From NCBI RefSeq assembly GCF_036226685.1, contig NZ_CP109009.1:2604001-2668000 (forward strand): a stretch of 64,000 nucleotides of DNA, given 5' to 3'. Every line of letters begins with the position of its first letter. The first letter of the stretch is position 1. Both the position numbers and the translations under genes were made by a program. The notes beneath the pieces were generated by a model, which saw only the letters and a list, made by a program, of their open reading frames with translations, was not told where the DNA came from and made no database searches. Shown piece by piece: positions 1 through 64,000 of this stretch. This DNA is from Streptomyces sp. NBC_00690. GTDB lineage: Bacteria; Actinomycetota; Actinomycetes; Streptomycetales; Streptomycetaceae.

Positions 1-66
1 GCGGATGCGTCCGGCGGGGATGTTCAGGACCGCGGAGATCGGGGCGGTGGTGTCGAACTTCTGCAT
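1..66 (-). CDS. DUF4097 family protein, N-terminal 22 codons only
   Basis: Only the first 22 codons are inside the window; the gene runs leftward off the edge. The peptide starts MQKFDTTAPISAVLNIPAG, which matches the opening of Streptomyces DUF4097 beta-strand-repeat proteins as I remember them. These are predicted beta-helical proteins of unknown role, often paired with a GbsR/MarR-like regulator, as here. The gene diverges from the regulator at 303 across a 236-bp gap full of GCAAC/GTTGC repeats. The start is the only ATG that fits. Family assignment rests on a short peptide and could be wrong. Confidence 0.55.
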   Translation of the reverse strand, partial: MQKFDTTAPISAVLNIPAGRIR

Positions 67-113
67 TGCGCTCTCCCATGTTCGTTCACGTTTTCCAACA
101 ACGGAAACGCTAC

Positions 114-237
114 GTTGCTTTCCAATCCCAAGCAACAGCCTTGTTGCACTGAAGAAGCATCTTTGCAGCTAGAGAGCATGCAACTGTTGCAATGATTTCA
201 GCGATAACGCAACGAGAAGAGGCAACTCATTGCAATG
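114..237. promoter_or_regulatory. Divergent operator region with seven GCAAC/GTTGC pentamers
   Basis: The gap between the DUF4097 gene and the regulator at 303 carries GTTGC or GCAAC at 114-118, 132-136, 143-147, 180-184, 186-190, 209-213 and 222-226. Several pair as inverted repeats: GCAACA-N4-TGTTGC at 132-147, TGCAAC-T-GTTGCA at 179-191, and the palindrome CATTGCAATG at 228-237. This is a likely operator array for the adjacent two-HTH regulator, which would then control itself and the divergent gene. The repeats are seen directly; the regulator link is inference. Confidence 0.55.
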
Positions 238-302
238 GCGAGAGAGCGAACGCTACAGTGGGCCACCAGTGACCACCGCGCAGGACCATCGAGGAGAACG
301 CG

Positions 303-1088
303 ATGCCGGGAGGCAGACTCACCCAGCAGGAACGCCAGCAGATCGCGCTGGGGCTGGCCGACAGCCTCGCCTACGCCGAGATCGCCAGACGTCTGGACCG
401 TCCGACCTCGACGATCACGCGTGAGGTGATGCGCAACGGCGGCCCCACGGCCTACCGCGCCGACCTGGCCCACCGCGCCACGGAACGCCGCGCGCACCGC
501 AGGCCCGCATCCTCCCGGGGATCGGGGGCAGTGGCTCCCCAGTCGTACGGACGCGACCCCGAGGCGGTGGCCGAGTACGAGGAGACGTTCACCACCACCC
601 TCATGGCAACCGGCCTGCCCAAGATGATGGCCCGGGTGCTGACGTGCCTGTACATCAGCGACGCGGGCAGCCTCACCGCATCCGACCTGGTCCAGCGCCT
701 CCAGGTCAGCCCGGCTTCGGTCTCCAAGGCGATCACCTTCCTAGAGGGTCAGAGCCTTGTGCGCCGAGAGCGCGACGAGCGGCGCCGCGACCGGTACGTC
801 GTCGACGACGACCTCTTCTACCAGGCGACGATCGCCAGCGCCCGTTCCAATGACCAACTCGTCCGAGCCGCACGCGAAGGGGTCGCCGTCCTCGGCCCCC
901 ACACCCCCGCCGCCAACCGGTTGGAGAACGTCGCGCGCTTCCTGGACTTCATCAGCGAGAGCATCATCCGCGCCGCCGAACAGGGGCGCGAAGTCCTCCA
1001 CAGCACATCCGGCCCGACCTCAGCCGACACCGGCCGACCAGGTCCGGACCGCTCCCCGTCGAATGCCCCGGGCGGCACCCGATCGTGA
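303..1088 (+). CDS. GbsR/MarR-like transcriptional regulator with an extra N-terminal IS30-type HTH
   Basis: This 261-aa protein has two DNA-binding-like regions. Residues about 5-45 form a helix-turn-helix of the IS30/HTH_38 kind (LTQQERQQIALGLA, then IARRLDRPTSTITREV). Residues about 105-165 form a winged helix of the GbsR/MarR kind, including LQVSPASVSKAITFLEGQ and a basic wing, RRERDERRRDRY. The C-terminal 90 residues are helical with a low-complexity end. The ATG follows GAGGAG by a few bases. It diverges from a DUF4097 gene, a pairing I recall as frequent in Streptomyces. A GCAAC-rich gap between them suggests autoregulation. The ligand is unknown. Confidence 0.8.
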   Translation: MPGGRLTQQERQQIALGLADSLAYAEIARRLDRPTSTITREVMRNGGPTAYRADLAHRATERRAHRRPASSRGSGAVAPQSYGRDPEAVAEYEETFTTTLMATGLPKMMARVLTCLYISDAGSLTASDLVQRLQVSPASVSKAITFLEGQSLVRRERDERRRDRYVVDDDLFYQATIASARSNDQLVRAAREGVAVLGPHTPAANRLENVARFLDFISESIIRAAEQGREVLHSTSGPTSADTGRPGPDRSPSNAPGGTRS

Positions 1089-1136
1089 ATCACCCACCGG
1101 GAGCGACCCTGATGGGGCTGTTGGGGTGGGTGATTC
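1087..1136 (+). terminator. Hairpin overlapping the stop of the GbsR-like gene
   Basis: GAATCACCCACC (1087-1098) pairs perfectly with GGTGGGTGATTC (1125-1136) around a 26-nt loop. The hairpin begins inside the stop codon and separates this gene from the next one on the same strand. No U-run follows, which is usual for Streptomyces terminators. Confidence 0.55.
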
Positions 1137-1188
1137 GCCAGCCACCCCCCGTGGGTGACCATACGACGATTCGCTCGTTCAGCTGAAC

Positions 1189-3072
1189 GTGCGCTCACAG
1201 GACACCATCCCCTCGCCCGGGACCTCCCTCGAACTCGAACACGCCGAGGCCGCCCTCGTCGAGCACTACCCCCGGCTCGTACGCATCGCCTATCTCGTGC
1301 TGCCACCCTCGCTCAGCCGCAACCGCCGCGTCCTGACCTCCCACTCCCTCGTGCAGCGCTCGCTACCGCGCGGCCGGGTCGACGAAGGCGGCAGCGGCTA
1401 CGCGTATCTGCGGGCACGGGTGATCGAGCAGGCGTTGGCAGCCGGGCTGCCGCTCAGTTGGTCCGCCCGCCCCCGTCGCGCCCAGCTCCCACCGCTGCTG
1501 CCCCGGATCTGGGGACTGCGGGTGTTCCCCCGCTCGGGCGGCGCCGATGAACTCGCCCTCGACCGACGTCTCGCCCGGCTCTCCGGGCCGGCCCGCGCCG
1601 CGTACGTACTACGGCAGTTGGAGGGCCTGGACGAGGACGAGGTGCGGCAGGTGCTGCACACCGCAGGGGCGCAGGACACGGATGCGGCCGTCACTGACGC
1701 CGCCGCAACCCACCGGGCCGACCCCCGGGCCGGGGCCCTGTTGTCGTCGACGGAGTTCGACCCCTGCTCGCTCCAGGTCCGGCCGCCCGATCTGATCCGC
1801 CGCCGCCAGCACGCCCGGGCCGCCGTGGTGGGCGCCGCCGCGCTCGCGGTGTGCGGTGCGCTCCTCGGGATGCCGGGTGAGGGATGGGGGCAGCGTGGTG
1901 CTGCGGCCCCGCCGTACACCCGTAACCCCGCCGCCGAGCGGGCCTTGGACCCCGAGCGGTTGGTACGGGTCTCACCCACGGTGTGGCGGCAGTCGTCCCG
2001 ACTGGACTTCTCGGTGTGGCCGGCGCGCGGGGAACTGGCCGAGGACCGCTCGCTCCTGGGGCGCGCCCTGAGCGTGTGGGCGCGCCCGGGCCGTTCGGTG
2101 CGGGTGTCGGCGACCCCGGCCACGCCCCCCGGGCCGCCGGTGGGCCCCGCCCATCTGCTCTACGCGGGCCTGGTGGACGAGGTCCGGGTGGTGCTGCTGC
2201 ACGACGGTCTGCGGGTGGTCCGCTATGCCGAGCCGACCGGTTCGACCCGGGGTGCGGCACTGGACTTCGCCAGGACCGATGGGGCGGAGGCCCTGTCGTC
2301 GGACGCGCTCGTGGTGGGACGCACGGACGGGAACGTCCGCTACTTGACGGCTCCCTGGGTACAGAAGGTGTCCGTACGGGACCTCCTCGCCCCGGCCGTC
2401 GATGCCCGGTTGCTGCCTCGGGATGCGCACGGGGTGACCCGACCGCTGCCGAGCCCGGCGCAGGCCCGCACCTGCCGGACGTGGGAGACGCTGGAGATCG
2501 CGGACGGAACGGTGGACCGGTTCCTGACCGATCTGGGCGAGTTGACTCCGGCCCGGCTCACCTTCGGCCCGCCGACGGCCCCGCAGGACGTGCGCCCACG
2601 GACATCACTGCCGGTCTGGGCATCGACGGCCTGTCTGCTGCCGGAGGTCCGGGGCCGCGGTGTGCGCACGGTGAACCTCTGGCGCTATGCGCAGCAGCCG
2701 TTGCCCCGGTCGGCCGGCACCGCGTCCTGGCTGTGTCTGCGTGCGGAGACCTGGCGCGGTCGGGGCAGTCGGGTGTTGGCCCAGTTCCAGGCGCCCGGGG
2801 CGCCGATGGGTGCGGTGGTGGCGCGGTCCGACGACTCCGCGGCCTGTGGGGTACGCGATCCGAAGGCGCTCGCGGGTGTGGTGTGGCGGTCGCCGGCGGG
2901 CGATTGGTATGTGCTGGCGGCGGGCAGTGACCGGTTCACCTCGCTCGCGGCGACGGGCGGGGTCACCGCTCGGGCGCGCGGACGGCTCCTGGCGATCCGC
3001 GCACGCCAGGGCACACGGGCCGAGTTGACGGGCGTCCTGCTCAACGGCGCCCGGGTGGGCGCCTTGGGCTGA
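1189..3072 (+). CDS. Membrane protein with degenerate sigma-factor-like N-terminus and large extracytoplasmic domain
   Basis: This 627-aa protein is of unknown function. Residues about 15-60 (ALVEHYPRLVRIAYLVLPPS, then SHSLVQRSL) read like a decayed ECF sigma region 2. Residues about 122-165 (DRRLARLSGPARAAYVLRQL, then EGLDEDEVRQVL) read like region 4. A single hydrophobic helix at about 211-227 (ARAAVVGAAALAVCGALLG) follows a basic stretch, giving N-in topology. Roughly 400 residues would lie outside. They hold four scattered Cys and no enzyme motif I recognise. The GTG start is the first good option after the preceding hairpin. I recall such proteins as hypothetical in Streptomyces. The sigma resemblance is pattern recognition, not a profile hit. 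Confidence 0.6.
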   Translation: MRSQDTIPSPGTSLELEHAEAALVEHYPRLVRIAYLVLPPSLSRNRRVLTSHSLVQRSLPRGRVDEGGSGYAYLRARVIEQALAAGLPLSWSARPRRAQLPPLLPRIWGLRVFPRSGGADELALDRRLARLSGPARAAYVLRQLEGLDEDEVRQVLHTAGAQDTDAAVTDAAATHRADPRAGALLSSTEFDPCSLQVRPPDLIRRRQHARAAVVGAAALAVCGALLGMPGEGWGQRGAAAPPYTRNPAAERALDPERLVRVSPTVWRQSSRLDFSVWPARGELAEDRSLLGRALSVWARPGRSVRVSATPATPPGPPVGPAHLLYAGLVDEVRVVLLHDGLRVVRYAEPTGSTRGAALDFARTDGAEALSSDALVVGRTDGNVRYLTAPWVQKVSVRDLLAPAVDARLLPRDAHGVTRPLPSPAQARTCRTWETLEIADGTVDRFLTDLGELTPARLTFGPPTAPQDVRPRTSLPVWASTACLLPEVRGRGVRTVNLWRYAQQPLPRSAGTASWLCLRAETWRGRGSRVLAQFQAPGAPMGAVVARSDDSAACGVRDPKALAGVVWRSPAGDWYVLAAGSDRFTSLAATGGVTARARGRLLAIRARQGTRAELTGVLLNGARVGALG

Positions 3073-3212
3073 TGGGTTCGGAGGGAGCGGCGATCCACCC
3101 GTACCCACGGCGTTCCGGAACACTGAATGCCCGGGGGCGGAAGGTGCTTCTAGCACATGCCCGCGTCCCCAACATCGGGCCACCTATAGAACACATGCGC
3201 GTATGGCATCGG

Positions 3213-3218
3213 TAGGGT
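3213..3218 (+). promoter_or_regulatory. Candidate -10 (TAGGGT), leaderless start for the TetR gene at 3225
   Basis: TAGGGT lies 6 nt before the ATG and no Shine-Dalgarno sequence fits between them, so the transcript probably begins at or next to the start codon. Confidence 0.45.
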
Positions 3219-3224
3219 GTTCGC

Positions 3225-3998
3225 ATGACCACCGGGGTTCGCCGCAGGATGGGTGTCGAGGAGCGCAGACAACAGCTGATCGGCGTTGCGTTGGAGCTGT
3301 TCAGTTCGCGCTCACCCGACGAGGTGTCCATCGATGAGATCGCCGCCGCGGCCGGCATCTCCCGACCGTTGGTCTACCACTACTTCCCCGGCAAGCAGAG
3401 TCTGTACGAGGCGGCGCTGCGACGCGCGGCCGACGACCTGGCCGGCCGGTTCGTGGAACCGCAGGAAGGCCCCCTCGGCACACGGCTGCTGCGGGTCATG
3501 ACCCGCTTCTTCGACTTCGTGGACCACCACGGCCCCGGTTTCTCCGCGCTCATGCGCGGCGGCCCGGCCATCGGCTCCACCACAACCAACGCAATGATCG
3601 ACGAGGTGCGGCAGGCCGCGTACGAACAGATCATGAGCCACCTGGGCATCGAGTCCCCACCGGTTCGACTGACCCTGGTGGTGCGCTCATGGGTGGCGCT
3701 CGCCGAATCGACCGCGCTGCTCTGGCTGGACGGGCGGAAGATCCCGCGCGCCGAGTTGGAGCTGCAGTTGGTGCACGACTTCGGCGCCCTGTGCGCAGTG
3801 AGCGCGGCGTACGACGACGAGATGGCACGGGTGATCGTCGACATGCTCGCCAAGGAGCCGGGGCAGGGGCCGTTCGCGGATCTGTTGGAGCGCCTGTTGG
3901 CGTTCGCCCCCGCGGCAGCCGTCACCGTGGACGTCACCACCAGCCCGGCAAGCGCCGACGTCGCGGACGATACGGTTCCAGCGCCGCGCAACGGCTGA
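3225..3998 (+). CDS. TetR/AcrR family transcriptional regulator
   Basis: This 257-aa protein has a classic TetR N-terminal helix-turn-helix at residues about 15-60 (SPDEVSIDEIAAAAGISRPL followed by VYHYFPGKQSLYEAAL). The remainder is an all-helical ligand-binding and dimerisation domain. The C-terminal 30 residues are low complexity. The ATG is preceded by a leaderless-type -10 element rather than a ribosome site. It stands alone, with 352 bp between it and the alpha-glucosidase gene, so its targets are not evident from the layout. The ligand cannot be predicted. Confidence 0.88.
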   Translation: MTTGVRRRMGVEERRQQLIGVALELFSSRSPDEVSIDEIAAAAGISRPLVYHYFPGKQSLYEAALRRAADDLAGRFVEPQEGPLGTRLLRVMTRFFDFVDHHGPGFSALMRGGPAIGSTTTNAMIDEVRQAAYEQIMSHLGIESPPVRLTLVVRSWVALAESTALLWLDGRKIPRAELELQLVHDFGALCAVSAAYDDEMARVIVDMLAKEPGQGPFADLLERLLAFAPAAAVTVDVTTSPASADVADDTVPAPRNG

Positions 3999-4350
3999 CC
4001 CTCTCTACCGGCCACCGGCCGGGAGGGAGCAGGCGAGCGGCCTTGGCCTTGAACGCGCCGGATATTGATCCTCGCCGCTAGCGCCCTCGTAAAGGGGTAC
4101 CCCTTCCCCACCCGGCTTCCCGCCACCCTCAGGCACGGGGTGGACCGGGGTCGGGACCGGCTCACAACCGCACTCGACGGCGCTGAAGGCTCCGTACGCG
4201 CGCCCTGCGGAAGACCCCGAAGGCAGCCGATCCTGCCGCATCCGGGAACGCAGGGGCGCGTTGACCCGCCGATGGGGGGAAAGCATCCCCCGTGCGTGTC
4301 GGCCACCACGGCAGCTGTGACGCCGTACCCATCCTCACGAGGGAACGTCC
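3999..4350. other. Intergenic leader region upstream of the alpha-glucosidase gene
   Basis: No convincing gene is present in this 352-bp gap. It contains a perfect 14-bp palindrome AAGGGGTACCCCTT (4092-4105) and, closer to the gene, a small hairpin GGGGGA-AAGCA-TCCCCC near 4275-4291. Either could control the downstream gene; I recognise no known maltose-regulon operator. Confidence 0.4.
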
Positions 4351-5949
4351 ATGACCCAGGAACTCGCTCGCACCCGCACGGACCAACCCGTCCCCCGCAC
4401 CACGAACTGGTGGCGGGACGCCGTCATCTACCAGGTGTACGTGCGCTCCTTCGCCGACGGCGACGGCGACGGCATCGGTGATCTGCCCGGCGCCCGGGCC
4501 CGGCTTCCCCACCTCGCCGAGTTGGGCGTCGACGCCGTCTGGCTCACCCCCTTCTACGGCTCGCCCCAGGCGGACGGCGGCTATGACGTGGCCGACTACC
4601 GGGTGGTCGACCCGCTCTTCGGCAATCTCGCCGACGCACAGGCCCTGGTGTACGAGGCCCACCGGCTGGGCCTGCGGGTGATCGTGGACATCGTGCCCAA
4701 CCACACCTCCGACCAGCACGCCTGGTTCCGGGCCGCGCTCGCCGGCGGGGAAGAACGCGCCCGCTACCACTTCCGGCCCGGTCGCGGCGCGGAGGGAGAA
4801 CTTCCGCCCAATGACTGGGAGTCCGTGTTCGGCGGTCCCGCGTGGACCCGCACGGCCGACGGCGACTGGTACCTCCATCTGTTCGCGGCCGAGCAGCCCG
4901 ACCTCAACTGGGAGCATCCCGCCGTACACAAGGAGTTCGAATCGATTCTGCGGTTCTGGCTCGACCTCGGGGTCGACGGCTTCCGCATCGATGTCGCCCA
5001 CGGAATGATCAAGGCCGATGGGATGCCGGACATCGGCCGCCGCGAGCAGGCCAAGATGATCGGCGCCCAGGTGCTGCCGTTCTTCGACCAGGACGGCGTG
5101 CACGAGATCCACCGCTCCTGGCGCAGGCTCCTGGACTCCTACGACGGCGAGCGCATCGGCGTCGCTGAGGCATGGGCGCCCTCCGCGGAGCGGCTCGCCC
5201 TGTATGTGCGACCCGATGAACTGCACCAGGCGTTCAACTTCCAGTTCCTGACCTGCGCCTGGGACGCGAGCGCCATGCGGCAGGTGATCGACTCTTCCCT
5301 GGCAGCGACGACCTCGGTGGGCGCTACCACCACCTGGGTCCTCTCCAACCACGACGTCGTGCGCCACACGACCCGCTACGGGGGCGGGGAACAGGGATTG
5401 CGCCGGGCCAGGGCCGCGGCCCTGCTGACCCTGGCACTGCCCGGGTCCGCCTACGTCTACCAGGGCGAAGAACTCGGTCTCCCGGAGGTCGACCTACCGG
5501 ACTCGGTGCGCCAGGACCCGGCGTTCTTCCGTGGTGACGGGCAAGAAGGGCTACGGGACGGCTGTCGCGTACCCCTGCCGTGGTCGGGTGACTCCGCTCC
5601 GTACGGTTTCGGGCGCGGCGGAAGCTGGCTGCCCCAGCCGGACGGCTGGAAGGCGCTCTCGGTGGCGGCGCAGAGCGGCGAACCGGGGTCCACCCTGGAG
5701 CTGTATCGCTCGGCCATCACTCTGCGCAAACAGCTGACGGGTCTCGGCGACGGCGAGATGGAGTGGCTGGAGAGCCCGGTGGGGACCTTGGTTTTCCGGC
5801 GGTCCGGAGTGGTCTGCACGCTCAACGCTCTCGCGGACGCCGTCGAACTGCCCACGCCGGGGCGCCTCGCGCTCTCTTCGGTGGAACTGACACCCGCGGC
5901 GGACGTCGTACGACTGCCGGCGGAGAGTTGCGCATGGTGGACGGTCTGA
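4351..5949 (+). CDS. aglA: GH13 alpha-glucosidase (oligo-1,6-glucosidase/alpha-glucosidase subfamily)
   Basis: This 532-aa cytosolic glycoside hydrolase cleaves terminal alpha-glucosidic bonds of maltose or malto-oligosaccharides. All GH13 landmarks are present: WWRDAVIYQVYVRSFADGDG at the N-terminus, DIVPNHTSD, the nucleophile Asp214 in GFRIDVAH, the acid/base Glu273 in VAEAW, and the transition-state Asp335 in SNHDVVRH. Length matches the family. The ATG follows GAGGGAACGTCC. In S. coelicolor an aglA gene sits beside the maltose transport operon, and the symbol is given on that basis. No maltose ABC genes are in this window. Substrate preference between alpha-1,4 and alpha-1,6 is not decided by the sequence. 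Confidence 0.85.
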   Translation: MTQELARTRTDQPVPRTTNWWRDAVIYQVYVRSFADGDGDGIGDLPGARARLPHLAELGVDAVWLTPFYGSPQADGGYDVADYRVVDPLFGNLADAQALVYEAHRLGLRVIVDIVPNHTSDQHAWFRAALAGGEERARYHFRPGRGAEGELPPNDWESVFGGPAWTRTADGDWYLHLFAAEQPDLNWEHPAVHKEFESILRFWLDLGVDGFRIDVAHGMIKADGMPDIGRREQAKMIGAQVLPFFDQDGVHEIHRSWRRLLDSYDGERIGVAEAWAPSAERLALYVRPDELHQAFNFQFLTCAWDASAMRQVIDSSLAATTSVGATTTWVLSNHDVVRHTTRYGGGEQGLRRARAAALLTLALPGSAYVYQGEELGLPEVDLPDSVRQDPAFFRGDGQEGLRDGCRVPLPWSGDSAPYGFGRGGSWLPQPDGWKALSVAAQSGEPGSTLELYRSAITLRKQLTGLGDGEMEWLESPVGTLVFRRSGVVCTLNALADAVELPTPGRLALSSVELTPAADVVRLPAESCAWWTV

Positions 5950-6378
5950 CCGCGGCGAAGCATGCAGCTCCCATCGAACAGCGTCCGCGGTCGAGGGGGC
6001 ATCGACGCCGCGGCCCGCTCCCCGGAGCGCCGGGTACCGCTTCCCTCCCTAGCCAGAGCTCTCCGAGAATGGCTTGATCCATACGCTCCGCGCGGCCCGG
6101 TGGACGGCTGACACCCAGGGGCAGCCAAGGGGCGGATGCCACTGCTGAGGCACCCACCCCTGGTGGCCCGGGAGGGCCACGGCCACGTATCGTGTCTGCG
6201 TCCACCCGTCTGAGCTGGCCCTTCGAGGGTGCAAGCACGACGGCTCCCAAAGGTCACTCCGGGTTCGCCCCCGACCTGTGGGGCACGACCGACTCGTCCA
6301 TAAGGGGGAGCGGGTGCGTCCCATCCAAGACCGAGGGATGATCGATGGGTGGGCGCACATCTGGCAGACTCTCGTCCC
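5950..6378. other. Intergenic region between alpha-glucosidase and PAP2 genes
   Basis: I see no supported gene in these 429 bp. An inverted repeat GACCGCGG (5948-5955) and CCGCGGTC (5985-5992), starting in the alpha-glucosidase stop codon, may end that transcript. The right end carries the PAP2 promoter. An in-frame ATG at 6349, preceded by GAGGGATG, is an alternative start for the PAP2 gene. Confidence 0.4.
6365..6370 (+). promoter_or_regulatory. Candidate -10 (CAGACT), leaderless start of the PAP2 gene
   Basis: CAGACT ends 8 nt before the ATG at 6379, close to the pattern seen at map (TAGACT, 7 nt) and other genes here. Confidence 0.35.
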
Positions 6379-7266
6379 ATGGGTGAAGCGACCGTGAAGA
6401 CTCTGGAAGACCAGACGGCCACCCCGTCACCCATGGTGGACGAGGATGCCGAAGCGCCCCCTTCCCGTTTTGCGCGCTTCAAGAACCTGCGTTCTCCACG
6501 CCGTCCCCGCATCTGGTTCGAAATCCTGCTGATCGCGGTGAGTTACTGGACGTACTCGCTGATCCGCAATGCGGTCCCGGAGCAGAAGACCCAGGCACTG
6601 AAGAACGCCGACTGGATCTGGGACGCCGAGAAGGCGATCGGCCTGGCCTTCGAAGAGTCGGTCAATCACGCCGTGAACTCGGTGACATGGCTGATCGTGG
6701 GCATGAACTACTACTACGCCACACTGCACTTCATCGTGACCATCGGTGTACTGGTGTGGCTCTACCGCTGGCATCCGGGCCGCTACGCAGCCGCGCGACT
6801 CGTCCTCTTCGCCACGACAGGTGTCGCCCTCGTCGGTTACTACCTGTATCCGCTCGCCCCTCCTCGGTTGATGAACGGCCAGAACTTCATCGATACCGTC
6901 CTGGTCCACAAGACCTGGGGATCGATGGCATCGGGCGACTTGAAGAACATGTCGAACCAGTACGCGGCGATGCCGTCGATGCACATCGGCTGGTCCCTGT
7001 GGTGCGGCTTGATCATCTTCGCCCTGGCATCGACCCCCTGGGCGAAGATCCTCGGTGCGCTCTACCCGGTGGCAACACTGATCGTGATCGTGGCGACGGC
7101 CAACCACTTCTGGTTGGACGCGGTGGGCGGAATAGTCTGCCTGGCCTTCGGCTTCGCCCTCTCCTACGCCTGGTACCGCGCGCTCCCGCACCAGCTCCCG
7201 AAGCTCCCGATCAACGACAGGGCCCCCAAGCGCCTGCGCCAGCCGAGGGCCTGGACAAACCAGTAG
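6379..7266 (+). CDS. PAP2 superfamily membrane protein, inositol-phosphoceramide-synthase-like
   Basis: This 295-aa polytopic membrane protein has about six transmembrane helices after a charged 45-residue cytosolic N-terminus. It carries the PAP2 active-site signatures YPLAPPRL, MPSMHIGW (C2, with the catalytic His) and NHFWLDAVGG (C3, with the His-Asp pair). This arrangement is that of the Aur1/IPC-synthase-like branch, which transfers or removes phospho-head-groups at the membrane surface. In actinomycetes the substrate is probably an isoprenoid or lipid phosphate, but this is not shown by sequence. Start 6379 is chosen for the leaderless promoter; 6349 is possible and adds ten residues. 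The gene stands alone. Confidence 0.8.
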   Translation: MGEATVKTLEDQTATPSPMVDEDAEAPPSRFARFKNLRSPRRPRIWFEILLIAVSYWTYSLIRNAVPEQKTQALKNADWIWDAEKAIGLAFEESVNHAVNSVTWLIVGMNYYYATLHFIVTIGVLVWLYRWHPGRYAAARLVLFATTGVALVGYYLYPLAPPRLMNGQNFIDTVLVHKTWGSMASGDLKNMSNQYAAMPSMHIGWSLWCGLIIFALASTPWAKILGALYPVATLIVIVATANHFWLDAVGGIVCLAFGFALSYAWYRALPHQLPKLPINDRAPKRLRQPRAWTNQ

Positions 7267-7358
7267 GTCACCGCGACGGCGCGAGGCTTCAGGGCAGCCC
7301 TGGGGCGTATCCGGCTGGTGAGGACACATGGCGGACCCTCGCCTCTCGCGCCTTCCGG

Positions 7359-7748
7359 TCAAGGATCGAACTTGAACTCGCACCACACGGACTTTCCGAC
7401 CACGTGGTTCCGGAAGCCCCAGCCATCGGCCAGGTGCTGCACGAGATACAACCCACGCCCTGACATCTGTTCGCAGTCCGGCGCGTCCACGACGGGAGTG
7501 CCGTCGCCGCTGTCGCGCACTTCTGCCCGCAGGAGACTTGCGTCCAAGGCAAGCGTGACACCGAACTCCCTGCCTGCGGGAACCCCATGCAGAAGCGCAT
7601 TGGTGGCCAGTTCGGAAAGGCACAGCTCAACGTCGCTCAGCCTCTCGGTAACACCCCACTCCCCTAGAACATGGACAGCGAAGGCTCTCACTTCACTGAC
7701 GGACACGGGGGATCGTGGAAATCCTCGCCGCTGCAACAGGGGCACCAC
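7359..7748 (-). CDS. ATP-binding protein, RsbW-like HATPase_c_2 (anti-sigma kinase type)
   Basis: This 129-aa protein has a compact GHKL ATPase fold: the N-box LCLSELATNALLHG, the G1 box VRDSGDGTP, and the G2 box SGRGLYLVQHLAD. It resembles anti-sigma/anti-anti-sigma switch kinases such as RsbW, which bind a partner and phosphorylate it. No partner gene is adjacent. I start it at a GTG 5 nt after GAGGAGG; the frame stays open 22 codons further upstream to an ATG with no ribosome site. It diverges from the UTRA protein gene. Such orphan ATPases are very numerous in Streptomyces, so a specific partner cannot be named. Confidence 0.8.
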   Translation of the reverse strand: MVPLLQRRGFPRSPVSVSEVRAFAVHVLGEWGVTERLSDVELCLSELATNALLHGVPAGREFGVTLALDASLLRAEVRDSGDGTPVVDAPDCEQMSGRGLYLVQHLADGWGFRNHVVGKSVWCEFKFDP

Positions 7749-7903
7749 AACCGCCTCCTCAACGTTGAACCACCAACACCTCGAAACCGTATTGCTATTC
7801 ACGAAAAGCAGCAAAGTTTATCCTCTGCGAGATGCAGCCAGCCATGCACATACCGTGGGGGACGGCAGGCTTGTGAGATGGCCATCTGCGCAGGGAGGAC
7901 ACC

Positions 7904-8446
7904 GTGAGCACAGGCGAGTGGATCAACACCTCGACCCCCTATCTCGCACCGCGGCCGAAGGGACAGGGGGAGGCTTGGGGTGCGGAGACCGCAATGGAGG
8001 GGCGCCAGGGCCGCCAGCGAATCCTGTACGCAGGTGAAGCTTCCGCGCCGCGAGACGTGGCCGAACGGCTTGGTCTTCACGAAGGCGACGCGGTCGTCGT
8101 CCGCCGCCGTCTCATGCTCCTCGACGGACGACCGTGCGAGCTGACGGACAGCTACTACTCCACCGAGATCGCCCGCAATACGCGGTTGGCGCAGGCGACC
8201 AAGATCCCAGGCGGAGCGGTCACCTACCTCGCGGGGCTCGGATATGTGGGCGCACGCGCCCGCGAGGACGTCAGCGCCCGGATGCCCCACGCGCATGAGC
8301 GTGAGGCATTGTGTTCAGGAGACGACGAACCGGTCCTTCAAGTGGTGCGGACCACACTGGACCGGGACGACAATCCGATCCAGGTAGACGTCATGATCAT
8401 GCTAGCCAGCAGCCAGCGGCTGCAGTACGAAATCAGAATCGGATGA
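7904..8446 (+). CDS. UTRA-domain protein lacking a DNA-binding domain
   Basis: This 180-aa protein begins (GTG) with the linker typical of actinomycete GntR-UTRA regulators (STPYLAPRPKGQGEAWGAE, then GRQGRQRILYAGE) and continues as a complete UTRA effector domain. It includes GDAVVVRRRLMLLDGRPCEL, SYYSTEIA and a closing QYEIRIG strand. No winged helix is encoded upstream in frame, so it is effector-only. Its stop overlaps the ATG of the next gene, a full GntR-UTRA regulator, by 4 nt (ATGA). That suggests coupled translation and perhaps a heteromeric sensor. It could instead be a decayed regulator, but the intact overlap argues for function. Confidence 0.75.
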   Translation: MSTGEWINTSTPYLAPRPKGQGEAWGAETAMEGRQGRQRILYAGEASAPRDVAERLGLHEGDAVVVRRRLMLLDGRPCELTDSYYSTEIARNTRLAQATKIPGGAVTYLAGLGYVGARAREDVSARMPHAHEREALCSGDDEPVLQVVRTTLDRDDNPIQVDVMIMLASSQRLQYEIRIG

Positions 8447-9222
8447 CAGTGCCCAGCACCGAAGCAGGCTCGCACGACCATCGGTCCCTTCATGAGCGCA
8501 TCGCCGCGGACCTACGCGACGAAATCATGTCCGGGGAACTGGCTCCGGGAGCCAAGGTGCCGTCCACCGCACAGCTCAAAGCAAGGTTCTCGGCCTCGAA
8601 TGCCACAGTCCAGAAGGCACTTCAGCTCCTCAAGGATGAGGGGCTCGTCGTCGGTAGGGCGGGCGCAGCCGTCACCGTGCGAGACCACAGACAGCGAACG
8701 ATACGTCCTGCCTCGTTCATGGCGCCGTCCCCAACAGGGACTCCATACCGCTGGTTGACCGAGAACGCGAAGAACGGCGTCCAGACTCGGAGCACGCTCC
8801 TCGATGTGCGGGAGACCGTGCCACCCGTGGAGATCGCAACAGCGCTCGCCCTCTCGGCCGAGGAAGCGGCGCTCATGCGTACCCAGGTGCTGACCATCGA
8901 TGACGAGCCGGCAGAACTGGTGCACTCCTACTACCCATTGGCCCTCGCCCGTGGAACAGCAATGATGGAGAAGCGCAAGATCCGGGGCGGGACGCCTACC
9001 TTGCTGTCAAGCCTCGGCTTCCCTCCCAGACTCAGCACCGATCGCGTCTCAGCGCGGGTTCCCACGCAGGAACAGTCCAGAGTGCTGAAACTGCCGGGCG
9101 ATCTGCCTGTACTGCGGACCCTTCGCGTCGTCTACACCGACGGCAACCGACCCATCGAAGCCACCGTGATGGTCAAGGCGGGCCACCTCTACGAGGTTCA
9201 GTACGAGTTCGCTCCCGAGTAG
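8443..9222 (+). CDS. GntR family regulator with UTRA domain (HutC subfamily)
   Basis: This 259-aa protein has a GntR winged helix at residues about 15-80 (HERIAADLRDEIMSGELAPG, KVPSTAQLKARFSASNATVQ, DEGLVVGR) and a C-terminal UTRA effector domain at about 115-255 (VHSYYPLALARG, LPVLRTLRVVYTDGNRPIEA). It is translationally coupled to the preceding UTRA-only protein, with which the effector domain is clearly homologous (SYYx, GTPTLLSSLG against GAVTYLAGLG). Effectors of this family are sugars, amino-acid derivatives or phosphonates; none is suggested by neighbours. Similar regulators control plasmid and integrative-element functions in Streptomyces, but no element genes are visible here. Confidence 0.88.
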   Translation: MTVPSTEAGSHDHRSLHERIAADLRDEIMSGELAPGAKVPSTAQLKARFSASNATVQKALQLLKDEGLVVGRAGAAVTVRDHRQRTIRPASFMAPSPTGTPYRWLTENAKNGVQTRSTLLDVRETVPPVEIATALALSAEEAALMRTQVLTIDDEPAELVHSYYPLALARGTAMMEKRKIRGGTPTLLSSLGFPPRLSTDRVSARVPTQEQSRVLKLPGDLPVLRTLRVVYTDGNRPIEATVMVKAGHLYEVQYEFAPE

Positions 9223-9325
9223 CCGTCACCCTCTCTGCCCCAACGGACTCGTCACATCCTTCGGGGCCGAGCGGGAAAGTAGGCGGGGGGGGCCGGTATC
9301 CGCGTGACGAAGGCCCTTCCGGTCT

Positions 9326-10894
9326 TCAGGCGCGGTGGACGATGCGGCCCGCCGTGATCGTCAGGGGGATCGGGGCGTCGGCGAGCTCGTCCGGTGTGGA
9401 CTCGATCGGGTCGAGGCCGAAGGCGGTCAGGTCGGCGCGGTGGCCCACCGCGACGCGACCCGCCACGGTCTCCTCACCGGCGGCGTGGGCCGCGTGCGTG
9501 GTCATCCCCTCCAGCGCCATCAGGCCCGTGAGCCCGGCGTCCCGGGAGGCGCCCTTGGGGTGGCGGCCCATGGCCAGGACCTGGCGGGCGTCGAAGTGGG
9601 CGATCGGCCAGTCGGAGCCGATGGCCAGGACCGCACCGGCATCACGCAGATCCCGGCAGCGCCAGGCCCGGGACGCACGTTCGCCGCCGAGGCGCTGTGA
9701 CCACTCGTCGGTGTGGTCGGCGCGGGTGAACGCGGTGTGCGGGGGCTGCATGGAGGCGACCACGCCCAGCCGGGCGAATCGGGGGATCTGGTCGTCCGGG
9801 ACGGTTTCGATGTGTTCGATGCGGTGGCGCGGGCCTCCGGCGCCCAACGATTCGACGGTGTCGAGCACATGGCGGACGGCGGCGTCACCGATGGCGTGGG
9901 TCGCGGTCGGCACCCCCGCCTCGTGCAGCCTTCGCACTGCCGCGCTGTATGCCTTCGGGTCGGGCCAGAAGGCATCCGCACCCTGGCCGTGGCAGTCGGG
10001 CTGCTCCAGCCAGGCCGTACCGCCCTCGACCGTGCCGTCCATGAAGAACTTCACCCCGCCGACGCGCCAGTTGCGGCCCCGTTGCCGCTGGAGGGCTATC
10101 AGCTCGGCGAGGTCGTCGTCCGATGCGCCGGGCATGCACCAGGGTGCTAGCCGTAGGCGCAACGGGAGGTCCGCCTCCGCTTCGACCGCAGGTAGCAACT
10201 CCAGCGCGCCTCCCCCGAGGTCCATCGCATGGGCCGAGGTGAGCCCGGTGGCGGCCATCGCCGACAGGAGGTCGATCAGCTGGGTCCGGCGTTCGGCCTG
10301 CGGGGTGCGCGGCAGGACCGGGGCGACGAGGTCCATGGCCGCGTGCTCGATCAGATGGCCGGTGGGGCGTCCTTCGACATCGCAGACCACTTCGGCCCGC
10401 TGGTCGAAGGTGCGCGGCCCATCGATCCCGGCGAGTTCGAGGGCGCTTTCGCCCAGGAGCGCCGAGTGGCCGTCGTACAGCCGGATGTAGGCGTGGGCAC
10501 CGTTCAGTGCGCCTTGGATCAGGGTGTGGTGGAGGGGGCGGCCTTCGAAGGCGTTGTGGTCGAGGCCGTAGCCCAACACCCAGCCGTCGACCCGGGGTGC
10601 GCTGCTGAGTGCCGCCAGGAGCCCCGCGAGGTCGCCGACGCCGGAGAGGTCAATGCCCGTCGCCAGTTCCAAGCCCCATACGGGATGGCTGTGGGCGTCG
10701 GTCAGTCCGGGGGTGAGGGTGGCGCCGGTGAGGTCGACCGTCTCGGTGCCGGGGCCGTTCCAGTCCCGTACGTCCGCCGTGTCACCGACCGCGGTGATGG
10801 TCCCGTCCTTGATCGCCACGGCGGTTGCCCGAGGTCGGGCGGGGTCCAGGGTGTGGATCCGGGCGCCGGTCAGGATGATGTCGGCAGCGGGCAC
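9326..10894 (-). CDS. Amidohydrolase family protein (YtcJ-like, metal-dependent)
   Basis: This 522-aa TIM-barrel amidohydrolase has an N-terminal composite beta domain (ADIILTGARIHTLDP). The metal-binding motif is LTPGLTDAHSHPVWG. Later His/Asp ligands lie in THAIGDAAVRH, RIEHIETV and AIGSDWPIAH. The architecture is that of YtcJ-like enzymes, some of which hydrolyse N-substituted amides; the substrate here is unknown. Start is a GTG 7 nt after AAGGAG. It diverges from a TetR gene, and a 21-bp imperfect palindrome sits between the two starts, so it is very likely repressed by that regulator. Confidence 0.85.
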   Translation of the reverse strand: MPAADIILTGARIHTLDPARPRATAVAIKDGTITAVGDTADVRDWNGPGTETVDLTGATLTPGLTDAHSHPVWGLELATGIDLSGVGDLAGLLAALSSAPRVDGWVLGYGLDHNAFEGRPLHHTLIQGALNGAHAYIRLYDGHSALLGESALELAGIDGPRTFDQRAEVVCDVEGRPTGHLIEHAAMDLVAPVLPRTPQAERRTQLIDLLSAMAATGLTSAHAMDLGGGALELLPAVEAEADLPLRLRLAPWCMPGASDDDLAELIALQRQRGRNWRVGGVKFFMDGTVEGGTAWLEQPDCHGQGADAFWPDPKAYSAAVRRLHEAGVPTATHAIGDAAVRHVLDTVESLGAGGPRHRIEHIETVPDDQIPRFARLGVVASMQPPHTAFTRADHTDEWSQRLGGERASRAWRCRDLRDAGAVLAIGSDWPIAHFDARQVLAMGRHPKGASRDAGLTGLMALEGMTTHAAHAAGEETVAGRVAVGHRADLTAFGLDPIESTPDELADAPIPLTITAGRIVHRA

Positions 10895-10934
10895 GAGGCA
10901 CTCCTTCACTGGAGGTCGGTGGACGTCAGACCAT

Positions 10935-10955
10935 AAACCTAAAGCCTTTCGGTTT
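10935..10955. promoter_or_regulatory. Imperfect 21-bp palindrome, likely operator of the adjacent TetR regulator
   Basis: Half-sites AAACC-N-AAAG and CTTT-N-GGTTT are arranged around 10945. Comparing the 21 bases with their reverse complement, only one base pair and the centre differ. It is 40 bp from the amidohydrolase start and 53 bp from the TetR start, the expected place for a shared repressor site. Confidence 0.7.
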
Positions 10956-11008
10956 TGGCAATGTAGCCTCTGCCGTGGGTTCAGGGAAGACACGGGGAGA
11001 TCGCAGAC

Positions 11009-11614
11009 ATGGGACGGCCGCGCACACCTCTGATCGATCGGGAGCGCATCACGACCGCCGCACTGGAGCTCGTCGATGCACAAGGCGAGTTCAGCGTGCC
11101 GCAGATCGCCCGGAAACTCGGGGTGCAGACAGGTTCGCTGTACCACCACGTCGAAGGGCGCGACGGCATCATCGAACTGATGCGGGAGCGCGTCGCCGGT
11201 GCGATCGACACCTCGGTACTGGAGCACTCGCCCTGGGACAGCGCCCTGGTCGGATGGGCCCGCTCCTACCGGGCCGCCTTCGCCGCCCATCCCCGGGTAA
11301 TCCCCCTGCTGATGGCGTCCCCGATCCGTGCACCCCGGGTCCTGGAGGGATACGAGCAGGCGGTGCGCGCCCTACTGGACGCCGGATTCGCCCTCCCGTC
11401 GGTCCTGACGGTGATCACCGCCGTGGAGAACGTGGTGCTCGGCTCGGCCCTCGACCTGGCAGCGCCCGAGACCATGTGGGAACTGTCGGACGACGACAGC
11501 ACTCCCACCCTGGCCAGGGCGCTGGCCGCGGTGCCGGCGGGACAGTCCGACGCGGCGTTCGAGATGGGGCTGAACGCCTGCGTGGAGCACTTCCGCCGAC
11601 TTCTCGACGCCTGA
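11009..11614 (+). CDS. TetR family transcriptional regulator (tetracycline-repressor-like C-domain)
   Basis: This 201-aa protein has an HTH at residues about 12-50: ITTAALELVDAQGEFSVPQI, then ARKLGVQTGSLYHHVEGRDG. The helical C-domain with WARSYRAAFAAHPRVIPLL resembles TetR_C subfamilies. The ATG follows GGGGAG. It is divergent from the amidohydrolase gene over a 21-bp palindrome, so it probably represses that gene and itself, with a substrate or product of the amidohydrolase as inducer. It ends 9 bp from the convergent esterase gene. Confidence 0.88.
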   Translation: MGRPRTPLIDRERITTAALELVDAQGEFSVPQIARKLGVQTGSLYHHVEGRDGIIELMRERVAGAIDTSVLEHSPWDSALVGWARSYRAAFAAHPRVIPLLMASPIRAPRVLEGYEQAVRALLDAGFALPSVLTVITAVENVVLGSALDLAAPETMWELSDDDSTPTLARALAAVPAGQSDAAFEMGLNACVEHFRRLLDA

Positions 11615-11623
11615 GGGCTGTCC

Positions 11624-12682
11624 TTAAGTCTGCGAGGTCCGCGAGCCGCGCCGGTCGGTCGGCCCGAGTTCCGCCAACAGCGCGGGCAGAGTGCGATCCA
11701 GCTCCCGCCACCAGTACGGCGGGGAGTGGGTGCCGGCGTAGAAGTGGGTGCTGAGCCGCACTCCGGCCGCTGCCAACCGGTCCGCCAGCGTCTTCGACTC
11801 AGCTTCCATGATGGCCTCGGTCGGTGAGATCACCTCGGCGGGGAAGGGGTCGTCGGGGTCCTCAAGCCCCGGGATGTGCGGGTCGGGCTGGACGTCGGGC
11901 GGGTCCAGCTCTCCCTTCGTCCCGTCGCCGCTGGACAGGTGCACCCGGGTGCCCCGTAGGCGTTCTGCCAGGTAGTAGGGGTCATGGGCGTGCCAGCGGG
12001 CGCGCTGGAGGATCGGATCCCCCCACAGGGCGAGCCAGTCGAGTCCGAGGTAGGTCATGCCCGCGCGGACCGCGTGGGGATGCTGCGAGGGATGTACGAA
12101 ACCACTAAAGCTGGCCACGGCTCGGAACAGCCCCGGTCTGCGTGCGGCATAGGCGACCGCGCCGTAGCCTCCCTGGGACTCGCCAGCCGCGACGCGCTGC
12201 TTCCCGGCCCCGTACGAGCGCTCCAACAGGGGCATGACCTCGTCGAGGTGGAAGGTCTCCACGGCCGGTGGACCGCCCTCGCCGTGGTTCCACCAGTCGC
12301 TGTAAAAGCCGTACAGCGGCATCGACGGCATCACCACCAGCACATCGCGCAGCTCCGGTCGGTCCTGGACCAGGTACTCCCGGGTCCAGGTCTCGTGATC
12401 GCCGTCGCCGCCGCTCAACAGGTAGAGCACCGGCCAGCGGTCCCGGGGGTCGCGCTCGTCCCAGCCGTCGGGGGTCAGCAGCCGCACCTTCCCGGGGGTG
12501 TCCAGGGACGGTGTGTCCAGGGTCAGATCGACGATCCGCGGGGCGACGCGACGTTCCTCGACGACCCGTACGCGATCCGGTCCTCGGCTGCCCTGTGCGT
12601 CGGCGGAGGGCTGGGGCAGCAGGACGGCGATCAGCAGGGCGAGCACGGACGCGAGGGTGATCCGGGTCAACCGGGTCGGCAT
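11624..12682 (-). CDS. Secreted alpha/beta-hydrolase esterase (antigen-85/esterase-D-like)
   Basis: This 352-aa protein has a Sec signal peptide (residues about 1-29: basic MPTRLTR, hydrophobic SVLALLIAVLL, then ending SADAQG). The mature part is of the Ag85/esterase family: GWDERDPRDRWPVLYLLSGG, DWWNHGEGGPP, and the nucleophile elbow GESQGGYGA. The catalytic His is probably in FYAGTHSPPYW. Ag85 relatives in Streptomyces are extracellular esterases or mycolyl-transferase-like enzymes without mycolates. The substrate is unknown. Start ATG lies 4 nt after GGAGGAG. It is downstream of glnE on the same strand but 219 bp away and probably separately expressed. Confidence 0.83.
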   Translation of the reverse strand: MPTRLTRITLASVLALLIAVLLPQPSADAQGSRGPDRVRVVEERRVAPRIVDLTLDTPSLDTPGKVRLLTPDGWDERDPRDRWPVLYLLSGGDGDHETWTREYLVQDRPELRDVLVVMPSMPLYGFYSDWWNHGEGGPPAVETFHLDEVMPLLERSYGAGKQRVAAGESQGGYGAVAYAARRPGLFRAVASFSGFVHPSQHPHAVRAGMTYLGLDWLALWGDPILQRARWHAHDPYYLAERLRGTRVHLSSGDGTKGELDPPDVQPDPHIPGLEDPDDPFPAEVISPTEAIMEAESKTLADRLAAAGVRLSTHFYAGTHSPPYWWRELDRTLPALLAELGPTDRRGSRTSQT

Positions 12683-12901
12683 GGGGCTCCTCCGGTGGTC
12701 AGGACGCGGGCAGATGGTCGGCGAGTCGGTCGATGTCGGGGTGAAGTGCAGCGGGCACCACCGGCACGGCGGAAGTCGCCCCACCACCGTAGGGATCGCG
12801 GGCGTCGGACCGAACGACCCGGGGTGGGGCGTGTCGACCGCGTACGGGCGAAGCCGTTCGGGTCGGCCCCACCGGTGGTCACACCATCAACGGCCGGCGC
12901 C

Positions 12902-15892
12902 TCAGGCCCCGTAGAACAGGGTCTCCATCACACCGCGCGCCCGCCGGGTCGTCCTTCGGTAGTCGTCGAGCATGTCGCCGACATGCCCGGGGTCGTAGCC
13001 CAAGTAGCGACCGAGTGCCGCCAGTTCACGGCCGTCGGAGGGAAAGGTGTCCCCCGCCCGGCCGCGGACCAACATCACCCCATTGCGTACCCGGGTGGCC
13101 AGTACCCATGCCTCATCCAGGGTCTGGGCGTCCTCCGTCCCGATCAGCCCGGCCTGGTGGGCGGCTCGCAGGGCCGGGCGGGTGCGGGTGGTGCGCAGCC
13201 CGGGCTCCGTCCAGGCGTGCTGCATCTGGATGAGTTGGACCGTCCACTCCACGTCGCTGAGTCCGCCGCGACCCAACTTGGTGTGGAGGGTGGGGTCCGC
13301 GCCGCGCGGCAGCCGCTCGGACTCCATCCGTGCCTTGAGCCGACGGATCTCGCGGACGGCGTCCTCGCCGAGTCCTTCCATGGGGTAGCGCAGCGGGTCG
13401 ATGAGGTCGATGAACCGGGCTCCGAGGTCGGGATCGCCCGCCATGGGTTCGGCCCGCAGCAGGGCCTGGCTCTCCCACACCAGCGACCAGCGCCTGTAGT
13501 ACGCCTCGTACGACGCCAGGGTGCGGACCATGGGCCCGCTCTTGCCCTCGGGCCGCAGGTCGGCGTCGATGAGGAGCGGTGGGTCGGCGGTGGGCAGTTG
13601 GAGGAGCCTGCGCATCTCGGTGACAACGGTGTTGGCGGCGCGGGCCGCTTCCTGCTCGTCCTCTCCCGGCCGGGGCTCGTGGACGAAGAGCACGTCCGCG
13701 TCCGAGCCGTAGGCGAGTTCCCGGCCGCCGAAGCGTCCCACTCCGATCACGGCGAACCGGGTCGGCAGCACATCGCCCCAGTGCGCGCCGACAGCGGCGC
13801 GGAGCGCGCCGGCGATGGTGGCTGCGGTGAGATCGGTGAGGGCGAGACCCACCCGGTCGACGAGGGCGCCGGGGTCGGACTCGGCGGGGCTCTCCTCGGT
13901 GCCGTACGAGCCGATCAGATCGGCGGCGGCGGTACGGAACAACTCGCGGCGGCGCACCCCGCGGGCCACGGCGACCGCGTCCTCGGCGTTCGCCGCCCGC
14001 CCGACGGCCGCCAGGACCTCGGGTTCCAGATGGTCGCGACGGCGCGGGTTGAGGCCGCCCGGGTCACCGAGGATGGCCACCGCCTCCGGGGCGCGCAGCA
14101 GCAGGTCGGGGGCGAGTCGCCCGGCGGACAGGACGCGGGCGAGGTTCTCCGCCGCCGCGCCCTCGTCGCGCAGCAGCCGCAGGTACCAGGGTGTCTTGCC
14201 GAGGGCGTCGGACACCTTGCGGAAGCCGAGCAGTCCCGCGTCGGGGTCGGCGGAGTCGGCGAACCAGCCGAGCAGCACCGGCAGCAGGGTCCGCTGGATG
14301 GCGGCCTTGCGGCTGACTCCGGACGCCAGCGCCTCCAGATGGCGCAGGGCGGAGGACGGGTCGGCGTACCCGAGCGCTTCGAGTCGTTCCCGGGCGGCCT
14401 TGGTGCTGAGTCGGGCCTCCACCGGGGAGAGTTGGGCGACGGCGTCGAGCAGGGGTCGGTAGAACAGCTTCTCGTGCAGCCTTCGCACCACCGATGCGTG
14501 GCGCCGCCAGGAGCGGTTCAGTTCGGCGATCGGGTCGGTGCGCAGCCCCAGTGAGCGTCCGAGTCGGCGCAGGTCGGCGTCGCCTTCCGGGACCAGATGG
14601 GTGCGGCGCAGCCGGTAGAGCTGGATGCGGTGTTCCATGGCGCGCAGGAAGCGGTAAGCGTCGTCGAGTTGGGCGGCGTCCACCCGTCCGACGTAGCCGC
14701 CTTCGGCGAGGGCCTCCAGCGCTTCCAGGGTGCTGCCGCTGTGGAGGGTGTGGTCGCCGCGTCCGTGGACGAGTTGGAGCAGTTGGACGGCGAACTCCAC
14801 GTCCCGCAGTCCGCCGGGGCCGAGTTTGAGTTCGCGTTCCACTTCGGCCGCGGGGATGTTGTCGATGACCCGTCGGCGCATCTTCTGCACGTCGGCGACG
14901 AAGTTCTCCCGCTCGGCCGCCTGCCAGACCAGCGGGGAGACGGCGGCGATGTACTCGTCGCCCAGCACCGGGTCGCCGGCGACCGGCCGGGCCTTGAGGA
15001 GGGCTTGGAACTCCCAGGTCTTGGCCCAGCGCTGGTAGTAGGCCAGATGGCTGGAGAGGGTGCGCACCAGGGGTCCGTTGCGGCCTTCGGGGCGCAGATT
15101 GGCGTCCACCGGCCAGATCGTGCCCTCGACGGTCGTTTCGGAGCAGACGCGCATGAGGTGGGAGGCGAGTCGGGTGGCCGCCTGGACGGCCCGGTTCTCG
15201 TCAACGCCGATGGCGGGCTCTCCGACGAAGATGACGTCGACGTCGGAGACGTAGTTGAGTTCATGGCCGCCGCACTTGCCGAGGGCGATCACGGCCAGTC
15301 GACAACTCGCTGCGTCCTCGGGGGCCGCGGCCTCGGCGATGGCGAGGGCGGCCCTGAGCGTCGCGGTGGCGAGGTCGGCGAGTTCGGCCGCGGTCTGGGC
15401 GACGCCGGTCGTTCCACAGACGTCCCGGGCGGCGATGGACAGCAGACAGCGTCGGTAGCCGATGCGCAGGGAGACGGGGTCGTCGGCGTCGGCGAGGCAT
15501 CGTTCGAAGTCGGCCACGCCGGGGTGGAGGTCGGTCGACTCGTAGGTGGCGAGGACCCGCCAGTCGCCGGGGTGGCGCACCAGGTGGTCGCCGAGCGCCT
15601 CGGACGCGCCCAGGACGCCGAGGAGTCGATCGCGCAGGGGTTTGGCCGTGACGAGGGTGTCGAGGAGCACGCGGGGCTCGTCCGGGTCCTGTGCTTCGAC
15701 CAGGCGGACGAGGCTGCGCAGCGCGAGGTCGGGATCGGCCGCGGCGCCCAGTGCGTCCAGCAGTACGGAATCGTCCCGTACGGGGGCGAGGACGGGCAGG
15801 TCGAGCAGTCTCTCGGCGGCGGCGGGGTCGGTGAAACCGTGCCGCAGCAACCGTGTGAAGGTACTGCTCCTGCGCCCGGGAACCGCCGTCAT
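12902..15892 (-). CDS. glnE: Bifunctional glutamine synthetase adenylyltransferase/adenylyl-removing enzyme
   Basis: This 996-aa protein covalently controls type I glutamine synthetase by AMP addition and removal according to nitrogen status. Two nucleotidyltransferase halves are visible. The N-terminal deadenylylating domain has GKCGGHELNYVSDVDVIFV and the C-terminal adenylylating domain has VGRFGGRELAYGSDADVLFV. Each is followed by its own GlnD/PII-uptake-like domain (RDVEFAVQLLQLVHG and SDVEWTVQLIQMQHAW). Length fits the actinobacterial family. In Mycobacterium and Streptomyces glnE lies close to glnA2, as here (19197). Start is an ATG within MTAVPGRRSS; upstream is 230 bp to a divergent PPOX gene. 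Confidence 0.96.
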   Translation of the reverse strand: MTAVPGRRSSTFTRLLRHGFTDPAAAERLLDLPVLAPVRDDSVLLDALGAAADPDLALRSLVRLVEAQDPDEPRVLLDTLVTAKPLRDRLLGVLGASEALGDHLVRHPGDWRVLATYESTDLHPGVADFERCLADADDPVSLRIGYRRCLLSIAARDVCGTTGVAQTAAELADLATATLRAALAIAEAAAPEDAASCRLAVIALGKCGGHELNYVSDVDVIFVGEPAIGVDENRAVQAATRLASHLMRVCSETTVEGTIWPVDANLRPEGRNGPLVRTLSSHLAYYQRWAKTWEFQALLKARPVAGDPVLGDEYIAAVSPLVWQAAERENFVADVQKMRRRVIDNIPAAEVERELKLGPGGLRDVEFAVQLLQLVHGRGDHTLHSGSTLEALEALAEGGYVGRVDAAQLDDAYRFLRAMEHRIQLYRLRRTHLVPEGDADLRRLGRSLGLRTDPIAELNRSWRRHASVVRRLHEKLFYRPLLDAVAQLSPVEARLSTKAARERLEALGYADPSSALRHLEALASGVSRKAAIQRTLLPVLLGWFADSADPDAGLLGFRKVSDALGKTPWYLRLLRDEGAAAENLARVLSAGRLAPDLLLRAPEAVAILGDPGGLNPRRRDHLEPEVLAAVGRAANAEDAVAVARGVRRRELFRTAAADLIGSYGTEESPAESDPGALVDRVGLALTDLTAATIAGALRAAVGAHWGDVLPTRFAVIGVGRFGGRELAYGSDADVLFVHEPRPGEDEQEAARAANTVVTEMRRLLQLPTADPPLLIDADLRPEGKSGPMVRTLASYEAYYRRWSLVWESQALLRAEPMAGDPDLGARFIDLIDPLRYPMEGLGEDAVREIRRLKARMESERLPRGADPTLHTKLGRGGLSDVEWTVQLIQMQHAWTEPGLRTTRTRPALRAAHQAGLIGTEDAQTLDEAWVLATRVRNGVMLVRGRAGDTFPSDGRELAALGRYLGYDPGHVGDMLDDYRRTTRRARGVMETLFYGA

Positions 15893-16124
15893 CCCGTCGC
15901 CTCCGTTCCGCGCTCGCCCCGCGCTAGCCCCGTGCCCGGCGCTCGTACCGGGCCGCGATCAAGGTCTGCAAGGGAGACTAGCCGCAGCTTCGCGCGGCGG
16001 TCCCCTGTGGTCCGCGCCCGAGCGATGAGTATGGGCCGCGGAGGCAGTCTCCCTTGCACTCGGCTCGGCGACCTCCGACCGCGACGAAACGTTGCACCGC
16101 ACCCGTACGAGAGGACCACCCCCC

Positions 16125-16649
16125 ATGGTCGACTCCGCATCCCCTCCCCCATTGACCCAGTTGATCACCCGTTTCAGCGAGGACGAGGCCGCGGCCGAGG
16201 ACTGGTCCGAGGCGGTGGAGTTGTTGACGGCGGCCGAGGTCTTCTGGTTGTCGACGGTCCGTCCCGACGGTCGCCCGCACGTCACTCCGCTGATCGCGGT
16301 GTGGCACGAGAACGGGCTCAACTTCTGTACCGGTCAGGACGAGCGCAAGGCGAAGAACATCGCCGAGAACGGGGAAGTGGTGCTCACGACCGGTGTCAAC
16401 TCGTTGCACGGGGGTTGTGACCTCGTGGTCGAGGGCACGGCGGAGCGGGTGACCGACGATGCCCGGCTGCGTTCGCTGGCGGGCGCGTACACGAGCAAGT
16501 ACGGCTCGGAGTGGACCTTCGAGGTGCAGGACGGGGTATTCGTAGGGCAGGGTGGCCCGGCCCTGGTGTTCCGGGTGGAGCCGCGCACCGCTTTCGGCTT
16601 CACCAAGGGACCGTACGGAATGACGCGCTGGCGGTTCGGTCAGGGCTGA
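16125..16649 (+). CDS. Pyridoxamine 5'-phosphate oxidase-like (split-barrel flavin/F420-binding) protein
   Basis: This 174-aa split-barrel protein matches PPOX-family domains: EVFWLSTVRPDGRPHVTPLI, AVWHENGLNFCTGQDERKAK, and NGEVVLTTGVN. Members bind FMN, F420 or heme and reduce diverse substrates. The full pyridoxamine phosphate oxidase signature is missing, so vitamin B6 synthesis is unlikely. In actinomycetes many such proteins use F420, and an F420:NADP oxidoreductase gene lies at 45580. The ATG follows GAGAGGA. An upstream in-frame ATG at 16092 is less favoured. The VOC gene follows after 55 bp on the same strand and may be co-transcribed. Confidence 0.8.
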   Translation: MVDSASPPPLTQLITRFSEDEAAAEDWSEAVELLTAAEVFWLSTVRPDGRPHVTPLIAVWHENGLNFCTGQDERKAKNIAENGEVVLTTGVNSLHGGCDLVVEGTAERVTDDARLRSLAGAYTSKYGSEWTFEVQDGVFVGQGGPALVFRVEPRTAFGFTKGPYGMTRWRFGQG

Positions 16650-16704
16650 ATCGCCCCCGGCGACCGTTCGACCCACCGATACCTACAGGGAGGAAGTCCC
16701 GCTC

Positions 16705-17136
16705 ATGGAGTTGACGCTTGAGGTCGTCACCGTCCCGGTGACCGATCTGGACCGCTCGAAGAAGTTCTACGAGGAGGGCTGCGGCTTCCGCCTCGACCTG
16801 GATCAAGAGGTCGCGCCGGGCGTGCGCATCGTCCAACTCACGCCGCCTGGCTCGCGCTGTTCGATCGCCCTGATGGGAGGGTTCCCTCTGGCGCCGGGGC
16901 AGCGGTCGATGGCGCCGGGCGCGCTCCAGGGGCTCCAATTGTGCGTGACAGACCTCGCGGCGGCCCGGGCGGCGCTGGTGGAGCGCGCGGTGGACATCAG
17001 TGAGATCCAGCACGTGGGTGAGAGCGGCTGGGAGGGGGGTCCGGGCGGAGTGTGGAACTCCTTCGCCTTCTTCCGCGACCCGGACGGCAACGGCTGGGCG
17101 ATCCAGGAGGCGCCGTCGCCCCTGTCGGACCGCTGA
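16705..17136 (+). CDS. VOC family (glyoxalase/dioxygenase-fold) protein
   Basis: This 143-aa protein contains two beta-alpha-beta-beta-beta modules of the vicinal oxygen chelate fold. It opens MELTLEVVTVPVTDLDRSKK and closes FFRDPDGNGWAIQEAP. The motif DPDGNGW with the nearby Glu is the usual last metal ligand region. The N-terminal His ligand position reads V (EVVTVPV), so metal binding may be incomplete. The ATG lies after GGGAGGAAGT. Function could be resistance, glyoxalase-like or binding only; none is shown. Confidence 0.8.
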   Translation: MELTLEVVTVPVTDLDRSKKFYEEGCGFRLDLDQEVAPGVRIVQLTPPGSRCSIALMGGFPLAPGQRSMAPGALQGLQLCVTDLAAARAALVERAVDISEIQHVGESGWEGGPGGVWNSFAFFRDPDGNGWAIQEAPSPLSDR

Positions 17137-17174
17137 GCCCCGGCCCGGAAGGTCCTCGTCAGCAGCGCCACGCA

Positions 17175-17210
17175 GTGCGCCCGGTGGCCCTTACGGACCA
17201 CCGGGCGCAC
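17175..17210 (+). terminator. Hairpin after the VOC gene
   Basis: A 13-bp perfect stem GTGCGCCCGGTGG / CCACCGGGCGCAC surrounds a 10-nt loop. It lies between the VOC gene and the convergent antitoxin-like gene and may act for both. Confidence 0.7.
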
Positions 17211-17301
17211 CGGGACTCCCCTCAGCACCCAGCAGTGTGTTGGTGCCGAGCCCCCTGATGGGTCGGCGTCGGGGCGCAGGGGGCGGGGTGACTCCCGTAC
17301 G

Positions 17302-17502
17302 TCAGGTCTGCGGGGGCTGTCCCTGCCCCGAGGTGCCACCGGAGCCGTACTGGCCCTTCATCTTGTCCTGGGCGGTGTCCACCTGGCCGGTGTACTTGCC
17401 CTGGGTCTTCTCGTCGACCTTGTCACCGGCCCGGTCGACGCCCTTGTCTGCCTGGGACTCGTGGCCCTTGAGCATGTTCTTGAGCTTGTCCATCACGGAC
17501 AT
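17302..17502 (-). CDS. Small antitoxin-like protein (MT0933/Rv0909 antitoxin family)
   Basis: This 66-aa charged helical protein reads MSVMDKLKNMLKGHESQADK, then GVDRAGDKVDEKTQGKYTGQ. It matches the MT0933-type antitoxin family, which in Mycobacterium precedes a toxin gene. The C-terminal tail is Gly/Gln-rich. Start follows AAGGGATG; an in-frame ATG three codons later also fits. No toxin gene adjoins it. The nearest gene upstream, 182 bp away on the same strand, encodes the restriction-like protein. Most Streptomyces copies are orphan and may have another role, so a toxin-antitoxin function should not be assumed. Confidence 0.7.
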   Translation of the reverse strand: MSVMDKLKNMLKGHESQADKGVDRAGDKVDEKTQGKYTGQVDTAQDKMKGQYGSGGTSGQGQPPQT

Positions 17503-17684
17503 GGGGTCATCCCTTCTGCGCTCGTCCCCCTCTACTCCAGGGTCACCGCACAAGCGGCGCTCCGCATCCCGGCAGCCCTGAGGAGCCCTGAGAGCCCGGA
17601 AACGACGGACCACCGATCGGATTCCCGGCGGCCCGTCGTACGGGGGCGACTACTGCGGCGGGCGCCTACAGCACCGGCAGGGGT

Positions 17685-19019
17685 TCACACGAGCACATCG
17701 TCCTCACGACCGGGCCAAGCAAGGGTGATGCCGACCCGCTCGCACAGGGCGACCCATCGAGAGTCCGACGGCTCGCGCTCCACCCACAAGACGGCCCTTA
17801 CGGAAGCAGCCCTGTCCCTGAGCCTGTCGTGGTAGTCGAGAAGTTGTCCGATCCCCGTGCGTAGTTGACGGGTCTCATTGGCGGGCGTCAGTGACTTCAC
17901 CTCGCACACCGTCAGATCGGCAGGGGGCAGACGCCATCCGAGATCGAAGTCGGGGTCCGCGACACCTGGCGAGAACACCTCCAGTCCACGCGCGACGGCG
18001 GCCTTGGCCAGGTCGTTCTGTAGCTTGCGGTGCGCCTTGAGGTTTCTCCCGACGAGATCCGAGTCCGGGGGGCTGAGCTGGGCAGGGGACGGGGCGACCG
18101 ACTCGTCCGCCTCGCGGTATCCACAACCGACCGGAACGTCCGCCGGCTGGGTGGAGCGACCGACCGGCGCCAGATGGAACTGGATGACGGGCCTGAGCGG
18201 ACCGCCGCCCGTCTCCGGCGCTTCACCCCAGGAGTACGGCTGCTCCGGGTCCACCGCGAACTCGCCGACATATCGAATGATGCCGCGTGACCCCTCGAAG
18301 AGCCGCAAGGCGAGCCCGAGACTCACATGGTCACGCGTGGACGCATTGCCCAAGGTCTCGAAGGTCTGCGGTCCGATCTGTCCATCGCCCGTGTAGTGGA
18401 ACGTGCCGTCCTCGGCCCACTTGTCGAAGTAGCCGTGCTGGTGACCCGTCTTGGGGTCGCTGAACAGCAGCACGTTCTTCGACTTGGCGCACTTGCTCAT
18501 ACCGCCCTGGCGGCTACCGCCGTAGCGGTCGTGCAGCTCCTTGCGCTTGATGGTCTGGCCGGGCAGGAGGTGCCAGGCAGACGCGGTGTCCACGATCTGT
18601 CCGGCCGTGAATGCCTCCTCGAAGGCGCTCCACTGCTCCTCGGACACCCGGTGCGGATTCGTGGCGAACAAGGTGTTCAGCGGCGACCGCTGCTCGAAGC
18701 GCGCGTCCGCCTTGAACCGCTGCCGTGGGATCGCCTGCGTGAGCCATTCATCCATGACCAGCGGCGCGTACCAGCGCGTTCCGGGGTCTTGCTGCCAGTA
18801 CTCATCCGGGGCACTCGGCTGCTGCGTCGGCACACCAGTGATACGCCCCCGGCCGACAAGCCCTCCACCAGGGCCCGTGACCCACATGACGAACTCGTCG
18901 CCGTCGGCCAACTCCTTCAGGTGCCTCCCGACGCTCCAGGACCTGAGGCTGTGCCCATCCTGCCGGTACCTGTCGAGCTCGAACATCTCCTGGTTGCACG
19001 CCAGAAGCCACGTCGCCAT
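17685..19019 (-). CDS. EVE-like / ScoMcrA-type SRA / PD-(D/E)XK fusion: predicted type IV restriction endonuclease
   Basis: This 444-aa protein appears to have three parts. Residues about 1-120 resemble an EVE (modified-base reader) domain: TWLLACNQEMFELDRYR, GDEFVMWVTGPGGGLVGRGR, and late NPHRVSEEQWSAFEEAF. Residues about 160-285 resemble the SRA-like domain of ScoMcrA: RKELHDRYGGSRQGGMSKCA, DGTFHYTGDGQIGPQ, RGIIRYVGEFAVD. The C-terminal about 110 residues carry a PD-(D/E)XK core: FDLGWRLPPADLTVCEVKSL with Asp and E-x-K, then Gln-Tyr in GIGQLLDYHDR. Enzymes of this type cut DNA bearing modified bases. A GTG two codons upstream is an alternative start. It appears inserted next to glnA2, as accessory defence genes often are. 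Domain calls are by eye. Confidence 0.7.
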   Translation of the reverse strand: MATWLLACNQEMFELDRYRQDGHSLRSWSVGRHLKELADGDEFVMWVTGPGGGLVGRGRITGVPTQQPSAPDEYWQQDPGTRWYAPLVMDEWLTQAIPRQRFKADARFEQRSPLNTLFATNPHRVSEEQWSAFEEAFTAGQIVDTASAWHLLPGQTIKRKELHDRYGGSRQGGMSKCAKSKNVLLFSDPKTGHQHGYFDKWAEDGTFHYTGDGQIGPQTFETLGNASTRDHVSLGLALRLFEGSRGIIRYVGEFAVDPEQPYSWGEAPETGGGPLRPVIQFHLAPVGRSTQPADVPVGCGYREADESVAPSPAQLSPPDSDLVGRNLKAHRKLQNDLAKAAVARGLEVFSPGVADPDFDLGWRLPPADLTVCEVKSLTPANETRQLRTGIGQLLDYHDRLRDRAASVRAVLWVEREPSDSRWVALCERVGITLAWPGREDDVLV

Positions 19020-19129
19020 GCCCACCCCCGTTGGGTCGAGGAGATCAATCCCATGAGGCTACGACAGCACGCTGACAATCCGCGGAGACCGGTTTCGACG
19101 TCAGACGGCCCGGGGCGGGCGAGACGACT

Positions 19130-19160
19130 CAGGGCCAGCGGCTGACGGCCGCTGGCCCTG
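19130..19160 (-). terminator. Hairpin downstream of glnA2-type gene
   Basis: A perfect 12-bp stem CAGGGCCAGCGG / CCGCTGGCCCTG with a 7-nt loop lies 37 bp after the synthetase stop codon and before the restriction-like gene on the same strand. Confidence 0.7.
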
Positions 19161-19196
19161 ATGGTCGTTTCGGAGATGACTCGCTCTCACCTGCGC

Positions 19197-20558
19197 CTAC
19201 AGCACCGGCATCATCTTCCGCAGCTCGAAGGCCGTGACCTCGGAGCGGTACTCCTCCCACTCCTGCTTCTTGTTGCGCAGGAAGAAGTCGAAGACGTGCT
19301 CCCCCAGCGTCTCGGCGACCAGTTCGCTGCGCTCCATCAGGGAGATCGCCTCGCCGAGGTTCTGCGGCAGCGGTTCGATGCCCATCGCCCGTCGTTCGCC
19401 GTCCGACAGCGCCCATACGTCGTCGTCCGCGCCGGGCGGCAGTTCATAGCCCTCCTCGATGCCCTTGAGGCCCGCGGCCAGGAGCACCGCATAGGTCAGG
19501 TAGGGGTTCGCGCCCGAGTCGATGGAGCGCACCTCGACCCGCGAGGAGCCCGTCTTGCCCGGCTTGTACATCGGGACGCGGATCAGCGCCGAGCGGTTGT
19601 TGTGGCCCCAACAGATGTACGAGGGGGCTTCGCCGCCCGCGCCCGCGCTGCGGGCCGAACCGCCCCAGATGCGCTTGTAGGAGTTGACCCACTGGTTGGT
19701 GACGGCGGAGATCTCCGCCGCGTGGCGCAGTAGGCCGGCGATGAAGGAGCGGCCCACCTTGGAGAGTTGGTACTCCGCACCGGACTCGTAGAAGGCGTTC
19801 CGGTCCCCCTCGAAGAGGGAGAGGTGGGTGTGCATCCCGGAGCCCGGGTACTCGCTGAACGGTTTCGGCATGAAGGTCGCCTGTACGCCCTGTTCCAGCG
19901 CGACCTGCTTCATCACCAGCCGGAAGGTCATGACGTTGTCGGCGGTGGAGAGTGCGTCGGCGTACCGCAGGTCGATCTCCTGCTGGCCGGGGGCGCCCTC
20001 GTGGTGGCTGAACTCCACCGAGATCCCCATGGACTCCAGCATGGTGATCGCCTGCCGGCGGAAGTCCATGCCGACGTTCTGGGGGGTGTGGTCGAAGTAG
20101 CCCGAGTTGTCGGCGGGCACGGGTCGGCTGCCGTCGAGGGGCTTGTCCTTCAACAGGAAGAACTCGATCTCCGGGTGGGTGTAGAAGGTGAAGCCCAGAT
20201 CGGAGGTCTTGGCGAGCATCCGCTTGAGCACATAGCGGGGGTCGGCGAAGGACGGGGAGCCGTCGGGCATGAGGATGTCGCAGAACATCCGGGCCGTGCC
20301 CGGGGCCTCCGCACGCCAGGGCAGGATCTGAAAGGTGCCCGGGTCCGGCTTGGCGATCATGTCGGATTCGTACACGCGGGCGAAGCCCTCGATTGCGGAT
20401 CCGTCGAAGCCGATGCCTTCGTCGAACGCCTGCTCAAGCTCGGCGGGGGCCACCGCGACCGACTTCAGGAAGCCGAGCACGTCGGTGAACCACAGACGCA
20501 CGAAGCGGATGTCGCGCTCCTCCAACGTGCGGAGCACGAACTCCTGCTGCTTATCCAT
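19197..20558 (-). CDS. glnA2: Glutamine synthetase family protein, GlnA2 type
   Basis: This 453-aa member of the type I glutamine synthetase family has the beta-grasp N-domain (RFVRLWFTDVLGFLKSVAV) and catalytic motifs FDGSAIEGFARV, GSGMHTHLSLF and RVEVRSIDSGANPYL. The region that carries the adenylylated Tyr (NLYxL) in canonical GlnA reads DDVWALSDGE, with Trp, so control by GlnE is unlikely. In S. coelicolor and Mycobacterium a glnA2 lies near glnE; the S. coelicolor enzyme has been described as a gamma-glutamylpolyamine synthetase rather than a glutamine maker, and the same is inferred here. Start ATG follows GGAAGGATTGGGTGGCA. It is monocistronic with a hairpin after it. Confidence 0.85.
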   Translation of the reverse strand: MDKQQEFVLRTLEERDIRFVRLWFTDVLGFLKSVAVAPAELEQAFDEGIGFDGSAIEGFARVYESDMIAKPDPGTFQILPWRAEAPGTARMFCDILMPDGSPSFADPRYVLKRMLAKTSDLGFTFYTHPEIEFFLLKDKPLDGSRPVPADNSGYFDHTPQNVGMDFRRQAITMLESMGISVEFSHHEGAPGQQEIDLRYADALSTADNVMTFRLVMKQVALEQGVQATFMPKPFSEYPGSGMHTHLSLFEGDRNAFYESGAEYQLSKVGRSFIAGLLRHAAEISAVTNQWVNSYKRIWGGSARSAGAGGEAPSYICWGHNNRSALIRVPMYKPGKTGSSRVEVRSIDSGANPYLTYAVLLAAGLKGIEEGYELPPGADDDVWALSDGERRAMGIEPLPQNLGEAISLMERSELVAETLGEHVFDFFLRNKKQEWEEYRSEVTAFELRKMMPVL

Positions 20559-20786
20559 TGCCACCCAATCCTTCCACCCACTCATTGCTGGTCGAGCCGT
20601 CCGCTCCCGCGAGCATCCCATCCATGGGTTTCCGACACATTGCGCACCAGCGCTGAGCCCCATTGTGGGTCAGGGTGCACCGCCGTACGACCCTGAGGGC
20701 GCCCTGGGCGGTTCCCGGGTGGTTCCGGCCACCTGGCGAAAGCTGTTTTGGCCGCCCCGTATGAGGTGCTCGGCGGGCTCGCTCGC

Positions 20787-20792
20787 TACGAT
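20787..20792 (+). promoter_or_regulatory. Candidate -10 (TACGAT), leaderless start at 20800
   Basis: TACGAT lies exactly 7 nt before the ATG of the DUF6153-like gene, with no ribosome site in between. Confidence 0.5.
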
Positions 20793-20799
20793 CACGGCC

Positions 20800-21162
20800 A
20801 TGGGGGGTTCGCGGCTCGACCTCATCACGCGTAGCACGCGTCCCGCGGCACTGCTGAGTGCCGTGGCGACGCTCCTCGGCGCGCTCGTCATCTGTCTGGG
20901 CGCGCTGACCGATCACCACGCTCCCGCGCCGGCCGCGGGCGATGTGCCGCCGGCCTTCTCCTGCCCCTACGACAACGGGGCCTGTGGATTGCTGCCCGAG
21001 GTCAGCGCCGCCGTACTGACGTCGCCGCCGCCGGACCACCCCGTCGACGCCGGCGAGCAGGGCGTCCGCCGTGACACAGCGCCCGCAGTCGATCGTTCGA
21101 CGCGCTCCGGGGCGCTGGCGCGTGCTCCCGATCTGCACGTCCTTCAGGTGCTGCGGACCTAG
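20800..21162 (+). CDS. Small secreted or membrane protein, DUF6153-like
   Basis: This 120-aa protein has an N-terminal hydrophobic segment at about 14-35 (RPAALLSAVATLLGALVICL), then a His/Pro/Cys-containing region (TDHHAPAPAAG, FSCPYDNGACG). It ends HVLQVLRT. The ending and layout parallel the DUF6153 protein at 29385 (LLAQLSVLRT) and DUF6153 proteins as I recall them. The role of this family is unknown; its His and Cys content and its neighbours hint at metals. It is followed after 128 bp by DUF3105 and DUF305 genes. Start is set by a leaderless promoter. Confidence 0.6.
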   Translation: MGGSRLDLITRSTRPAALLSAVATLLGALVICLGALTDHHAPAPAAGDVPPAFSCPYDNGACGLLPEVSAAVLTSPPPDHPVDAGEQGVRRDTAPAVDRSTRSGALARAPDLHVLQVLRT

Positions 21163-21290
21163 TGCCTTCCTTTCGGACCGGCCGGGGCAGACAACCCGAC
21201 CGGGATCCGGAGGTGGGCCGCAACGGGTCCGCTCCCCCACAGCTCCGCACACACCCCCATCGATCACCCAGTGAAGAAGGACGACACACC

Positions 21291-21935
21291 ATGGCTTCCC
21301 GTAAGACCAGCGACGACCGCCGCGCCCGAATAGAGGCCATGCGCAAGGCCGACCAGTCCCGCGAGCGTCGCAATCGCATCCTCACCATCAGCCTCAGCGG
21401 CATCGTCGTCGCCTCGCTCATCGGCTTCGGCGTCTATGTGCTGGAGAAGGAGAACGACGAGCAGGATCAGAAGGTCGCCCAGGCCAAGGAACCCATCAAG
21501 GACGAGAAGACCTGGGACGCCAAGAAGCTCGGCCGCACCCACGTCAAGCAGGCCGTCAAGTACCCCATGACGCCCCCGGTCGGCGGTGACCACCACCAGG
21601 CGTGGATGAACTGCAACGGTGACGTCTACAAGGAGTCGATCCCGAACGAGAACGCCGTGCACTCCCTGGAGCACGGCGCCGTGTGGGTGACGTACAACGA
21701 CAAGGCCGCCAAGGCCGACGTGGCCAAGTTGGAGAAGCGGGTCAAGGGCAACCAGTACACGCTGATGAGCCCGGTCAAGGACCAGGCCGGCCCGATCATG
21801 CTGAGTGCCTGGGGCAAGCAGCTCACCGTCGAGAAGGCGTCCGACTCGCGGGTGGAGCAGTTCTTCACCAAGTACGTGCTGGGCGAGCAGACTCCCGAGA
21901 AGGGCGCGGCCTGCACGGGCGGCCTGAGGAGCTAG
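21291..21935 (+). CDS. DUF3105 domain membrane-anchored protein
   Basis: This 214-aa protein has a basic cytosolic N-terminus (KTSDDRRARIEAMRKADQSR), one transmembrane helix at about 30-50 (ILTISLSGIVVASLIGFGVY), and an extracytoplasmic DUF3105 domain. The domain carries YPMTPPVGGDHHQAWMNCNG and SLEHGAVWVTY, whose His, Cys and Glu residues could bind metal. The molecular function is not known. It precedes a DUF305 gene by 19 bp and the two are probably one operon, a pairing I recall from other Streptomyces. The ATG follows GAAGAAGGACG. Confidence 0.82.
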   Translation: MASRKTSDDRRARIEAMRKADQSRERRNRILTISLSGIVVASLIGFGVYVLEKENDEQDQKVAQAKEPIKDEKTWDAKKLGRTHVKQAVKYPMTPPVGGDHHQAWMNCNGDVYKESIPNENAVHSLEHGAVWVTYNDKAAKADVAKLEKRVKGNQYTLMSPVKDQAGPIMLSAWGKQLTVEKASDSRVEQFFTKYVLGEQTPEKGAACTGGLRS

Positions 21936-21954
21936 TGAACGGGCGGTGATCGCA

Positions 21955-22605
21955 ATGACACGTACCCATTGGGCCGCCATCGCGGCGGTCGTCCTGGCGC
22001 TGTTGTTCGCCGGGGCCGCGACGGTGGCTTCCGCGGGCGACGGCGACGGCTCCCGGACGCCTGCGTCCGACTCCGCGGACGCGGGATTCGCCCGCGATAT
22101 GTCGCTCCACCACCAGCAGGCGGTGGAGATGTCGTTCATCATCCGCGATCGCACCAAGAACGAGGAGATCCGCCGGCTGGCGTACGACATCGCCAACACC
22201 CAGGCCAATCAGCGCGGCATGATGCTGGGCTGGCTGGACCTGTGGGGGCTGCCGGTCACCACGGCGGGCAGCGAGCCGATGGCCTGGATGTCACAGGGCG
22301 GCGGCGACCACAGCGGACACTCCGGGCAGCAGTCGGCCGGGGAGGGTTCGTTGATGCCGGGGATGGCGACGAAGGCGCAGCTGGAAAAGCTCGGAACCCT
22401 GAGCGGCAAGGCCGCCGAGGTCGAGTTCCTCCAGTTGATGATCGTCCACCACAACGGCGGGGTGGCCATGGCCGAGGGCTGTGTCCGTCTGTGCACGGTG
22501 GCGCCCGAGAAGCAATTGGCGCAGGGCATGGTCGACGCCCAGCGCTCCGAGGTGGAACTGATGGTGGATCTGTTGAAGGGGCGGGGCGCTCAGGTGCGTA
22601 CCTGA
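21955..22605 (+). CDS. DUF305 domain secreted protein
   Basis: This 216-aa protein has an N-terminal signal or anchor segment (AAIAAVVLALLFAGAATVAS) and a DUF305 four-helix, ferritin-like domain. The His-rich helices are RDMSLHHQQAVEMSFIIRD and LQLMIVHHNGGVAMAE, with methionines spaced along them, and a GGGDHSGHSGQ loop lies between. DUF305 proteins are often found with copper genes; metal binding is an inference from that and the His/Met content. A GTG three codons upstream could be the start. It forms an operon with the DUF3105 gene and is convergent with DUF5990. Confidence 0.82.
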   Translation: MTRTHWAAIAAVVLALLFAGAATVASAGDGDGSRTPASDSADAGFARDMSLHHQQAVEMSFIIRDRTKNEEIRRLAYDIANTQANQRGMMLGWLDLWGLPVTTAGSEPMAWMSQGGGDHSGHSGQQSAGEGSLMPGMATKAQLEKLGTLSGKAAEVEFLQLMIVHHNGGVAMAEGCVRLCTVAPEKQLAQGMVDAQRSEVELMVDLLKGRGAQVRT

Positions 22606-22614
22606 GCCGCTTGC

Positions 22615-23058
22615 TCAACCACGTTCGTCCGCTCCGGAGAACCGCCAGGTGATCCGGGGCGGGCGGACCGCCGCGCACAGGGGCAGCCCCCGGTCGTCCG
22701 TCAGAGCGACATCGGTACGCACGGTGCCTCCCGCCGCCGCCTCGGGCGGAAGGTCGGCGAGGAAGAACTTCGCCCGGCGGAACATCGCGAACTCGCCTTC
22801 TGGTGGGAGCTCGCCCCAGGTCAGATAGATGAATCGGGATCCGCGAGGGCCCTGGACGTGCGGTCCTTTGAAATCGGTGGTGCCGTCGGCGGCACCGACC
22901 GTCTCGACGGGGATGTCGAAGACCGCCTCGGACACGTCCGCCGACACCAGTTGTTCGGGGTTCTTGCCCCGCTGGGTGCCCACATGGACATGGCGGTACT
23001 CGCCGCAGCTGCTGCCGGGCAGCTCATGGCCCCTGATCTGCAAGGTCAGCCGCGCCAT
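22615..23058 (-). CDS. DUF5990 family protein
   Basis: This 147-aa protein is of unknown function. It begins MARLTLQIRGHELPGSSCGE and continues with alternating beta-strand-like stretches: VHVGTQRGKNPEQLVSADV, RGSRFIYLTWGE, and RAKFFLADLPPEA. The pattern matches DUF5990 as I remember it, a small family common in Streptomyces that contains no catalytic motif. The ATG follows AAGGGG. The stop lies 9 bp from the convergent DUF305 stop. It diverges from the CBS-domain gene. Confidence 0.72.
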   Translation of the reverse strand: MARLTLQIRGHELPGSSCGEYRHVHVGTQRGKNPEQLVSADVSEAVFDIPVETVGAADGTTDFKGPHVQGPRGSRFIYLTWGELPPEGEFAMFRRAKFFLADLPPEAAAGGTVRTDVALTDDRGLPLCAAVRPPRITWRFSGADERG

Positions 23059-23161
23059 TCCGATCCCCTTCGTCGGTGTCACCCGCACCATATTCACCCA
23101 TGTGGCCTACAGCGGTCGCGTACTCCCAATGGCCCCATGACGATGAGTTCGCCCGGACCTT

Positions 23162-23182
23162 CAGCTGCCCGCGGGGCAGCTG
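23162..23182. promoter_or_regulatory. Perfect hairpin in the leader of the CBS-domain gene
   Basis: CAGCTGCCC and GGGCAGCTG form a perfect 9-bp inverted repeat around a 3-nt loop (GCG), 26 bp upstream of the CBS start codon. It could be an operator, an attenuator or a stabilising leader stem. Confidence 0.5.
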
Positions 23183-23207
23183 TGACGTACCAGGAGGCGC
23201 GAACGTC

Positions 23208-23627
23208 ATGACCACCGCCAAGGACATCATGCACAGCGGGGCACAGTGGATTCCCGCACACGAGACCCTCGACCGAGCCGCGCAGCTGATGCGTGCCCAC
23301 CATGTGGGGGCGCTGCCGATCGCCGATGCCAATGAGCGGCTCTGCGGCATTCTCACCGACCGTGACATCGTCGTGGGCTGCGTCGCCCTCGGCCACGATC
23401 CGGCCAAGGTGACCGCCGGTGAGCTCGCCAAGGGCACGCCGCGCTGGATCGAGGCCGACTCGGGGGTGGAGGACGTCCTCCAGGAGATGGAGGTCCATCA
23501 GATCCGTCGACTGCCGGTGATCGAGGGCAAGCGGCTGGTGGGCATGATCAGCGAGGCTGATCTAGCCCAGCACCTCTCGGACGAACAACTCGCCGGGTGG
23601 GTGGAGCGGGTCTACGCCAGGGGCTGA
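23208..23627 (+). CDS. CBS-domain protein (tandem CBS pair)
   Basis: This 139-aa protein consists of one Bateman module: CBS1 (TAKDIMHSGAQWIPAHETL to RLCGILTDRDIVVG) and CBS2 (RWIEADSGVEDVLQEMEVHQ to RRLPVIEGKRLVGMISEADL). Such pairs bind adenosyl compounds such as AMP, ATP or SAM and act as sensors; the partner is unknown. The ATG follows AGGAGG. The last 16 bp overlap the end of the convergent hydrolase gene. A perfect hairpin lies in its leader. Confidence 0.88.
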   Translation: MTTAKDIMHSGAQWIPAHETLDRAAQLMRAHHVGALPIADANERLCGILTDRDIVVGCVALGHDPAKVTAGELAKGTPRWIEADSGVEDVLQEMEVHQIRRLPVIEGKRLVGMISEADLAQHLSDEQLAGWVERVYARG

Positions 23628-24478
23628 CCGGCGCCGCCCATGTCGAGCACCGCCCGGGCCACCGCGTCCGGGCGGTCCAGCATCAGCAGATGGCCCGCGG
23701 GCCCGATCTCGCGGTAGCGGGCGCCCAGTACGGTGGCGAGCCGCTGTTGCCGAGCCAGTCGGCGCCGTCCGCCCCTCGAAGCCGCGAGAACGGTGACGGG
23801 CACCCCGATGGGCAGGGGACGGCGTTCGCGCAGGGCGAGGAGTTCGACGGCAACCGCGCGGTAGTGCGCGTTCTCCAACAACGCTCCCCGCAGGACGCGG
23901 GTCGTGGCGTAGCAGCGGCGGACGAGTTCACGGGGGGCCGGGTCGCCGCCCCCGGTACGGGCGAGGCGTACGGCCAGTCGGCGGGCGGTGGGGCCAAGGG
24001 CCGCGGGGACACCAACGGCACCGAGGGCGCTGCCCACGCCAAGGGCCGCTGCGCTCCGCAGTGCGGGGGCGGCCGGGGTGCGGACGCCCTCCTCCACGCT
24101 GGAGTCGACCAGGACCACGCCTGCGGTCATCGAGGGGTGGAGTCGGGCGAAGGCTTCGACGTGGAACCCGGCGATGGAGTGTCCGACCACGGTCACGCCG
24201 GTCCGGGGCTCATGGGCCGGGAGTCCCGTCGGGTCGAGCGCGCGCACGAGAGCCGCGATCCGGTGGGCCTCCCCGGCTAGCGAGGGCGGGACGAGGGCTG
24301 GGCCGCTCAGCCCGTGCCCAGGGCGGTCGAAGCGCACGACCGTGCGGTGAGGAGCGAGCAGGGGGACGACGGGGTCCCAGTCGAACCAGGTGAGACCGAG
24401 CCCGGCGCTGAGCACACAGAGCGGGCCGGAGCCCTCAACGCGTACGTGGTGGGGTACGCCGGCGATCCGGATCCACAT
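23612..24478 (-). CDS. Alpha/beta hydrolase
   Basis: This 288-aa alpha/beta hydrolase has FDRPGHGLSG after strand 4, the nucleophile elbow VVGHSIAGFH (Ser in G-H-S-I-A-G), an acid residue in VLVDSS, and the catalytic His near PAGHLLMLDRPD. Substrate is unknown; relatives include esterases and haloperoxidase-like hydrolases. Start is an ATG (or the GTG one codon earlier) after AGAGG. The 3' end overlaps the CBS gene by 16 bp tail-to-tail. Confidence 0.82.
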   Translation of the reverse strand: MWIRIAGVPHHVRVEGSGPLCVLSAGLGLTWFDWDPVVPLLAPHRTVVRFDRPGHGLSGPALVPPSLAGEAHRIAALVRALDPTGLPAHEPRTGVTVVGHSIAGFHVEAFARLHPSMTAGVVLVDSSVEEGVRTPAAPALRSAAALGVGSALGAVGVPAALGPTARRLAVRLARTGGGDPAPRELVRRCYATTRVLRGALLENAHYRAVAVELLALRERRPLPIGVPVTVLAASRGGRRRLARQQRLATVLGARYREIGPAGHLLMLDRPDAVARAVLDMGGAGQPLA

Positions 24479-24770
24479 CACGGCACCTCTTCCGCCCGTG
24501 GGCGAAGGGCCGCCGTCCGGGGCACTACCGCCGTACGAGAGGTTCCCCACCCAGTACGACCTCCGACGTTCGCACGTCGACGCACTGCTCTCGGCTTCAC
24601 ACGGTCTCACCTACGTCCAGCGGAGTTCGGGCCACGAGTCGATCGAGACGACCTCAGATCGGTGCACCTCGATCGTGGGCCGGACCGTCCACCACCCCTC
24701 GCAGGACACGCCGGGGTGCAGTGGGGCAGCCCCCACTCCCCTCTCTGACCTGACGGCCGGGCGAGGCGGT

Positions 24771-25349
24771 CTAGATCAAGGATCTACTACCGGCCCCTTG
24801 ATCCCCGCCCAACTCACGAAGCATGACGTGGTACGTGGGGGAATCCGGGAACGGTTGCACACTGCCCACACGCGCATACCCCCACCGCTCGTACAGGCGC
24901 CGAACGCCGGGCTTGTGTGGCTCGACCATCAGCGTCACACGTTCCTCAGGACGGCCGGTCAAGAGGTCTTCGTGGATGGCCTGCGCTGTGCCGGTCTTCC
25001 TCCAGGGAGTCCGGACCATCAGCTCAAACAGAGCCAACGTCCGCGAACCGGTCTCCGTCGTGTCGAGCCCGGTGGCCGGGTCGGTCAGTCCCACCCACCA
25101 GCGGGGGGATTCCGGAAGCGGGGCAGCGTAGGCGTAGCCAATCGCCTGATCGCCGTCGTAGCCGACGACTGCGGTCCACCCGGGTCGGGAAATGTGACCC
25201 TGCAATCGCTCCTGGAACCGGTGCAGGGACAGGAAGGGTTCGGCGAGCCTGTCTGCGTATACCTCGGCGTAGGTGTCGACAAGTGTGTCTCGCACGGTGT
25301 CGACGTCCTGAAGTCCGAAGCGACGCAACGTCAGGGGAAAGTCAGTCAT
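24771..25349 (-). CDS. GNAT family N-acetyltransferase
   Basis: This 192-aa protein has GNAT strands including WTAVVGYDGDQAIGYAYAAP, the motif A region FELMVRTPWRKTGTAQAIHE (acetyl-CoA loop in a R-x-x-x-x-G/A form), and the C-terminal EPHKPGVRRLYERWGYARVG. Substrate is unknown. The ATG follows GAGGAACTG. It lies 10 bp downstream of the XRE-TPR regulator on the same strand and is very likely in its operon, which suggests it is a regulatory or self-modifying output of that locus. Confidence 0.85.
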   Translation of the reverse strand: MTDFPLTLRRFGLQDVDTVRDTLVDTYAEVYADRLAEPFLSLHRFQERLQGHISRPGWTAVVGYDGDQAIGYAYAAPLPESPRWWVGLTDPATGLDTTETGSRTLALFELMVRTPWRKTGTAQAIHEDLLTGRPEERVTLMVEPHKPGVRRLYERWGYARVGSVQPFPDSPTYHVMLRELGGDQGAGSRSLI

Positions 25350-25359
25350 CAGTTCCTCT

Positions 25360-26589
25360 TCAGTCCGCGGCGCGAATTTGGTGGAGCCATTCGCGGGTGA
25401 TTGAGGCGTCGGGTGCGGTGACCCGAAGTTGCTTGGTGAAGCCACCGAGCATGTGAGGAATGCGCCCGCTCTCTGTCGACCACGGCGGCGGAATCACGGT
25501 GGCAGCTGTAGCGCACGCCTGCTCGATGTCTCTCTGTCGTAGCTGCGCCTGCGCTGCGTGAACTGTGTAGTAGGCGCGGTTGCGGTGTTGTTCGGGGCGA
25601 AGTCCGGCGATGGAACGATGAAAGCGGGCTTCGGCAGCCTCCGGCTCGCCGAGGTGAAGGTGGGCGACTCCGAGCAGGCCGTCCAACTCGCTCCGGGTGT
25701 AGAACTCCATTGCGACCGGCCGGTGGGCTGCTAGATCTGCTCGACCGAAGGCAAGTTCCGCGCGGTCCAATGCTCGCCGCGCCCGGGCCGGCTCCTGCTT
25801 GGCCAGCGTCACGGCGAGACGCGCGTTGGTAAGGGAGGCGTATAGGGGATCCCTGCGGTGTACGGAGGTCAGAGCTGCGGCCTCGTTGGCCGCAGTGGCT
25901 TCGATCCAGTTTCCGCGCTGGATCGCCAGACTGGAAGCAAAGCGCCACACCTGATGCTGGACCAGCCCGTCGCGGGATAGCCCGGCCAGAGTCACAGCCG
26001 TCTCCATATGGCGGCCTGCCTGGTCCAACCGTCGTGAGTCGATCGCAGCCCATAAGGCGAGCGCACGGAAGGAAGCCGCCAGGGAGTAGAGCCGGCTGCG
26101 GATGCGCGTGGTAGCGCGACCGGTTGTCTGGAGGCTTACGGCGTGGTCGCTCAGGGAGACCGCCCTCCGTTCCAGCTCGGGTCCGCCGCCATTTTGGTCA
26201 TCGAGTCGCAACAGGTTGCCCAGATCGTCTTGCAAGCGCTGCACATCGCTTGCACCCAGGGTGAAGGGGGCAGCGGAGGTGATTCCGGCAGCGAGTCCGG
26301 TACCGGCAGCGATGAACCTGCGGCGTTTCACAGGATCTCCCTCCTCGGACAGTTGCGGGCTGGGAGTCGACGAGGACTTGCCCCTGGGAATGAACCCTAG
26401 TTCGAGTGCGGTCAGGCCGGTGATCTGCTGAAGAGCGATTCGGGTGACGGTCTTGGGCCACCGGACCCTTCCGGCACGCCAGTCGCGCACCGTCGACCCA
26501 TCGACGCCGCCAGGCTTCCCAGTGAGATCTCCGATGGCCCGATTTACCTGTTCTGCAAGCAAGTTGGAGCTGACCCCGTGATCAGTCAT
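25360..26589 (-). CDS. XRE-like HTH regulator with TPR-type C-terminus
   Basis: This 409-aa protein has an N-terminal HTH region at about 1-60 (NLLAEQVNRAIGDLTGKPGG, then STVRDWRAGRVRWPKT), a short hydrophobic segment at about 90-110 (RRRFIAAGTGLAAGITSAAP), and about 280 residues of helical repeats like degenerate TPRs. This plan is frequent in Streptomyces regulators that sense a peptide or small ligand. Start is uncertain: MTDHGVSS has no ribosome site, and an upstream GTG (VKLVAW) is possible. The GNAT gene follows after 10 bp. It diverges from the TTA-containing ATPase gene. Confidence 0.78.
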   Translation of the reverse strand: MTDHGVSSNLLAEQVNRAIGDLTGKPGGVDGSTVRDWRAGRVRWPKTVTRIALQQITGLTALELGFIPRGKSSSTPSPQLSEEGDPVKRRRFIAAGTGLAAGITSAAPFTLGASDVQRLQDDLGNLLRLDDQNGGGPELERRAVSLSDHAVSLQTTGRATTRIRSRLYSLAASFRALALWAAIDSRRLDQAGRHMETAVTLAGLSRDGLVQHQVWRFASSLAIQRGNWIEATAANEAAALTSVHRRDPLYASLTNARLAVTLAKQEPARARRALDRAELAFGRADLAAHRPVAMEFYTRSELDGLLGVAHLHLGEPEAAEARFHRSIAGLRPEQHRNRAYYTVHAAQAQLRQRDIEQACATAATVIPPPWSTESGRIPHMLGGFTKQLRVTAPDASITREWLHQIRAAD

Positions 26590-26909
26590 CCATGCGACAA
26601 GTTTCACATTTTGGGTCGGGAGCACTTGATGAGCGTAGAGGAATCCGGCTGCCAACAGAGGTAAAGCAGGGGTCAAATCGGCCTATCCGCAGGAGAGTTG
26701 AATTTCCCGTATCGCCCTCCCCGACGGCTCAGGTCATGCCGTTGAGTAGTCACGCAGACCCGCTCCGCAATCCGTACACCCTCATCACCTCCCCCTCGGG
26801 CTGACCTCTCCACTGCCCGTGACACCCGTTTTATCCGCATCTATCTCAGCGGATGGCAGCCGACCGCCTTACACACTTGCGGCGGCTGCTCCCGGACTGA
26901 GGAGCCCTC
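26590..26909. other. Divergent intergenic region with an inverted repeat
   Basis: This 320-bp gap between the XRE-TPR gene and the ATPase gene holds no gene I can support. It contains the inverted repeat ATCCGC (26833-26838) / GCGGAT (26849-26854), about 60 bp before the ATPase start, which could be an operator for the XRE-type regulator. Confidence 0.35.
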
Positions 26910-27875
26910 ATGGACCCCTTGTCGGATGGCAAGATCACACAGCTAGTAGCCAGTGGCGGTCGTTCCTCTGGTCGCTGGATACTGGCCGCTGGCCCGTCGG
27001 AGCCGCAGGCGTCTCGGGAGTGGCAGGAGGTCGGGGCTGCTTGGCTGCGTCCCGGTGAGTTGTTCGGGGCGATCACTGTCCCGGCTGACCTGGTTCATGC
27101 CGCCATCGGTCTGGCGGAGCCGACGAAGTGCGCGGACCCGCTCGCCGAACTCCTTGAAGGGGGACCGGTCTTCTTCACTCAGGCCGGCTTCGGCCGGGGG
27201 CCGTCGTACACGGCTCTCGTACCGGCAGCCGCTGGAATGCGGTGGGCGATGGTCGGCACGATGGCGCACCCCCACCGGGCTTTACTCCATGTCCCCGCAC
27301 CTGACGTGCAGGAGCACCGGGACGAAGGCCCGTGGTGGGTGGTCCCTCCCAGCGGTCCCGGTGTGCTCTGCCCGCCCCACAGACTCACCGCCCTGGTCAC
27401 CGTGGGGCAGAACGTCCTGAGCGGGTCGCACGATGCGGCAGGTCGAAGAGACAACACCACTGCCATCGCGGCCAGTCCCGTCTACACGGAGACTCTGCCG
27501 AGGGTTCCTGAGTCGGCGCGGAGCGCCCGTTGCCTCGTGTCCTCGGCGCTCAGCGCATGGGGCTTGGAAAACGTGGCCGACGCGGCGCAGTTGGTGGTGT
27601 CGGAGTTAGTCGCGAACGCTTTCGTGCACGCGTCGGGGCCCCGGATTCGGGTGACCGTGACGAGGCAGGACCGGACGTCTGTGCGGGTGGCGGTGGTGGA
27701 TGAGTCTCAGGCCCTCCCCCGTAGTCGAAGCGTGGGTGACCAGGCTGAATCGGGCCGGGGTCTGGCGCTCGTGGCTGCGCACTGCGGAGGCCAGTGGGGC
27801 GTAGAGCTCCTGGACCAGGGTGGTAAGGCCGTCTGGGCCATCGTTGCAGCCGGCGACCACTCCACGCCGCGGTGA
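26910..27875 (+). CDS. Fusion of a Prim-Pol-like N-domain and an RsbW-like ATPase, with two TTA codons
   Basis: This 321-aa protein has two parts. Residues about 35-180 (EVGAAWLRPGELFGAITVPA, GPVFFTQAGFG, GPWWVVPPSG) loosely resemble the back half of the Prim-Pol-like protein at 61591. Residues about 190-315 are a GHKL ATPase (VVSELVANAFVHASG, AVVDESQALP, SGRGLALVAAHCGG). Leu125 (27282-27284) and Leu233 (27606-27608) are TTA codons, so translation should depend on bldA tRNA. The ATG follows GAGGAG. The next gene overlaps it by 4 nt. The ATPase may regulate a sigma-factor antagonist; no partner is visible. Confidence 0.7.
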   Translation: MDPLSDGKITQLVASGGRSSGRWILAAGPSEPQASREWQEVGAAWLRPGELFGAITVPADLVHAAIGLAEPTKCADPLAELLEGGPVFFTQAGFGRGPSYTALVPAAAGMRWAMVGTMAHPHRALLHVPAPDVQEHRDEGPWWVVPPSGPGVLCPPHRLTALVTVGQNVLSGSHDAAGRRDNTTAIAASPVYTETLPRVPESARSARCLVSSALSAWGLENVADAAQLVVSELVANAFVHASGPRIRVTVTRQDRTSVRVAVVDESQALPRSRSVGDQAESGRGLALVAAHCGGQWGVELLDQGGKAVWAIVAAGDHSTPR

Positions 27876-28384
27876 GCGGGCTCCCCCAGCGTTCGTCGCG
27901 GAACGGTACGGGTTTTGAGGAGTGTTTCCTGTACTGGGCCGAGGTGGCCGCTGACTGTCTCCCCGAGCCTCCCGAGCCCAAGCCCATCTGTCTCGGTGCG
28001 TTCGTGACTCCGTATGCAGCGCGAGCGGTGCGGTGGCTGTGTGTGCAGGCGGAGCGCCTCGCCAACGGCCTGGATCCCGATCCCGACGTTCCGTGGTCGG
28101 CTGCGCTCTTCTCCGTCGACGCCCGGACAGCGCTCGATCTCGACCTCGGTGACGCGCCGACCCTGCTACGGGCCTGGATCGCGGATGAAGACGCTCGGCG
28201 CGAGGTCGTGCAGGACCTCAAGGCCGGTCACGAGTTCTCCTTGGAAGCCGCTGACTGGACAGGTCGATACAAGCTGACGGCCTGGTCGTGGAGGACTTCC
28301 GCCCAAGTCGACCTCAGCTCATTCGGTACCCCCTGGCCGCACATCGGAAGCCGTGACAACAGGACCCTCAGCTCACCGCACTGA
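27872..28384 (+). CDS. Hypothetical protein, translationally coupled to the ATPase fusion
   Basis: This 170-aa protein has no family I recognise. The GTG start overlaps the preceding TGA (GTGA), so translation is coupled to the ATPase gene. The sequence is acidic and mainly helical: FEECFLYWAEVAADCLPEP, YAARAVRWLCVQAERLANGL, DAPTLLRAWIADEDARREV. No signal peptide or membrane segment is seen. Tight coupling suggests it is the partner of the ATPase, for example as substrate or adaptor, but that is inference. Confidence 0.62.
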   Translation: MSGLPQRSSRNGTGFEECFLYWAEVAADCLPEPPEPKPICLGAFVTPYAARAVRWLCVQAERLANGLDPDPDVPWSAALFSVDARTALDLDLGDAPTLLRAWIADEDARREVVQDLKAGHEFSLEAADWTGRYKLTAWSWRTSAQVDLSSFGTPWPHIGSRDNRTLSSPH

Positions 28385-28437
28385 GTGACCTCCAGGCCCC
28401 CACGCCGCCCCGCCCTCTCGACATCTCAGGACATGCC

Positions 28438-29223
28438 ATGAACTCGCCCACCGGGGCCTTCAGCGACGCCCTCTCAGAAGTTGACCTCGCCATGCGCGAG
28501 CTGATCGAGGCCCTGAAGGCCCGTGGCCATTGGGCCCTCGTGGACCAGACCGCTTCAGAGGCGGTTACGGTGCATTTCCACTCCCCGATCCGATTCACCC
28601 TGGCAGGGGTTCCTGCCTACCCGCTGGACTGCGACGATGACCGCCGTACCTTGCAACAGGCCCTCCACAGGCAGGAGGTCAACGCGCAGATCACCGTCTC
28701 CCCCTGGTATGAACGGGGCCCCTTCCTCACCCTGGCCACCCCCGCCGACGCGAAGCGCTTGACCACTCTGATCTGGCAGGAGATGCCGGAGTCCGGCCTC
28801 CTCAAGCATCGCCTGGGCGCCGCCCTCCATGCTGCCGGCGTAGAGGTCAGCGACACGTGGATCAACGATCTGGGCGTGGAGATCGGGACGATCAGCGCAA
28901 GCGACGCCCTCACCTTGATCACGGTTCTCGGGGGGAAGCATCCGCCCCGAGCCAACCCGGCCAACGGGCGAAACACCGAAGGGATCACGGACCGCCTCCG
29001 CGGCCGGCTCCGCCGCCTGGCCCCTCGGATCAAGGTCACCCCGCATCCGGCCTGCACCAGTTGTGTTCAAGACCGACCCCACCAGATCCGTATCGGCACG
29101 GCCACGTTGGAGCAGATCAGCGACCTGATCGGCGCCATTGAGGCCGGAACCGAGGCACCAGAGCGCTCCTGCCGGCATCGTCCGGTGCTCCGGGCACGGG
29201 GCCGGGCCGGTGATGGTGCCTGA
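28438..29223 (+). CDS. Hypothetical protein, third gene of the ATPase operon
   Basis: This 261-aa protein has no recognised domain. It is soluble, with an N-terminal helix (FSDALSEVDLAMRELIEALK) and alternating strands (VTVHFHSPIRFTLAGVPAYP). A basic C-terminal third carries a possible metal knuckle (HPACTSC, then SCRHRP). It follows the coupled gene by 53 bp on the same strand with a weak AGGA site, so it is probably in the operon. Codon use looks native. It may be a DNA-associated protein given the basic tail, but this is only suggestive. Confidence 0.6.
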   Translation: MNSPTGAFSDALSEVDLAMRELIEALKARGHWALVDQTASEAVTVHFHSPIRFTLAGVPAYPLDCDDDRRTLQQALHRQEVNAQITVSPWYERGPFLTLATPADAKRLTTLIWQEMPESGLLKHRLGAALHAAGVEVSDTWINDLGVEIGTISASDALTLITVLGGKHPPRANPANGRNTEGITDRLRGRLRRLAPRIKVTPHPACTSCVQDRPHQIRIGTATLEQISDLIGAIEAGTEAPERSCRHRPVLRARGRAGDGA

Positions 29224-29358
29224 TCCTCCGGGGTTGGTCGCCCAGGCACCAGACAACAGGCACCTGGGCCGTCGTCCGGTGCCCCGGCGAGCGGGCCGAT
29301 GGGTACCAGGGCTGTCGTCGACACATGATCGCCTACCCATGGGTACGCGCTGTTCATA

Positions 29359-29373
29359 TACCCGGTGGGGGTA
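29359..29373. promoter_or_regulatory. CsoR-type copper operator
   Basis: TACCC-GGTGG-GGGTA is an exact TACCC-N5-GGGTA inverted repeat, the site type reported for the copper-sensing repressor CsoR in Streptomyces. It shares two bases with the downstream -10 hexamer at 29372, so bound repressor would block the promoter of the DUF6153/multicopper-oxidase unit. Confidence 0.75.
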
Positions 29374-29377
29374 AGAT
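29372..29377 (+). promoter_or_regulatory. Candidate -10 (TAAGAT), leaderless start at 29385
   Basis: TAAGAT lies 7 nt before the ATG of the DUF6153 gene and overlaps the end of the CsoR-type operator. Confidence 0.6.
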
Positions 29378-29384
29378 TCCCTCC

Positions 29385-29936
29385 ATGGAACTGGGGAACG
29401 GCCGGCGGACGGGACAGCTGCTGCTGTTGGTCGCGCTGCTGTTCGGCCTCGCCACCATGCACACGGTGGGGCATCCCGCGCCGTCGAGCGCCACGGCCGC
29501 CCCCGAGCAGTCCCCGTACCCGACCACCTCGCACCCCACCGCCCGCTACGGCTCCCACGAGGTCGATTCCTCCGAGGACGGTTCCCATCAGGGCGCCGGA
29601 CGGGGTCCGGTCTCCGGGCCAGGTGCGGCAGTGGCAGGCCCTCTGGTCGAAGGGGCGCTCGACCCGCCCCACCTGCCGTCGACGTCCGTACTGCCGGTGC
29701 AGCACGGTGCCAAGGACGCCCACGGCGGCGACCACGGGATGGATCCGTCCACGGTCTGTCTGGCCGTGCTCGCCGCCACCGGCGTCGCACTCGCCGTCAC
29801 CGGCGACTGGTGGGAGCTGCCTGCGGCCACCCACCCCTCCGTGCGCGGTGTCGGCGTGCGGGCCGTCGACACCCTGCGTCCCGCCCCACCGCCTCCCCGC
29901 ACCCTCCTGGCCCAACTGTCGGTGCTGCGGACCTAG
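29385..29936 (+). CDS. DUF6153 family secreted/membrane protein, copper-regulated
   Basis: This 183-aa protein begins MELGNGRRTGQLLLLVALLF and has an N-terminal hydrophobic segment, then a His-rich middle (HGAKDAHGGDHGMD), a second hydrophobic stretch containing Cys (STVCLAVLAATGVALAVTG), and the C-terminal LLAQLSVLRT shared with the protein at 20800. The His-rich region suggests metal binding. Its promoter overlaps a CsoR-type operator and the multicopper oxidase gene follows after 83 bp, so a role in extracytoplasmic copper handling is inferred. The family has no known activity. Confidence 0.7.
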   Translation: MELGNGRRTGQLLLLVALLFGLATMHTVGHPAPSSATAAPEQSPYPTTSHPTARYGSHEVDSSEDGSHQGAGRGPVSGPGAAVAGPLVEGALDPPHLPSTSVLPVQHGAKDAHGGDHGMDPSTVCLAVLAATGVALAVTGDWWELPAATHPSVRGVGVRAVDTLRPAPPPPRTLLAQLSVLRT

Positions 29937-30019
29937 GCCGAGCCCTCGCCGTCCCCGCGGCGAACGCGCGTCCGTCCACAGCTGCTCCATCGACACACCA
30001 CCACGAGGTGCACTCAGTC

Positions 30020-31624
30020 ATGCGTTCACACATCACCCGCCGCTCCATGGTCGGAGCCTCCCTGGCCGTCGCCGGGACCGGAGTCCTCGCCGCCTGCTCG
30101 ACCTCCGGTTCGGGCGGGGGCCACGCCGGGCACGGCGGCGGAGGGAAGGCCAGCGCCCCCGGCAAGACCCCGCAGGGCTTCGTCGCCCCCGACGGCCCCG
30201 AGGTCCGGGCCGCCGAAGCCAAACGCGGTACGGGACCCGAGCGAAAGGTGAAGCTCACCGCCGTCGCCACCACCCTCGACCTCGGCGGCGGCCGTACCGT
30301 CCGCTCCTGGGCGTACGGCGACGACCTCCCCGGGCGGGAGGTCCGGGTGACCGCAGGGGACACCCTCGCTCTCACCCTCGCCAACCACCTCCCGCAGTCG
30401 ACCTCGCTGCACTGGCACGGGCTCGCGCTGCGCAACGACATGGACGGGGTCCCCGGGCTGACCCAGCAGCCCGTCAAGCCCGGGGCGACCTTCGACTACC
30501 GATTCACGGTCGCGCACCCCGGGACGTACTGGTTCCACCCCCACTCCGGCGTCCAGCAGGACCGCGGACTGTACGCACCGCTGATCGTCGAGGACCCCAA
30601 GGAGCCGCTGGCGTACGACAAGGAGTGGGTCATCGTCCTCGACGACTGGGTCGACGGGGTGGACGGCTCGACGCCGGACGCGGTGCTGGCGGAACTGAGC
30701 AAGGGCATGGGAGGCGGCGGCCACGAGGGGCACGGGGGCATGGCGCCCATGTCACTCGACACCGAGGAGACGCCCGGCCCGGGGAAGGGGCCGTCCCGGA
30801 TGATGATGGGTGCGAAGAGCGATCTACTCGGCGGGGACGCCGGGGACGTGGCCTATCCGCACTACCTGATCAACGGGCGCACCCCCGAGGCGCCCACCTC
30901 CTTCAGCGCCCGTCCTGGCGACCGCATCCGACTGCGCATCATCAACGCGGGCGGGGACACCGCCTTCCGGGTGGCGCTCGGCGGCCATGAGCTGACCGTG
31001 ACCCACACCGACGGCTTCCCCGTCCAGCACGCGAAGACCGATGCACTCCTGCTGGGGATGGGCGAGCGCTACGACGTCCTGGTCACCGCGGGCAACGGGG
31101 TCTTCCCGCTCACCGCGGTCGCCGAGGGCAAGAAGGCCGCCGCCCTGGCGCTCCTGCGGACCGGGGGCGGTGCGGCGCCGGCCGCTTCGGTCCGGCCGAA
31201 GGAGTTGGACGGACGCGTGGTGAGCGCCGATGCCCTGCGCGCGCACGCCTCAGTCGCCCTGCCCGCGCGCAGTCCCGACCGTACGATCAAGATCAAGCTG
31301 ACGGGCGGCATGGCGAAGTACGACTGGGGCTTCGACGGCCGGAGCTACTCACCCGAGCCCCGCCACGCGGTCCGCTCCGGGGAGCGGGTCCGTCTGGTCT
31401 TCACCAACCCCACCGCGATGTGGCATCCGCTGCATCTGCACGGACACACCTTCGCCCTCGCGAACAGGGCGGGCGGCGCCCGCAAGGACACCTCGGTGAT
31501 CCTGCCGAACGGCAAGCTCACCGTTGACTTCGACGCGGACAACCCGGGGCTGTGGATGATCCACTGCCACAACGTCTACCACGCCGAGGCGGGCATGATG
31601 ACGGCACTCGGCTACCTGAGGTGA
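30020..31624 (+). CDS. Multicopper oxidase (three-domain, lipoprotein with Tat-like signal)
   Basis: This 534-aa extracytoplasmic enzyme probably oxidises cuprous ions or phenolics. The N-terminus is ITRRSMVGASLAVAGTGVLA followed by a lipobox AAC, combining a Tat-like RR with lipid anchoring. All copper ligands are present: HWHG, HPHSG, HPLHLHGH and HCHNVYHAEAGM, the last including the axial Met of the type 1 site. A Met/His-rich insert (GGGGHEGHGGMAPMSL) in the middle may bind Cu(I), as in CueO. The ATG follows GAGGTG. It lies behind a CsoR-type promoter and DUF6153, supporting copper detoxification. Confidence 0.9.
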   Translation: MRSHITRRSMVGASLAVAGTGVLAACSTSGSGGGHAGHGGGGKASAPGKTPQGFVAPDGPEVRAAEAKRGTGPERKVKLTAVATTLDLGGGRTVRSWAYGDDLPGREVRVTAGDTLALTLANHLPQSTSLHWHGLALRNDMDGVPGLTQQPVKPGATFDYRFTVAHPGTYWFHPHSGVQQDRGLYAPLIVEDPKEPLAYDKEWVIVLDDWVDGVDGSTPDAVLAELSKGMGGGGHEGHGGMAPMSLDTEETPGPGKGPSRMMMGAKSDLLGGDAGDVAYPHYLINGRTPEAPTSFSARPGDRIRLRIINAGGDTAFRVALGGHELTVTHTDGFPVQHAKTDALLLGMGERYDVLVTAGNGVFPLTAVAEGKKAAALALLRTGGGAAPAASVRPKELDGRVVSADALRAHASVALPARSPDRTIKIKLTGGMAKYDWGFDGRSYSPEPRHAVRSGERVRLVFTNPTAMWHPLHLHGHTFALANRAGGARKDTSVILPNGKLTVDFDADNPGLWMIHCHNVYHAEAGMMTALGYLR

Positions 31625-31637
31625 CACACCGCTGACG

Positions 31638-31676
31638 GGTCGTGTCGTCGAGCAGCCGGGCTTCGACGACACGACC
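31638..31676 (+). terminator. Terminator of the copper unit
   Basis: GGTCGTGTCGTCGA / TCGACGACACGACC form a perfect 14-bp stem around an 11-nt loop, 13 bp after the oxidase stop codon and before the nadE promoter. Confidence 0.75.
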
Positions 31677-31780
31677 AGGGCCGTACCCGGGAGCTACCCC
31701 AACGACGTGCGCGCCCCCGCAGCGCACGTGCGTGGGGCGTCCCACACCCTCCGCCCAGGACATCGCGTCAGAAAGACGAT

Positions 31781-31786
31781 TACACT
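31781..31786 (+). promoter_or_regulatory. Candidate -10 (TACACT) for nadE
   Basis: TACACT lies 7 nt before the GTG start; the intervening G-run could alternatively serve as a ribosome site for a longer transcript. Confidence 0.4.
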
Positions 31787-31793
31787 GGGGGGC

Positions 31794-33551
31794 GTGCCTC
31801 AACTACGTCTCGCCCTGAATCAGATCGACTCCACCGTCGGAGACCTCACCGCGAACGCCGAGGCGGTCGTGCGGTGGACCCGGCACTGCGCCGAGCAGGG
31901 AGCGCACCTGGTCGCCTTCCCGGAGATGGTGCTGACCGGCTACCCCGTGGAGGACCTGGCTCTGCGGTCGTCCTTCGTGGAGGCGTCCCGGGCCACCGTG
32001 CGGGCGCTCGCCGTTCGACTGAAGGACGAGGGCCTCGGAGAGCTTCCGGTCGTGGTCGGCTACCTCGACCGCTCCGAGCGCCCCCAGCCCAAGTACGGCC
32101 AGCCGGCCGGAGCCCCGCGCAACGCGGCGGCCGTCCTGCACCGGGGCGAGGTGGTCCTCACCTTCGCCAAGCACCATCTGCCCAACTACGGCGTCTTCGA
32201 CGAGTTCCGCTACTTCGTGCCCGGGGACACCCTGCCCGTCATCCGGGTGCACGGGGTGGATGTGGCGCTCGCGATCTGTGAGGACCTCTGGCAGGACGGC
32301 GGTCGGGTGCCCGCCACCCGGTCGGCGGGCGCCGGGCTGCTGCTCTCCATCAACGCCTCGCCGTACGAGCGGATGAAGGACGACACCCGGCTGGAGTTGG
32401 TGCGCAAGCGCGCACAGGAGGCCGGGTGCACCACCGCCTATCTGGCGATGATGGGCGGACAGGACGAGTTGGTCTTCGACGGGGACTCGATCGTGGTCGA
32501 CGCGTCCGGCGAGGTCATCGCCCGTGCGCCGCAGTTCTCCGAGGGGTGCGTGGTGCTCGATCTTGAGCTGCCAGCCGCCGGGGACGCGCCGTCCGGTGTG
32601 GTGGACGACGGGCTGCGGATCGACCATGTGGTGCTCTTTGAGGACCCGCTGCCCGCCTATGAGGCCGAGGTCGCGGGCGGTTACGCGGAGCGTCTCGACG
32701 ACGACGAGGAGATCTACTCGGCGCTGGTCGTCGGGTTGCGCGCCTACGTGGCCAAGAACGGCTTCTCCTCGGTGCTGATCGGACTCTCCGGCGGTATCGA
32801 TTCCGCGCTGGTCGCGGCGATCGCCTGTGACGCGCTCGGCGCCCAGCACGTCTACGGCGTGTCCATGCCGTCCAAGTACTCGTCCGAGCACTCCAAGTCG
32901 GACGCGGCCGAACTCGCCCGGCGCACCGGCCTGAACTTCCGCACCGTCTCCATCGAGCCCATGTTCGACGCCTACATGAGCGGGCTGGCACTGACCGGGC
33001 TGGCAGAGGAGAACCTCCAGTCAAGGCTGCGGGGCACCACACTGATGGCGATCTCCAACCAGGAGGGCCAGATCGTGCTCGCCCCGGGTAACAAGTCCGA
33101 ACTGGCGGTGGGGTACTCCACCCTGTACGGCGACTCCGTCGGGGCGTACGGCCCGATCAAGGACGTCTACAAGACGACCGTCTTCCGGCTTGCGCGGTGG
33201 CGCAACCGCGCTGCTCAAGAACGCGGGCAGACGCCGCCGATCCCCGAGGACTCCATCAGCAAGCCGCCGAGCGCGGAACTGCGACCGGGCCAGGTGGACA
33301 CCGACTCACTGCCGGACTACGACGTACTGGACCGACTCCTGGAGTTGTACGTGGACCGGGACCAGGGCAAGGACGCGATCGTGGCGGCCGGATTCGACGA
33401 GGAGTTGGTGGCGCGGACCCTGCGCATGGTGGATATGGCCGAGTACAAGCGGCGCCAGTACCCGCCGGGCACCAAGATCTCTGCGAAGGGCTTCGGCAAG
33501 GACCGTCGACTGCCGATCACCAACCGTTGGCGGGAGTCGACCTCGCACTGA
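31794..33551 (+). CDS. nadE: Glutamine-dependent NAD+ synthetase
   Basis: This 585-aa enzyme amidates nicotinic acid adenine dinucleotide to NAD+ using glutamine. The N-terminal nitrilase-type glutaminase (about 1-270) has its Glu-Lys-Cys triad in FPEMVLTGYP, TFAKHHLPNYGVFDE and AICEDLWQ. The C-terminal ATP-pyrophosphatase synthetase domain has GLSGGIDSALVAAI and APGNKSELAVGYSTLYGD. Length matches bacterial two-domain NadE. GTG start follows a G-rich stretch and a leaderless-type -10. It appears monocistronic, closed by a hairpin shared with the convergent phosphatase-family gene. Confidence 0.96.
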   Translation: MPQLRLALNQIDSTVGDLTANAEAVVRWTRHCAEQGAHLVAFPEMVLTGYPVEDLALRSSFVEASRATVRALAVRLKDEGLGELPVVVGYLDRSERPQPKYGQPAGAPRNAAAVLHRGEVVLTFAKHHLPNYGVFDEFRYFVPGDTLPVIRVHGVDVALAICEDLWQDGGRVPATRSAGAGLLLSINASPYERMKDDTRLELVRKRAQEAGCTTAYLAMMGGQDELVFDGDSIVVDASGEVIARAPQFSEGCVVLDLELPAAGDAPSGVVDDGLRIDHVVLFEDPLPAYEAEVAGGYAERLDDDEEIYSALVVGLRAYVAKNGFSSVLIGLSGGIDSALVAAIACDALGAQHVYGVSMPSKYSSEHSKSDAAELARRTGLNFRTVSIEPMFDAYMSGLALTGLAEENLQSRLRGTTLMAISNQEGQIVLAPGNKSELAVGYSTLYGDSVGAYGPIKDVYKTTVFRLARWRNRAAQERGQTPPIPEDSISKPPSAELRPGQVDTDSLPDYDVLDRLLELYVDRDQGKDAIVAAGFDEELVARTLRMVDMAEYKRRQYPPGTKISAKGFGKDRRLPITNRWRESTSH

Positions 33552-33585
33552 GCCAGAGGTCCCTCGCGCATCACAGAACCACAGC

Positions 33586-33634
33586 GCCTCACGGCCCGAC
33601 GCCCTGACCTGCTCACCGCGCCGGGCCGTGAGGC
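33586..33634. terminator. Bidirectional hairpin between nadE and the convergent EEP-family gene
   Basis: GCCTCACGGCCCG (33586-33598) pairs perfectly with CGGGCCGTGAGGC (33622-33634) over a 23-nt loop. It is 34 bp after the nadE stop and 4 bp from the stop of the opposite gene. Confidence 0.65.
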
Positions 33635-33638
33635 CAGC

Positions 33639-34670
33639 TCAGAGTTCGACGCGCGCCGCGATGGGCAGATGGTCGCTGTCGGTCCGCGGCAGGGTCCAGG
33701 ACGACACCGGCTCGACCCCCTTCACCATGATCTGGTCGATGCGCGCCAGCGGGAAGGATGCCGGCCAACTGAAGCCGAACCCATCTCCGGCCGCGCCCTG
33801 GGTGGAACGCATCTGCGAGGTCACGGCGTTCAACGCGCGGTCATTCATCGTCCCGTTGAGGTCCCCGAGCAGGACGATCTTCCCGATCCGCTCCTTGGCG
33901 ATGGCCTCACCGAGCGCATCGGCGCTGTTGTCGCGCTGGTTGGCGGTGAAGCCCGCATGCATCTTGACCCGTACGGATGGCATGTGGGCGACGTAGACCG
34001 CGACCTCGCCCTTGGGGGTCTGAACCGTCGAGCGCATGGCGCGGGTCCACCCCACCCGGATCTCCACGGGGGAGTTGTCGACCAGGGGGTACTTGCTCCA
34101 GAGGCCGACCGTGCCCTGCACCACGTGGTACTTGTAGGTCTCCGCGAGTGCCTTGCGATAGGTGGCCACCTGGCCCTGCGGCAACTCCTGGAGGGCGAGC
34201 ACATCGGCGCCCGATGCGGCGACTTCCTTCGCCGTGCCGCTCGGGTCGGGGTTCTGCGCATTGACGTTGTGGGTGGCGACCATCAGATCGCCGCCCCCGG
34301 TCGACTTGTCGGTGAGCAGCCCGCCGAAGAGGTTGAACCAGACAATGGTCGGGAGCAGAAGGACGATCAGTGCGGTGGCCGAGCGGCGCCAGAGCGCGGC
34401 CACCAGCAGCAGGGGGATGAAGAGCAGTCCGAGCCAGGGCAGGAACGTCTCATTCAACGAGCCCATGTTCCCGATCCGGTTGGGGACCTGAGCGTGAAAG
34501 ATCATCAGCAGTGCGATGAACACTGCGGATGCGGCGATGAGCAGGCCGCGCCGCCAGATGTCATGGTCCCCGCGCCAGCCGTCCAGCAGGTGCCGGGCTC
34601 GGGATCGGGATCGAGTGAGCCGGTCCCCCGGGTCGCCGCTCCCGGTCTCGGTCTCGTACGCCTGCACCAT
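33639..34670 (-). CDS. Membrane-anchored endonuclease/exonuclease/phosphatase family protein
   Basis: This 343-aa protein has a cytosolic N-terminus, then three hydrophobic helices (about 40-60 LLIAASAVFIALLMIFHAQV, 75-95, 98-120), and a C-terminal EEP-fold domain. Domain motifs are MVATHNVNAQN, LALQELPQG, VLLGDLNGT and SDHLPI, giving the Glu, Asp-Asn and Asp-His catalytic set of Mg-dependent phosphodiesterases. The catalytic domain faces outside. Targets may be nucleic acid or phospholipid. Start is one of two nearby ATGs; the second, preceded by GAGGA, is used. Confidence 0.83.
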   Translation of the reverse strand: MVQAYETETGSGDPGDRLTRSRSRARHLLDGWRGDHDIWRRGLLIAASAVFIALLMIFHAQVPNRIGNMGSLNETFLPWLGLLFIPLLLVAALWRRSATALIVLLLPTIVWFNLFGGLLTDKSTGGGDLMVATHNVNAQNPDPSGTAKEVAASGADVLALQELPQGQVATYRKALAETYKYHVVQGTVGLWSKYPLVDNSPVEIRVGWTRAMRSTVQTPKGEVAVYVAHMPSVRVKMHAGFTANQRDNSADALGEAIAKERIGKIVLLGDLNGTMNDRALNAVTSQMRSTQGAAGDGFGFSWPASFPLARIDQIMVKGVEPVSSWTLPRTDSDHLPIAARVEL

Positions 34671-35036
34671 CAAGCCTGTCCTCACTGCCTTGCCCGCGTC
34701 ATTCCAGCCTCGACATCGACATTAGGCGATGACGGTACTGGTCTCACCGCCCTGGAGCGGCCGTACTGTCCCGATGACGATGGGGCAGCGACGGTGGTTC
34801 CTTGTATTGGGCCTGGTAGGGCGGGTGTGACCGAAGACGCACACGTCAGATGTGCTCCGGCGCGGCGTGTCGCGGCGAGGCGCTCGGGCCCAACTCCCCC
34901 GAACTGGCGGTGGCGATCCGGGTCGGTGGTCACCCGAGGGCAGAGGGGCCGTCATGGCGGTCGTGTCGCCGGAGGCGGTGCGAAATTGCGGAACCGGGGA
35001 GAGTTCGATGGGTGGGGCGCGCGGTGTGACGGGGCG
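34671..35036. other. Intergenic region without recognised features
   Basis: I see no supported gene, hairpin or repeat in these 366 bp between the EEP-family gene start and the TetR stop. Open frames here lack ribosome sites and family features. It must hold the promoter of the leftward EEP-family gene. Confidence 0.4.
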
Positions 35037-35813
35037 TCAGGAGGAGGGCCACCGCGGCGGACGGACGCCCGCGAGCACCGCATCGACGATCTGCTCCGCG
35101 CTGTCCTTCGCCCAGACGACCTCGGGTCTGAGCACAGTGCGCACGAGGATCGGTCCGACGAACAGATCGCCCAGCAAATCGAAGTCGAGGTCGTCGCGGA
35201 TCTCGCCGTCGGCGATGCCGCGACGCAGTACCTCGTCCATCTGAAGTCGCCGCGGAAGCACGGAGACCCGGTGGTGCATCTCCCACAGCCGGGGATAGCT
35301 CTGCATCTGTGCGAACACGCTGACGAGCAGCGCCGACGACCTCTTGGCGAGGCCGCGCCGGTGGATGTTCTCCATCAGGACGACCAGGTCGTCGCGCAGG
35401 GAGGTGCCGGGCAGCGGTGGGTCCTCGGGGTCCAGGGAGCGGACGACGTCGACGAGGAGGGCTTCCTTGCCTTCCCAACGCCGATAGATGGTGGCCTTGC
35501 CGACGCCCGCCGTGCGGGCGATGCGCTCGATGGAGAGGTCGGAGAGGGGGATGCCCTCCTCGATCAGCCGCAGGGTGGCCTCGACGATGGCCCGCTCGGC
35601 CGCCTCGCTCCGGGGGCGGCCCCGTCGGACGGGTGGGCGGTCGGGGCCCGGGGTGGTGGGGGCGCTCGGGCCGGGCCGGTCGGTGGGGGCGCCGGGGCCG
35701 GTCGGCCCGTCGTCCAGGTCAGGACCGGCTCCCCGATCGTCCTCGACGCCTGACGCGGGTGGCGGAGTCCGCGAGCCGGCGCGATATTCCTCGGGCCGCT
35801 TCTTCACGGGCAC
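35037..35813 (-). CDS. TetR family transcriptional regulator, probable exporter repressor
   Basis: This 258-aa protein has a TetR HTH at residues about 85-130 (IVEATLRLIEEGIPLSDLSI, then ERIARTAGVGKATIYRRWEG) and a helical C-domain. A Pro/Gly-rich low-complexity N-terminus of about 70 residues precedes the HTH. The GTG start is uncertain: another GTG lies two codons downstream, and the frame stays open upstream through an 8-bp tandem repeat. It lies 164 bp downstream of the MFS exporter gene on the same strand, and a perfect palindrome precedes that exporter, so it probably represses the exporter. Confidence 0.8.
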   Translation of the reverse strand: MPVKKRPEEYRAGSRTPPPASGVEDDRGAGPDLDDGPTGPGAPTDRPGPSAPTTPGPDRPPVRRGRPRSEAAERAIVEATLRLIEEGIPLSDLSIERIARTAGVGKATIYRRWEGKEALLVDVVRSLDPEDPPLPGTSLRDDLVVLMENIHRRGLAKRSSALLVSVFAQMQSYPRLWEMHHRVSVLPRRLQMDEVLRRGIADGEIRDDLDFDLLGDLFVGPILVRTVLRPEVVWAKDSAEQIVDAVLAGVRPPRWPSS

Positions 35814-35846
35814 ATCCGCTCGCTCTCTGTCGCTCTGTCGGTCTTT

Positions 35847-35894
35847 CGCGCTGTCGCGCTGTCGCGCTGTCGCGCTGTCGCGCTGTCGCGCTGT
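35847..35894. repeat. Six tandem copies of the 8-bp unit CGCGCTGT
   Basis: Six perfect units lie between the MFS exporter stop and the likely TetR start, followed by a degenerate copy. Because 8 bp is not a multiple of 3, expansion by one unit changes the reading frame upstream of the TetR gene. Confidence 0.8.
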
Positions 35895-35977
35895 CGCTCT
35901 GCCACGATCAGCGCCGCCGTCCGGGGCGCTCGGCCCGTCCACTCGCCGATTGTCCCCGATGGGGACGCCCGCGGTGA

Positions 35978-37711
35978 TCAGCGCTCGGCGGAAGGGGCCG
36001 CGGGCTGCGATGGGGTGCCCAGCACCTTGCGCTCCTGGTCCGCCGCAGGCGTGCCCTGGGGGTCGGGGATGTGAGGGGCCTGGCCGACCAGCACGGGAGC
36101 CGTCTCCTGATCGGTTGAAGACTGCCCGGTCGAGGGCCGTGGACGACCGGGCAGCCAGCGTAGGACGACCACGACCCCGAGCAGGGCGACCGCAGCCGCA
36201 CAGACCGCGGTGAGGTGCATGGCGTCGATAAAGGCCGCATTGGCCCGGTCGATCAACTGCCCGCCGGCCGGACCCAACTGGTCGGCGACGGCGAGGCTCC
36301 CCTCGATCGACTCCCCCGCGGTGTGGCGCACGCCGACCGGGAGGTTCGCCAACTCCCCCTCCATCTCGGCGCGGTAGCGGATGGAGAGCAGGGAGCCGAG
36401 CACGGCGACCCCGAGCGCCCCGCCGACCTGGCGGAAGGTGTTGCTGACCGCCGATCCCGAACCCGCCTTCTCCCGGGGCAGGGACTGCATCACGGCGGTG
36501 GTGACCGGCACGGTGATGTGCGACATCCCGACGCCCTGGACGAAGAGGGAGACCCCGAAGACCCACATGGGTGTCGACTCGTCGAAGAAGGCGAAGGACC
36601 CGAGTCCCACCGCGATCAGGACCAATGCCATCGCGCAGACCGCACGGGCCCCGAAGCGCGCGACGACCAGCCTGGCGCGCGGCGAGAAGAACATCTGGGC
36701 GAGCGCGAGCGGCAGGACGAGGAGCCCGCACTCCAGGGCGCTATAGCCACGCACGCTCTGGAGGTAGAAGGCCGAGAGGAAGGTCACTCCCATCATCGCG
36801 AAGAAGACGAGGGCGATGGCGACCACGGAAGCGGAGAAGGCGGGCATCCGGAAGTAGTTCATGTCGATCGCCGGATGGGAGCTGCGCTTCTCGTGCCAGA
36901 CGAAAGCCACCAGCACGGCGATGCCACCGAGCACGGAGAGGAGCACGGTCGGCTCGGTGAAGTCGGCGAGTTCGCCGCCGCGGATGATCCCGTAGACCAG
37001 GAGCACCAGACCGACGATGGACAGGAGTACGCCGACGGGGTCGGTGCGCCCGGGCGCGGGGTCCTTGGATTCGGGCACCAGGACCGCCATGGCGATGAAG
37101 GCGACGATCACCACGGGCACGTTGACCAAGAAGATGGAGCCCCACCAGAAGTGTTCGAGGAGCACCCCGCCGGTGACGGGCCCGATCGCGATGCCGAGGC
37201 CGACGCTGCCCGCCCAGATGCCGATCGCCTTGGGCTGCTCGTCGCGCTCGAAGACGTGCATCAGGACGGCGAGGGTGGCGGGCATGACGAAGGCCGCGCC
37301 GAAGCCCATCACGCCCCGGTACGCGATGAGCTCACCGGGCGAGGTGGAGAAGGCGGCGAGTGCCGATCCGACGCCGAAGACCACGATCCCGAAGAGCAGC
37401 ACCTTCTTGCGGCCGATGCGGTCGCCGAGCAGACCGGCGGTGAAGAGCAGACCGGCGAACAGCAGCGTGTAGGAGTTGATCGCCCACTCCAGCTCACCCT
37501 GGGTGGCTCCGATGCCGGTGGGGGCCGGGCTGGCGATGGTCTTGACGGCCACGTTGAGGATCGAGTTGTCGAGGACGACGATGATCAGGCTGAACGTCAG
37601 GACGGTGAGGATCGCCCAGCGGCGCCGGTGCACGGCCGCGGGTATCCGCGGCCCGTCGCCCGGCGCCACGGGGGCACCGAGGGGGCCGGACGATGGCTGC
37701 GGAGTCGACAT
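35978..37711 (-). CDS. MFS drug exporter, DHA2/EmrB-QacA type (14 helices)
   Basis: This 577-aa membrane protein has about 14 hydrophobic helices. Motifs are [20 protein letters not shown] in helix 1, [15 protein letters not shown] (motif A), and [20 protein letters not shown] (motif C), as in proton-coupled drug efflux pumps. The cytosolic C-terminus is about 60 residues. A TetR gene lies downstream on the same strand and a perfect 19-bp palindrome covers the promoter, giving a standard TetR-controlled exporter. The substrate is not predictable. The ATG has a weak ribosome site. Confidence 0.9.
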
Positions 37712-37734
37712 GGCGCCACCATAGACTATTTTCG

Positions 37735-37753
37735 ATACGAGACCGTCTCGTAT
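37735..37753. promoter_or_regulatory. Perfect 19-bp palindrome, TetR-type operator of the exporter
   Basis: ATACGAGAC-C-GTCTCGTAT is symmetrical at all 18 flanking bases. It lies 24 bp upstream of the exporter ATG, next to a possible -10 (TAGTCT, 37723-37728 on the reverse strand). It is probably bound by the product of the TetR gene at 35037. Confidence 0.75.
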
Positions 37754-37882
37754 AGCAATTCTTTACTTGCGGCGACGCTCACGAGTGGGCCCCCTTCCCC
37801 GCGAGCGACACAAAGTGCCACCATGGGAGGGATCCGGGGACGCCGTCAGGGTGCCTCGAGATGACGTAAGGAGCCGTTAGCC

Positions 37883-38743
37883 ATGACGCTTCAGGCTGCC
37901 CACAAGCCCGCCGACAGCAGCAAGACGCTGTACGGCGGCAAGGGCACTCGCCGCATCACGGTCCATGACATCGCCGGCGCCAAGGATCGCGGCGAGAAGT
38001 GGCCCATGCTCACCGCCTACGACGCGATGATCGCGTCCGTCTTCGACGAGGCCGGAATCCCGGTCGTGCTCGTCGGCGACTCCATGGGGAACGCCCACCT
38101 CGGCTACGAGACCACGGTCCCGGTCACCATGGACGAGATCGCGCTGCTCTCCGCGGCCGTCGTGCGCGGCACCCGGCGGGCCATGGTCGTCGCCGACCTG
38201 CCCTTCGGCTCGTACCAGGAGAGCCCGGTCCAGGCCCTGCGCAACGCGACCCGGCTGGTGAAGGAGGCGGGCGTCGGTGCGATCAAGCTGGAGGGCGGAG
38301 AGCGCTCACTGGCCCAGACGGAGCAGATCGTGCAGGCGGGCATCCCCGTGATGTCGCACCTCGGTCTGACCCCACAGTCCGTGAACACCATGGGCTACCG
38401 CGTACAGGGCCGCGGCGACGAGGCGGCCCACCGTCTGCTGCACGACGCGAAGGCCGCTCAGGAGGCGGGCGCGTTCGCCGTCGTCCTGGAGATGGTGCCT
38501 GCGCAACTCGCAGCCGAGGTCACACGCTCGCTCCAGATCCCCACCATCGGCATCGGAGCCGGGCCCGACACCGACGCACAGGTCCTCGTCTGGACCGACA
38601 TGGCGGGCCTCACCGCCGGCAAGGTGCCCCGTTTCACCAAGCAGTACGCCGATCTGCGCAGCACGCTGGGCGATGCCGCCAAGGCATTCGCTGACGACGT
38701 CGTCGGCGGCGCGTTCCCGCAGGAGGAGCACACCTTCCACTGA
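37883..38743 (+). CDS. panB: 3-methyl-2-oxobutanoate hydroxymethyltransferase
   Basis: This 286-aa enzyme transfers a hydroxymethyl group from methylene-tetrahydrofolate to 2-oxoisovalerate, the first step to pantoate and coenzyme A. Family motifs are MLTAYDAMIASVFDEAG, VLVGDSMGNAHLGYETTVPV (metal-binding Asp), AIKLEGGERS, and the catalytic region VLEMVPAQLAAEVTRSL. Length is standard. The ATG follows AAGGAG. It is monocistronic with a strong hairpin after it; panC and panD are not in the window. Confidence 0.95.
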   Translation: MTLQAAHKPADSSKTLYGGKGTRRITVHDIAGAKDRGEKWPMLTAYDAMIASVFDEAGIPVVLVGDSMGNAHLGYETTVPVTMDEIALLSAAVVRGTRRAMVVADLPFGSYQESPVQALRNATRLVKEAGVGAIKLEGGERSLAQTEQIVQAGIPVMSHLGLTPQSVNTMGYRVQGRGDEAAHRLLHDAKAAQEAGAFAVVLEMVPAQLAAEVTRSLQIPTIGIGAGPDTDAQVLVWTDMAGLTAGKVPRFTKQYADLRSTLGDAAKAFADDVVGGAFPQEEHTFH

Positions 38744-38777
38744 GCCCGCCCGGCCCACGAGCCATCCCGGTACAGAC

Positions 38778-38815
38778 GACAGCCCGCCGATCATCCCCCG
38801 TCGGCGGGCTGTCGG
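38778..38815 (+). terminator. Terminator after panB
   Basis: CGACAGCCCGCCGA / TCGGCGGGCTGTCG form a perfect 14-bp stem over a 10-nt loop, 35 bp after the panB stop. Confidence 0.8.
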
Positions 38816-38896
38816 GGTGGTGGACTCCTCCCGGCCCTCCCGGCCCTCCCCGCCCGGCCCAGGCCCGTAGGCATCCGTAGGCGGGCTAGCAGCGAT

Positions 38897-38929
38897 CTGT
38901 CGGTGGACTGTCGGTGATCTGTCGGTCGC
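38897..38929 (+). promoter_or_regulatory. Three 11-bp direct repeats, SARP-type operator
   Basis: CTGTCGGTGGA, CTGTCGGTGAT and CTGTCGGTCGC follow each other without gaps, sharing the heptamer TGTCGGT every 11 bp. SARP activators such as ActII-ORF4 and DnrI bind heptameric direct repeats at 11-bp spacing a few bases upstream of the -10. Here the last heptamer ends 9 bp before CATCGT. The ABC exporter gene starts directly downstream and a SARP gene lies just beyond it. Confidence 0.7.
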
Positions 38930-38935
38930 GCCACC

Positions 38936-38941
38936 CATCGT
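38936..38941 (+). promoter_or_regulatory. Candidate -10 (CATCGT) of the ABC exporter operon
   Basis: CATCGT lies 7 nt before the ATG at 38949; it is a weak hexamer, consistent with a promoter that needs an activator. Confidence 0.4.
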
Positions 38942-38948
38942 GGGTCGC

Positions 38949-39998
38949 ATGACGCACTACGACCGCAGCGACACTTCCCACCGGGGCGAGGGCGCCCACA
39001 CCGTCGAGGTGAGGGGGCTGGTCAAGCACTACGGCACGACCAAGGCACTCGACGGCGTGGACCTCGACATCCCCGAGGGCACGGTGATGGGCGTACTCGG
39101 CCCCAACGGCGCAGGCAAAACCACCCTCGTGCGCTGTCTGTCCACCCTCGTCGTCCCCGACTCCGGCACCGCCAGGGTCGCCGGTTACGACGTGGTGCAC
39201 CAGCCGCACGAACTGCGGCGCACCATCGGGCTCACCGGCCAGTACGCATCCGTCGACGAGAAGCTCTCCGGGTGGGAGAACCTCCAGATGATCGGGCGGC
39301 TGCTCGACCTCTCCCGCAGGGATGCCCGTGCCCGCGCCGACGCCATGCTGGAACGCTTCTCGCTCACGGACGCGGCCAGGAGGCCCGTCATCCAGTACTC
39401 GGGCGGAATGCGCCGACGCCTCGACCTCGCCGCCTCGTTGATCGGCCGGCCCGCCGTCCTCTACCTCGACGAACCCACCACGGGGCTGGACCCCAGGACC
39501 CGCAACGAGGTCTGGGATGAGGTGGAGGGCATGGCGGACGAGGGTGTCACCGTCCTCCTCACCACGCAGTACATGGAGGAAGCCGAACAGCTCGCCGACG
39601 CATTGACCGTCGTCGATCGCGGGCGGGTCATCGCCAACGGCGGTGTGGACGAGTTGAAGGCCAAGGTCGGCGGACGCACCCTGCATATCCGCCCCAGCGA
39701 ACCCGAGCGGCTGCCCGAGATGGCTCGGGCGCTCACGGAGGCCGGCCTCGACGGAATCGCAGGAGTCAGTGTCGTCCCCGACGCCCAGTTGGTGACGGTT
39801 CCGATCCTGAGCGACGCACAACTGACCTCCGTGATCGGCGTCCTGTCGGCCCGGGGCTTCGGCATCGCCCACATCTCCACCGAACTGCCCCGCCTGGACG
39901 ACGTCTTCCTCTCCCTCACCGGCACCACCCCACCGGCCACCACCCAGCACGACTCGACCCAAGCGACCGACGCAGCCATCCCGGAGTACACCTCATGA
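38949..39998 (+). CDS. ABC exporter ATP-binding protein, DrrA family
   Basis: This 349-aa ATPase powers an ABC-2 type exporter. It has Walker A GPNGAGKTT, the signature YSGGMRRRLDLAASL, Walker B VLYLDEPTTGLD, and the DrrA-type C-terminal domain with TLHIRPSEPERLPEMARALT and LDDVFLSLTG. DrrA proteins export antibiotics or lipids. The stop overlaps the permease ATG by 4 nt. The ATG at 38949 fits the leaderless promoter; a GTG three codons earlier is an alternative. The three 11-bp repeats upstream suggest activation by the SARP at 40943. Confidence 0.9.
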   Translation: MTHYDRSDTSHRGEGAHTVEVRGLVKHYGTTKALDGVDLDIPEGTVMGVLGPNGAGKTTLVRCLSTLVVPDSGTARVAGYDVVHQPHELRRTIGLTGQYASVDEKLSGWENLQMIGRLLDLSRRDARARADAMLERFSLTDAARRPVIQYSGGMRRRLDLAASLIGRPAVLYLDEPTTGLDPRTRNEVWDEVEGMADEGVTVLLTTQYMEEAEQLADALTVVDRGRVIANGGVDELKAKVGGRTLHIRPSEPERLPEMARALTEAGLDGIAGVSVVPDAQLVTVPILSDAQLTSVIGVLSARGFGIAHISTELPRLDDVFLSLTGTTPPATTQHDSTQATDAAIPEYTS

Positions 39999-40861
39999 AC
40001 CTCGACACCTCTACCCGGCGCTCCAGCCCCATGCGGCCCATTGCGCCCAGCGCGGACGGTCGGCTTCCGAAGGTGACCGGCAAGACCCGCATCGGACCCC
40101 GGGCCCATCTGCGGCACGTCGAAGCGCTGACGCGTCGAAACGTCCTCCAGATCAAGCGGGACCCCCAGTCGATGTTCGACGTCCTGCTGATGCCGATCAT
40201 CTTCACCCTCCTCTTCGTCTACGTCTTCGGCGGCGCGATCTCCGGGCAGGGCAACCAGGCCGACTACGTCAACTACGTCGTGCCGGGGCTCATGGCGATG
40301 ATGGGCATGAGCATCGCCATGGCCGTGGGCACCGGCATCAACGACGACGTCAAGAAGGGGGTGATGGACCGGTTCCGGTCGATGCCGATCGCCCCGTCGT
40401 CGGTGCTCGTGGCGAAGATCGTCGTCGAGATCGGCCGAATGGTGGTCGCCATGACCATCCTGCTCGCGATGGGCTTCATCCTCGGCCTGGAGGTCCAGAC
40501 CTCGGTCGTGCACCTGCTCTTCGCCATGGCCCTGTCGATCGTCTTCGGGGCCTCACTGATGTGGATCTTCATCCTGCTGGGTCTCGCTCTGAACACCCCC
40601 CAGGCCGTCCAGGGAATGGCCTTCCTGGTGTTGACACCACTCCAGTTCGGTTCGTCCATCTTCGCCAAGCCGTCCACCATGCCCGACTGGCTGAAGACCT
40701 TCACCGACTACAACCCGCTCTCCAATCTCGCCGACGCGGCCCGTTTTCTGATCACCGGGGGAGATTGGGCGAACTCCGTCTGGATGACGCTGGGCTGGAC
40801 GGTGGCGATCACGCTCGTCACCGCTCCCCTGGCCATCACCGCCTTCCGCAAGCGGTCTTGA
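39995..40861 (+). CDS. ABC-2 type exporter permease, DrrB family
   Basis: This 288-aa integral membrane protein has about six helices. It starts with a 50-residue cytosolic segment, then TRRNVLQIKRDPQSMFDVLL and MPIIFTLLFVYVFGGAI. It carries the family region GVMDRFRSMPIAPSSVLVAK and ends with TAPLAITAFRKRS. It is the membrane partner of the preceding DrrA-like ATPase, translationally coupled through ATGA. The exported substrate is unknown. It is convergent with the SARP regulator gene, 81 bp apart. Confidence 0.9.
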   Translation: MNLDTSTRRSSPMRPIAPSADGRLPKVTGKTRIGPRAHLRHVEALTRRNVLQIKRDPQSMFDVLLMPIIFTLLFVYVFGGAISGQGNQADYVNYVVPGLMAMMGMSIAMAVGTGINDDVKKGVMDRFRSMPIAPSSVLVAKIVVEIGRMVVAMTILLAMGFILGLEVQTSVVHLLFAMALSIVFGASLMWIFILLGLALNTPQAVQGMAFLVLTPLQFGSSIFAKPSTMPDWLKTFTDYNPLSNLADAARFLITGGDWANSVWMTLGWTVAITLVTAPLAITAFRKRS

Positions 40862-40942
40862 GCCGGCGCGCCCGGGTGGGATCCCTCGCCAGGACGTCGA
40901 CGTCCGGGGCCTCCCCCGGGTTCCACCAAAGCGGGGGCGAGG

Positions 40943-43900
40943 TCACCCGGCCAGGGCTGCGGCTTCCTCCAGGCTGAGTTCGCCGCCCTGGGCGTGGGCC
41001 GACTCGTACGCCCCGTCCGCCAGCAACGCCCGGACCTGCCGCTCGGCCGACTCCCGCGCCTCGCGCTCTTGGCGCAGACGGAGATAGCCCGGGGGCAGCC
41101 GGGCGTCGGCGGCACCGATGAGCCGGGCCGCATCCGCTGCCCGCTCGGGCCAGCCGCCGACGACCGTTCTGGCGAGCGTCACCAGATGCGCCGGAATGAG
41201 CTGCGGCGCGACCAACACGCTCAGCCGGTCAGCCGCCCGCTCCAGGGCGTCCAACGCTCTCGTCCGAGCGGATTCCCACTGTTCGTCCCCGATGTCGAGC
41301 CAGGCCAGCATCCCGATCAACATGCCTTCGAAGATCGCCATGGTGTTGCGGCGGAACTGCTCTATCAGCAGGAGGACCTCGGCCCGCGCCTCGTCCCTGC
41401 GGCCCGTCAGTCCGAGCCAGATGACCAGGTGGATACGGGCTATGGCGGTCGATTCGTTGATCTCCCCGTCATGGGAGGCCAGCACCTCGCGTGCCAACCG
41501 TTCACCGCTCTCGCCCTCGCCGGTCTCGATCAGGATGCCGGCGAGCCTTCCCCTCAGCACCGAGACCTGGATGGTGGCTCCGATCCGTTCGGCATGGGTG
41601 ATGGCGGCCCGGTAGTCCTCGGTCGCCAGATCGAACTCCCCTTTGCGTTCCCGGGTCTCGCCACGGGCGGACAGCGCCTCCGACGCGCCCCAGTCGTCCC
41701 CGAGGCCGATGAAGATCTTCCGTGCCTCCTCGGCGTCGTCGGCGGCGCCGCCCGACCAGTGGGCGCGGTGGGCGAGCAGGGCGGCCCGGGTGTGGAGCGC
41801 GCAGGCCAACTCCCATTCGTAGTCCAGTTCGCGGCATGTCTGAACGGTCCGGTCGAGCATGGCCTTGAGCCGCTCCACGTCCTCCGTGAGCAGGATGGCG
41901 TAGAACCACAGGGCCCCCGGCACTCGGCACGTCTGCGGCAGCCCGGGGCGGTAGACCCGGGTGATCCCGCGCAATCGCTCCTGGTTCTCCGGGGTGCCCC
42001 ACTCCTCCACCCCGTGGTCGACGAAGATCAACCGCAGAATGGCCACCCCACGGCGGGCCTCCTGAAGGAGTTCGGGCGGCATCGGCGGGGGCACGTCCGA
42101 TAGCCGCTCGTAGACCGGCGGCGCGGGAGCGTACGGCGGCCCGAAGGGGTCGGGCCCCAGTTCCGCCGCTAGCGTCGTCCAGTGGCGGGCTTCGGTGCGC
42201 AGATCACGGATCTGCCAGTACCAGGAGAGCGAGAGGGCGAGATGGAGGGTCTCCTGCTCGTCCCGGGCCAGCACGGCACGACGCAGTGCGGTGCGGAGGT
42301 TCTCGTACTCCCGTTGGAAGGTCTCGATGGCGACGCGCTGCCCGTGGCGGCGCAACAGCGGATCGGTGGTACGGGCCAACTCGCGGTAGTGGACGAGGTG
42401 ACGGCGCTCGACGGCCGCGCGCTCGGCCGCCTCGTCGAGTCGTTCGGCTGCGTACTCGGCGACCGTCTCCAGGAGTCGGTACCGCATCTCTCCCCCGTCG
42501 GCGGGGGCGGCGACCACGAGGGACTTGTCGATGAGCGAGCCCAGTGCGTCGGCGACGGCCACACCTCCCGAGGTTCCGCCGGCCGCGGCGTCGGCAAGGG
42601 GGCCGTCTGCGGTGTCGGTTGCGGAGGTGCCATCCGCGCAGACTGCTTCGGCCGCGGTCAGCGAGCAGCCGCCGGCGAAGACGGAGAGGCGTCGCAGCAC
42701 CGCCCGCTCGGAGTCGTCCAACAGGTCCCATGACCAGTCGACGACGGCACGCAGGGTCTGTTGGCGCGGCAATGCGGTACGGCTGCCGTTGGCCAGCAAC
42801 GCGAACCGGTCGTCGAGGCGGGCCGCGATCTGCCCCGGGGTCAGCATCCGCAGCCGGGCTGCGGCCAACTCGATGGCGAGCGGCAGACCGTCGAGACGGC
42901 GACAGATCTCGGCGCAGGCGTCCGCGTCGTCTTCGATGCGGAATCCCGGGCGGGCCGCTGCCCCCCGTTCGGCGAACAGCCGCAGGGCCGTCGGCTGCGG
43001 CAGCGGTTCCACCGGGCGCACCAACTCGCCGGCGACGTTGAGCGGTTCCCGACTGGTGGCGAGGACGGTCAGCCCGGGGCACTCCTCCAGCAGCCGCTGG
43101 GCGAGCGTGGCCACGGCATGGACGACGTGCTCGCAGTTGTCGAGGACAAGGAGCATGTGACGGCGGGAGCAGTGCTCCACCAGCCGCAGCAGGGGGTCGT
43201 CACCCCTGCGCAACTCCTCGGCCCCGGCCGAGCGCAGCACGGTCTGTCGAGCCCCGAGGGCCGTCAGCACGCTCTCGGGGACATCGTCGGGGTCGTCGAC
43301 GGGAGCGAGTTCGACGAGCCAGACACCATCCGGTGCCTCGGCGACGACACCTTCGGCGGCCTCCGCCGACAATCGGGTCTTCCCCGCGCCCCCGGGCCCC
43401 AACAGGGTGACCAGACGGGCCCTGGTCAGATCGGCCCGGATGGTCTCGATGTCGTGCTCGCGCCCCACGAAGGAGGTGAGCCGGGCCTTCAGGTTCCCCG
43501 GGACCCGTCTGCGCGTCCTTCCGGCGATGCCCGGATCGATCGCCGCTGTGGTGTCCTTCGGCACATCCGGTGCCGACGGGTGAGGACCGGCGGCCGGCAG
43601 CGCGTCTGGGCGTTCGCCGCGCGAGGTGAGCAACTCCGTGTGGAGCGCGCGCAGTGCCGGACCAGGGTCCGCGCCCAACCGGTCCGCAAGTCGGCGGCGG
43701 AACGTCTCGTACTCCGCGAGCGCCTCGGCCGACCGGCCCGTGGCCCGCAGCGCCCGAAGGAACAGCAGGTGGAACGACTCGTCGATGGGGTGTTCCGCGC
43801 TCAGTGCGGCCAGTTCTTCCAACGCATCCGCCGCCCGCCCGAGGAGCAGGACCGCAGAGAGCCGCCCGCGTCGGACGTTCAGCAGTCGCGACTCCCACCG

Positions 43901-44338
43901 GGACGCCTCGGCGGCACGCAGCGGGAGGTCGGCAAGCAGTGCGCCTTGCCAGAGTGCGAGGGCCTCGTCGAACAACTCGATCGCGGTCCCGGGCTCGCCG
44001 AGTTCCAGCGTCCGGGCGCCCTCCCCCGCGATCCGTGCGAATCGGTACAAATCGATGTCGTCGGGGTCCGCGCGCAGTCGGTAGCCGCCCTCGGTCGAGA
44101 CGATCGCGTCCCGCCCCAGCACCCGCCGCAGCCGTCCGATCAGGGCTTGCACCGCGCCCGTCGCATCCACGGGCGGATCGCCGGCCCACACTTCGTCGAC
44201 GAGCACACCGGTCGGGACCGCACGGCCCGGTCGCAGTGCCAACACGGTCAGCAGGGCACGCAGTCGCGCCCCACCGACGGAAACGGGCGTCCCGTCGTCC
44301 CGGAGTGCAGAGGTGTTGCCGATCAGCCGATAGCGCAC
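40943..44338 (-). CDS. AfsR/SARP family transcriptional activator with NB-ARC ATPase domain
   Basis: This 1131-aa regulator has an OmpR-like winged helix at about 1-90 (GARLRALLTVLALRPGRAVP, DEVWAGDPP), a BTAD domain at about 95-235 (IDLYRFARIAGEGARTLELG to AEYETFRRRLADRLGADPGP), an NB-ARC/AAA ATPase at about 285-600 with P-loop GPGGAGKTR and LVLDNCEHV, and a long helical TPR-like C-terminus. SARPs activate promoters with 11-bp spaced heptamer repeats, and such repeats occur before the convergent ABC exporter. The GTG start gives the usual VRYRLIG opening; the frame is open further upstream. It diverges from the M50 protease gene. Confidence 0.92.
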   Translation of the reverse strand: MRYRLIGNTSALRDDGTPVSVGGARLRALLTVLALRPGRAVPTGVLVDEVWAGDPPVDATGAVQALIGRLRRVLGRDAIVSTEGGYRLRADPDDIDLYRFARIAGEGARTLELGEPGTAIELFDEALALWQGALLADLPLRAAEASRWESRLLNVRRGRLSAVLLLGRAADALEELAALSAEHPIDESFHLLFLRALRATGRSAEALAEYETFRRRLADRLGADPGPALRALHTELLTSRGERPDALPAAGPHPSAPDVPKDTTAAIDPGIAGRTRRRVPGNLKARLTSFVGREHDIETIRADLTRARLVTLLGPGGAGKTRLSAEAAEGVVAEAPDGVWLVELAPVDDPDDVPESVLTALGARQTVLRSAGAEELRRGDDPLLRLVEHCSRRHMLLVLDNCEHVVHAVATLAQRLLEECPGLTVLATSREPLNVAGELVRPVEPLPQPTALRLFAERGAAARPGFRIEDDADACAEICRRLDGLPLAIELAAARLRMLTPGQIAARLDDRFALLANGSRTALPRQQTLRAVVDWSWDLLDDSERAVLRRLSVFAGGCSLTAAEAVCADGTSATDTADGPLADAAAGGTSGGVAVADALGSLIDKSLVVAAPADGGEMRYRLLETVAEYAAERLDEAAERAAVERRHLVHYRELARTTDPLLRRHGQRVAIETFQREYENLRTALRRAVLARDEQETLHLALSLSWYWQIRDLRTEARHWTTLAAELGPDPFGPPYAPAPPVYERLSDVPPPMPPELLQEARRGVAILRLIFVDHGVEEWGTPENQERLRGITRVYRPGLPQTCRVPGALWFYAILLTEDVERLKAMLDRTVQTCRELDYEWELACALHTRAALLAHRAHWSGGAADDAEEARKIFIGLGDDWGASEALSARGETRERKGEFDLATEDYRAAITHAERIGATIQVSVLRGRLAGILIETGEGESGERLAREVLASHDGEINESTAIARIHLVIWLGLTGRRDEARAEVLLLIEQFRRNTMAIFEGMLIGMLAWLDIGDEQWESARTRALDALERAADRLSVLVAPQLIPAHLVTLARTVVGGWPERAADAARLIGAADARLPPGYLRLRQEREARESAERQVRALLADGAYESAHAQGGELSLEEAAALAG

Positions 44339-44344
44339 CCGCCC

Positions 44345-44350
44345 ATTGTC
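44345..44350 (-). promoter_or_regulatory. Candidate -10 (GACAAT) for the SARP gene
   Basis: On the reverse strand GACAAT ends 6 nt before the GTG start, matching the leaderless spacing seen at other genes in the window. The hexamer is weak. Confidence 0.3.
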
Positions 44351-44468
44351 CCCGGTCCGGGTGACCGCCCGCCCACCAGGAACCGACCCGTACTCGTCGG
44401 TCGTTCCCCGGTCACGGGTTGTACGGTCTCTCAGCACACGTCAGCGCCACGGCCATCGGAGTCGCCCC

Positions 44469-45275
44469 ATGCCCACTGCCGCCTCACGCCACAGCGACCG
44501 GCGCATCAGCCCGGTCTTCCTCGGGATCGTCGCCGTGATGGCGGTGAGCGGCTGGGCGGTGTGGACGGACTACGCGGCGACGGTCGGGCTCGCGGTCTTC
44601 CTCTTCGTCACCTCGGCGTGGATCGTCTCGCTCTGTCTGCACGAGTACGCCCATGCGCGCACCGCCCTGCACAGCGGTGACCTCTCGATCGGCGCCAAGG
44701 GATATCTCACGCTCAACCCGCTGGCCTACACCCATGCCCTGCTCAGCATCGTCCTTCCGGTGCTCTTCGTGATCATGGGCGGTATCGGTCTGCCCGGTGG
44801 CGCGGTCTTCATCGAGCGCGGAAGCATCCGGGGGCGGTGGAAGCACAGCGCGATCTCGGCCGCGGGCCCGCTCACCAATGTGCTGTTCGCCGTCGTGTGC
44901 ACGGCACCGTTCTGGTTGGACGCGCTGGACGGCGTTCCGATGGTCTTCCGGTACGCGCTGGCGTTCCTGGCACTCCTCCAGGTGACGGCGGCCATCTTGA
45001 ACTCGCTGCCGGTGCCGGGGCTGGACGGCTATGGGGTGATCGAGCCCTGGCTGTCGTACAAGATCCGCAGGCAGGTGGAGCCGTTCGCACCGTTCGGGCT
45101 GCTCGCCGTGTTCGGGCTGCTGTTCATCCCCGAGGTCAACCACTTCTTCTTCGACGGGGTCGACGCGGTGCTGCGCGGGCTGGGCGTGGGTGGGCTGGAG
45201 TCCGACTGCGGGCTGGAGTACTACCGCTTCTGGCAGGGGACCAACGAGTTCTGCGAGTCCTTCGTCGACCAGTGA
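44469..45275 (+). CDS. Site-2 protease-like M50 family membrane protein
   Basis: This 268-aa polytopic protein has the zinc motif LCLHEYAHARTAL (H-E-x-x-H) in an early helix and the partner motif LPVPGLDGYG with the third ligand Asp. The family carries out proteolysis inside the membrane, often on anti-sigma factors, but the short S2P-like forms of Streptomyces have no assigned substrate. About five or six helices are seen. It ends with an extracellular Cys pair (SDCGLEYYRF, NEFCESF). The ATG follows CGGAG. It diverges from the SARP gene. Confidence 0.85.
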   Translation: MPTAASRHSDRRISPVFLGIVAVMAVSGWAVWTDYAATVGLAVFLFVTSAWIVSLCLHEYAHARTALHSGDLSIGAKGYLTLNPLAYTHALLSIVLPVLFVIMGGIGLPGGAVFIERGSIRGRWKHSAISAAGPLTNVLFAVVCTAPFWLDALDGVPMVFRYALAFLALLQVTAAILNSLPVPGLDGYGVIEPWLSYKIRRQVEPFAPFGLLAVFGLLFIPEVNHFFFDGVDAVLRGLGVGGLESDCGLEYYRFWQGTNEFCESFVDQ

Positions 45276-45325
45276 CGGCGACGGCCGCTCGGACTGCTGC
45301 CCCGGTCGGCGGGAGCCGGTGTGCT

Positions 45326-45514
45326 TCAGTCGGTGGCCGCGGCCCGGTGTGCGTCGATCCTGGCCTTGCGGAAGTAGTACCAGGCCATGTTCGACGAGAG
45401 TCCGGCGAGCAGCACCCAGACGATCCCGATCCACAGGCCCTGGGTGAAGGAGACCACGGCCGCCACCACGGCGAGCGCACAGACAACGAGGGCGAAGAGG
45501 GCGAGGCGGGGCAT
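45326..45514 (-). CDS. Small two-helix membrane protein
   Basis: This 62-aa protein has two hydrophobic helices (RLALFALVVCALAVVAAVVS and LWIGIVWVLLAGLSSNMAWY) and a basic tail RKARIDAHRAAATD. The ATG follows CAGGAG. No function is known. It lies 65 bp after the F420:NADP oxidoreductase stop when read leftward, but its own ribosome site lies just past that stop, so it may be in the same transcript. Confidence 0.65.
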   Translation of the reverse strand: MPRLALFALVVCALAVVAAVVSFTQGLWIGIVWVLLAGLSSNMAWYYFRKARIDAHRAAATD

Positions 45515-45579
45515 GGGGGGAGGCTCCTGTCGGGGGATTTCGACCGTCCCCCACAGTGTCCCCCATGCCCCGAGGCGGC

Positions 45580-46314
45580 TCACACGTCGGTGACGCGCAG
45601 CCCGGCGTGCGCCTTGTAGCGGCGGTTGGTGGAGATCAGGTTGGCCACCAGGGACTCGACCTGGTGGGCGTTGCGCAGCCGGCCGGCGAAGACTCCACGC
45701 ATCCCGGGGATGCGGCCGGCCAGGGCCTGGACCAGGTCGGTGTCCGCGCGGGACTCGCCGAGCACCATCACATCGGTGTCGATCTCCTCGATGGAGGCGT
45801 CCTGGAGCAGTACGGCGGACAGGTGGTGGAAGGCGGCGGTGACCCGTGAGTCGGGCAGGAGGGCGGCGGCCTGTTCGGCGGCGCTGCCCTCGTCGGGCTT
45901 GAGGGCGTAGGCGCCCTTCTTGTCGAAGCCGAGCGGGTTGACGCAGTCGACGACGAGTTTGCCGATGAGTTCATCACGCAGGGATTCCAGGGTCTTGGCG
46001 TGTCCGTCCCAGGGCACGGCCACGATCACCACATCGCTGCGCCGGGCACACTCGGCGTTGTCCGCGCCCTCGATGCCCAGACCGAGTTCGACCGCGGCCT
46101 TCTGCGCGCGCTCCGCCGCCCGGGAGCCGATGATCACCTTCTGGCCGGTCCTGGCCAACCGGTAGGCGAGGCCGCGGCCCTGGTCGCCGGTTCCGCCGAG
46201 CACGCCGACCACCAGGTCGGAGACATCGGGGAGGTCCCAGGGGTCCTTCGCGGCGGGCTTGGCGGCCTGGCCTTCTGCGTTCGCGGGGGTGCTCGCGGAG
46301 TTCGTCGAAGTCAT
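45580..46314 (-). CDS. npdG: NADPH-dependent F420 reductase (F420:NADP+ oxidoreductase)
   Basis: This 244-aa enzyme moves hydride between NADPH and the deazaflavin F420, supplying F420H2 to flavin/F420-dependent reductases. The Rossmann motif is VVGVLGGTGDQGRGLAYRLA with the NADP-binding GSRAAERAQK. Further family features are VVIVAVPWDGHAKTLESL, VVDCVNPLGF and VTAAFHHLSAV. A 30-residue Ala-rich N-terminal extension precedes the fold. The gene is alone apart from the small membrane protein behind it. It is consistent with F420 use by PPOX-like proteins such as the one at 16125. Confidence 0.92.
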   Translation of the reverse strand: MTSTNSASTPANAEGQAAKPAAKDPWDLPDVSDLVVGVLGGTGDQGRGLAYRLARTGQKVIIGSRAAERAQKAAVELGLGIEGADNAECARRSDVVIVAVPWDGHAKTLESLRDELIGKLVVDCVNPLGFDKKGAYALKPDEGSAAEQAAALLPDSRVTAAFHHLSAVLLQDASIEEIDTDVMVLGESRADTDLVQALAGRIPGMRGVFAGRLRNAHQVESLVANLISTNRRYKAHAGLRVTDV

Positions 46315-46394
46315 GACCCGACCCTACTCGCAAGTATTTCCTCTCGAACGGGTGAACTGGGGGCATCGACCTGACCGCCGTGTCATGTGTCCTT

Positions 46395-46400
46395 CATGAT
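46395..46400 (+). promoter_or_regulatory. Candidate -10 (CATGAT), leaderless start at 46409
   Basis: CATGAT ends 8 nt before the ATG of the hypothetical gene, with no clear ribosome site. Confidence 0.3.
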
Positions 46401-46408
46401 CTGGGGCC

Positions 46409-47044
46409 ATGGATGCCGTACGTGTCGCCCTGCTGCGTGAAGTCCTCGCGGGTACCAAGTGGCCCGCCGCAACCCGACGTTTCGCCGGCATCCTGCGGAC
46501 CTCCGTGGTCCCGCGGGGCGGTGGTCTCCTGCTGTTGGGGACCGCCGAGTACGAGCCGTGGCATCTGGCGGCCCATCTGGTGGACGAGGCGGCCTGGTCG
46601 GGGTTGCCGGAGCTCACTCCGACGCTCGTCCGCCACCAGGTGCATCCGGACGACCCGGCGCACCTGGCCGTCGGTCTGGGCCGGCTGGAGGCCGCGCGCC
46701 GCGGTGAGACGCTGCTGCTGGTCACGCCGGGGCACCCGGCGGCGGATCTGCTGGAGCGGGTGTACGACGCCAGGCGAGCGGGAGCGACGGTGCTCGCCCT
46801 GGACGGGGGGAACCCGGAGGTCGAGGGGCTGGCGCACGAGACGCTGACGGTCGAGGGGAACACCAGGTACGTCAACGATGCCGACGCAGACGTAGACGAC
46901 GTTGACCTGGACACGGTGCAGCACCTGGTGAGCGCAGCCGCGGGCGAGAACAGCGTGCCCGCGGCGCGAGGCAAGCGGCACTTCCGCGATCGGCTCTCCC
47001 GGTTGGCGGACCAGTTGACCACTCCGCCGCCCGCCCGCTGGTGA
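46409..47044 (+). CDS. Conserved hypothetical protein, SIS-like fold suspected
   Basis: This 211-aa protein is unassigned. The core GGGLLLLGTAEYEPWHLAAH and RGETLLLVTPGHPAADLLER, followed by VYDARRAGATVLALDG, resembles the nucleotide/sugar-phosphate-binding core of SIS domains, but key Ser/Thr motifs are not obvious. The C-terminus is basic (GKRHFRDRLSRLADQL). No signal peptide is seen. It is divergent from npdG over 94 bp. Actinobacterial conservation is from memory. Confidence 0.6.
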   Translation: MDAVRVALLREVLAGTKWPAATRRFAGILRTSVVPRGGGLLLLGTAEYEPWHLAAHLVDEAAWSGLPELTPTLVRHQVHPDDPAHLAVGLGRLEAARRGETLLLVTPGHPAADLLERVYDARRAGATVLALDGGNPEVEGLAHETLTVEGNTRYVNDADADVDDVDLDTVQHLVSAAAGENSVPAARGKRHFRDRLSRLADQLTTPPPARW

Positions 47045-47313
47045 GGCGCCGCCCGTTCCCTGGCTGAGCGGTCAGGCGTCCGGACGGACTCAGCCCCACT
47101 GCGGACGGCCGACTGCGGCGAGGCGAACCCGGGCCCGTGATGGACCAGACCGGACCCGTCCCGCCGTCCCCGAACGGACGGCCTTCGTACCGTCGATGAC
47201 CACATTCGCCCTCGTCAGCGGCCCTTGGCCGCATCCTCTCCGCACCAGCGATGGGAATAGGAGCGAAAAACTCGCTTGCTGACGGTCCTCGACGACATGG
47301 ACGATGGATCGTT

Positions 47314-48597
47314 GTGGCTTCCAAGCTTTCGGCGGTAATCCCGGATTTCTCCCCCTGGCACTCGTCCCGCGACTTTCGACTGCTGTGGGTGCAGGGTCTC
47401 GTCACCTTCTTCGGCAGCACCATGGCCATGGTGGCACTGCCCCTCCAGATCAAGGAGATGACCGGTTCCCCCCTGGCCGTGGGCGCGATGGGCGCGGTCG
47501 AACTCATCCCCTTGATCGTCTTCGGTCTGTACGGCGGGGCGCTCGCCGACTACTTCGACCGACGCACGCTCATCCTCGCCACCGAAGCCGGCCTCGGGGT
47601 GTTCGCCTTCGTCCTGCTGGTGAACGCGCTGCTGCCCGAGCCGATGCTGTGGCCGCTGTACGGGGTCGCTGCCGGGGTCTCCGCCCTCGCCGGTCTCCAG
47701 CGTCCGGCGCTGGACTCGATGATGGCGCGGATCGTGCCGCACGACCAGCAGACGGCGGCTGCGGTGCTGAACACCCTGCGCTGGCAACTCGGCGGCATCG
47801 CGGGCCCCTCGGCGGCGGGCGTGATCGTGGCGTACGCCGGCCCCGCCACGGCCTATGCGGTGACGATCGTCGGCTACGCGGCCTCCGTACTGCTGTGTCT
47901 GCGGCTCAGCCCGGCGCCGGCGGCGCACGACGCGGAGAAGCCTTCGCTGCGGAGCATCGCGGAGGGTGCTCGCTATGCGTGGTCGCGGCCGGTGCTGCTG
48001 GGGACGTACGCCATCGACCTGGTCGCGATGATCTTTGCGTTTCCGCTCGCGATCTTTCCCTTCCTGGCGGACGATCTCGACGCCGAGTGGTCCTTGGGGC
48101 TGATGTACACGGCGCTCGCGGTCGGCTCCGCCCTGCTGAGCGCCACCAGCGGTTGGACCTCACGGGTGCGGCGGCACGGTCTGTTGGTGATCTTCGGCGC
48201 CGCGATCTGGGGGCTGGCCATCACGGCGGCCGGCTGGGTGGGCAATGTCTGGCTGGTGCTGCTGTGCCTGGCGGTCGCGGGGGCGGGCGACACGCTGAGC
48301 GGCCTGGGCCGTTCGACGATCTGGAACCAGACGATCCCCGAGGAGCTGCGGGGGCGGCTGGCGGGGATAGAAGTGCTGTCGTACAGCGTCGGCCCGCAGT
48401 TCGGCCAGGTCCGGGCGGGCGCCATGGCGGGGTGGACGGGCACCCGTTCCGCGTTCTGGGGCGGCGGGCTGATGTGTCTGGCCGGCGTGGGTCTGCTCAC
48501 CGCGATGCTGCCCCGGCTGGTGCGGTACGACGCTGACACCGACGAGGACGCGCTGCGCCGCCGCGCCCAGCAGGAGGCGACCGCGCAACAGCGGTGA
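47314..48597 (+). CDS. MFS exporter, EntS/MFS_3 type
   Basis: This 427-aa protein has about 12 helices. It opens ASKLSAVIPDFSPWHSSRDF and has RLLWVQGLVTFFGSTMAMVA in helix 1, the MFS signature GGALADYFDRRTLILATEAG, and GLQRPALDSMMARIVP, as in enterobactin exporter-like MFS_3 proteins. Substrate could be a siderophore, drug or other metabolite. The start is uncertain. The GTG used matches the usual start of relatives but has no strong ribosome site, and an ATG 21 codons upstream also lacks one. Confidence 0.85.
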   Translation: MASKLSAVIPDFSPWHSSRDFRLLWVQGLVTFFGSTMAMVALPLQIKEMTGSPLAVGAMGAVELIPLIVFGLYGGALADYFDRRTLILATEAGLGVFAFVLLVNALLPEPMLWPLYGVAAGVSALAGLQRPALDSMMARIVPHDQQTAAAVLNTLRWQLGGIAGPSAAGVIVAYAGPATAYAVTIVGYAASVLLCLRLSPAPAAHDAEKPSLRSIAEGARYAWSRPVLLGTYAIDLVAMIFAFPLAIFPFLADDLDAEWSLGLMYTALAVGSALLSATSGWTSRVRRHGLLVIFGAAIWGLAITAAGWVGNVWLVLLCLAVAGAGDTLSGLGRSTIWNQTIPEELRGRLAGIEVLSYSVGPQFGQVRAGAMAGWTGTRSAFWGGGLMCLAGVGLLTAMLPRLVRYDADTDEDALRRRAQQEATAQQR

Positions 48598-48739
48598 GGG
48601 CTCGCCCCCTGCCGGCAGCGCGCGGAGCAGCCGCACCCTCCACGAAGAGTGCGGCCCGCCGCGCCGGCGACCCGGCGAGGTCCCGGGTCCGGCCGGCGCT
48701 CCCGGGACCACGGCGGCGCGACGGCTCGGCGCTGGGACC

Positions 48740-48976
48740 TCAGGATGCCTGTCCGCCCCCGGTGCCCTGGCCGCCGTCATGCCATTTCGGGTCGTTCTCC
48801 CATTCGAGGTTGCGCTCCCGTGCGGTCTCCATCGCACGCTCCGCCTCCGCCCGGGTCCCGTACGGACCGAAACGGTTCTTCGCCGGACACTCGGGGCCCT
48901 CCTCGACCTTCTTGTGCTCCAGGCAGTAGAACCACTCCCCCGGCTTGCCGACCGTACGCCGCTTGAACAGAGCCAT
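48740..48976 (-). CDS. Small conserved actinobacterial protein
   Basis: This 78-aa soluble protein reads [20 protein letters not shown], then [20 protein letters not shown]. It contains a C-x-x-H with a later Cys ([13 protein letters not shown]) that may bind zinc, then a helix [20 protein letters not shown] and a Gly-rich tail. The ATG follows GAGGAG. It sits head-to-head with map over 113 bp. The function is unknown. Confidence 0.75.
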
Positions 48977-49076
48977 CAGGGGCTCTCCTCTCTCGTGCAA
49001 TCTCTCGTGCCGCTGCGATGGATTCCCATGCGTGGGCGCCCGTCCCTTGTCGCCATGCTGCCCCACCACCCCTGGT

Positions 49077-49082
49077 TAGACT
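49077..49082 (+). promoter_or_regulatory. -10 (TAGACT), leaderless start of map
   Basis: TAGACT lies exactly 7 nt before the map ATG with no ribosome site between; the classic actinobacterial leaderless layout. Confidence 0.65.
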
Positions 49083-49089
49083 CGCTGAC

Positions 49090-49947
49090 ATGTCTGGCCA
49101 GTCACTGCTCGTACCCGGCGAGCTCTCCCCCATCCGTTCCGTGCCCGCTTCGATCCGCCGTCCCGAGTACGTCGGGAAGGAGGCGCCGACCCCGTACACC
49201 GGCCCGGAGGTGCAGGACTCCGAGACGATCGAGCGGATGCGCATCGCCGGTCGCCTCGCGGCGCAGGCGATGGCCGAGGCCGCGACCCACATCGCCCCCG
49301 GTGTGACCACCGACGAACTCGACCGGGTCACCCATGAGTTCCTCTGCGACCACGGCGCCTATCCGTCGACCCTCGGCTACCGCGGCTTCCCGAAGTCCCT
49401 GTGCACCTCGGTCAACGAGGTCATCTGCCATGGCATCCCCGACTCCACCGTCCTGCGCGACGGAGACATCGTGAACCTCGATGTCACGGCGTTCATCCAC
49501 GGGGTGCACGGCGACAACAACGCCACCTATCTGTGCGGTGACGTCGACGAGGAATCGCGACTCCTGGTGGAGCGGACCCGCGAATCGCTCAATCGAGCCA
49601 TCAAGGCGGTCAAGCCGGGGCGTCAGATCAATGTGATCGGCCGGGTGATCGAGTCCTATGCGAAACGATTCGGCTATGGCGTGGTCCGGGACTTCACCGG
49701 ACACGGGATCAACACCGCGTTCCACTCCGGTCTCATCGTTCCGCACTACGACGCCGCGCACGCCACCACGGTCATCCAGACCGGTATGACCTTCACCATC
49801 GAACCCATGCTGACCCTCGGGGACTACGAGCACGACATGTGGGACGACGGCTGGACCGTGGTGACCAAGGACCGCAAGCGCTCGGCCCAGTTCGAACACA
49901 CCCTCGTCGTCACGGACGGCGGAGCGGAGATCCTCACCCTGCCCTGA
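49090..49947 (+). CDS. map: Type I methionine aminopeptidase
   Basis: This 285-aa enzyme removes the initiator methionine from nascent proteins. The pita-bread fold ligands are visible: Asp in VNLDVTAF, Asp in [11 protein letters not shown], His in [13 protein letters not shown], Glu in FTIEPML, and Glu in [10 protein letters not shown] 40-residue N-terminal extension is typical of actinobacterial MetAP1c-like forms, with a proline-rich PxxP-like stretch (EAPTPYTGP). Start is fixed by the leaderless promoter. Streptomyces often has a second map gene near rpsM; this would be the stand-alone copy. Confidence 0.95.
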
Positions 49948-49993
49948 ACCGGCCCGCTGGTGAACTTTTTGCCGACAGCTCGTCGGGAACCCA

Positions 49994-50019
49994 TTGACTT
50001 AGGTAAACCTAAGTAGGAT
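49994..50019 (+). promoter_or_regulatory. Iron box and promoter of the heme oxygenase gene
   Basis: ACTTAGGT-AA-ACCTAAGT (49997-50014) is a palindrome related to the DmdR1/IdeR iron box; its best 19-base alignment to the consensus matches at 14. It lies between TTGACT (49994-49999) and TAGGAT (50014-50019), so bound iron-repressor would block the promoter. The 14-bp spacing between these hexamers is short, so the -35 call is weak. Confidence 0.65.
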
Positions 50020-50090
50020 GATCGGTGGCGGTAGCAGCCATGCGCTGGTGCCCTCCGCACTTCTCCGTCACCTGTTCCTGGAGGTCCGCC

Positions 50091-50756
50091 TTGGACGCCA
50101 CCGCCACCGGCACTCCCTTCTCCACGCTCATCCGCGTCGCCTCGCACGAGCAGCACACCGAGGCCGAGACCTCCTCCTTCATAAGCGACCTCATGGGTGG
50201 TCGACTGGGTGTGGACGCCTACGCGCGGTACACCGAACAGCTGTGGTTCGTGTACCAAGCGCTGGAGGAGGCCGCCGAAGCGTTGCGCAATGACCCGGTG
50301 GCGGGGCCCTTCATCCAGCCGGAGCTGTTCCGGACCGTCGAACTGGAGCGCGATCTGGCTCATATGCGGGGTGCTGACTGGCGGGCGGCGGCCTCGCCCC
50401 TGCCGGCGACCGCGGCGTATGCCGCCCGGGTCGCCGAGTGCGCGAGGACCTGGCCCGCGGGCTATGTCGCACACCACTACACCCGCTACCTGGGAGACCT
50501 CTCCGGCGGTCAGATCATCCGTGACCGCGCGGAGAAGACCTGGGGCTTCGCCCGCAAGGGCGACGGCGTGCGGTTCTACGTCTTCGAGAGCATCTCCAAC
50601 CCCGCCGCCTTCAAGCGGAGCTACCGCGAGCTGCTCGACGCGGTGAACGCGGACGACCTGGAGAAGCAGCGCATCATCGACGAGTGCAAGCGCGCCTTCG
50701 ACTTCAACGGCGCGGTCTTCCGCGAGCTGGGCTCGGAGTTCCCGCTCAGCGCCTGA
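50091..50756 (+). CDS. Biliverdin-producing heme oxygenase
   Basis: This 221-aa enzyme cleaves heme to biliverdin, CO and iron. The proximal His lies in LIRVASHEQHTEAE and the distal helix has the flexible glycines in YLGDLSGGQIIRDRA. Length matches HmuO of Corynebacterium. The start is a TTG 5 nt after GGAGGT; the frame opens further upstream, but those codons precede the ribosome site. An iron-box promoter precedes it and a strong terminator follows, so it is a single-gene, iron-repressed unit. It should release iron from heme imported by the HtaA/HmuTUV system at 52-59 kb. Confidence 0.92.
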   Translation: MDATATGTPFSTLIRVASHEQHTEAETSSFISDLMGGRLGVDAYARYTEQLWFVYQALEEAAEALRNDPVAGPFIQPELFRTVELERDLAHMRGADWRAAASPLPATAAYAARVAECARTWPAGYVAHHYTRYLGDLSGGQIIRDRAEKTWGFARKGDGVRFYVFESISNPAAFKRSYRELLDAVNADDLEKQRIIDECKRAFDFNGAVFRELGSEFPLSA

Positions 50757-50765
50757 CACGAAGAC

Positions 50766-50808
50766 GACGAAGGGGCGGTCGCCGACACTCGGCGACCGCC
50801 CCTTCGTC
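50766..50808 (+). terminator. Strong terminator after heme oxygenase
   Basis: A perfect 20-bp stem (50766-50785 and 50789-50808) with a 3-nt loop begins 9 bp after the stop codon. Confidence 0.88.
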
Positions 50809-50909
50809 TTCCGTCAGCCCTTCGATCGAGTCATCCGGCCCACCGCTCCTGCCGTCGGCCGTACAGGGCCCGCATTCCGACGGACCACGGCAGCGCGGGT
50901 CGTCCCCTG

Positions 50910-51380
50910 TCAGCGGTTGTCGAGGCTCAGCAGCGCGGCGGCGGCAGCGACAAAGGCCACGGACGCCTCCTTGGCCTCGTGTCGCCGGGCGTCCAACTCG
51001 GTGCGGTCGGTGGCCTTGCGCAGCGTGTACGTGGCATCTGCGGCCTGTTGGGCGCGCTCGGCCAACTCGGGGACCAGGACCCGGAGGCGGAGGTGCGGCG
51101 CGGTGATTGCCGCCCTTGTGTCGTGCGACCTCGTCTGGGCCTCAAGCTGGTGCTCGGTGTCCGCCTCGGTCAGGGCCAGACGCTCCCGATGGAAGATCGC
51201 CGAGCGGTGCGCATCCAGAGCGGCTGCGAAGTCGGTGACGGCGCCGAGTTGGTCCTGGCGGTGATAGTCGGCGCGCTCCTCGGCGCGTGCGATGCGTGCC
51301 GAACGGTGCTGGAGGAGTCCGGCGGTCAGGGCGCCGGCCAGGGTACCGAGTACGGCAACGATCGAGGGCCATATGGGCAT
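50910..51380 (-). CDS. KilB-like small membrane-anchored protein
   Basis: This 156-aa protein has one N-terminal helix (WPSIVAVLGTLAGALTAGLL) and a long, charged coiled-coil region (HRSARIARAEERADYHRQDQ through RHEAKEASVAFVAAAAALLS). It resembles small Streptomyces proteins often named KilB after the plasmid spread gene product, though most are chromosomal and uncharacterised. The ATG has a weak GAGAGGA site. It is unlikely to be part of a plasmid here, since no other transfer gene adjoins it. Confidence 0.6.
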   Translation of the reverse strand: MPIWPSIVAVLGTLAGALTAGLLQHRSARIARAEERADYHRQDQLGAVTDFAAALDAHRSAIFHRERLALTEADTEHQLEAQTRSHDTRAAITAPHLRLRVLVPELAERAQQAADATYTLRKATDRTELDARRHEAKEASVAFVAAAAALLSLDNR

Positions 51381-51668
51381 CGGGTGTTGGGTCCTCTCAG
51401 GCAGTCGGATTCGGTGGTGAGGGCGGCGGAGATCGGGGTTCGCGGCCGGCGTCCATGACCGGGGCACTCCGCCCCTCCCCCGGGCGATCCGCTGGCAGCT
51501 GGGGGCGGGGCTCCGCAAGCATGATCAGTCGTTCTGCCGACCACTACATGCGACGGCCGCAAGCGGGTACCGGCGCGCGGTGGAACTCGGCGACACGGCT
51601 CTCGTCGCTGACGGACCGTTCCCAGCCGTGACGACAACGTTTGCTGGCTTCCGGAAACGGAGCCAGGG

Positions 51669-52487
51669 TCACTCCCGGGGACTCATCACCTCGGCGCGCA
51701 GGGTGTAGGGGACCAGCCGTGGACGCGAGCCGGCGTCCCGCTTGATGGGGGCCATCCGAATGCGCATCGGCGTCGGGGCGGGCTGGGCCAGCACCGAGGC
51801 GGGAATGGGCGCGGGCGGAGCGAGGGCTTCCAGGCGCACCCGACCGCCGATCTCGATCTCCCCGTCAGGACCGGGAGCCGTCAGGATCTGTGAGCCCCTG
51901 CCCTGAGTGATGTTCAGGGCCCGGCCGAGTTGCTCGGTGAGCAGCAGGGCTGCCGCCCCGGTGGCCTCGTCCTCGGCGATGCCGTCACCGCGGCGGGGAA
52001 AGCCCCGGGCTCGAACGCGCCCCGCGGCCTCGTCCTCCCATGCCCAGGCGTAGAGCCATCCCTCGCCCGGCGGCGGAGTGGGGAGTGCGTCCACGTCGTC
52101 GGCGCTGGCGTACTGCTCGATGAGGCGCGGCGGTGCCCACTCGGCGCGGGCCGTGATCCAGGTGAACTCGCCGTCGTTGCGCGCCCACACCTCGCCCGCG
52201 GGTGCACTGACCGACTCCAGGTCCAACAGCCAGGCGACACCGACCAGGGGGTGTCCTGCGAACGGCAGCCGTGTGCTGGGGGTGTAGATGTCCACGACGC
52301 CGCGCTCGGGGTCGTCGACGAAAACCGTCTCGCTGAAGCCGAGTTCGGCGGCGAGCGCCTGACGTGACGTCCGGTCGGGGCAGACGCGGGGGTCACGCAC
52401 CACTCCGAGGGCGTTTCCGTTCCGACCGTCGGCACCGCAGAAGACATGGAGCACGTCAAGTACATCGTGCACATCGCGTTCGTTCAC
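51669..52487 (-). CDS. PhzF family isomerase-like protein
   Basis: This 272-aa protein has the diaminopimelate-epimerase-like fold of PhzF. Family motifs are VFCGADGRNGNALGVV, ELGFSETVFV with the catalytic Glu, and TRLPFAGHPLVGVAWLL. The C-terminal half has GEDEATG-like DEATGAAALLLTEQLG and QGRGSQIL. The reaction is probably an isomerisation or epimerisation, but no phenazine genes are present. The GTG start is uncertain; another GTG lies five codons later. Confidence 0.8.
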   Translation of the reverse strand: MNERDVHDVLDVLHVFCGADGRNGNALGVVRDPRVCPDRTSRQALAAELGFSETVFVDDPERGVVDIYTPSTRLPFAGHPLVGVAWLLDLESVSAPAGEVWARNDGEFTWITARAEWAPPRLIEQYASADDVDALPTPPPGEGWLYAWAWEDEAAGRVRARGFPRRGDGIAEDEATGAAALLLTEQLGRALNITQGRGSQILTAPGPDGEIEIGGRVRLEALAPPAPIPASVLAQPAPTPMRIRMAPIKRDAGSRPRLVPYTLRAEVMSPRE

Positions 52488-52649
52488 TCCGGCATTCAAG
52501 CACCCGATGCGCCGTCGCATAGGGATACCGCGATTGCAAGGCGACAACGACGCGTATCCGTACCCACAAGGCAGTACGGAGTGGGCGAAAGCCGCTGGGC
52601 CAGGAGCCCTCGTTTCGGCGCGGGCCGGATCGTTCACCCCCGGAAACGG

Positions 52650-52694
52650 CCCGGGCCGCCACCGGCGCGGCGTGCGCGTCGGTGGCGGCCCGGG
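52650..52694 (-). terminator. Terminator of the HtaA operon
   Basis: CCCGGGCCGCCACCG / CGGTGGCGGCCCGGG form a perfect 15-bp stem over a 15-nt loop, 16 bp beyond the stop of the HtaA gene at 52711. Confidence 0.8.
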
Positions 52695-52710
52695 TTCTCG
52701 TCGTGGCGGA

Positions 52711-54330
52711 TCAGACCTGGTTGGCCGACTCACGGCGGCGCACCGCGAAGACCACACCGGCACCGGCCGCAGCGACACCCGCGGCGGCGGCGAGCAGGCC
52801 GACCGTCGGAATGTCGGAACCGGTGGAGGCAAGGGCGCCGGTGTCACCGACGGAACCGCCGACCGAACCGCCGCCGACGGAGCCGCCACCGACAGAACCA
52901 CCGGTGGTGCCGCCGCCCGTGGACGTGCCCGAACCGCCGGTGGAACCACCGGTCGAGCCGCCGTCCGAGGTGCCGCCTGAGCCGTCGGGCAGGTCGGTTC
53001 CCTCCGTGAGGGAGACGGCCACGGTCAGCGGGTCGAGCGCTTCACCGGCCTTGTACATGCCTTCGAACGCCTTGGAGCCGTCGGCGGTCAGCGTGGTCGC
53101 GGCGCCGGACAGCTTGACGACGTCGTTCTGCGCCTTGAGCCCACCGGAGGGGACCTTGACGGTGGCGAACTTCAGGTCCTTGAGGGTGGTCACCTTGCCG
53201 GTCGCGCGGCTCTTGGTGGAGACGTCGGCGATCAGCGTTCCCTGGGTGCCGTTCACCTTGACCTCCAGACCGCTCATGCGGAGGTCGAGGACGTACGTAC
53301 CGTCGGTGAGGTGGCCGAGGAAGCGCACGCTGCCGCCGAAGGAGGCCGCGAGGGTCTTCTTCTTGGGGTCGAAGGTGCCCTGCGCCTTGGGGAAGCGGTA
53401 GATGTCACCGGACTTCTTCGCGCCGGCGGCCAGTTCGACCTTTCCGTGGGCGATCGGGCCCGTGACGTACTCGCGGAAGCGCTCCTTCACGCCCCAGTCG
53501 AGGTTTCCGTCGACGATCGCGCCGTTGCCGACGGGAGCCGTGGGGCCGGTGGAGGTCGACGGCTTGCCGCTGGGCTGCGTCGGCTTGGTGGACGTGGACG
53601 CCGAGGGCTCGATCACGGGCGGCTTCGACGACGTGGAGGGGGACGGGCTGCTCACGGGCGGCTTCGACGAGTTCGACGGGGAGGGCGATGGGCGAACGCC
53701 GCCCTCCGACTTCACCGTGAGGGTGGCGGCGTCGAGCACGTCGCCCTCCTTGTAGCGGAACGCCTTCGCGCCCGCGGCGGTGATCGTCGCCGGTATGTCC
53801 TTGAACAGCATCGCGCCGCCCTCGCCCTGGGCGGGGCGGACCTTGGTCATGTCGAGGTTGGCGAGGGCCACGTCATTGTCGAGCGCGCCGTTGAAGGTGA
53901 TGTCGGCCTGGATCGTGCCGGTCGTGCGGGTGGTGATGACCCGCAGATCCGAGAGCTTGATCGTGAAGTGGGCCGAGTTGAACACGACGCTGCCGTCGAA
54001 CGTCGTGTTGGTGGCGTGGGTCGTCGTGTCGTAGATGCCCTTGCCGTTGGTGAAGGTGAACGGACCGTTGCCCGCTGCCTGCTTGGCGCCGTCAGCGACG
54101 TCGATCTTGCCGCCACCGGCCACATAGGTGCGGAAGGACTCCTTGAAGCCCCAGTCCAGCGTGCCGTCCTTCAGACCGATCGTCGGGGCGCCGGCCGCGG
54201 GGGCGGCTTTGGCCGAACCGGACGAGGGCTTGCCGGCCGCCACGGCGGGCAGGGCGAGGGCGGTGGCACCGAGGGCTGCCGCGGTGGCCGCGGCTGCGGC
54301 CAGGGCAAGGGGACGGCGAGAGGCTGACAT
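52711..54330 (-). CDS. HtaA-domain heme-binding protein with LASTG sortase signal
   Basis: This 539-aa secreted protein has a signal peptide ending AVAAGK and two HtaA domains at about 48-205 and 275-440, opening DGTLDWGFKESFRTYV and DGNLDWGVKERFREYV. A Ser/Pro/Thr linker joins them, then a Gly/Ser/Thr repeat wall-spanning stretch. LASTG (500-504), a hydrophobic helix and RRRE form a sortase signal of the LAxTG type used by Streptomyces SrtE. In Corynebacterium HtaA binds hemoglobin heme; Tyr and His in each repeat support this. It is the second gene of the leftward operon, 55 bp after the other HtaA protein. Confidence 0.88.
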   Translation of the reverse strand: MSASRRPLALAAAAATAAALGATALALPAVAAGKPSSGSAKAAPAAGAPTIGLKDGTLDWGFKESFRTYVAGGGKIDVADGAKQAAGNGPFTFTNGKGIYDTTTHATNTTFDGSVVFNSAHFTIKLSDLRVITTRTTGTIQADITFNGALDNDVALANLDMTKVRPAQGEGGAMLFKDIPATITAAGAKAFRYKEGDVLDAATLTVKSEGGVRPSPSPSNSSKPPVSSPSPSTSSKPPVIEPSASTSTKPTQPSGKPSTSTGPTAPVGNGAIVDGNLDWGVKERFREYVTGPIAHGKVELAAGAKKSGDIYRFPKAQGTFDPKKKTLAASFGGSVRFLGHLTDGTYVLDLRMSGLEVKVNGTQGTLIADVSTKSRATGKVTTLKDLKFATVKVPSGGLKAQNDVVKLSGAATTLTADGSKAFEGMYKAGEALDPLTVAVSLTEGTDLPDGSGGTSDGGSTGGSTGGSGTSTGGGTTGGSVGGGSVGGGSVGGSVGDTGALASTGSDIPTVGLLAAAAGVAAAGAGVVFAVRRRESANQV

Positions 54331-54385
54331 GGTGGGTTACTCCTAGGCTCCGGGGGGATTCCGGGGGGAAATACGAAGAGTCAGT

Positions 54386-55795
54386 TCAGTTCTGCGTCGT
54401 ACGACGTCGGCGTACGGCGATCAGGGCGATGGCCACGAGGAGGAGCACTCCGGCTCCCACGGCGACGTACACCCCGGTGGGGGATGATGAATCGGTCGAA
54501 CTTGCGGCGGGGGCCGCGGCTGCGGACGACGGCTTGGCATCGTCCTTCTGCTCGGTCGGCGTGGGCGTCGGCTCCGCCGCGGTGCCCAGATCGGGCAGGG
54601 CGGGCAGTTGCGCCTTCTTGTCCACGGTGACGGCGAGCGAGATCGGGTCCATGTCGGTGCCGGCCTGGTACATGCCACCGAACGCCTTGGCGCCACCGGC
54701 GGTGAGGGTGGCGGGGGCCTCCGTGAGCGCGGCGAGACCGCTCTTGGGAGCGAAGTCCTTGGCCGTGAAGGTGATCAGGGGCACGGCTTTCTGCGTCTTG
54801 CCCGCACTGACCACATCGGCGATCAGGGTGCCTCGGCCCGACTGCACGGTGGCCTTCACCTGGGTGAGCGTCAGATCGAGGTGTTCACCGGTGAAGCGCA
54901 CGGCTCCGGCGAAGGTGGCGTTCAGCGTCTGGGCCTTGGCGTCGAAGGTGCCCTTGCCCTGGGGGAAGCGGAAGAGCGCTCCGCCGTCCTGGGCGCCGCC
55001 GGACAGGGTCCACTTGCCCTGGGCGATGTCCCCGGTGACGTACTCGCGGAAGGTGCGGCGCACGCCCCAGTCCACCGCGGCGTCCTGGAGGGCGCCGGCC
55101 TGCTGGGGCGCCTTGGGCTTCGCGGCGGGCTTGGTGGAGGGCTTCGTCGTCTTCTTGGGCGCGGTCGGTGCGGCGAGGACGTCGACGCTCAGGCTGATCG
55201 GGTCCAGCGGGGTGCCCGCCGTGTAGTAGCCGGCGAAGGCGCTGGCTCCCTGCGTGGTCAGCGTGGCGGGGATGTTGTTCAGCCCGATCGGGCTGGAGCC
55301 GCCCTTCATGTTGATGCCACCGAGGCTGAGCGAGGCGAACGGGACCTGACTGGCCGAGGTCACCTTGCCGCTGCCCCTGGCCTTGCTGGTCATGTCCGCG
55401 TAGAGCGTGCCGCGACCGCCGGAGATCTTGACGGTCGGACGGCTGATCGCCAGGTCCAGTTCATTGCCGCCGGTCGGCTTGCGGTGGCCGGTGAAGTGGA
55501 CTCCACCGGTGAAGCGCGCCTCGAAGGAGCCGGTCGCGGGGTCGTAGGTCCCCTTGGCGGAGTGGAAGCGGAAGTTGCTGCCGCCCACGGTCGCGGCGCC
55601 GGAGGTCAGCCGCCAACTGCCGTTGGCGATGGGTCCGGTGACATAGCTCTGGAAGGAGGACTTGATGCCCCAGTCGAGCCTGCCGCCCTGGACCGTGCGA
55701 TCCGCCGCATGAGCGGTACCGGCCGGGAGCAGCGCTCCGAGCAAGGCCGCGAGTAGCGCGACGGCGAAGGCGCGCACCGGTCGACACGACGGCAT
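54386..55795 (-). CDS. HtaA-domain heme-binding protein, membrane-anchored
   Basis: This 469-aa secreted protein has a signal peptide ending GTAHAAD and two HtaA domains at about 36-200 (GGRLDWGIKSSFQSYVTG) and 238-400 (DAAVDWGVRRTFREYVTG), separated by a Lys/Pro/Ala linker. The C-terminal helix (VYVAVGAGVLLLVAIALIAV) is followed by RRRRTTQN. No LAxTG motif is seen, so it is probably membrane-anchored, like HtaB. It would relay heme from the wall-anchored partner to the ABC importer. The ATG lies 7 nt after GGAGGGG. An iron box sits 48 bp upstream and is shared with the divergent transporter operon. Confidence 0.88.
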   Translation of the reverse strand: MPSCRPVRAFAVALLAALLGALLPAGTAHAADRTVQGGRLDWGIKSSFQSYVTGPIANGSWRLTSGAATVGGSNFRFHSAKGTYDPATGSFEARFTGGVHFTGHRKPTGGNELDLAISRPTVKISGGRGTLYADMTSKARGSGKVTSASQVPFASLSLGGINMKGGSSPIGLNNIPATLTTQGASAFAGYYTAGTPLDPISLSVDVLAAPTAPKKTTKPSTKPAAKPKAPQQAGALQDAAVDWGVRRTFREYVTGDIAQGKWTLSGGAQDGGALFRFPQGKGTFDAKAQTLNATFAGAVRFTGEHLDLTLTQVKATVQSGRGTLIADVVSAGKTQKAVPLITFTAKDFAPKSGLAALTEAPATLTAGGAKAFGGMYQAGTDMDPISLAVTVDKKAQLPALPDLGTAAEPTPTPTEQKDDAKPSSAAAAPAASSTDSSSPTGVYVAVGAGVLLLVAIALIAVRRRRTTQN

Positions 55796-55843
55796 GGAAA
55801 TACCCCTCCCGAGAAGTTCGAAGCCCACCACGGTCTGGCAGAC

Positions 55844-55862
55844 CGAGGTAAGGCTAACCTAA
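55844..55862. promoter_or_regulatory. Iron box (DmdR1/IdeR type) shared by the divergent heme operons
   Basis: CGAGGTAAGGCTAACCTAA matches the 19-bp actinobacterial iron-box consensus TTAGGTTAGGCTAACCTAA at 16 positions. It lies 48 bp from the HtaA start and 145 bp from the HmuT start, so one iron repressor could control both operons. Confidence 0.85.
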
Positions 55863-56007
55863 GCTATGTCCGGCCTGTACCGGTAGCCCCTTGCATTCCG
55901 GTTATGGCCCCTCGGTCCGGTTCACCCATGAGCTCCAGACCGGGGGAAGACATCAGAGGGCAACTGCCCTCGCCCTGGATCAGAAGAACGACAGGACGGT
56001 GCTCCCG

Positions 56008-57054
56008 GTGCTCTCACGGGCCAAGTCGCGCTCGGTGCGCTCGACGCACAGATTCCGCCTGATGGGTGCGGCGGTGGCCGCGTTCGCCATTGCGGTCACG
56101 GCGACGGGCTGTGGCGGTGATTCCGCTTCGCCTTCCGAAGGGGGGAAGTCGAAGCCATCTGTGGCCCCTGACCGGGTCGAGCCGGTGAACGCCAAGACCA
56201 AGCCCGAGTACCCCGTGACGGTCGAGTCCGCGGATGGGAGCAGGGTCACGATCGCCTCGGGTGAGCGCATCGTGCCGCTGACCGGATCGCTGAACGAGAT
56301 CGTGTTCAGCCTCGGTCTCGGCGAACAGGTGGTCGCCCGCGATGTCACGGCGACCTTCGAGGAGGCCAAGGACCTTCCTGTGGTCACACGCGGCCATGAC
56401 GTCTCGGCCGAGAGCGTGCTGTCGCTGAGGCCGACGGTCGTGTTGGCCGAAACCGTCTCGGGACCTGCTGAATCCATTCAGCAGATTCGTGACGCCGGTA
56501 TCCCGCTGGTGGTCGTGAAGACCGCCAAGGAACTCGCCGACGTGGGCACCCGCATCGAGGCCGTCGCGAAGACGCTGGGCGTCCCGGCCGCGGGGACCGA
56601 GTTGAAGGAGCGCACCGAGACCCGCTTGGCCACCGTCCAGAAGGACATCCCCCAGCCCGCGGAGGGCAAGAAGCCGCGGGTCGCCTTCCTCTATCTGCGC
56701 GGAACGGCCTCGGTCTACCTCCTGGGCGGCAGCGAGTCGGGGGCCGCGTCACTGCTGGAGGCAGCCGGAGCGGTGGACGCGGGGAAGGAGTCGGGCCTGA
56801 AGAAGGACTTCACCGCGATCACCAGCGAAGCCCTGGCCAAGGCGGCACCGGACGCAATCCTGGTCATGTCGAAGGGCCTTGACTCCGTGGGCGGTATCGA
56901 CGGCCTCATCAAGATCCCGGGCGTCGCCCAGACCCCTGCCGGAATGGACCGCAGGGTGGTCTCCATCCCCGACGGCGTACTGCTCAACTACGGCCCCCGG
57001 ACGGACCAGGTGCTCAAGTCCCTGGTCGACCAGCTCTACGCGAACGGCGCATGA
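56008..57054 (+). CDS. hmuT: Heme ABC transporter substrate-binding lipoprotein
   Basis: This 348-aa lipoprotein is the extracellular receptor for heme. It has a signal segment (LMGAAVAAFAIAVTATGC) with a lipobox Cys and the TroA/periplasmic binding fold: ERIVPLTGSLNEIVFSLGLG, VSAESVLSLRPTVVLAETV, LIKIPGVAQTPAG. The start is a GTG 8 nt after AGGACGG. The frame is open back to 55891 but lacks a ribosome site there. It leads an hmuTUV operon, overlapping the permease gene by 4 nt. A siderophore ligand is possible, but the HtaA neighbours favour heme. Confidence 0.85.
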   Translation: MLSRAKSRSVRSTHRFRLMGAAVAAFAIAVTATGCGGDSASPSEGGKSKPSVAPDRVEPVNAKTKPEYPVTVESADGSRVTIASGERIVPLTGSLNEIVFSLGLGEQVVARDVTATFEEAKDLPVVTRGHDVSAESVLSLRPTVVLAETVSGPAESIQQIRDAGIPLVVVKTAKELADVGTRIEAVAKTLGVPAAGTELKERTETRLATVQKDIPQPAEGKKPRVAFLYLRGTASVYLLGGSESGAASLLEAAGAVDAGKESGLKKDFTAITSEALAKAAPDAILVMSKGLDSVGGIDGLIKIPGVAQTPAGMDRRVVSIPDGVLLNYGPRTDQVLKSLVDQLYANGA

Positions 57055-58334
57055 CCATGGCAACGGAAACGGAACCGGATTCCCCGGCGGAGAACGGACC
57101 CGCCGACCACTCCCGATCGAGCCCGGGGACGGACCAGGCCGAACGGGACTCGCCGTCCGACTCCCCTGACCCGGAACCCGCGACAGCAGCAGCAACCGCC
57201 ATGAAGTCAGCCTCCCACCGGGAACCGGGCACACCGAAGGTCGATCTCGGCAAGCCAGCCGACGGGACCGCATCCGCCGCACCGCAGGGACCGGCTGCCA
57301 AGGGCTCTCGTTCCACCGCGTTCCTGCTCACGACGGGTCTCGTCGGCGCGCTCGTCCTCGTATCTCTCGTCTCCGCCGGCTACGGCGCCTATGACATCCC
57401 TCTCAGCGATGTCATCGCATCGGCGCAACACCGCATCGGGCTCGGGGGCGCCCCCCTCGACCGGGTCGGCGAGAGCGTCCTGTGGAACGTACGGCTGCCG
57501 CGCGTCGTGCTCGCCCTGCTCGTCGGTGCTTCCCTCGGCTGTGCCGGTGCGCTGATGCAGGGCGTCTTCGGCAACCCGCTCGCCGAACCCGGAGTCATCG
57601 GCATCTCCGCAGGTGCCGCGGTCGGAGCCGTCGCCTCCATCGCGCTCGGCCTGAGCTTCTTCGGCAACTGGACCATCACCGCCTGCGCCTTCGTCGCCGG
57701 ACTCGTGACCGTGCTCCTGGTCTATGTGCTCTCCCGTTCGGGCGGGAAGACCGAGGTCGTCACCCTCATCCTCACCGGAATCGCCGTCAACGCCTTCGCC
57801 GGTGCACTCATCGGCCTCTTCATCTTCTTCGCCGACAACGCCCAGATCACCCAGATCACCTTCTGGCAGTTGGGGTCGCTCTCCCAGGCGACCTGGCCCA
57901 AGGTGCTCGCCGTACTGCCCTGCGCCCTGCTGGGGTTGTTCATCGCACCGTTCTACGCGCGCAAGCTCGATCTGCTGGCCCTCGGGGAGCGGTCGGCGCG
58001 CCATCTGGGCGTCGACGTGGAGCGGTTGCGCATCGCCCTGGTGCTGGCCGTCGCCCTGCTCACGGCATCCGCCGTGGCGGTCGCCGGAATCATCACATTC
58101 GTCGGACTCCTCGTTCCCCACCTGCTGCGGATGGTCCACGGCCCAGGGCACCGCTTCCTGATCCCGGGCAGCGCACTGGGCGGTGCGCTGGTACTCGCCG
58201 TGGGCGACCTCGCCGCCCGAACGGTTGCCGAGCCGGCCGAACTCCCCCTCGGTGTGCTCACCGCACTCTTCGGCAGCCCGTTCTTCTTCTGGCTGCTGCG
58301 CAGGACCCGTCGCAAGCAAGGTGGTTGGGCATGA
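57051..58334 (+). CDS. hmuU: Heme ABC transporter permease (FecCD family)
   Basis: This 427-aa protein has a 85-residue disordered cytosolic N-terminus, unusually long for the family, then about ten helices of the FecCD/BtuC type. Motifs are NVRLPRVVLALLVGASLGCA, GALMQGVFGNPLAEPGVIGI, LLALGERSARHLGVDVERLR (the ATPase-contact loop), and TFVGLLVPHLLRMVHGPGHR. It pairs with the ATPase that follows. ATGA coupling occurs at both ends. Confidence 0.9.
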   Translation: MTMATETEPDSPAENGPADHSRSSPGTDQAERDSPSDSPDPEPATAAATAMKSASHREPGTPKVDLGKPADGTASAAPQGPAAKGSRSTAFLLTTGLVGALVLVSLVSAGYGAYDIPLSDVIASAQHRIGLGGAPLDRVGESVLWNVRLPRVVLALLVGASLGCAGALMQGVFGNPLAEPGVIGISAGAAVGAVASIALGLSFFGNWTITACAFVAGLVTVLLVYVLSRSGGKTEVVTLILTGIAVNAFAGALIGLFIFFADNAQITQITFWQLGSLSQATWPKVLAVLPCALLGLFIAPFYARKLDLLALGERSARHLGVDVERLRIALVLAVALLTASAVAVAGIITFVGLLVPHLLRMVHGPGHRFLIPGSALGGALVLAVGDLAARTVAEPAELPLGVLTALFGSPFFFWLLRRTRRKQGGWA

Positions 58335-59170
58335 GGACCATGACGAGTCTCTTCGGCTCCCGGAGTCGGGAGTTGCCCGAGCGCCCCACCCCGGGGAGCG
58401 TCCTGGCCCGCGCGGAAGGGGTGCACGTCCGATTGGGCGGGCGCACGGTCCTCGCCGGCATCGATCTATCCGCCCGGGCGGGCGAGGTGCTGGCGCTGGT
58501 CGGGCCCAACGGCGCGGGCAAGTCCACGCTGTTCGGTGCGCTCGCCGCCGACATCGCAGCCGACCAGGGCTCGGTCCGGATCGGTGACCGTCCGGCCGGT
58601 TCGTGGAGCGCCCCGGAACTGGCCCTGCGACGGTCCGTACTCCCCCAGTCCACGGCCCTCTCCTTCCCCTTCCCGGTCGCGGACGTCGTACGGATGGGAC
58701 GCGCGCCCTGGGCCGGTACGGCACGGGAGGACGAGGACGACGCCGCCGTCGCCGAGGCGATGGCCGCCACCGAGACCGGCGAGTTCGCCCACCGGCCGTA
58801 CTCCGCCCTCTCGGGCGGTGAGCGGGCACGGGTCGCGCTGGCCCGGGTGTTGGCCCAGCGCACCGCGCTGCTGCTCCTCGACGAGCCGACGGCCGCACTC
58901 GACCTGCGCCACCAGGAGTTGGTGCTCCGCATCTGCCGCAGCCGGGCGGCGGCGGGTGACTCCGTGGTCGTGGTCCTCCACGATCTGGGCCTGGCCGCCG
59001 CCTACGCCGACCGGGTCGCCGTGCTGCACGAGGGGCGCATCGCGGCGGAGGGCGCACCGGCGGAGATCTTCCAGGACGAGCTTCTCAGCCGGGTCTACCG
59101 CCAGCCCGTCGAAGTGTTCGCGCACCCCCGCTCGGGGGCTCCGGTGGTGCTGCCCCGCCGCTCGGACTGA
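58331..59170 (+). CDS. hmuV: Heme ABC transporter ATP-binding protein
   Basis: This 279-aa ATPase has Walker A GPNGAGKST, a Q-loop near RRSVLPQSTALSFPFPV, the signature LSGGERARVALARVLAQ, Walker B LLLLDEPTAALD and the H-loop VVVLHDLGL. It belongs to the HmuV/FecE group. The ATG overlaps the permease stop; MTSLFGS three codons in is an alternative start. It closes the hmuTUV operon, with a strong hairpin 33 bp after the stop. Confidence 0.92.
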   Translation: MRTMTSLFGSRSRELPERPTPGSVLARAEGVHVRLGGRTVLAGIDLSARAGEVLALVGPNGAGKSTLFGALAADIAADQGSVRIGDRPAGSWSAPELALRRSVLPQSTALSFPFPVADVVRMGRAPWAGTAREDEDDAAVAEAMAATETGEFAHRPYSALSGGERARVALARVLAQRTALLLLDEPTAALDLRHQELVLRICRSRAAAGDSVVVVLHDLGLAAAYADRVAVLHEGRIAAEGAPAEIFQDELLSRVYRQPVEVFAHPRSGAPVVLPRRSD

Positions 59171-59473
59171 CAGAGGTCCCGGCCCGGACCGCCATCCGAA
59201 CTCGGGCGCATCCACCGGACCTCCCCGGTGGATGCGCCCCGGGTACGCGGCTGCTGGGAGCCGCTCGTACGCACACCGCCCGGGCGGCGCATCCCCGTAC
59301 TGCCCGACTGCCCATGGATTCCGCGCCCGTTGCCCACTGCGCACCAGCGATGCAATACGGCCGTTCCGGCGGGGCCGTGCGTAGGAGAACCCCGGTGGGG
59401 AACTCGCCGTCTCGTACGACAAGAGGGCGCGGGCAGGCTTTTTCGGCGCCCCCGGCGAGCGGAGGGGGAGAGC
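59171..59473. other. Intergenic region between hmuV and the FTR1-like gene
   Basis: Apart from the terminator at 59204-59239, I see no gene or iron box in these 303 bp. The FTR1-like gene must be driven from the right part of the gap or by read-through. Confidence 0.4.
59204..59239 (+). terminator. Terminator of the hmuTUV operon
   Basis: GGGCGCATCCACCGG / CCGGTGGATGCGCCC form a perfect 15-bp stem with a 6-nt loop. Confidence 0.85.
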
Positions 59474-60526
59474 GTGTACGGCACCTATCTGATGGGGCTG
59501 CAATCGGGGCTGGAGGCCGGTCTGGTCGCCGCCCTGGTCATCGCCTTCGCCTTCCGCAGCGGACGACGCGCCGCGCTGTCGTCCGTGCTGCTCGCCTCCG
59601 CTGCGGCGGCACTGTTGATGCTGGGGTTCGGTTCCGTACTCGAATACGGGCCGCGGGAGTTGACGCCTCGCGCCGAGGGGATCTTCGGCGGATTCCTGTC
59701 GATCGCGGCGGCCGGGCTCGTCGGTTGGGTGGTGCTGCGGACGCGGCGACCACCTTTCAAGGCGACCGGGACTGCGACTGCTCCTGCGACCGCGACTGCT
59801 TCGGGGGTGCAAGGGCTGCGCAGGGGCCATGGCGCGTTGGCGACGACAGCAGCGCTGGCGGTCTCCCATGAGGGCCTGACGGCGGCCCTGTTCCTCTGGT
59901 CCTCCGTGCGGGCCGCGTCCGATGGCCACGGCAGCGATGGCCCGCTCACCGTTCTTCTGCTCGGCATCACCACGGCAGTGCTCGTCGTGTGGGCGGTCTG
60001 GCGGCTTGCGCTGCGGGTGGACCTGTCCCGCTCGGTGCGCTGGATCGGCGCCGCGCTCCTGGTGCTGGCCGCGGGAATGCTGTCGAAGGGGGTGGGCCAC
60101 CTCCAGCGTGCCGACTTCTCGGACGGAGTGCCGGCAGCCGCCTTCGACTTCTCCGACGCGATCCCCGCCGAAAGTTGGTACGGGGCCTTGCTGAGGGGAG
60201 TGTTGGGCTTCGAGCCGGCCCCCACGGGCTTTCAGATCACGGTGTGGGCGCTCTATCTGGTCCCGGCACTCGCGCTGTTCCTGTCCCCGGTAGGGTTCGG
60301 ACGGTCAGTGGGGGGCAAGGAGAGTGCAGCCGATGAGAAGGCCGATTCGGGTGGGCGGGCAGCACGGGAGCCGGGCGCAGAGGGCAGTGCGGTTCCATCG
60401 AACGGTGGTGGCGGTGACGGCGCTTGCCTTGACGGCGAGCGGGTGCGTGACCGTGCACGGGGAGCGCGAGATCGTGCCGGCCGCAACGGCGGCGGAAGCG
60501 GCCGAGGCGCTCAAGGAGTTCACTGA
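59474..60526 (+). CDS. FTR1/EfeU-like iron permease with degenerate REGLE motifs
   Basis: This 350-aa protein has about seven helices followed by a hydrophilic tail. Where EfeU/FTR1 proteins carry REGLE motifs, it reads LQSGLEAGL in helix 1 and SHEGLTAAL in helix 4, so one acidic residue of each motif is altered. The GTG follows GGAGGGGGAGAGC. The last 65 codons (a Gly/Arg-rich tail with no helix) overlap the lipoprotein gene at 60333 in another frame; a lost stop or frameshift is possible. Its place behind hmuTUV suggests ferric or ferrous iron uptake. Confidence 0.68.
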   Translation: MYGTYLMGLQSGLEAGLVAALVIAFAFRSGRRAALSSVLLASAAAALLMLGFGSVLEYGPRELTPRAEGIFGGFLSIAAAGLVGWVVLRTRRPPFKATGTATAPATATASGVQGLRRGHGALATTAALAVSHEGLTAALFLWSSVRAASDGHGSDGPLTVLLLGITTAVLVVWAVWRLALRVDLSRSVRWIGAALLVLAAGMLSKGVGHLQRADFSDGVPAAAFDFSDAIPAESWYGALLRGVLGFEPAPTGFQITVWALYLVPALALFLSPVGFGRSVGGKESAADEKADSGGRAAREPGAEGSAVPSNGGGGDGACLDGERVRDRARGARDRAGRNGGGSGRGAQGVH

Positions 60527-61370
60527 CGCCTACAACGCCGCCGACAAGGCGTACGACGCCGCCAAGGCGGCGCAGCACGTCACCGGGGCGCTGGGCGCCA
60601 TCAACCAGGCGGGCATCAAGTCACGCAGCGTCAACTACCCCGATGGCAATCCCCAGCATGTGCCCCTGGAGTTGACGGACGCCCGGTTCACCATTCCGAA
60701 GAAGGCCGGCTGGCCCCGGTTCTTCCTGGCCGATGCGGACTCCAACCGCGACAAGGACAAGGGCCCCGCGGACAACCGTTGGGTGCTGGTCTTCCTCCGC
60801 AACGCGCCTCAGGACGTCTGGCAGGCCGCGTACTTGACGATCCTCTCCCCCGATCGCATTCCCGCCCTGAAGATGGACCAGGACGGCTTCGCCGAGGCGA
60901 TCGCGCCGGACAGTCCCGCTCTGGCGCGCGTACCGCGCGATCTGAGCCAGGAGTACGCCTCGTACACCCAGACCGGCAAGCCCGAGCACTTCGAGGACGG
61001 TCCCCACACCTCGCAGTGGCGCACCACTCGGGTGAAGGAGGCCAATCGGCCGGGTCGCGCACGGCAGTACATCGACCAGCCGCTGAACAGCGGTGACTAC
61101 GGCCCGCTGGGGCTGGCGACCCAGGGCGGCGGGGCGCTGGTCTTCTTCACCGTCCGCAACTTCGAGCGCGAGACCATGGCTCGGGGGGTGCGGATCGAGG
61201 TTCATCCGGATGTGAAGGCGCTGCTCAGTGGTGAGGTGAAGACCTCACTGACCAAGGAGCGGATCTCCAGCCAGGCGGCGTGGGTGCCGGCGGCGAGCAG
61301 CGGGCTCAACGGGGGGAAGGTCAAGGTCCTGGGACGGCTGACGGGACTGACGTCAGCCAAGGGTTCCTAG
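60333..61370 (+). CDS. Lipoprotein of unknown function
   Basis: This 345-aa protein has a basic N-terminus (RRPIRVGGQHGSRAQRAVRF), a hydrophobic segment TVVAVTALALTASGC with a lipobox ASGC, then an acidic/helical start (EIVPAATAAEAAEALKEFTD). The rest has no known motif. It mentions no M75 peptidase signature of EfeO, so it is not a standard EfeUOB partner. The ATG lies after GGAGAG. It overlaps the FTR1-like gene by 194 bp and is probably co-expressed with it. C-terminal repeats of strands suggest a beta-rich domain. Confidence 0.7.
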   Translation: MRRPIRVGGQHGSRAQRAVRFHRTVVAVTALALTASGCVTVHGEREIVPAATAAEAAEALKEFTDAYNAADKAYDAAKAAQHVTGALGAINQAGIKSRSVNYPDGNPQHVPLELTDARFTIPKKAGWPRFFLADADSNRDKDKGPADNRWVLVFLRNAPQDVWQAAYLTILSPDRIPALKMDQDGFAEAIAPDSPALARVPRDLSQEYASYTQTGKPEHFEDGPHTSQWRTTRVKEANRPGRARQYIDQPLNSGDYGPLGLATQGGGALVFFTVRNFERETMARGVRIEVHPDVKALLSGEVKTSLTKERISSQAAWVPAASSGLNGGKVKVLGRLTGLTSAKGS

Positions 61371-61590
61371 GCCGTGTGCTTGGGCCCTCCGGACCAGGCA
61401 GGTCATGAGGGCGGTCGGGGCGGTCGGATCACATCAGCGAGACGGGCGGGATCGGCGAGCTTTCGGCAGGTGCCGATTCCGGCCGCGCCGGGGCGGTCGA
61501 CCCCGGGCGATCGGTGACGTTCTTCCCGGAAGCTGCCGGGGCCGCTTGCCGCGGCACCGGGAGCGTCCAGAGCGTTCGGAAGCGCCGGGA

Positions 61591-62352
61591 TCAACGGCCG
61601 AGTGGCCAGGCCGCCTCGTGCTCGATGCCACCGTGATCGCCGATGAACTGGGCACAGGCGTCGGTGAGGCTCTCCAGCAAGGTCAGCGGGTCGGGCAGCG
61701 GGTGCTCAGGGCCCCGCACCCAGTACACGTCGTGGTCCCCGGGAAGCCTTGCGGGAGGGACGAGGACATAGCTGCCCCGGCAGTGCCAGCGCAGCCCCGG
61801 GTGCTCGTCCATGGTCTCGGGCCGGCAGTCCAGCTCACAGGGCCACCACTCGTCCTCATCCTCGGGCGTGCCGCGGGTCGCGGTGAAGAAGAGTGCCCGC
61901 GCCTGCTCGCCCTCCCCACCGGACTCGGCGACCGGACCGACGTCGATGCCCTGCTCCAGCAGTCGCTCCAAGGCGCTGCGGCCGGCTTCGAGGGGAACGT
62001 CGAGCACATCGTGGATCATGCCGGTCGCGGTGATGAAGTTGGCCAGGGGCTCGCCATCGGCCCAGCGCTGGATCTGTGCGCGATCGGTGGTCGACTGCGT
62101 CTGCCACGCGAAGGAAACGGGGTGGCGCCCGGGTGTGGGACAGCCGATGCGTTCGCAGGAACATCGATAGGAGACGGGATACGCGGCAGGGGCCAGGGGC
62201 ATTCCCGCATCGGCGACGGCCAGCAGCAGTTCTTCGCGGGCGGAATCGTCGGGTTCGGTGTCCTTGGCACGTCGGCGCATCCACTGGGGCAGCCGGCTCT
62301 CCCAGGAGGGCCTGTTCTCCGTGCCGCTGTAACGACCTTTACCGTCGCCCAT
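61591..62352 (-). CDS. Bifunctional DNA primase/polymerase (Prim-Pol) domain protein
   Basis: This 253-aa protein has an N-terminal Prim-Pol-like region: ELLLAVADAGMPLAPAAYPV, YRCSCERIGCPTPGRHPVSF (Cys-rich strand typical of actinobacterial forms), and a nucleotide region near ATGMIHDVLDVP. The C-terminal part is GLRWHCRGSYVLVPPARLPG. Related proteins in mobile elements prime replication; this stand-alone chromosomal form is common in Streptomyces and lacks a helicase domain. Key DxD residues are not clear, so activity is uncertain. It starts at an ATG 151 bp from the TetR stop on the same strand. Confidence 0.75.
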   Translation of the reverse strand: MGDGKGRYSGTENRPSWESRLPQWMRRRAKDTEPDDSAREELLLAVADAGMPLAPAAYPVSYRCSCERIGCPTPGRHPVSFAWQTQSTTDRAQIQRWADGEPLANFITATGMIHDVLDVPLEAGRSALERLLEQGIDVGPVAESGGEGEQARALFFTATRGTPEDEDEWWPCELDCRPETMDEHPGLRWHCRGSYVLVPPARLPGDHDVYWVRGPEHPLPDPLTLLESLTDACAQFIGDHGGIEHEAAWPLGR

Positions 62353-62503
62353 CTATCCCCTCACACACCTCACGCTCGCCCCACGTGGTCTCTACCATCG
62401 TCCCACCATCCTGCTCTGTGGGTGGCCACAGTTCCCAACCGGGGGTCGGCATCCGGACCGTGAGGAGGCCCGGGCGCCGACCCGATCGGCCGGGGGCTGA
62501 TCT

Positions 62504-63109
62504 TCAGCCGCGGGGTCTCAGGCCGCTGAGCGCGTACTCCACGATGGAGTCGGCGTACTCGTGGGTCAGCGGGAGGGTGCGCAGCAGCCAGCGGTGGGTG
62601 AGGGGTCCGATAAAGAGTTCGACGGCGGTACGGGGGTCGAGTCCGGGCCTCAGGGCGCCTGCGGCCTCGGCCGAACGCAGCCGTTGCACATAGAGGCGGA
62701 TCGGCGGTTCCAGCAGTTTCTCGACGAACTGGGCGCCGAGAACGGGATCGACGATGCCCTCCGCGGCCAGCGCACGGGTGGGTCCTTCGTAGACCGGGTT
62801 GTTCATCTCGTCCACCGTGGCGCGTAGCACGGTTTTGAGGTCGGCTTCGAGATCTCCGGTGTCGGGAAAGTCATAGGACCCGTCGGCCGCCTGGTCCGCG
62901 AGATCGAGGAAGGCTTCGAGGAGCACGGCGGCCTTCGACGGCCACCAGCGGTAGATCGTCTGTTTTCCGACCCCGGCGCGGGCCGCGATGCCCTCGATGG
63001 TGGTTCGGCCGTATCCGACCTCGGTGACGAGGGCGAGAGCGGCATCGTAGATGGCTCGGCGGGAGCGTTCGCTACGACGGCTGGAATCAGGCGCCTTGGT
63101 GTCGGTCAT
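62504..63109 (-). CDS. TetR family transcriptional regulator
   Basis: This 201-aa protein has a TetR HTH at residues about 25-65: IYDAALALVTEVGYGRTTIE, then GIAARAGVGKQTIYRWWPSK. The C-domain is of the TetR_C type with an LFIGPLTHRWLLRTLPLT helix. The start ATG has a leaderless promoter rather than a ribosome site. It diverges, over a 255-bp gap, from the dimethylargininase gene; regulation of that gene is possible but unproven. Confidence 0.87.
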   Translation of the reverse strand: MTDTKAPDSSRRSERSRRAIYDAALALVTEVGYGRTTIEGIAARAGVGKQTIYRWWPSKAAVLLEAFLDLADQAADGSYDFPDTGDLEADLKTVLRATVDEMNNPVYEGPTRALAAEGIVDPVLGAQFVEKLLEPPIRLYVQRLRSAEAAGALRPGLDPRTAVELFIGPLTHRWLLRTLPLTHEYADSIVEYALSGLRPRG

Positions 63110-63116
63110 GGCGACC

Positions 63117-63122
63117 AATCTA
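63117..63122 (-). promoter_or_regulatory. Candidate -10 (TAGATT), leaderless start of the TetR gene
   Basis: On the reverse strand TAGATT ends 7 nt before the ATG at 63109, matching the pattern at map and other genes. Confidence 0.55.
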
Positions 63123-63364
63123 CAAGAGATAAGCCGAAACGTATCGTCTCGATCGGCTGAATCATCGTACAGCTGATTGTCGAGAACCCGCCGTACCAGG
63201 GGCGGGTCACTTTACGGAGGTTTCTCCATCTGCTCAGGTCGGGCGCGCCGTACAAAACGATGAAGCAGTCGACCAGGTCACAGCGCAATGGCCGATTTGG
63301 CCTCACCATGGCTCCACACGCAGACCGCGTGTACCCCGTCGTACTCGTATGTGAGGAGCCCTCA

Positions 63365-64000
63365 TTGCGCTCATCGCTTCGTGACGCCTCGCCGCGCCGC
63401 TATCTGATGTGCCCACCCACGCACTTCAAGGTGACGTACTCCATCAACCCGTGGATGGACCCGGCGAAGCCCGTCGACCTTCAACTGGCCCTGGCCCAGT
63501 GGGAGGACCTGCGCGACCGCTATCGCGCTCTCGGCCACACCGTCGAGCTGCTGGAGCCGCAGCCCGATCTGCCGGACATGGTCTACGCCGCGAACGGCGC
63601 GACCGTCATCGACGGCCGGGTGCTCGGCGCCCGGTTCGCCCACCGGGAACGGGAGGGCGAGGCCGTGGCCCATCTCGACTGGTTCAGGTCCGCCGGCTAC
63701 ACCAAGATCCATGAACCGCTGCACATCAACGAGGGGGAGGGAGACTTCGCCGTCACCTCGTCCTATGTGCTGGCGGGTCGAGGCTTCCGATCCAGTCCCC
63801 TCTCCCACGACGAGGCACAGGAGTTCTTCGGCCGCCCGGTGATCGGGCTCGATCTGGTCGACCCCCGCTACTACCACCTGGACACGGCCCTGTCCGTACT
63901 GGACGAGGCCGCGGACGAGGTCATGTACTACCCCGAAGCCTTCTCACCGGGCAGCCGATCGGTCCTGGCGCGGCTGTTTCCCGATGCCTTGATCGCACAG
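63365..64000 (+). CDS. ddaH: Dimethylargininase / amidinotransferase-fold hydrolase, 3' end outside window
   Basis: The 5' 212 codons are present; the gene continues past the right edge. The protein is of the guanidino-group hydrolase fold: MCPPTHFKVTYSINPWMDPA, DMVYAANGATVIDGRVLGAR, EGEGDFAV, and the catalytic His in RYYHLDTALSVLD. The catalytic Cys would lie beyond the window. It likely converts dimethylarginine to citrulline and dimethylamine, or acts on a related guanidino substrate. The TTG start lies 6 nt after GAGGAG; in-frame codons upstream have no ribosome site. Confidence 0.85.
   Translation, partial: MRSSLRDASPRRYLMCPPTHFKVTYSINPWMDPAKPVDLQLALAQWEDLRDRYRALGHTVELLEPQPDLPDMVYAANGATVIDGRVLGARFAHREREGEAVAHLDWFRSAGYTKIHEPLHINEGEGDFAVTSSYVLAGRGFRSSPLSHDEAQEFFGRPVIGLDLVDPRYYHLDTALSVLDEAADEVMYYPEAFSPGSRSVLARLFPDALIAQ

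Follow-up and report, generated by a model that had tools for sequence, protein, structure and literature searches.

The window, by which we mean the whole stretch of 64,000 nucleotides analyzed here, carries on its minus strand a gene for a protein of 444 amino acids (17685-19019), which reads from an ATG at 19019 to a stop at 17685-17687, with a GTG at 19025, two codons upstream of the ATG, as a possible alternative start. The GC content of its three codon positions is 67, 49, and 83%, its homologues are conserved, and the dN/dS values of 0.10 and 0.13 obtained against the close orthologues L004 and L005 identify the frame as a gene under selection. The upstream region (19020-19087, minus strand) is also conserved with other copies, the DNA similarity to four of these (L004, L005, L012, and L014) ending at 19085-19091, and probably holds the promoter and the ribosome site. 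Beyond it lies, on the same strand, a glutamine synthetase gene (19197-20663; Pfam Gln-synt_C, E = 1e-122) that we take to be glnA2.

The gene is flanked by an exact 18-bp direct repeat, GCGCCTACAGCACCGGCA, starting at 17662 and 19193, of a kind found in none of 100 shuffles. The right copy (19193-19210) is the 3′ end of the intact glnA2 and is attL-like, and the left copy (17662-17679) is a displaced copy of that end and is attR-like. For the gene beside the left repeat (17302-17613), Pfam gave a match to the MT0933-like antitoxin family (PF14013). No DNA methyltransferase was found among nine chosen neighboring frames between 12.9 and 23.6 kb at a Pfam E value of ≤1e-5.

Searched alone, the protein matched no family in Pfam, NCBIfam, or PADLOC, even at an E value of ≤10, and phmmer against the PDB gave a weak EVE match and nothing more (E = 0.022). 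We therefore collected relatives for profiles. The resulting alignment, A2, has 23 rows (the window protein, 19 full-length relatives, and 3 rows restricted to the SRA-nuclease stretch). NCBIfam was empty for all 23 rows at an E value of ≤0.01, the PADLOC type IV model mREase_IV matched 12 of the 23, and the profile search based on the alignment gave five matches up to an E value of 1.

The domain order is EVE (residues 1-142), ScoMcrA-type SRA (147-290), and XisH-like PD-(D/E)XK nuclease (320-444). Such a three-domain fusion had been proposed in an earlier note on this DNA, and it is borne out by the profiles of 22 relatives together with AlphaFold and Foldseek, which recovered an EVE fold, an SRA fold, and a nuclease domain. 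The full-length AlphaFold model has a pLDDT of 80.8 and a pTM of 0.39, the latter making the arrangement of the domains uncertain. Foldseek with this model returned AspBHI, ScoMcrA, MspJI, EVE proteins, and plant SRA domains and, since it gave no ranges, the domain covered by each match was assigned from sequence alignments. AspBHI and MspJI are among the top matches, with 366 and 373 alignment columns, which on the predicted model would be long enough to span both the SRA domain and the nuclease.

The EVE domain is encoded at 18594-19019 (minus strand). Pfam EVE (PF01878) matched 11 of the 23 rows of A2 (best E = 8.4e-7), the profile search matched the EVE protein 2eve over positions 1-132 (E = 0.0019), and Foldseek found both 2eve (E = 1.2e-5) and the VcaM4I structure 6yex (E = 5.3e-3). 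A sulfur-binding domain at the N terminus was considered and rejected, as this part of the protein matches EVE. In the alignment with 2eve, W75 (codon 18795-18797) stands opposite the pocket residue Y82, a position occupied by W82 in the base pocket of VcaM4I, according to the passages of PMC7897488 that describe the pocket. It is invariant in an eight-member alignment (8 of 8) and is present in all 20 rows of A2 that include the EVE part. The EVE domain might instead be a DNA clamp or a dimerization or autoinhibition part rather than a base reader, but we consider this unlikely given that the aromatic pocket residue is kept and that the EVE domain of VcaM4I both blocks and reads.

The SRA domain (18150-18581, minus strand) is supported by a profile match to ScoMcrA (5zmn) at profile positions 151-238 (E = 3e-5), by Foldseek with the same structure (E = 3.3e-8), and by Pfam SAD_SRA (PF02182) in 13 of the 23 rows of A2 (best E = 2.1e-5). 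This SRA stretch is shared by plasmid proteins whose annotation is HNH endonuclease or AAA ATPase. The residues with which UHRF1 and SUVH5 bind 5mC are not conserved in the SRA domain of ScoMcrA, as stated in the relevant passages of PMC6224610. Two full-length relatives, L051 and L063 (from Streptomyces endocoffeicus and Streptomyces niphimycinicus), have an altered SRA signature, for which a changed specificity is possible; a canonical C5-methyltransferase is present in one of the two genomes.

The nuclease domain (17688-18062, minus strand) was recognized by Pfam as XisH (PF08814) in 15 of the 23 rows of A2 (best E = 6.1e-4), and the profile search matched the XisH-like 2inb with an E value of 0.31. 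A sequence search gave no close relative of the nuclease among solved structures, the top match (E = 0.059) being an unrelated synthase. An AlphaFold model of the nuclease alone reached a pLDDT of 91.7, and Foldseek matched it best to an R2 retrotransposon protein (E = 6.5e-4) and further to Card1, Cdn1, EndoMS, EcoO109I, Ecl18kI, and EcoRII (E = 0.002 to 0.06), which come from families established as PD-(D/E)XK folds. From knowledge of the family, D359 (17943-17945), E373 (17901-17903), K375 (17895-17897), and Q392 (17844-17846) are presumably the catalytic motif residues; these Asp, E-x-K, and Gln residues, noted earlier from the sequence, are invariant in the eight-member alignment. An HNH nuclease was rejected, as no HNH family was found at an E value of ≤0.1 in the 23 rows of A2 and a PD-(D/E)XK fold was found instead, which upholds the earlier distinction from the HNH nuclease of ScoMcrA.

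Some match to the protein was found in 67 of 295 Streptomyces genomes and a full-length copy in 8 of the 295, the source genome included. In a second genome collection we located 26 loci, and 19 of these cover the protein from the start of the EVE domain to the end of the nuclease. The relative L062, a frame of 312 aa, lacks EVE and is 59% identical over residues 149-443. The source genome itself also holds a 315-aa frame that matches over the SRA domain and the nuclease with 43% identity (L002, G000:C1:3994393-3995211) and a gene in which the nuclease part alone matches (L003, G000:C1 717692-718030); Pfam finds nothing in the N-terminal part of the latter at an E value of ≤0.05, and its likeness to BRCT is only an impression. 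A second relative lies within ∼2.5 kb of the full-length gene at L059 (11832-12938) and L060 (11766-12752). Gene 63 of Gordonia phage Sidious (L191) is an SRA-nuclease relative and is followed immediately by two genes annotated as methyltransferases. The matches do not support a viral origin for the protein as a whole: the phage relative (one phage, two records) covers residues 144-444 only, and the matches of eight viral contigs start at residue 94 or beyond.

The 18-mer that flanks the gene occurs in 32 of the 295 Streptomyces genomes and is found twice in two of them alone, the source genome and G015. Among the eight full-length carriers, it is again these two that have the gene at the glnA2 site. 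At all 13 single-copy sites read (of 30) it forms the end of glnA2, and glnE was found in 11 of these 13 stretches. None of the other full-length copies was near glnA2 in the stretches read. In G015, the repeats lie 17.5 kb apart (L033/L044) and enclose an element with the gene at one end and a tyrosine integrase at the glnA2 end. The element also encodes an AAA ATPase, a GntR-NUDIX protein, and a member of the same cluster as an FtsK-like protein; several of its other proteins had no Pfam match. A second integrase-bearing element, of 18.8 kb, sits at glnA2 in Streptomyces sp. NRRL F-2580 (L091/L092), with the displaced glnA2 end at 47.2 kb, the gene at 48.4-49.8 kb, the integrase at 64.6-65.9 kb, and the intact glnA2 from 65.95 kb. 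The two integrases are 78% identical.

In the window, the stretch between the upstream region of the gene and glnA2 (19104-19192) aligns with the integrase tail (19104-19126), the terminator-like hairpin (19131-19159), and the att flank of the G015 element. The alignment score against the matching G015 stretch is 58, compared to 14 to 29 for the 13 single-copy sites, and we conclude from this alignment that the window holds an internally deleted element. The earlier note had called the position of the gene an accessory slot. The slot is real, and the 18-bp att repeats, the elements in two relatives, and the remnant in the window explain it as an attachment site at the 3′ end of glnA2.

A nuclease that depends on 5mC should not share a cell with C5 methylation in the contexts that it reads. 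We called cytosine-C5 methyltransferases by PF00145 at an E value of ≤1e-20, a cut-off set after viewing 32 genomes, and used 14 further named carriers (11 Streptomyces and 3 of other genera) as an out-of-sample check. By this measure, an enzyme is present in 185 of the 295 Streptomyces genomes, in 1 of the 8 full-length carriers compared to 184 of the 287 others (P = 0.005). The further carriers had 3 in 14 (P = 0.003), with two of the three positives in other genera (Nonomuraea and Kitasatospora), whereas the base rate is that of Streptomyces; for the 11 Streptomyces of this set the count was 1. Pooled, 4 of 22 full-length carriers have a C5-methyltransferase versus 184 of 287 (P = 4e-5). 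The adenine methyltransferase PF02384, taken as a control, showed no bias (17 of 22 carriers and 28 of 36 noncarriers).

Genomes with SRA relatives that lack EVE show the deficit as well (9 of 42 versus 175 of 245, P = 1e-9), in a group that omits the interrupted matches in G058, G238, G011, and G009 and also G084 and G221, and in which many members matched in the SRA stretch alone, whatever their nuclease type. Adding G084 and G221 gives 10 of 44 versus 174 of 243 (P = 1.7e-9). For SRA relatives whose match continues into the nuclease, the interrupted G058 included, the counts are 5 of 15 versus 175 of 245 (P = 0.003), and for nuclease relatives that match only from residue 267 or later, with no SRA match, 5 of 8 versus 170 of 237 (P = 0.69). 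Among genomes with broken or truncated copies (G128, G190, G268, and G279), counted apart, the enzyme is present in 3 of 4 versus 181 of 283 (P = 1.0), which agrees with the model yet is no different from the base rate.

The deficit is seen for SRA carriers overall, and EVE is not singled out. As relatives lacking EVE avoid C5-methyltransferases about equally, EVE is not needed for the conflict with 5mC, for which the SRA part seems to be enough. This bears on a possible logic gate, in which the SRA domain would read 5mC or 5hmC and the EVE domain a second or bulkier modification, so that only doubly modified DNA would be cut. The presence of EVE in 19 of the 26 loci, the retention of W75 in every EVE row, and the precedent of ScoMcrA, a known two-reader enzyme with a sulfur-binding domain (SBD) and an SRA domain, are in line with such a gate, but the existence of EVE-less relatives such as L062 and the similar avoidance by the 42 SRA-only genomes (9 of 42 against 4 of 22) go against it, and we regard it as somewhat improbable.

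The four pooled exceptions are G149, Nonomuraea L060, Kitasatospora L061, and L048 (a 199-aa frame). Motif IV of the methyltransferases was sought as xPPC in the sample and as GPPC or SPPC only outside it. G149, the sole exception in the sample, has a canonical GPPC enzyme, and the GHQHGY and HYTGEGQ motifs of its SRA domain are changed, a feature noticed after the fact; L051, the other protein with an SRA domain altered in this way, comes from a genome without a strong C5-methyltransferase. The strong match of Nonomuraea L060 has SPPC, so this motif is not confined to weak matches, and the enzymes of L061 and L048 showed neither GPPC nor SPPC and may be active or inactive. Weak PF00145 proteins of the carriers G000, G015, G226, and G243 have SPPC in motif IV, and the weak match of G137 showed no PPC motif. 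Several carriers share a PF00145-like protein (L192, G000:C1:7771300-7773400) in which SPPC replaces the usual motif IV; it may act on another substrate or be inactive. A Streptomyces coelicolor protein with an SPPC motif IV was judged probably inactive in the section of PMC6212794 that treats it.

The deficit might owe something to further 5mC-dependent nucleases that the carriers also encode. On another reading, lineage or other type IV genes would account for the deficit as a by-product, and the protein would be aimed at another modification; in its favor, the carriers belong mostly to one genus and S. coelicolor has several 5mC-dependent systems, as listed in part of PMC6212794. Against this reading, the eight full-length carriers require eight changes on a glnE tree, which covers 90 of the 295 genomes (the 8 full-length carriers, the 42 SRA-only genomes, and 40 drawn at random from 228 without a match). 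In a tree-aware test, which uses this one gene and a linear probability model, the deficit for all SRA carriers gave a P value of 2.5e-4 with lambda as fitted (0), weakening to 0.03 with the Brownian lambda of 1 (n = 90), and full-length carriers compared to noncarriers gave 0.028 and 1.7e-4, respectively (n = 48). Nearest carrier and noncarrier pairs split 19 to 4 (P = 0.0026). With these tests holding, adenine methyltransferases not depleted, and the deficit repeated in the 14 out-of-sample genomes, the by-product explanation is improbable in our view.

The most likely reading, in which we have good though not full confidence, is that the gene encodes a type IV restriction enzyme dependent on 5mC/5hmC, which traveled as cargo of a mobile element and was retained here when the rest of that element was lost. 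That the protein is a candidate modification-dependent restriction enzyme had been suggested before, and the reader domains and the nuclease fold support this, with cleavage predicted from sequence and model. The carriers mostly lack C5-methyltransferases, which suggests that the protein cuts incoming DNA containing methylated cytosine and gives indirect support to a cytosine modification as its target. ScoMcrA depends on 5mC/5hmC through its SRA domain, as reported in part of PMC7461809, and PvuRts1I is one of the known modification-dependent enzymes in which SRA is fused to PD-(D/E)XK, according to the portion of PMC12707154 on this class. From these two precedents we infer that the SRA domain would flip a cytosine modified at C5 (5mC or 5hmC) out of the helix and that the flipped base would license nearby cleavage by the C-terminal PD-(D/E)XK nuclease. 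The EVE domain would probably also flip a C5-modified cytosine and may act as a second sensor, and the nuclease would probably work as a dimer or larger assembly, with no need for ATP.

The gene would have arrived as cargo at one end of an integrative, conjugative-type element, with the tyrosine integrase of this element predicted to target the 3′ end of glnA2. The source genome would then have lost the remainder of the element and kept the restriction gene between the att repeats, where it may serve in defense. It is also conceivable, if rather doubtful, that the protein is a weapon in competition among mobile elements rather than a host defense, excluding hosts or rivals that bring C5-methyltransferases. 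Its place as cargo at the same end of two elements, its retention after loss of the rest, and the avoidance of C5-methyltransferases by carriers would all fit, but the biochemistry would be the same and the difference solely in who benefits, and some other full-length copies adjoin defense-like genes (DEAD-box helicases and Schlafen-type proteins). More speculative, and unlikely on present evidence, is a two-key enzyme in which EVE and SRA flip different bases or bases on the two strands, both being needed, and which helps glnA2 elements to exclude C5-methylating hosts and rivals.

Since the protein by itself is empty in Pfam, NCBIfam, and PADLOC, annotation pipelines may miss it. It offers a natural system for asking what two PUA-type readers do together, for which the EVE-less L062 could serve as the control. 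That genomes with this type of SRA domain avoid C5-methyltransferases allows the target to be predicted from sequence, and in practice such strains should be poorly transformed by E. coli DNA that bears Dcm methylation. The glnA2 site shows that a restriction gene can outlive the element that delivered it.

Decayed elements with a partial integrase, cargo, and two repeats have been described in Streptomyces in the part of PMC9513070 devoted to them. Those decayed integrative and conjugative elements of actinomycetes resemble the present one in their two direct repeats, cargo, partial integrase, and intact elements in relatives, and differ in their sites, given there as tRNA genes and rlmN (PMC9513070), here the 3′ end of glnA2.

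Among enzymes, EVE-PD(D/E)XK, SRA-PD(D/E)XK, and SBD-SRA-HNH are already known. Our literature search, mostly at the level of abstracts and without supplements, found no publication describing an EVE-SRA-PD(D/E)XK protein, and a search on XisH with SRA returned irrelevant papers only. The MspJI/AspBHI family, whose structures 4oc8 and 4f0q are top Foldseek matches, has the same layout of an SRA-like domain followed by PD-(D/E)XK; MspJI-family enzymes are tetramers with a fixed cleavage distance. The family differs from the present protein in having no EVE domain and was absent from the five profile matches up to an E value of 1. EVE-PD(D/E)XK and EVE-HNH enzymes have been predicted (in the relevant part of PMC7641849), and the former are predicted type IV enzymes that share the fusion of EVE to PD-(D/E)XK; that part of the paper names no SRA domain in between, where one is present here, and a legend states that these proteins often have additional domains (PMC7641849). 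VcaM4I has an N-terminal EVE reader as well, but carries HNH and, in the portion of PMC7897488 on its make-up, no SRA domain, whereas here the reader is followed by SRA and PD-(D/E)XK. ScoMcrA (SBD-SRA-HNH; Sco4631 of S. coelicolor) is alike in the type of its SRA domain and in placing two readers before the nuclease, with EVE and PD-(D/E)XK taking, in the window protein, the places of its sulfur-binding and HNH domains.
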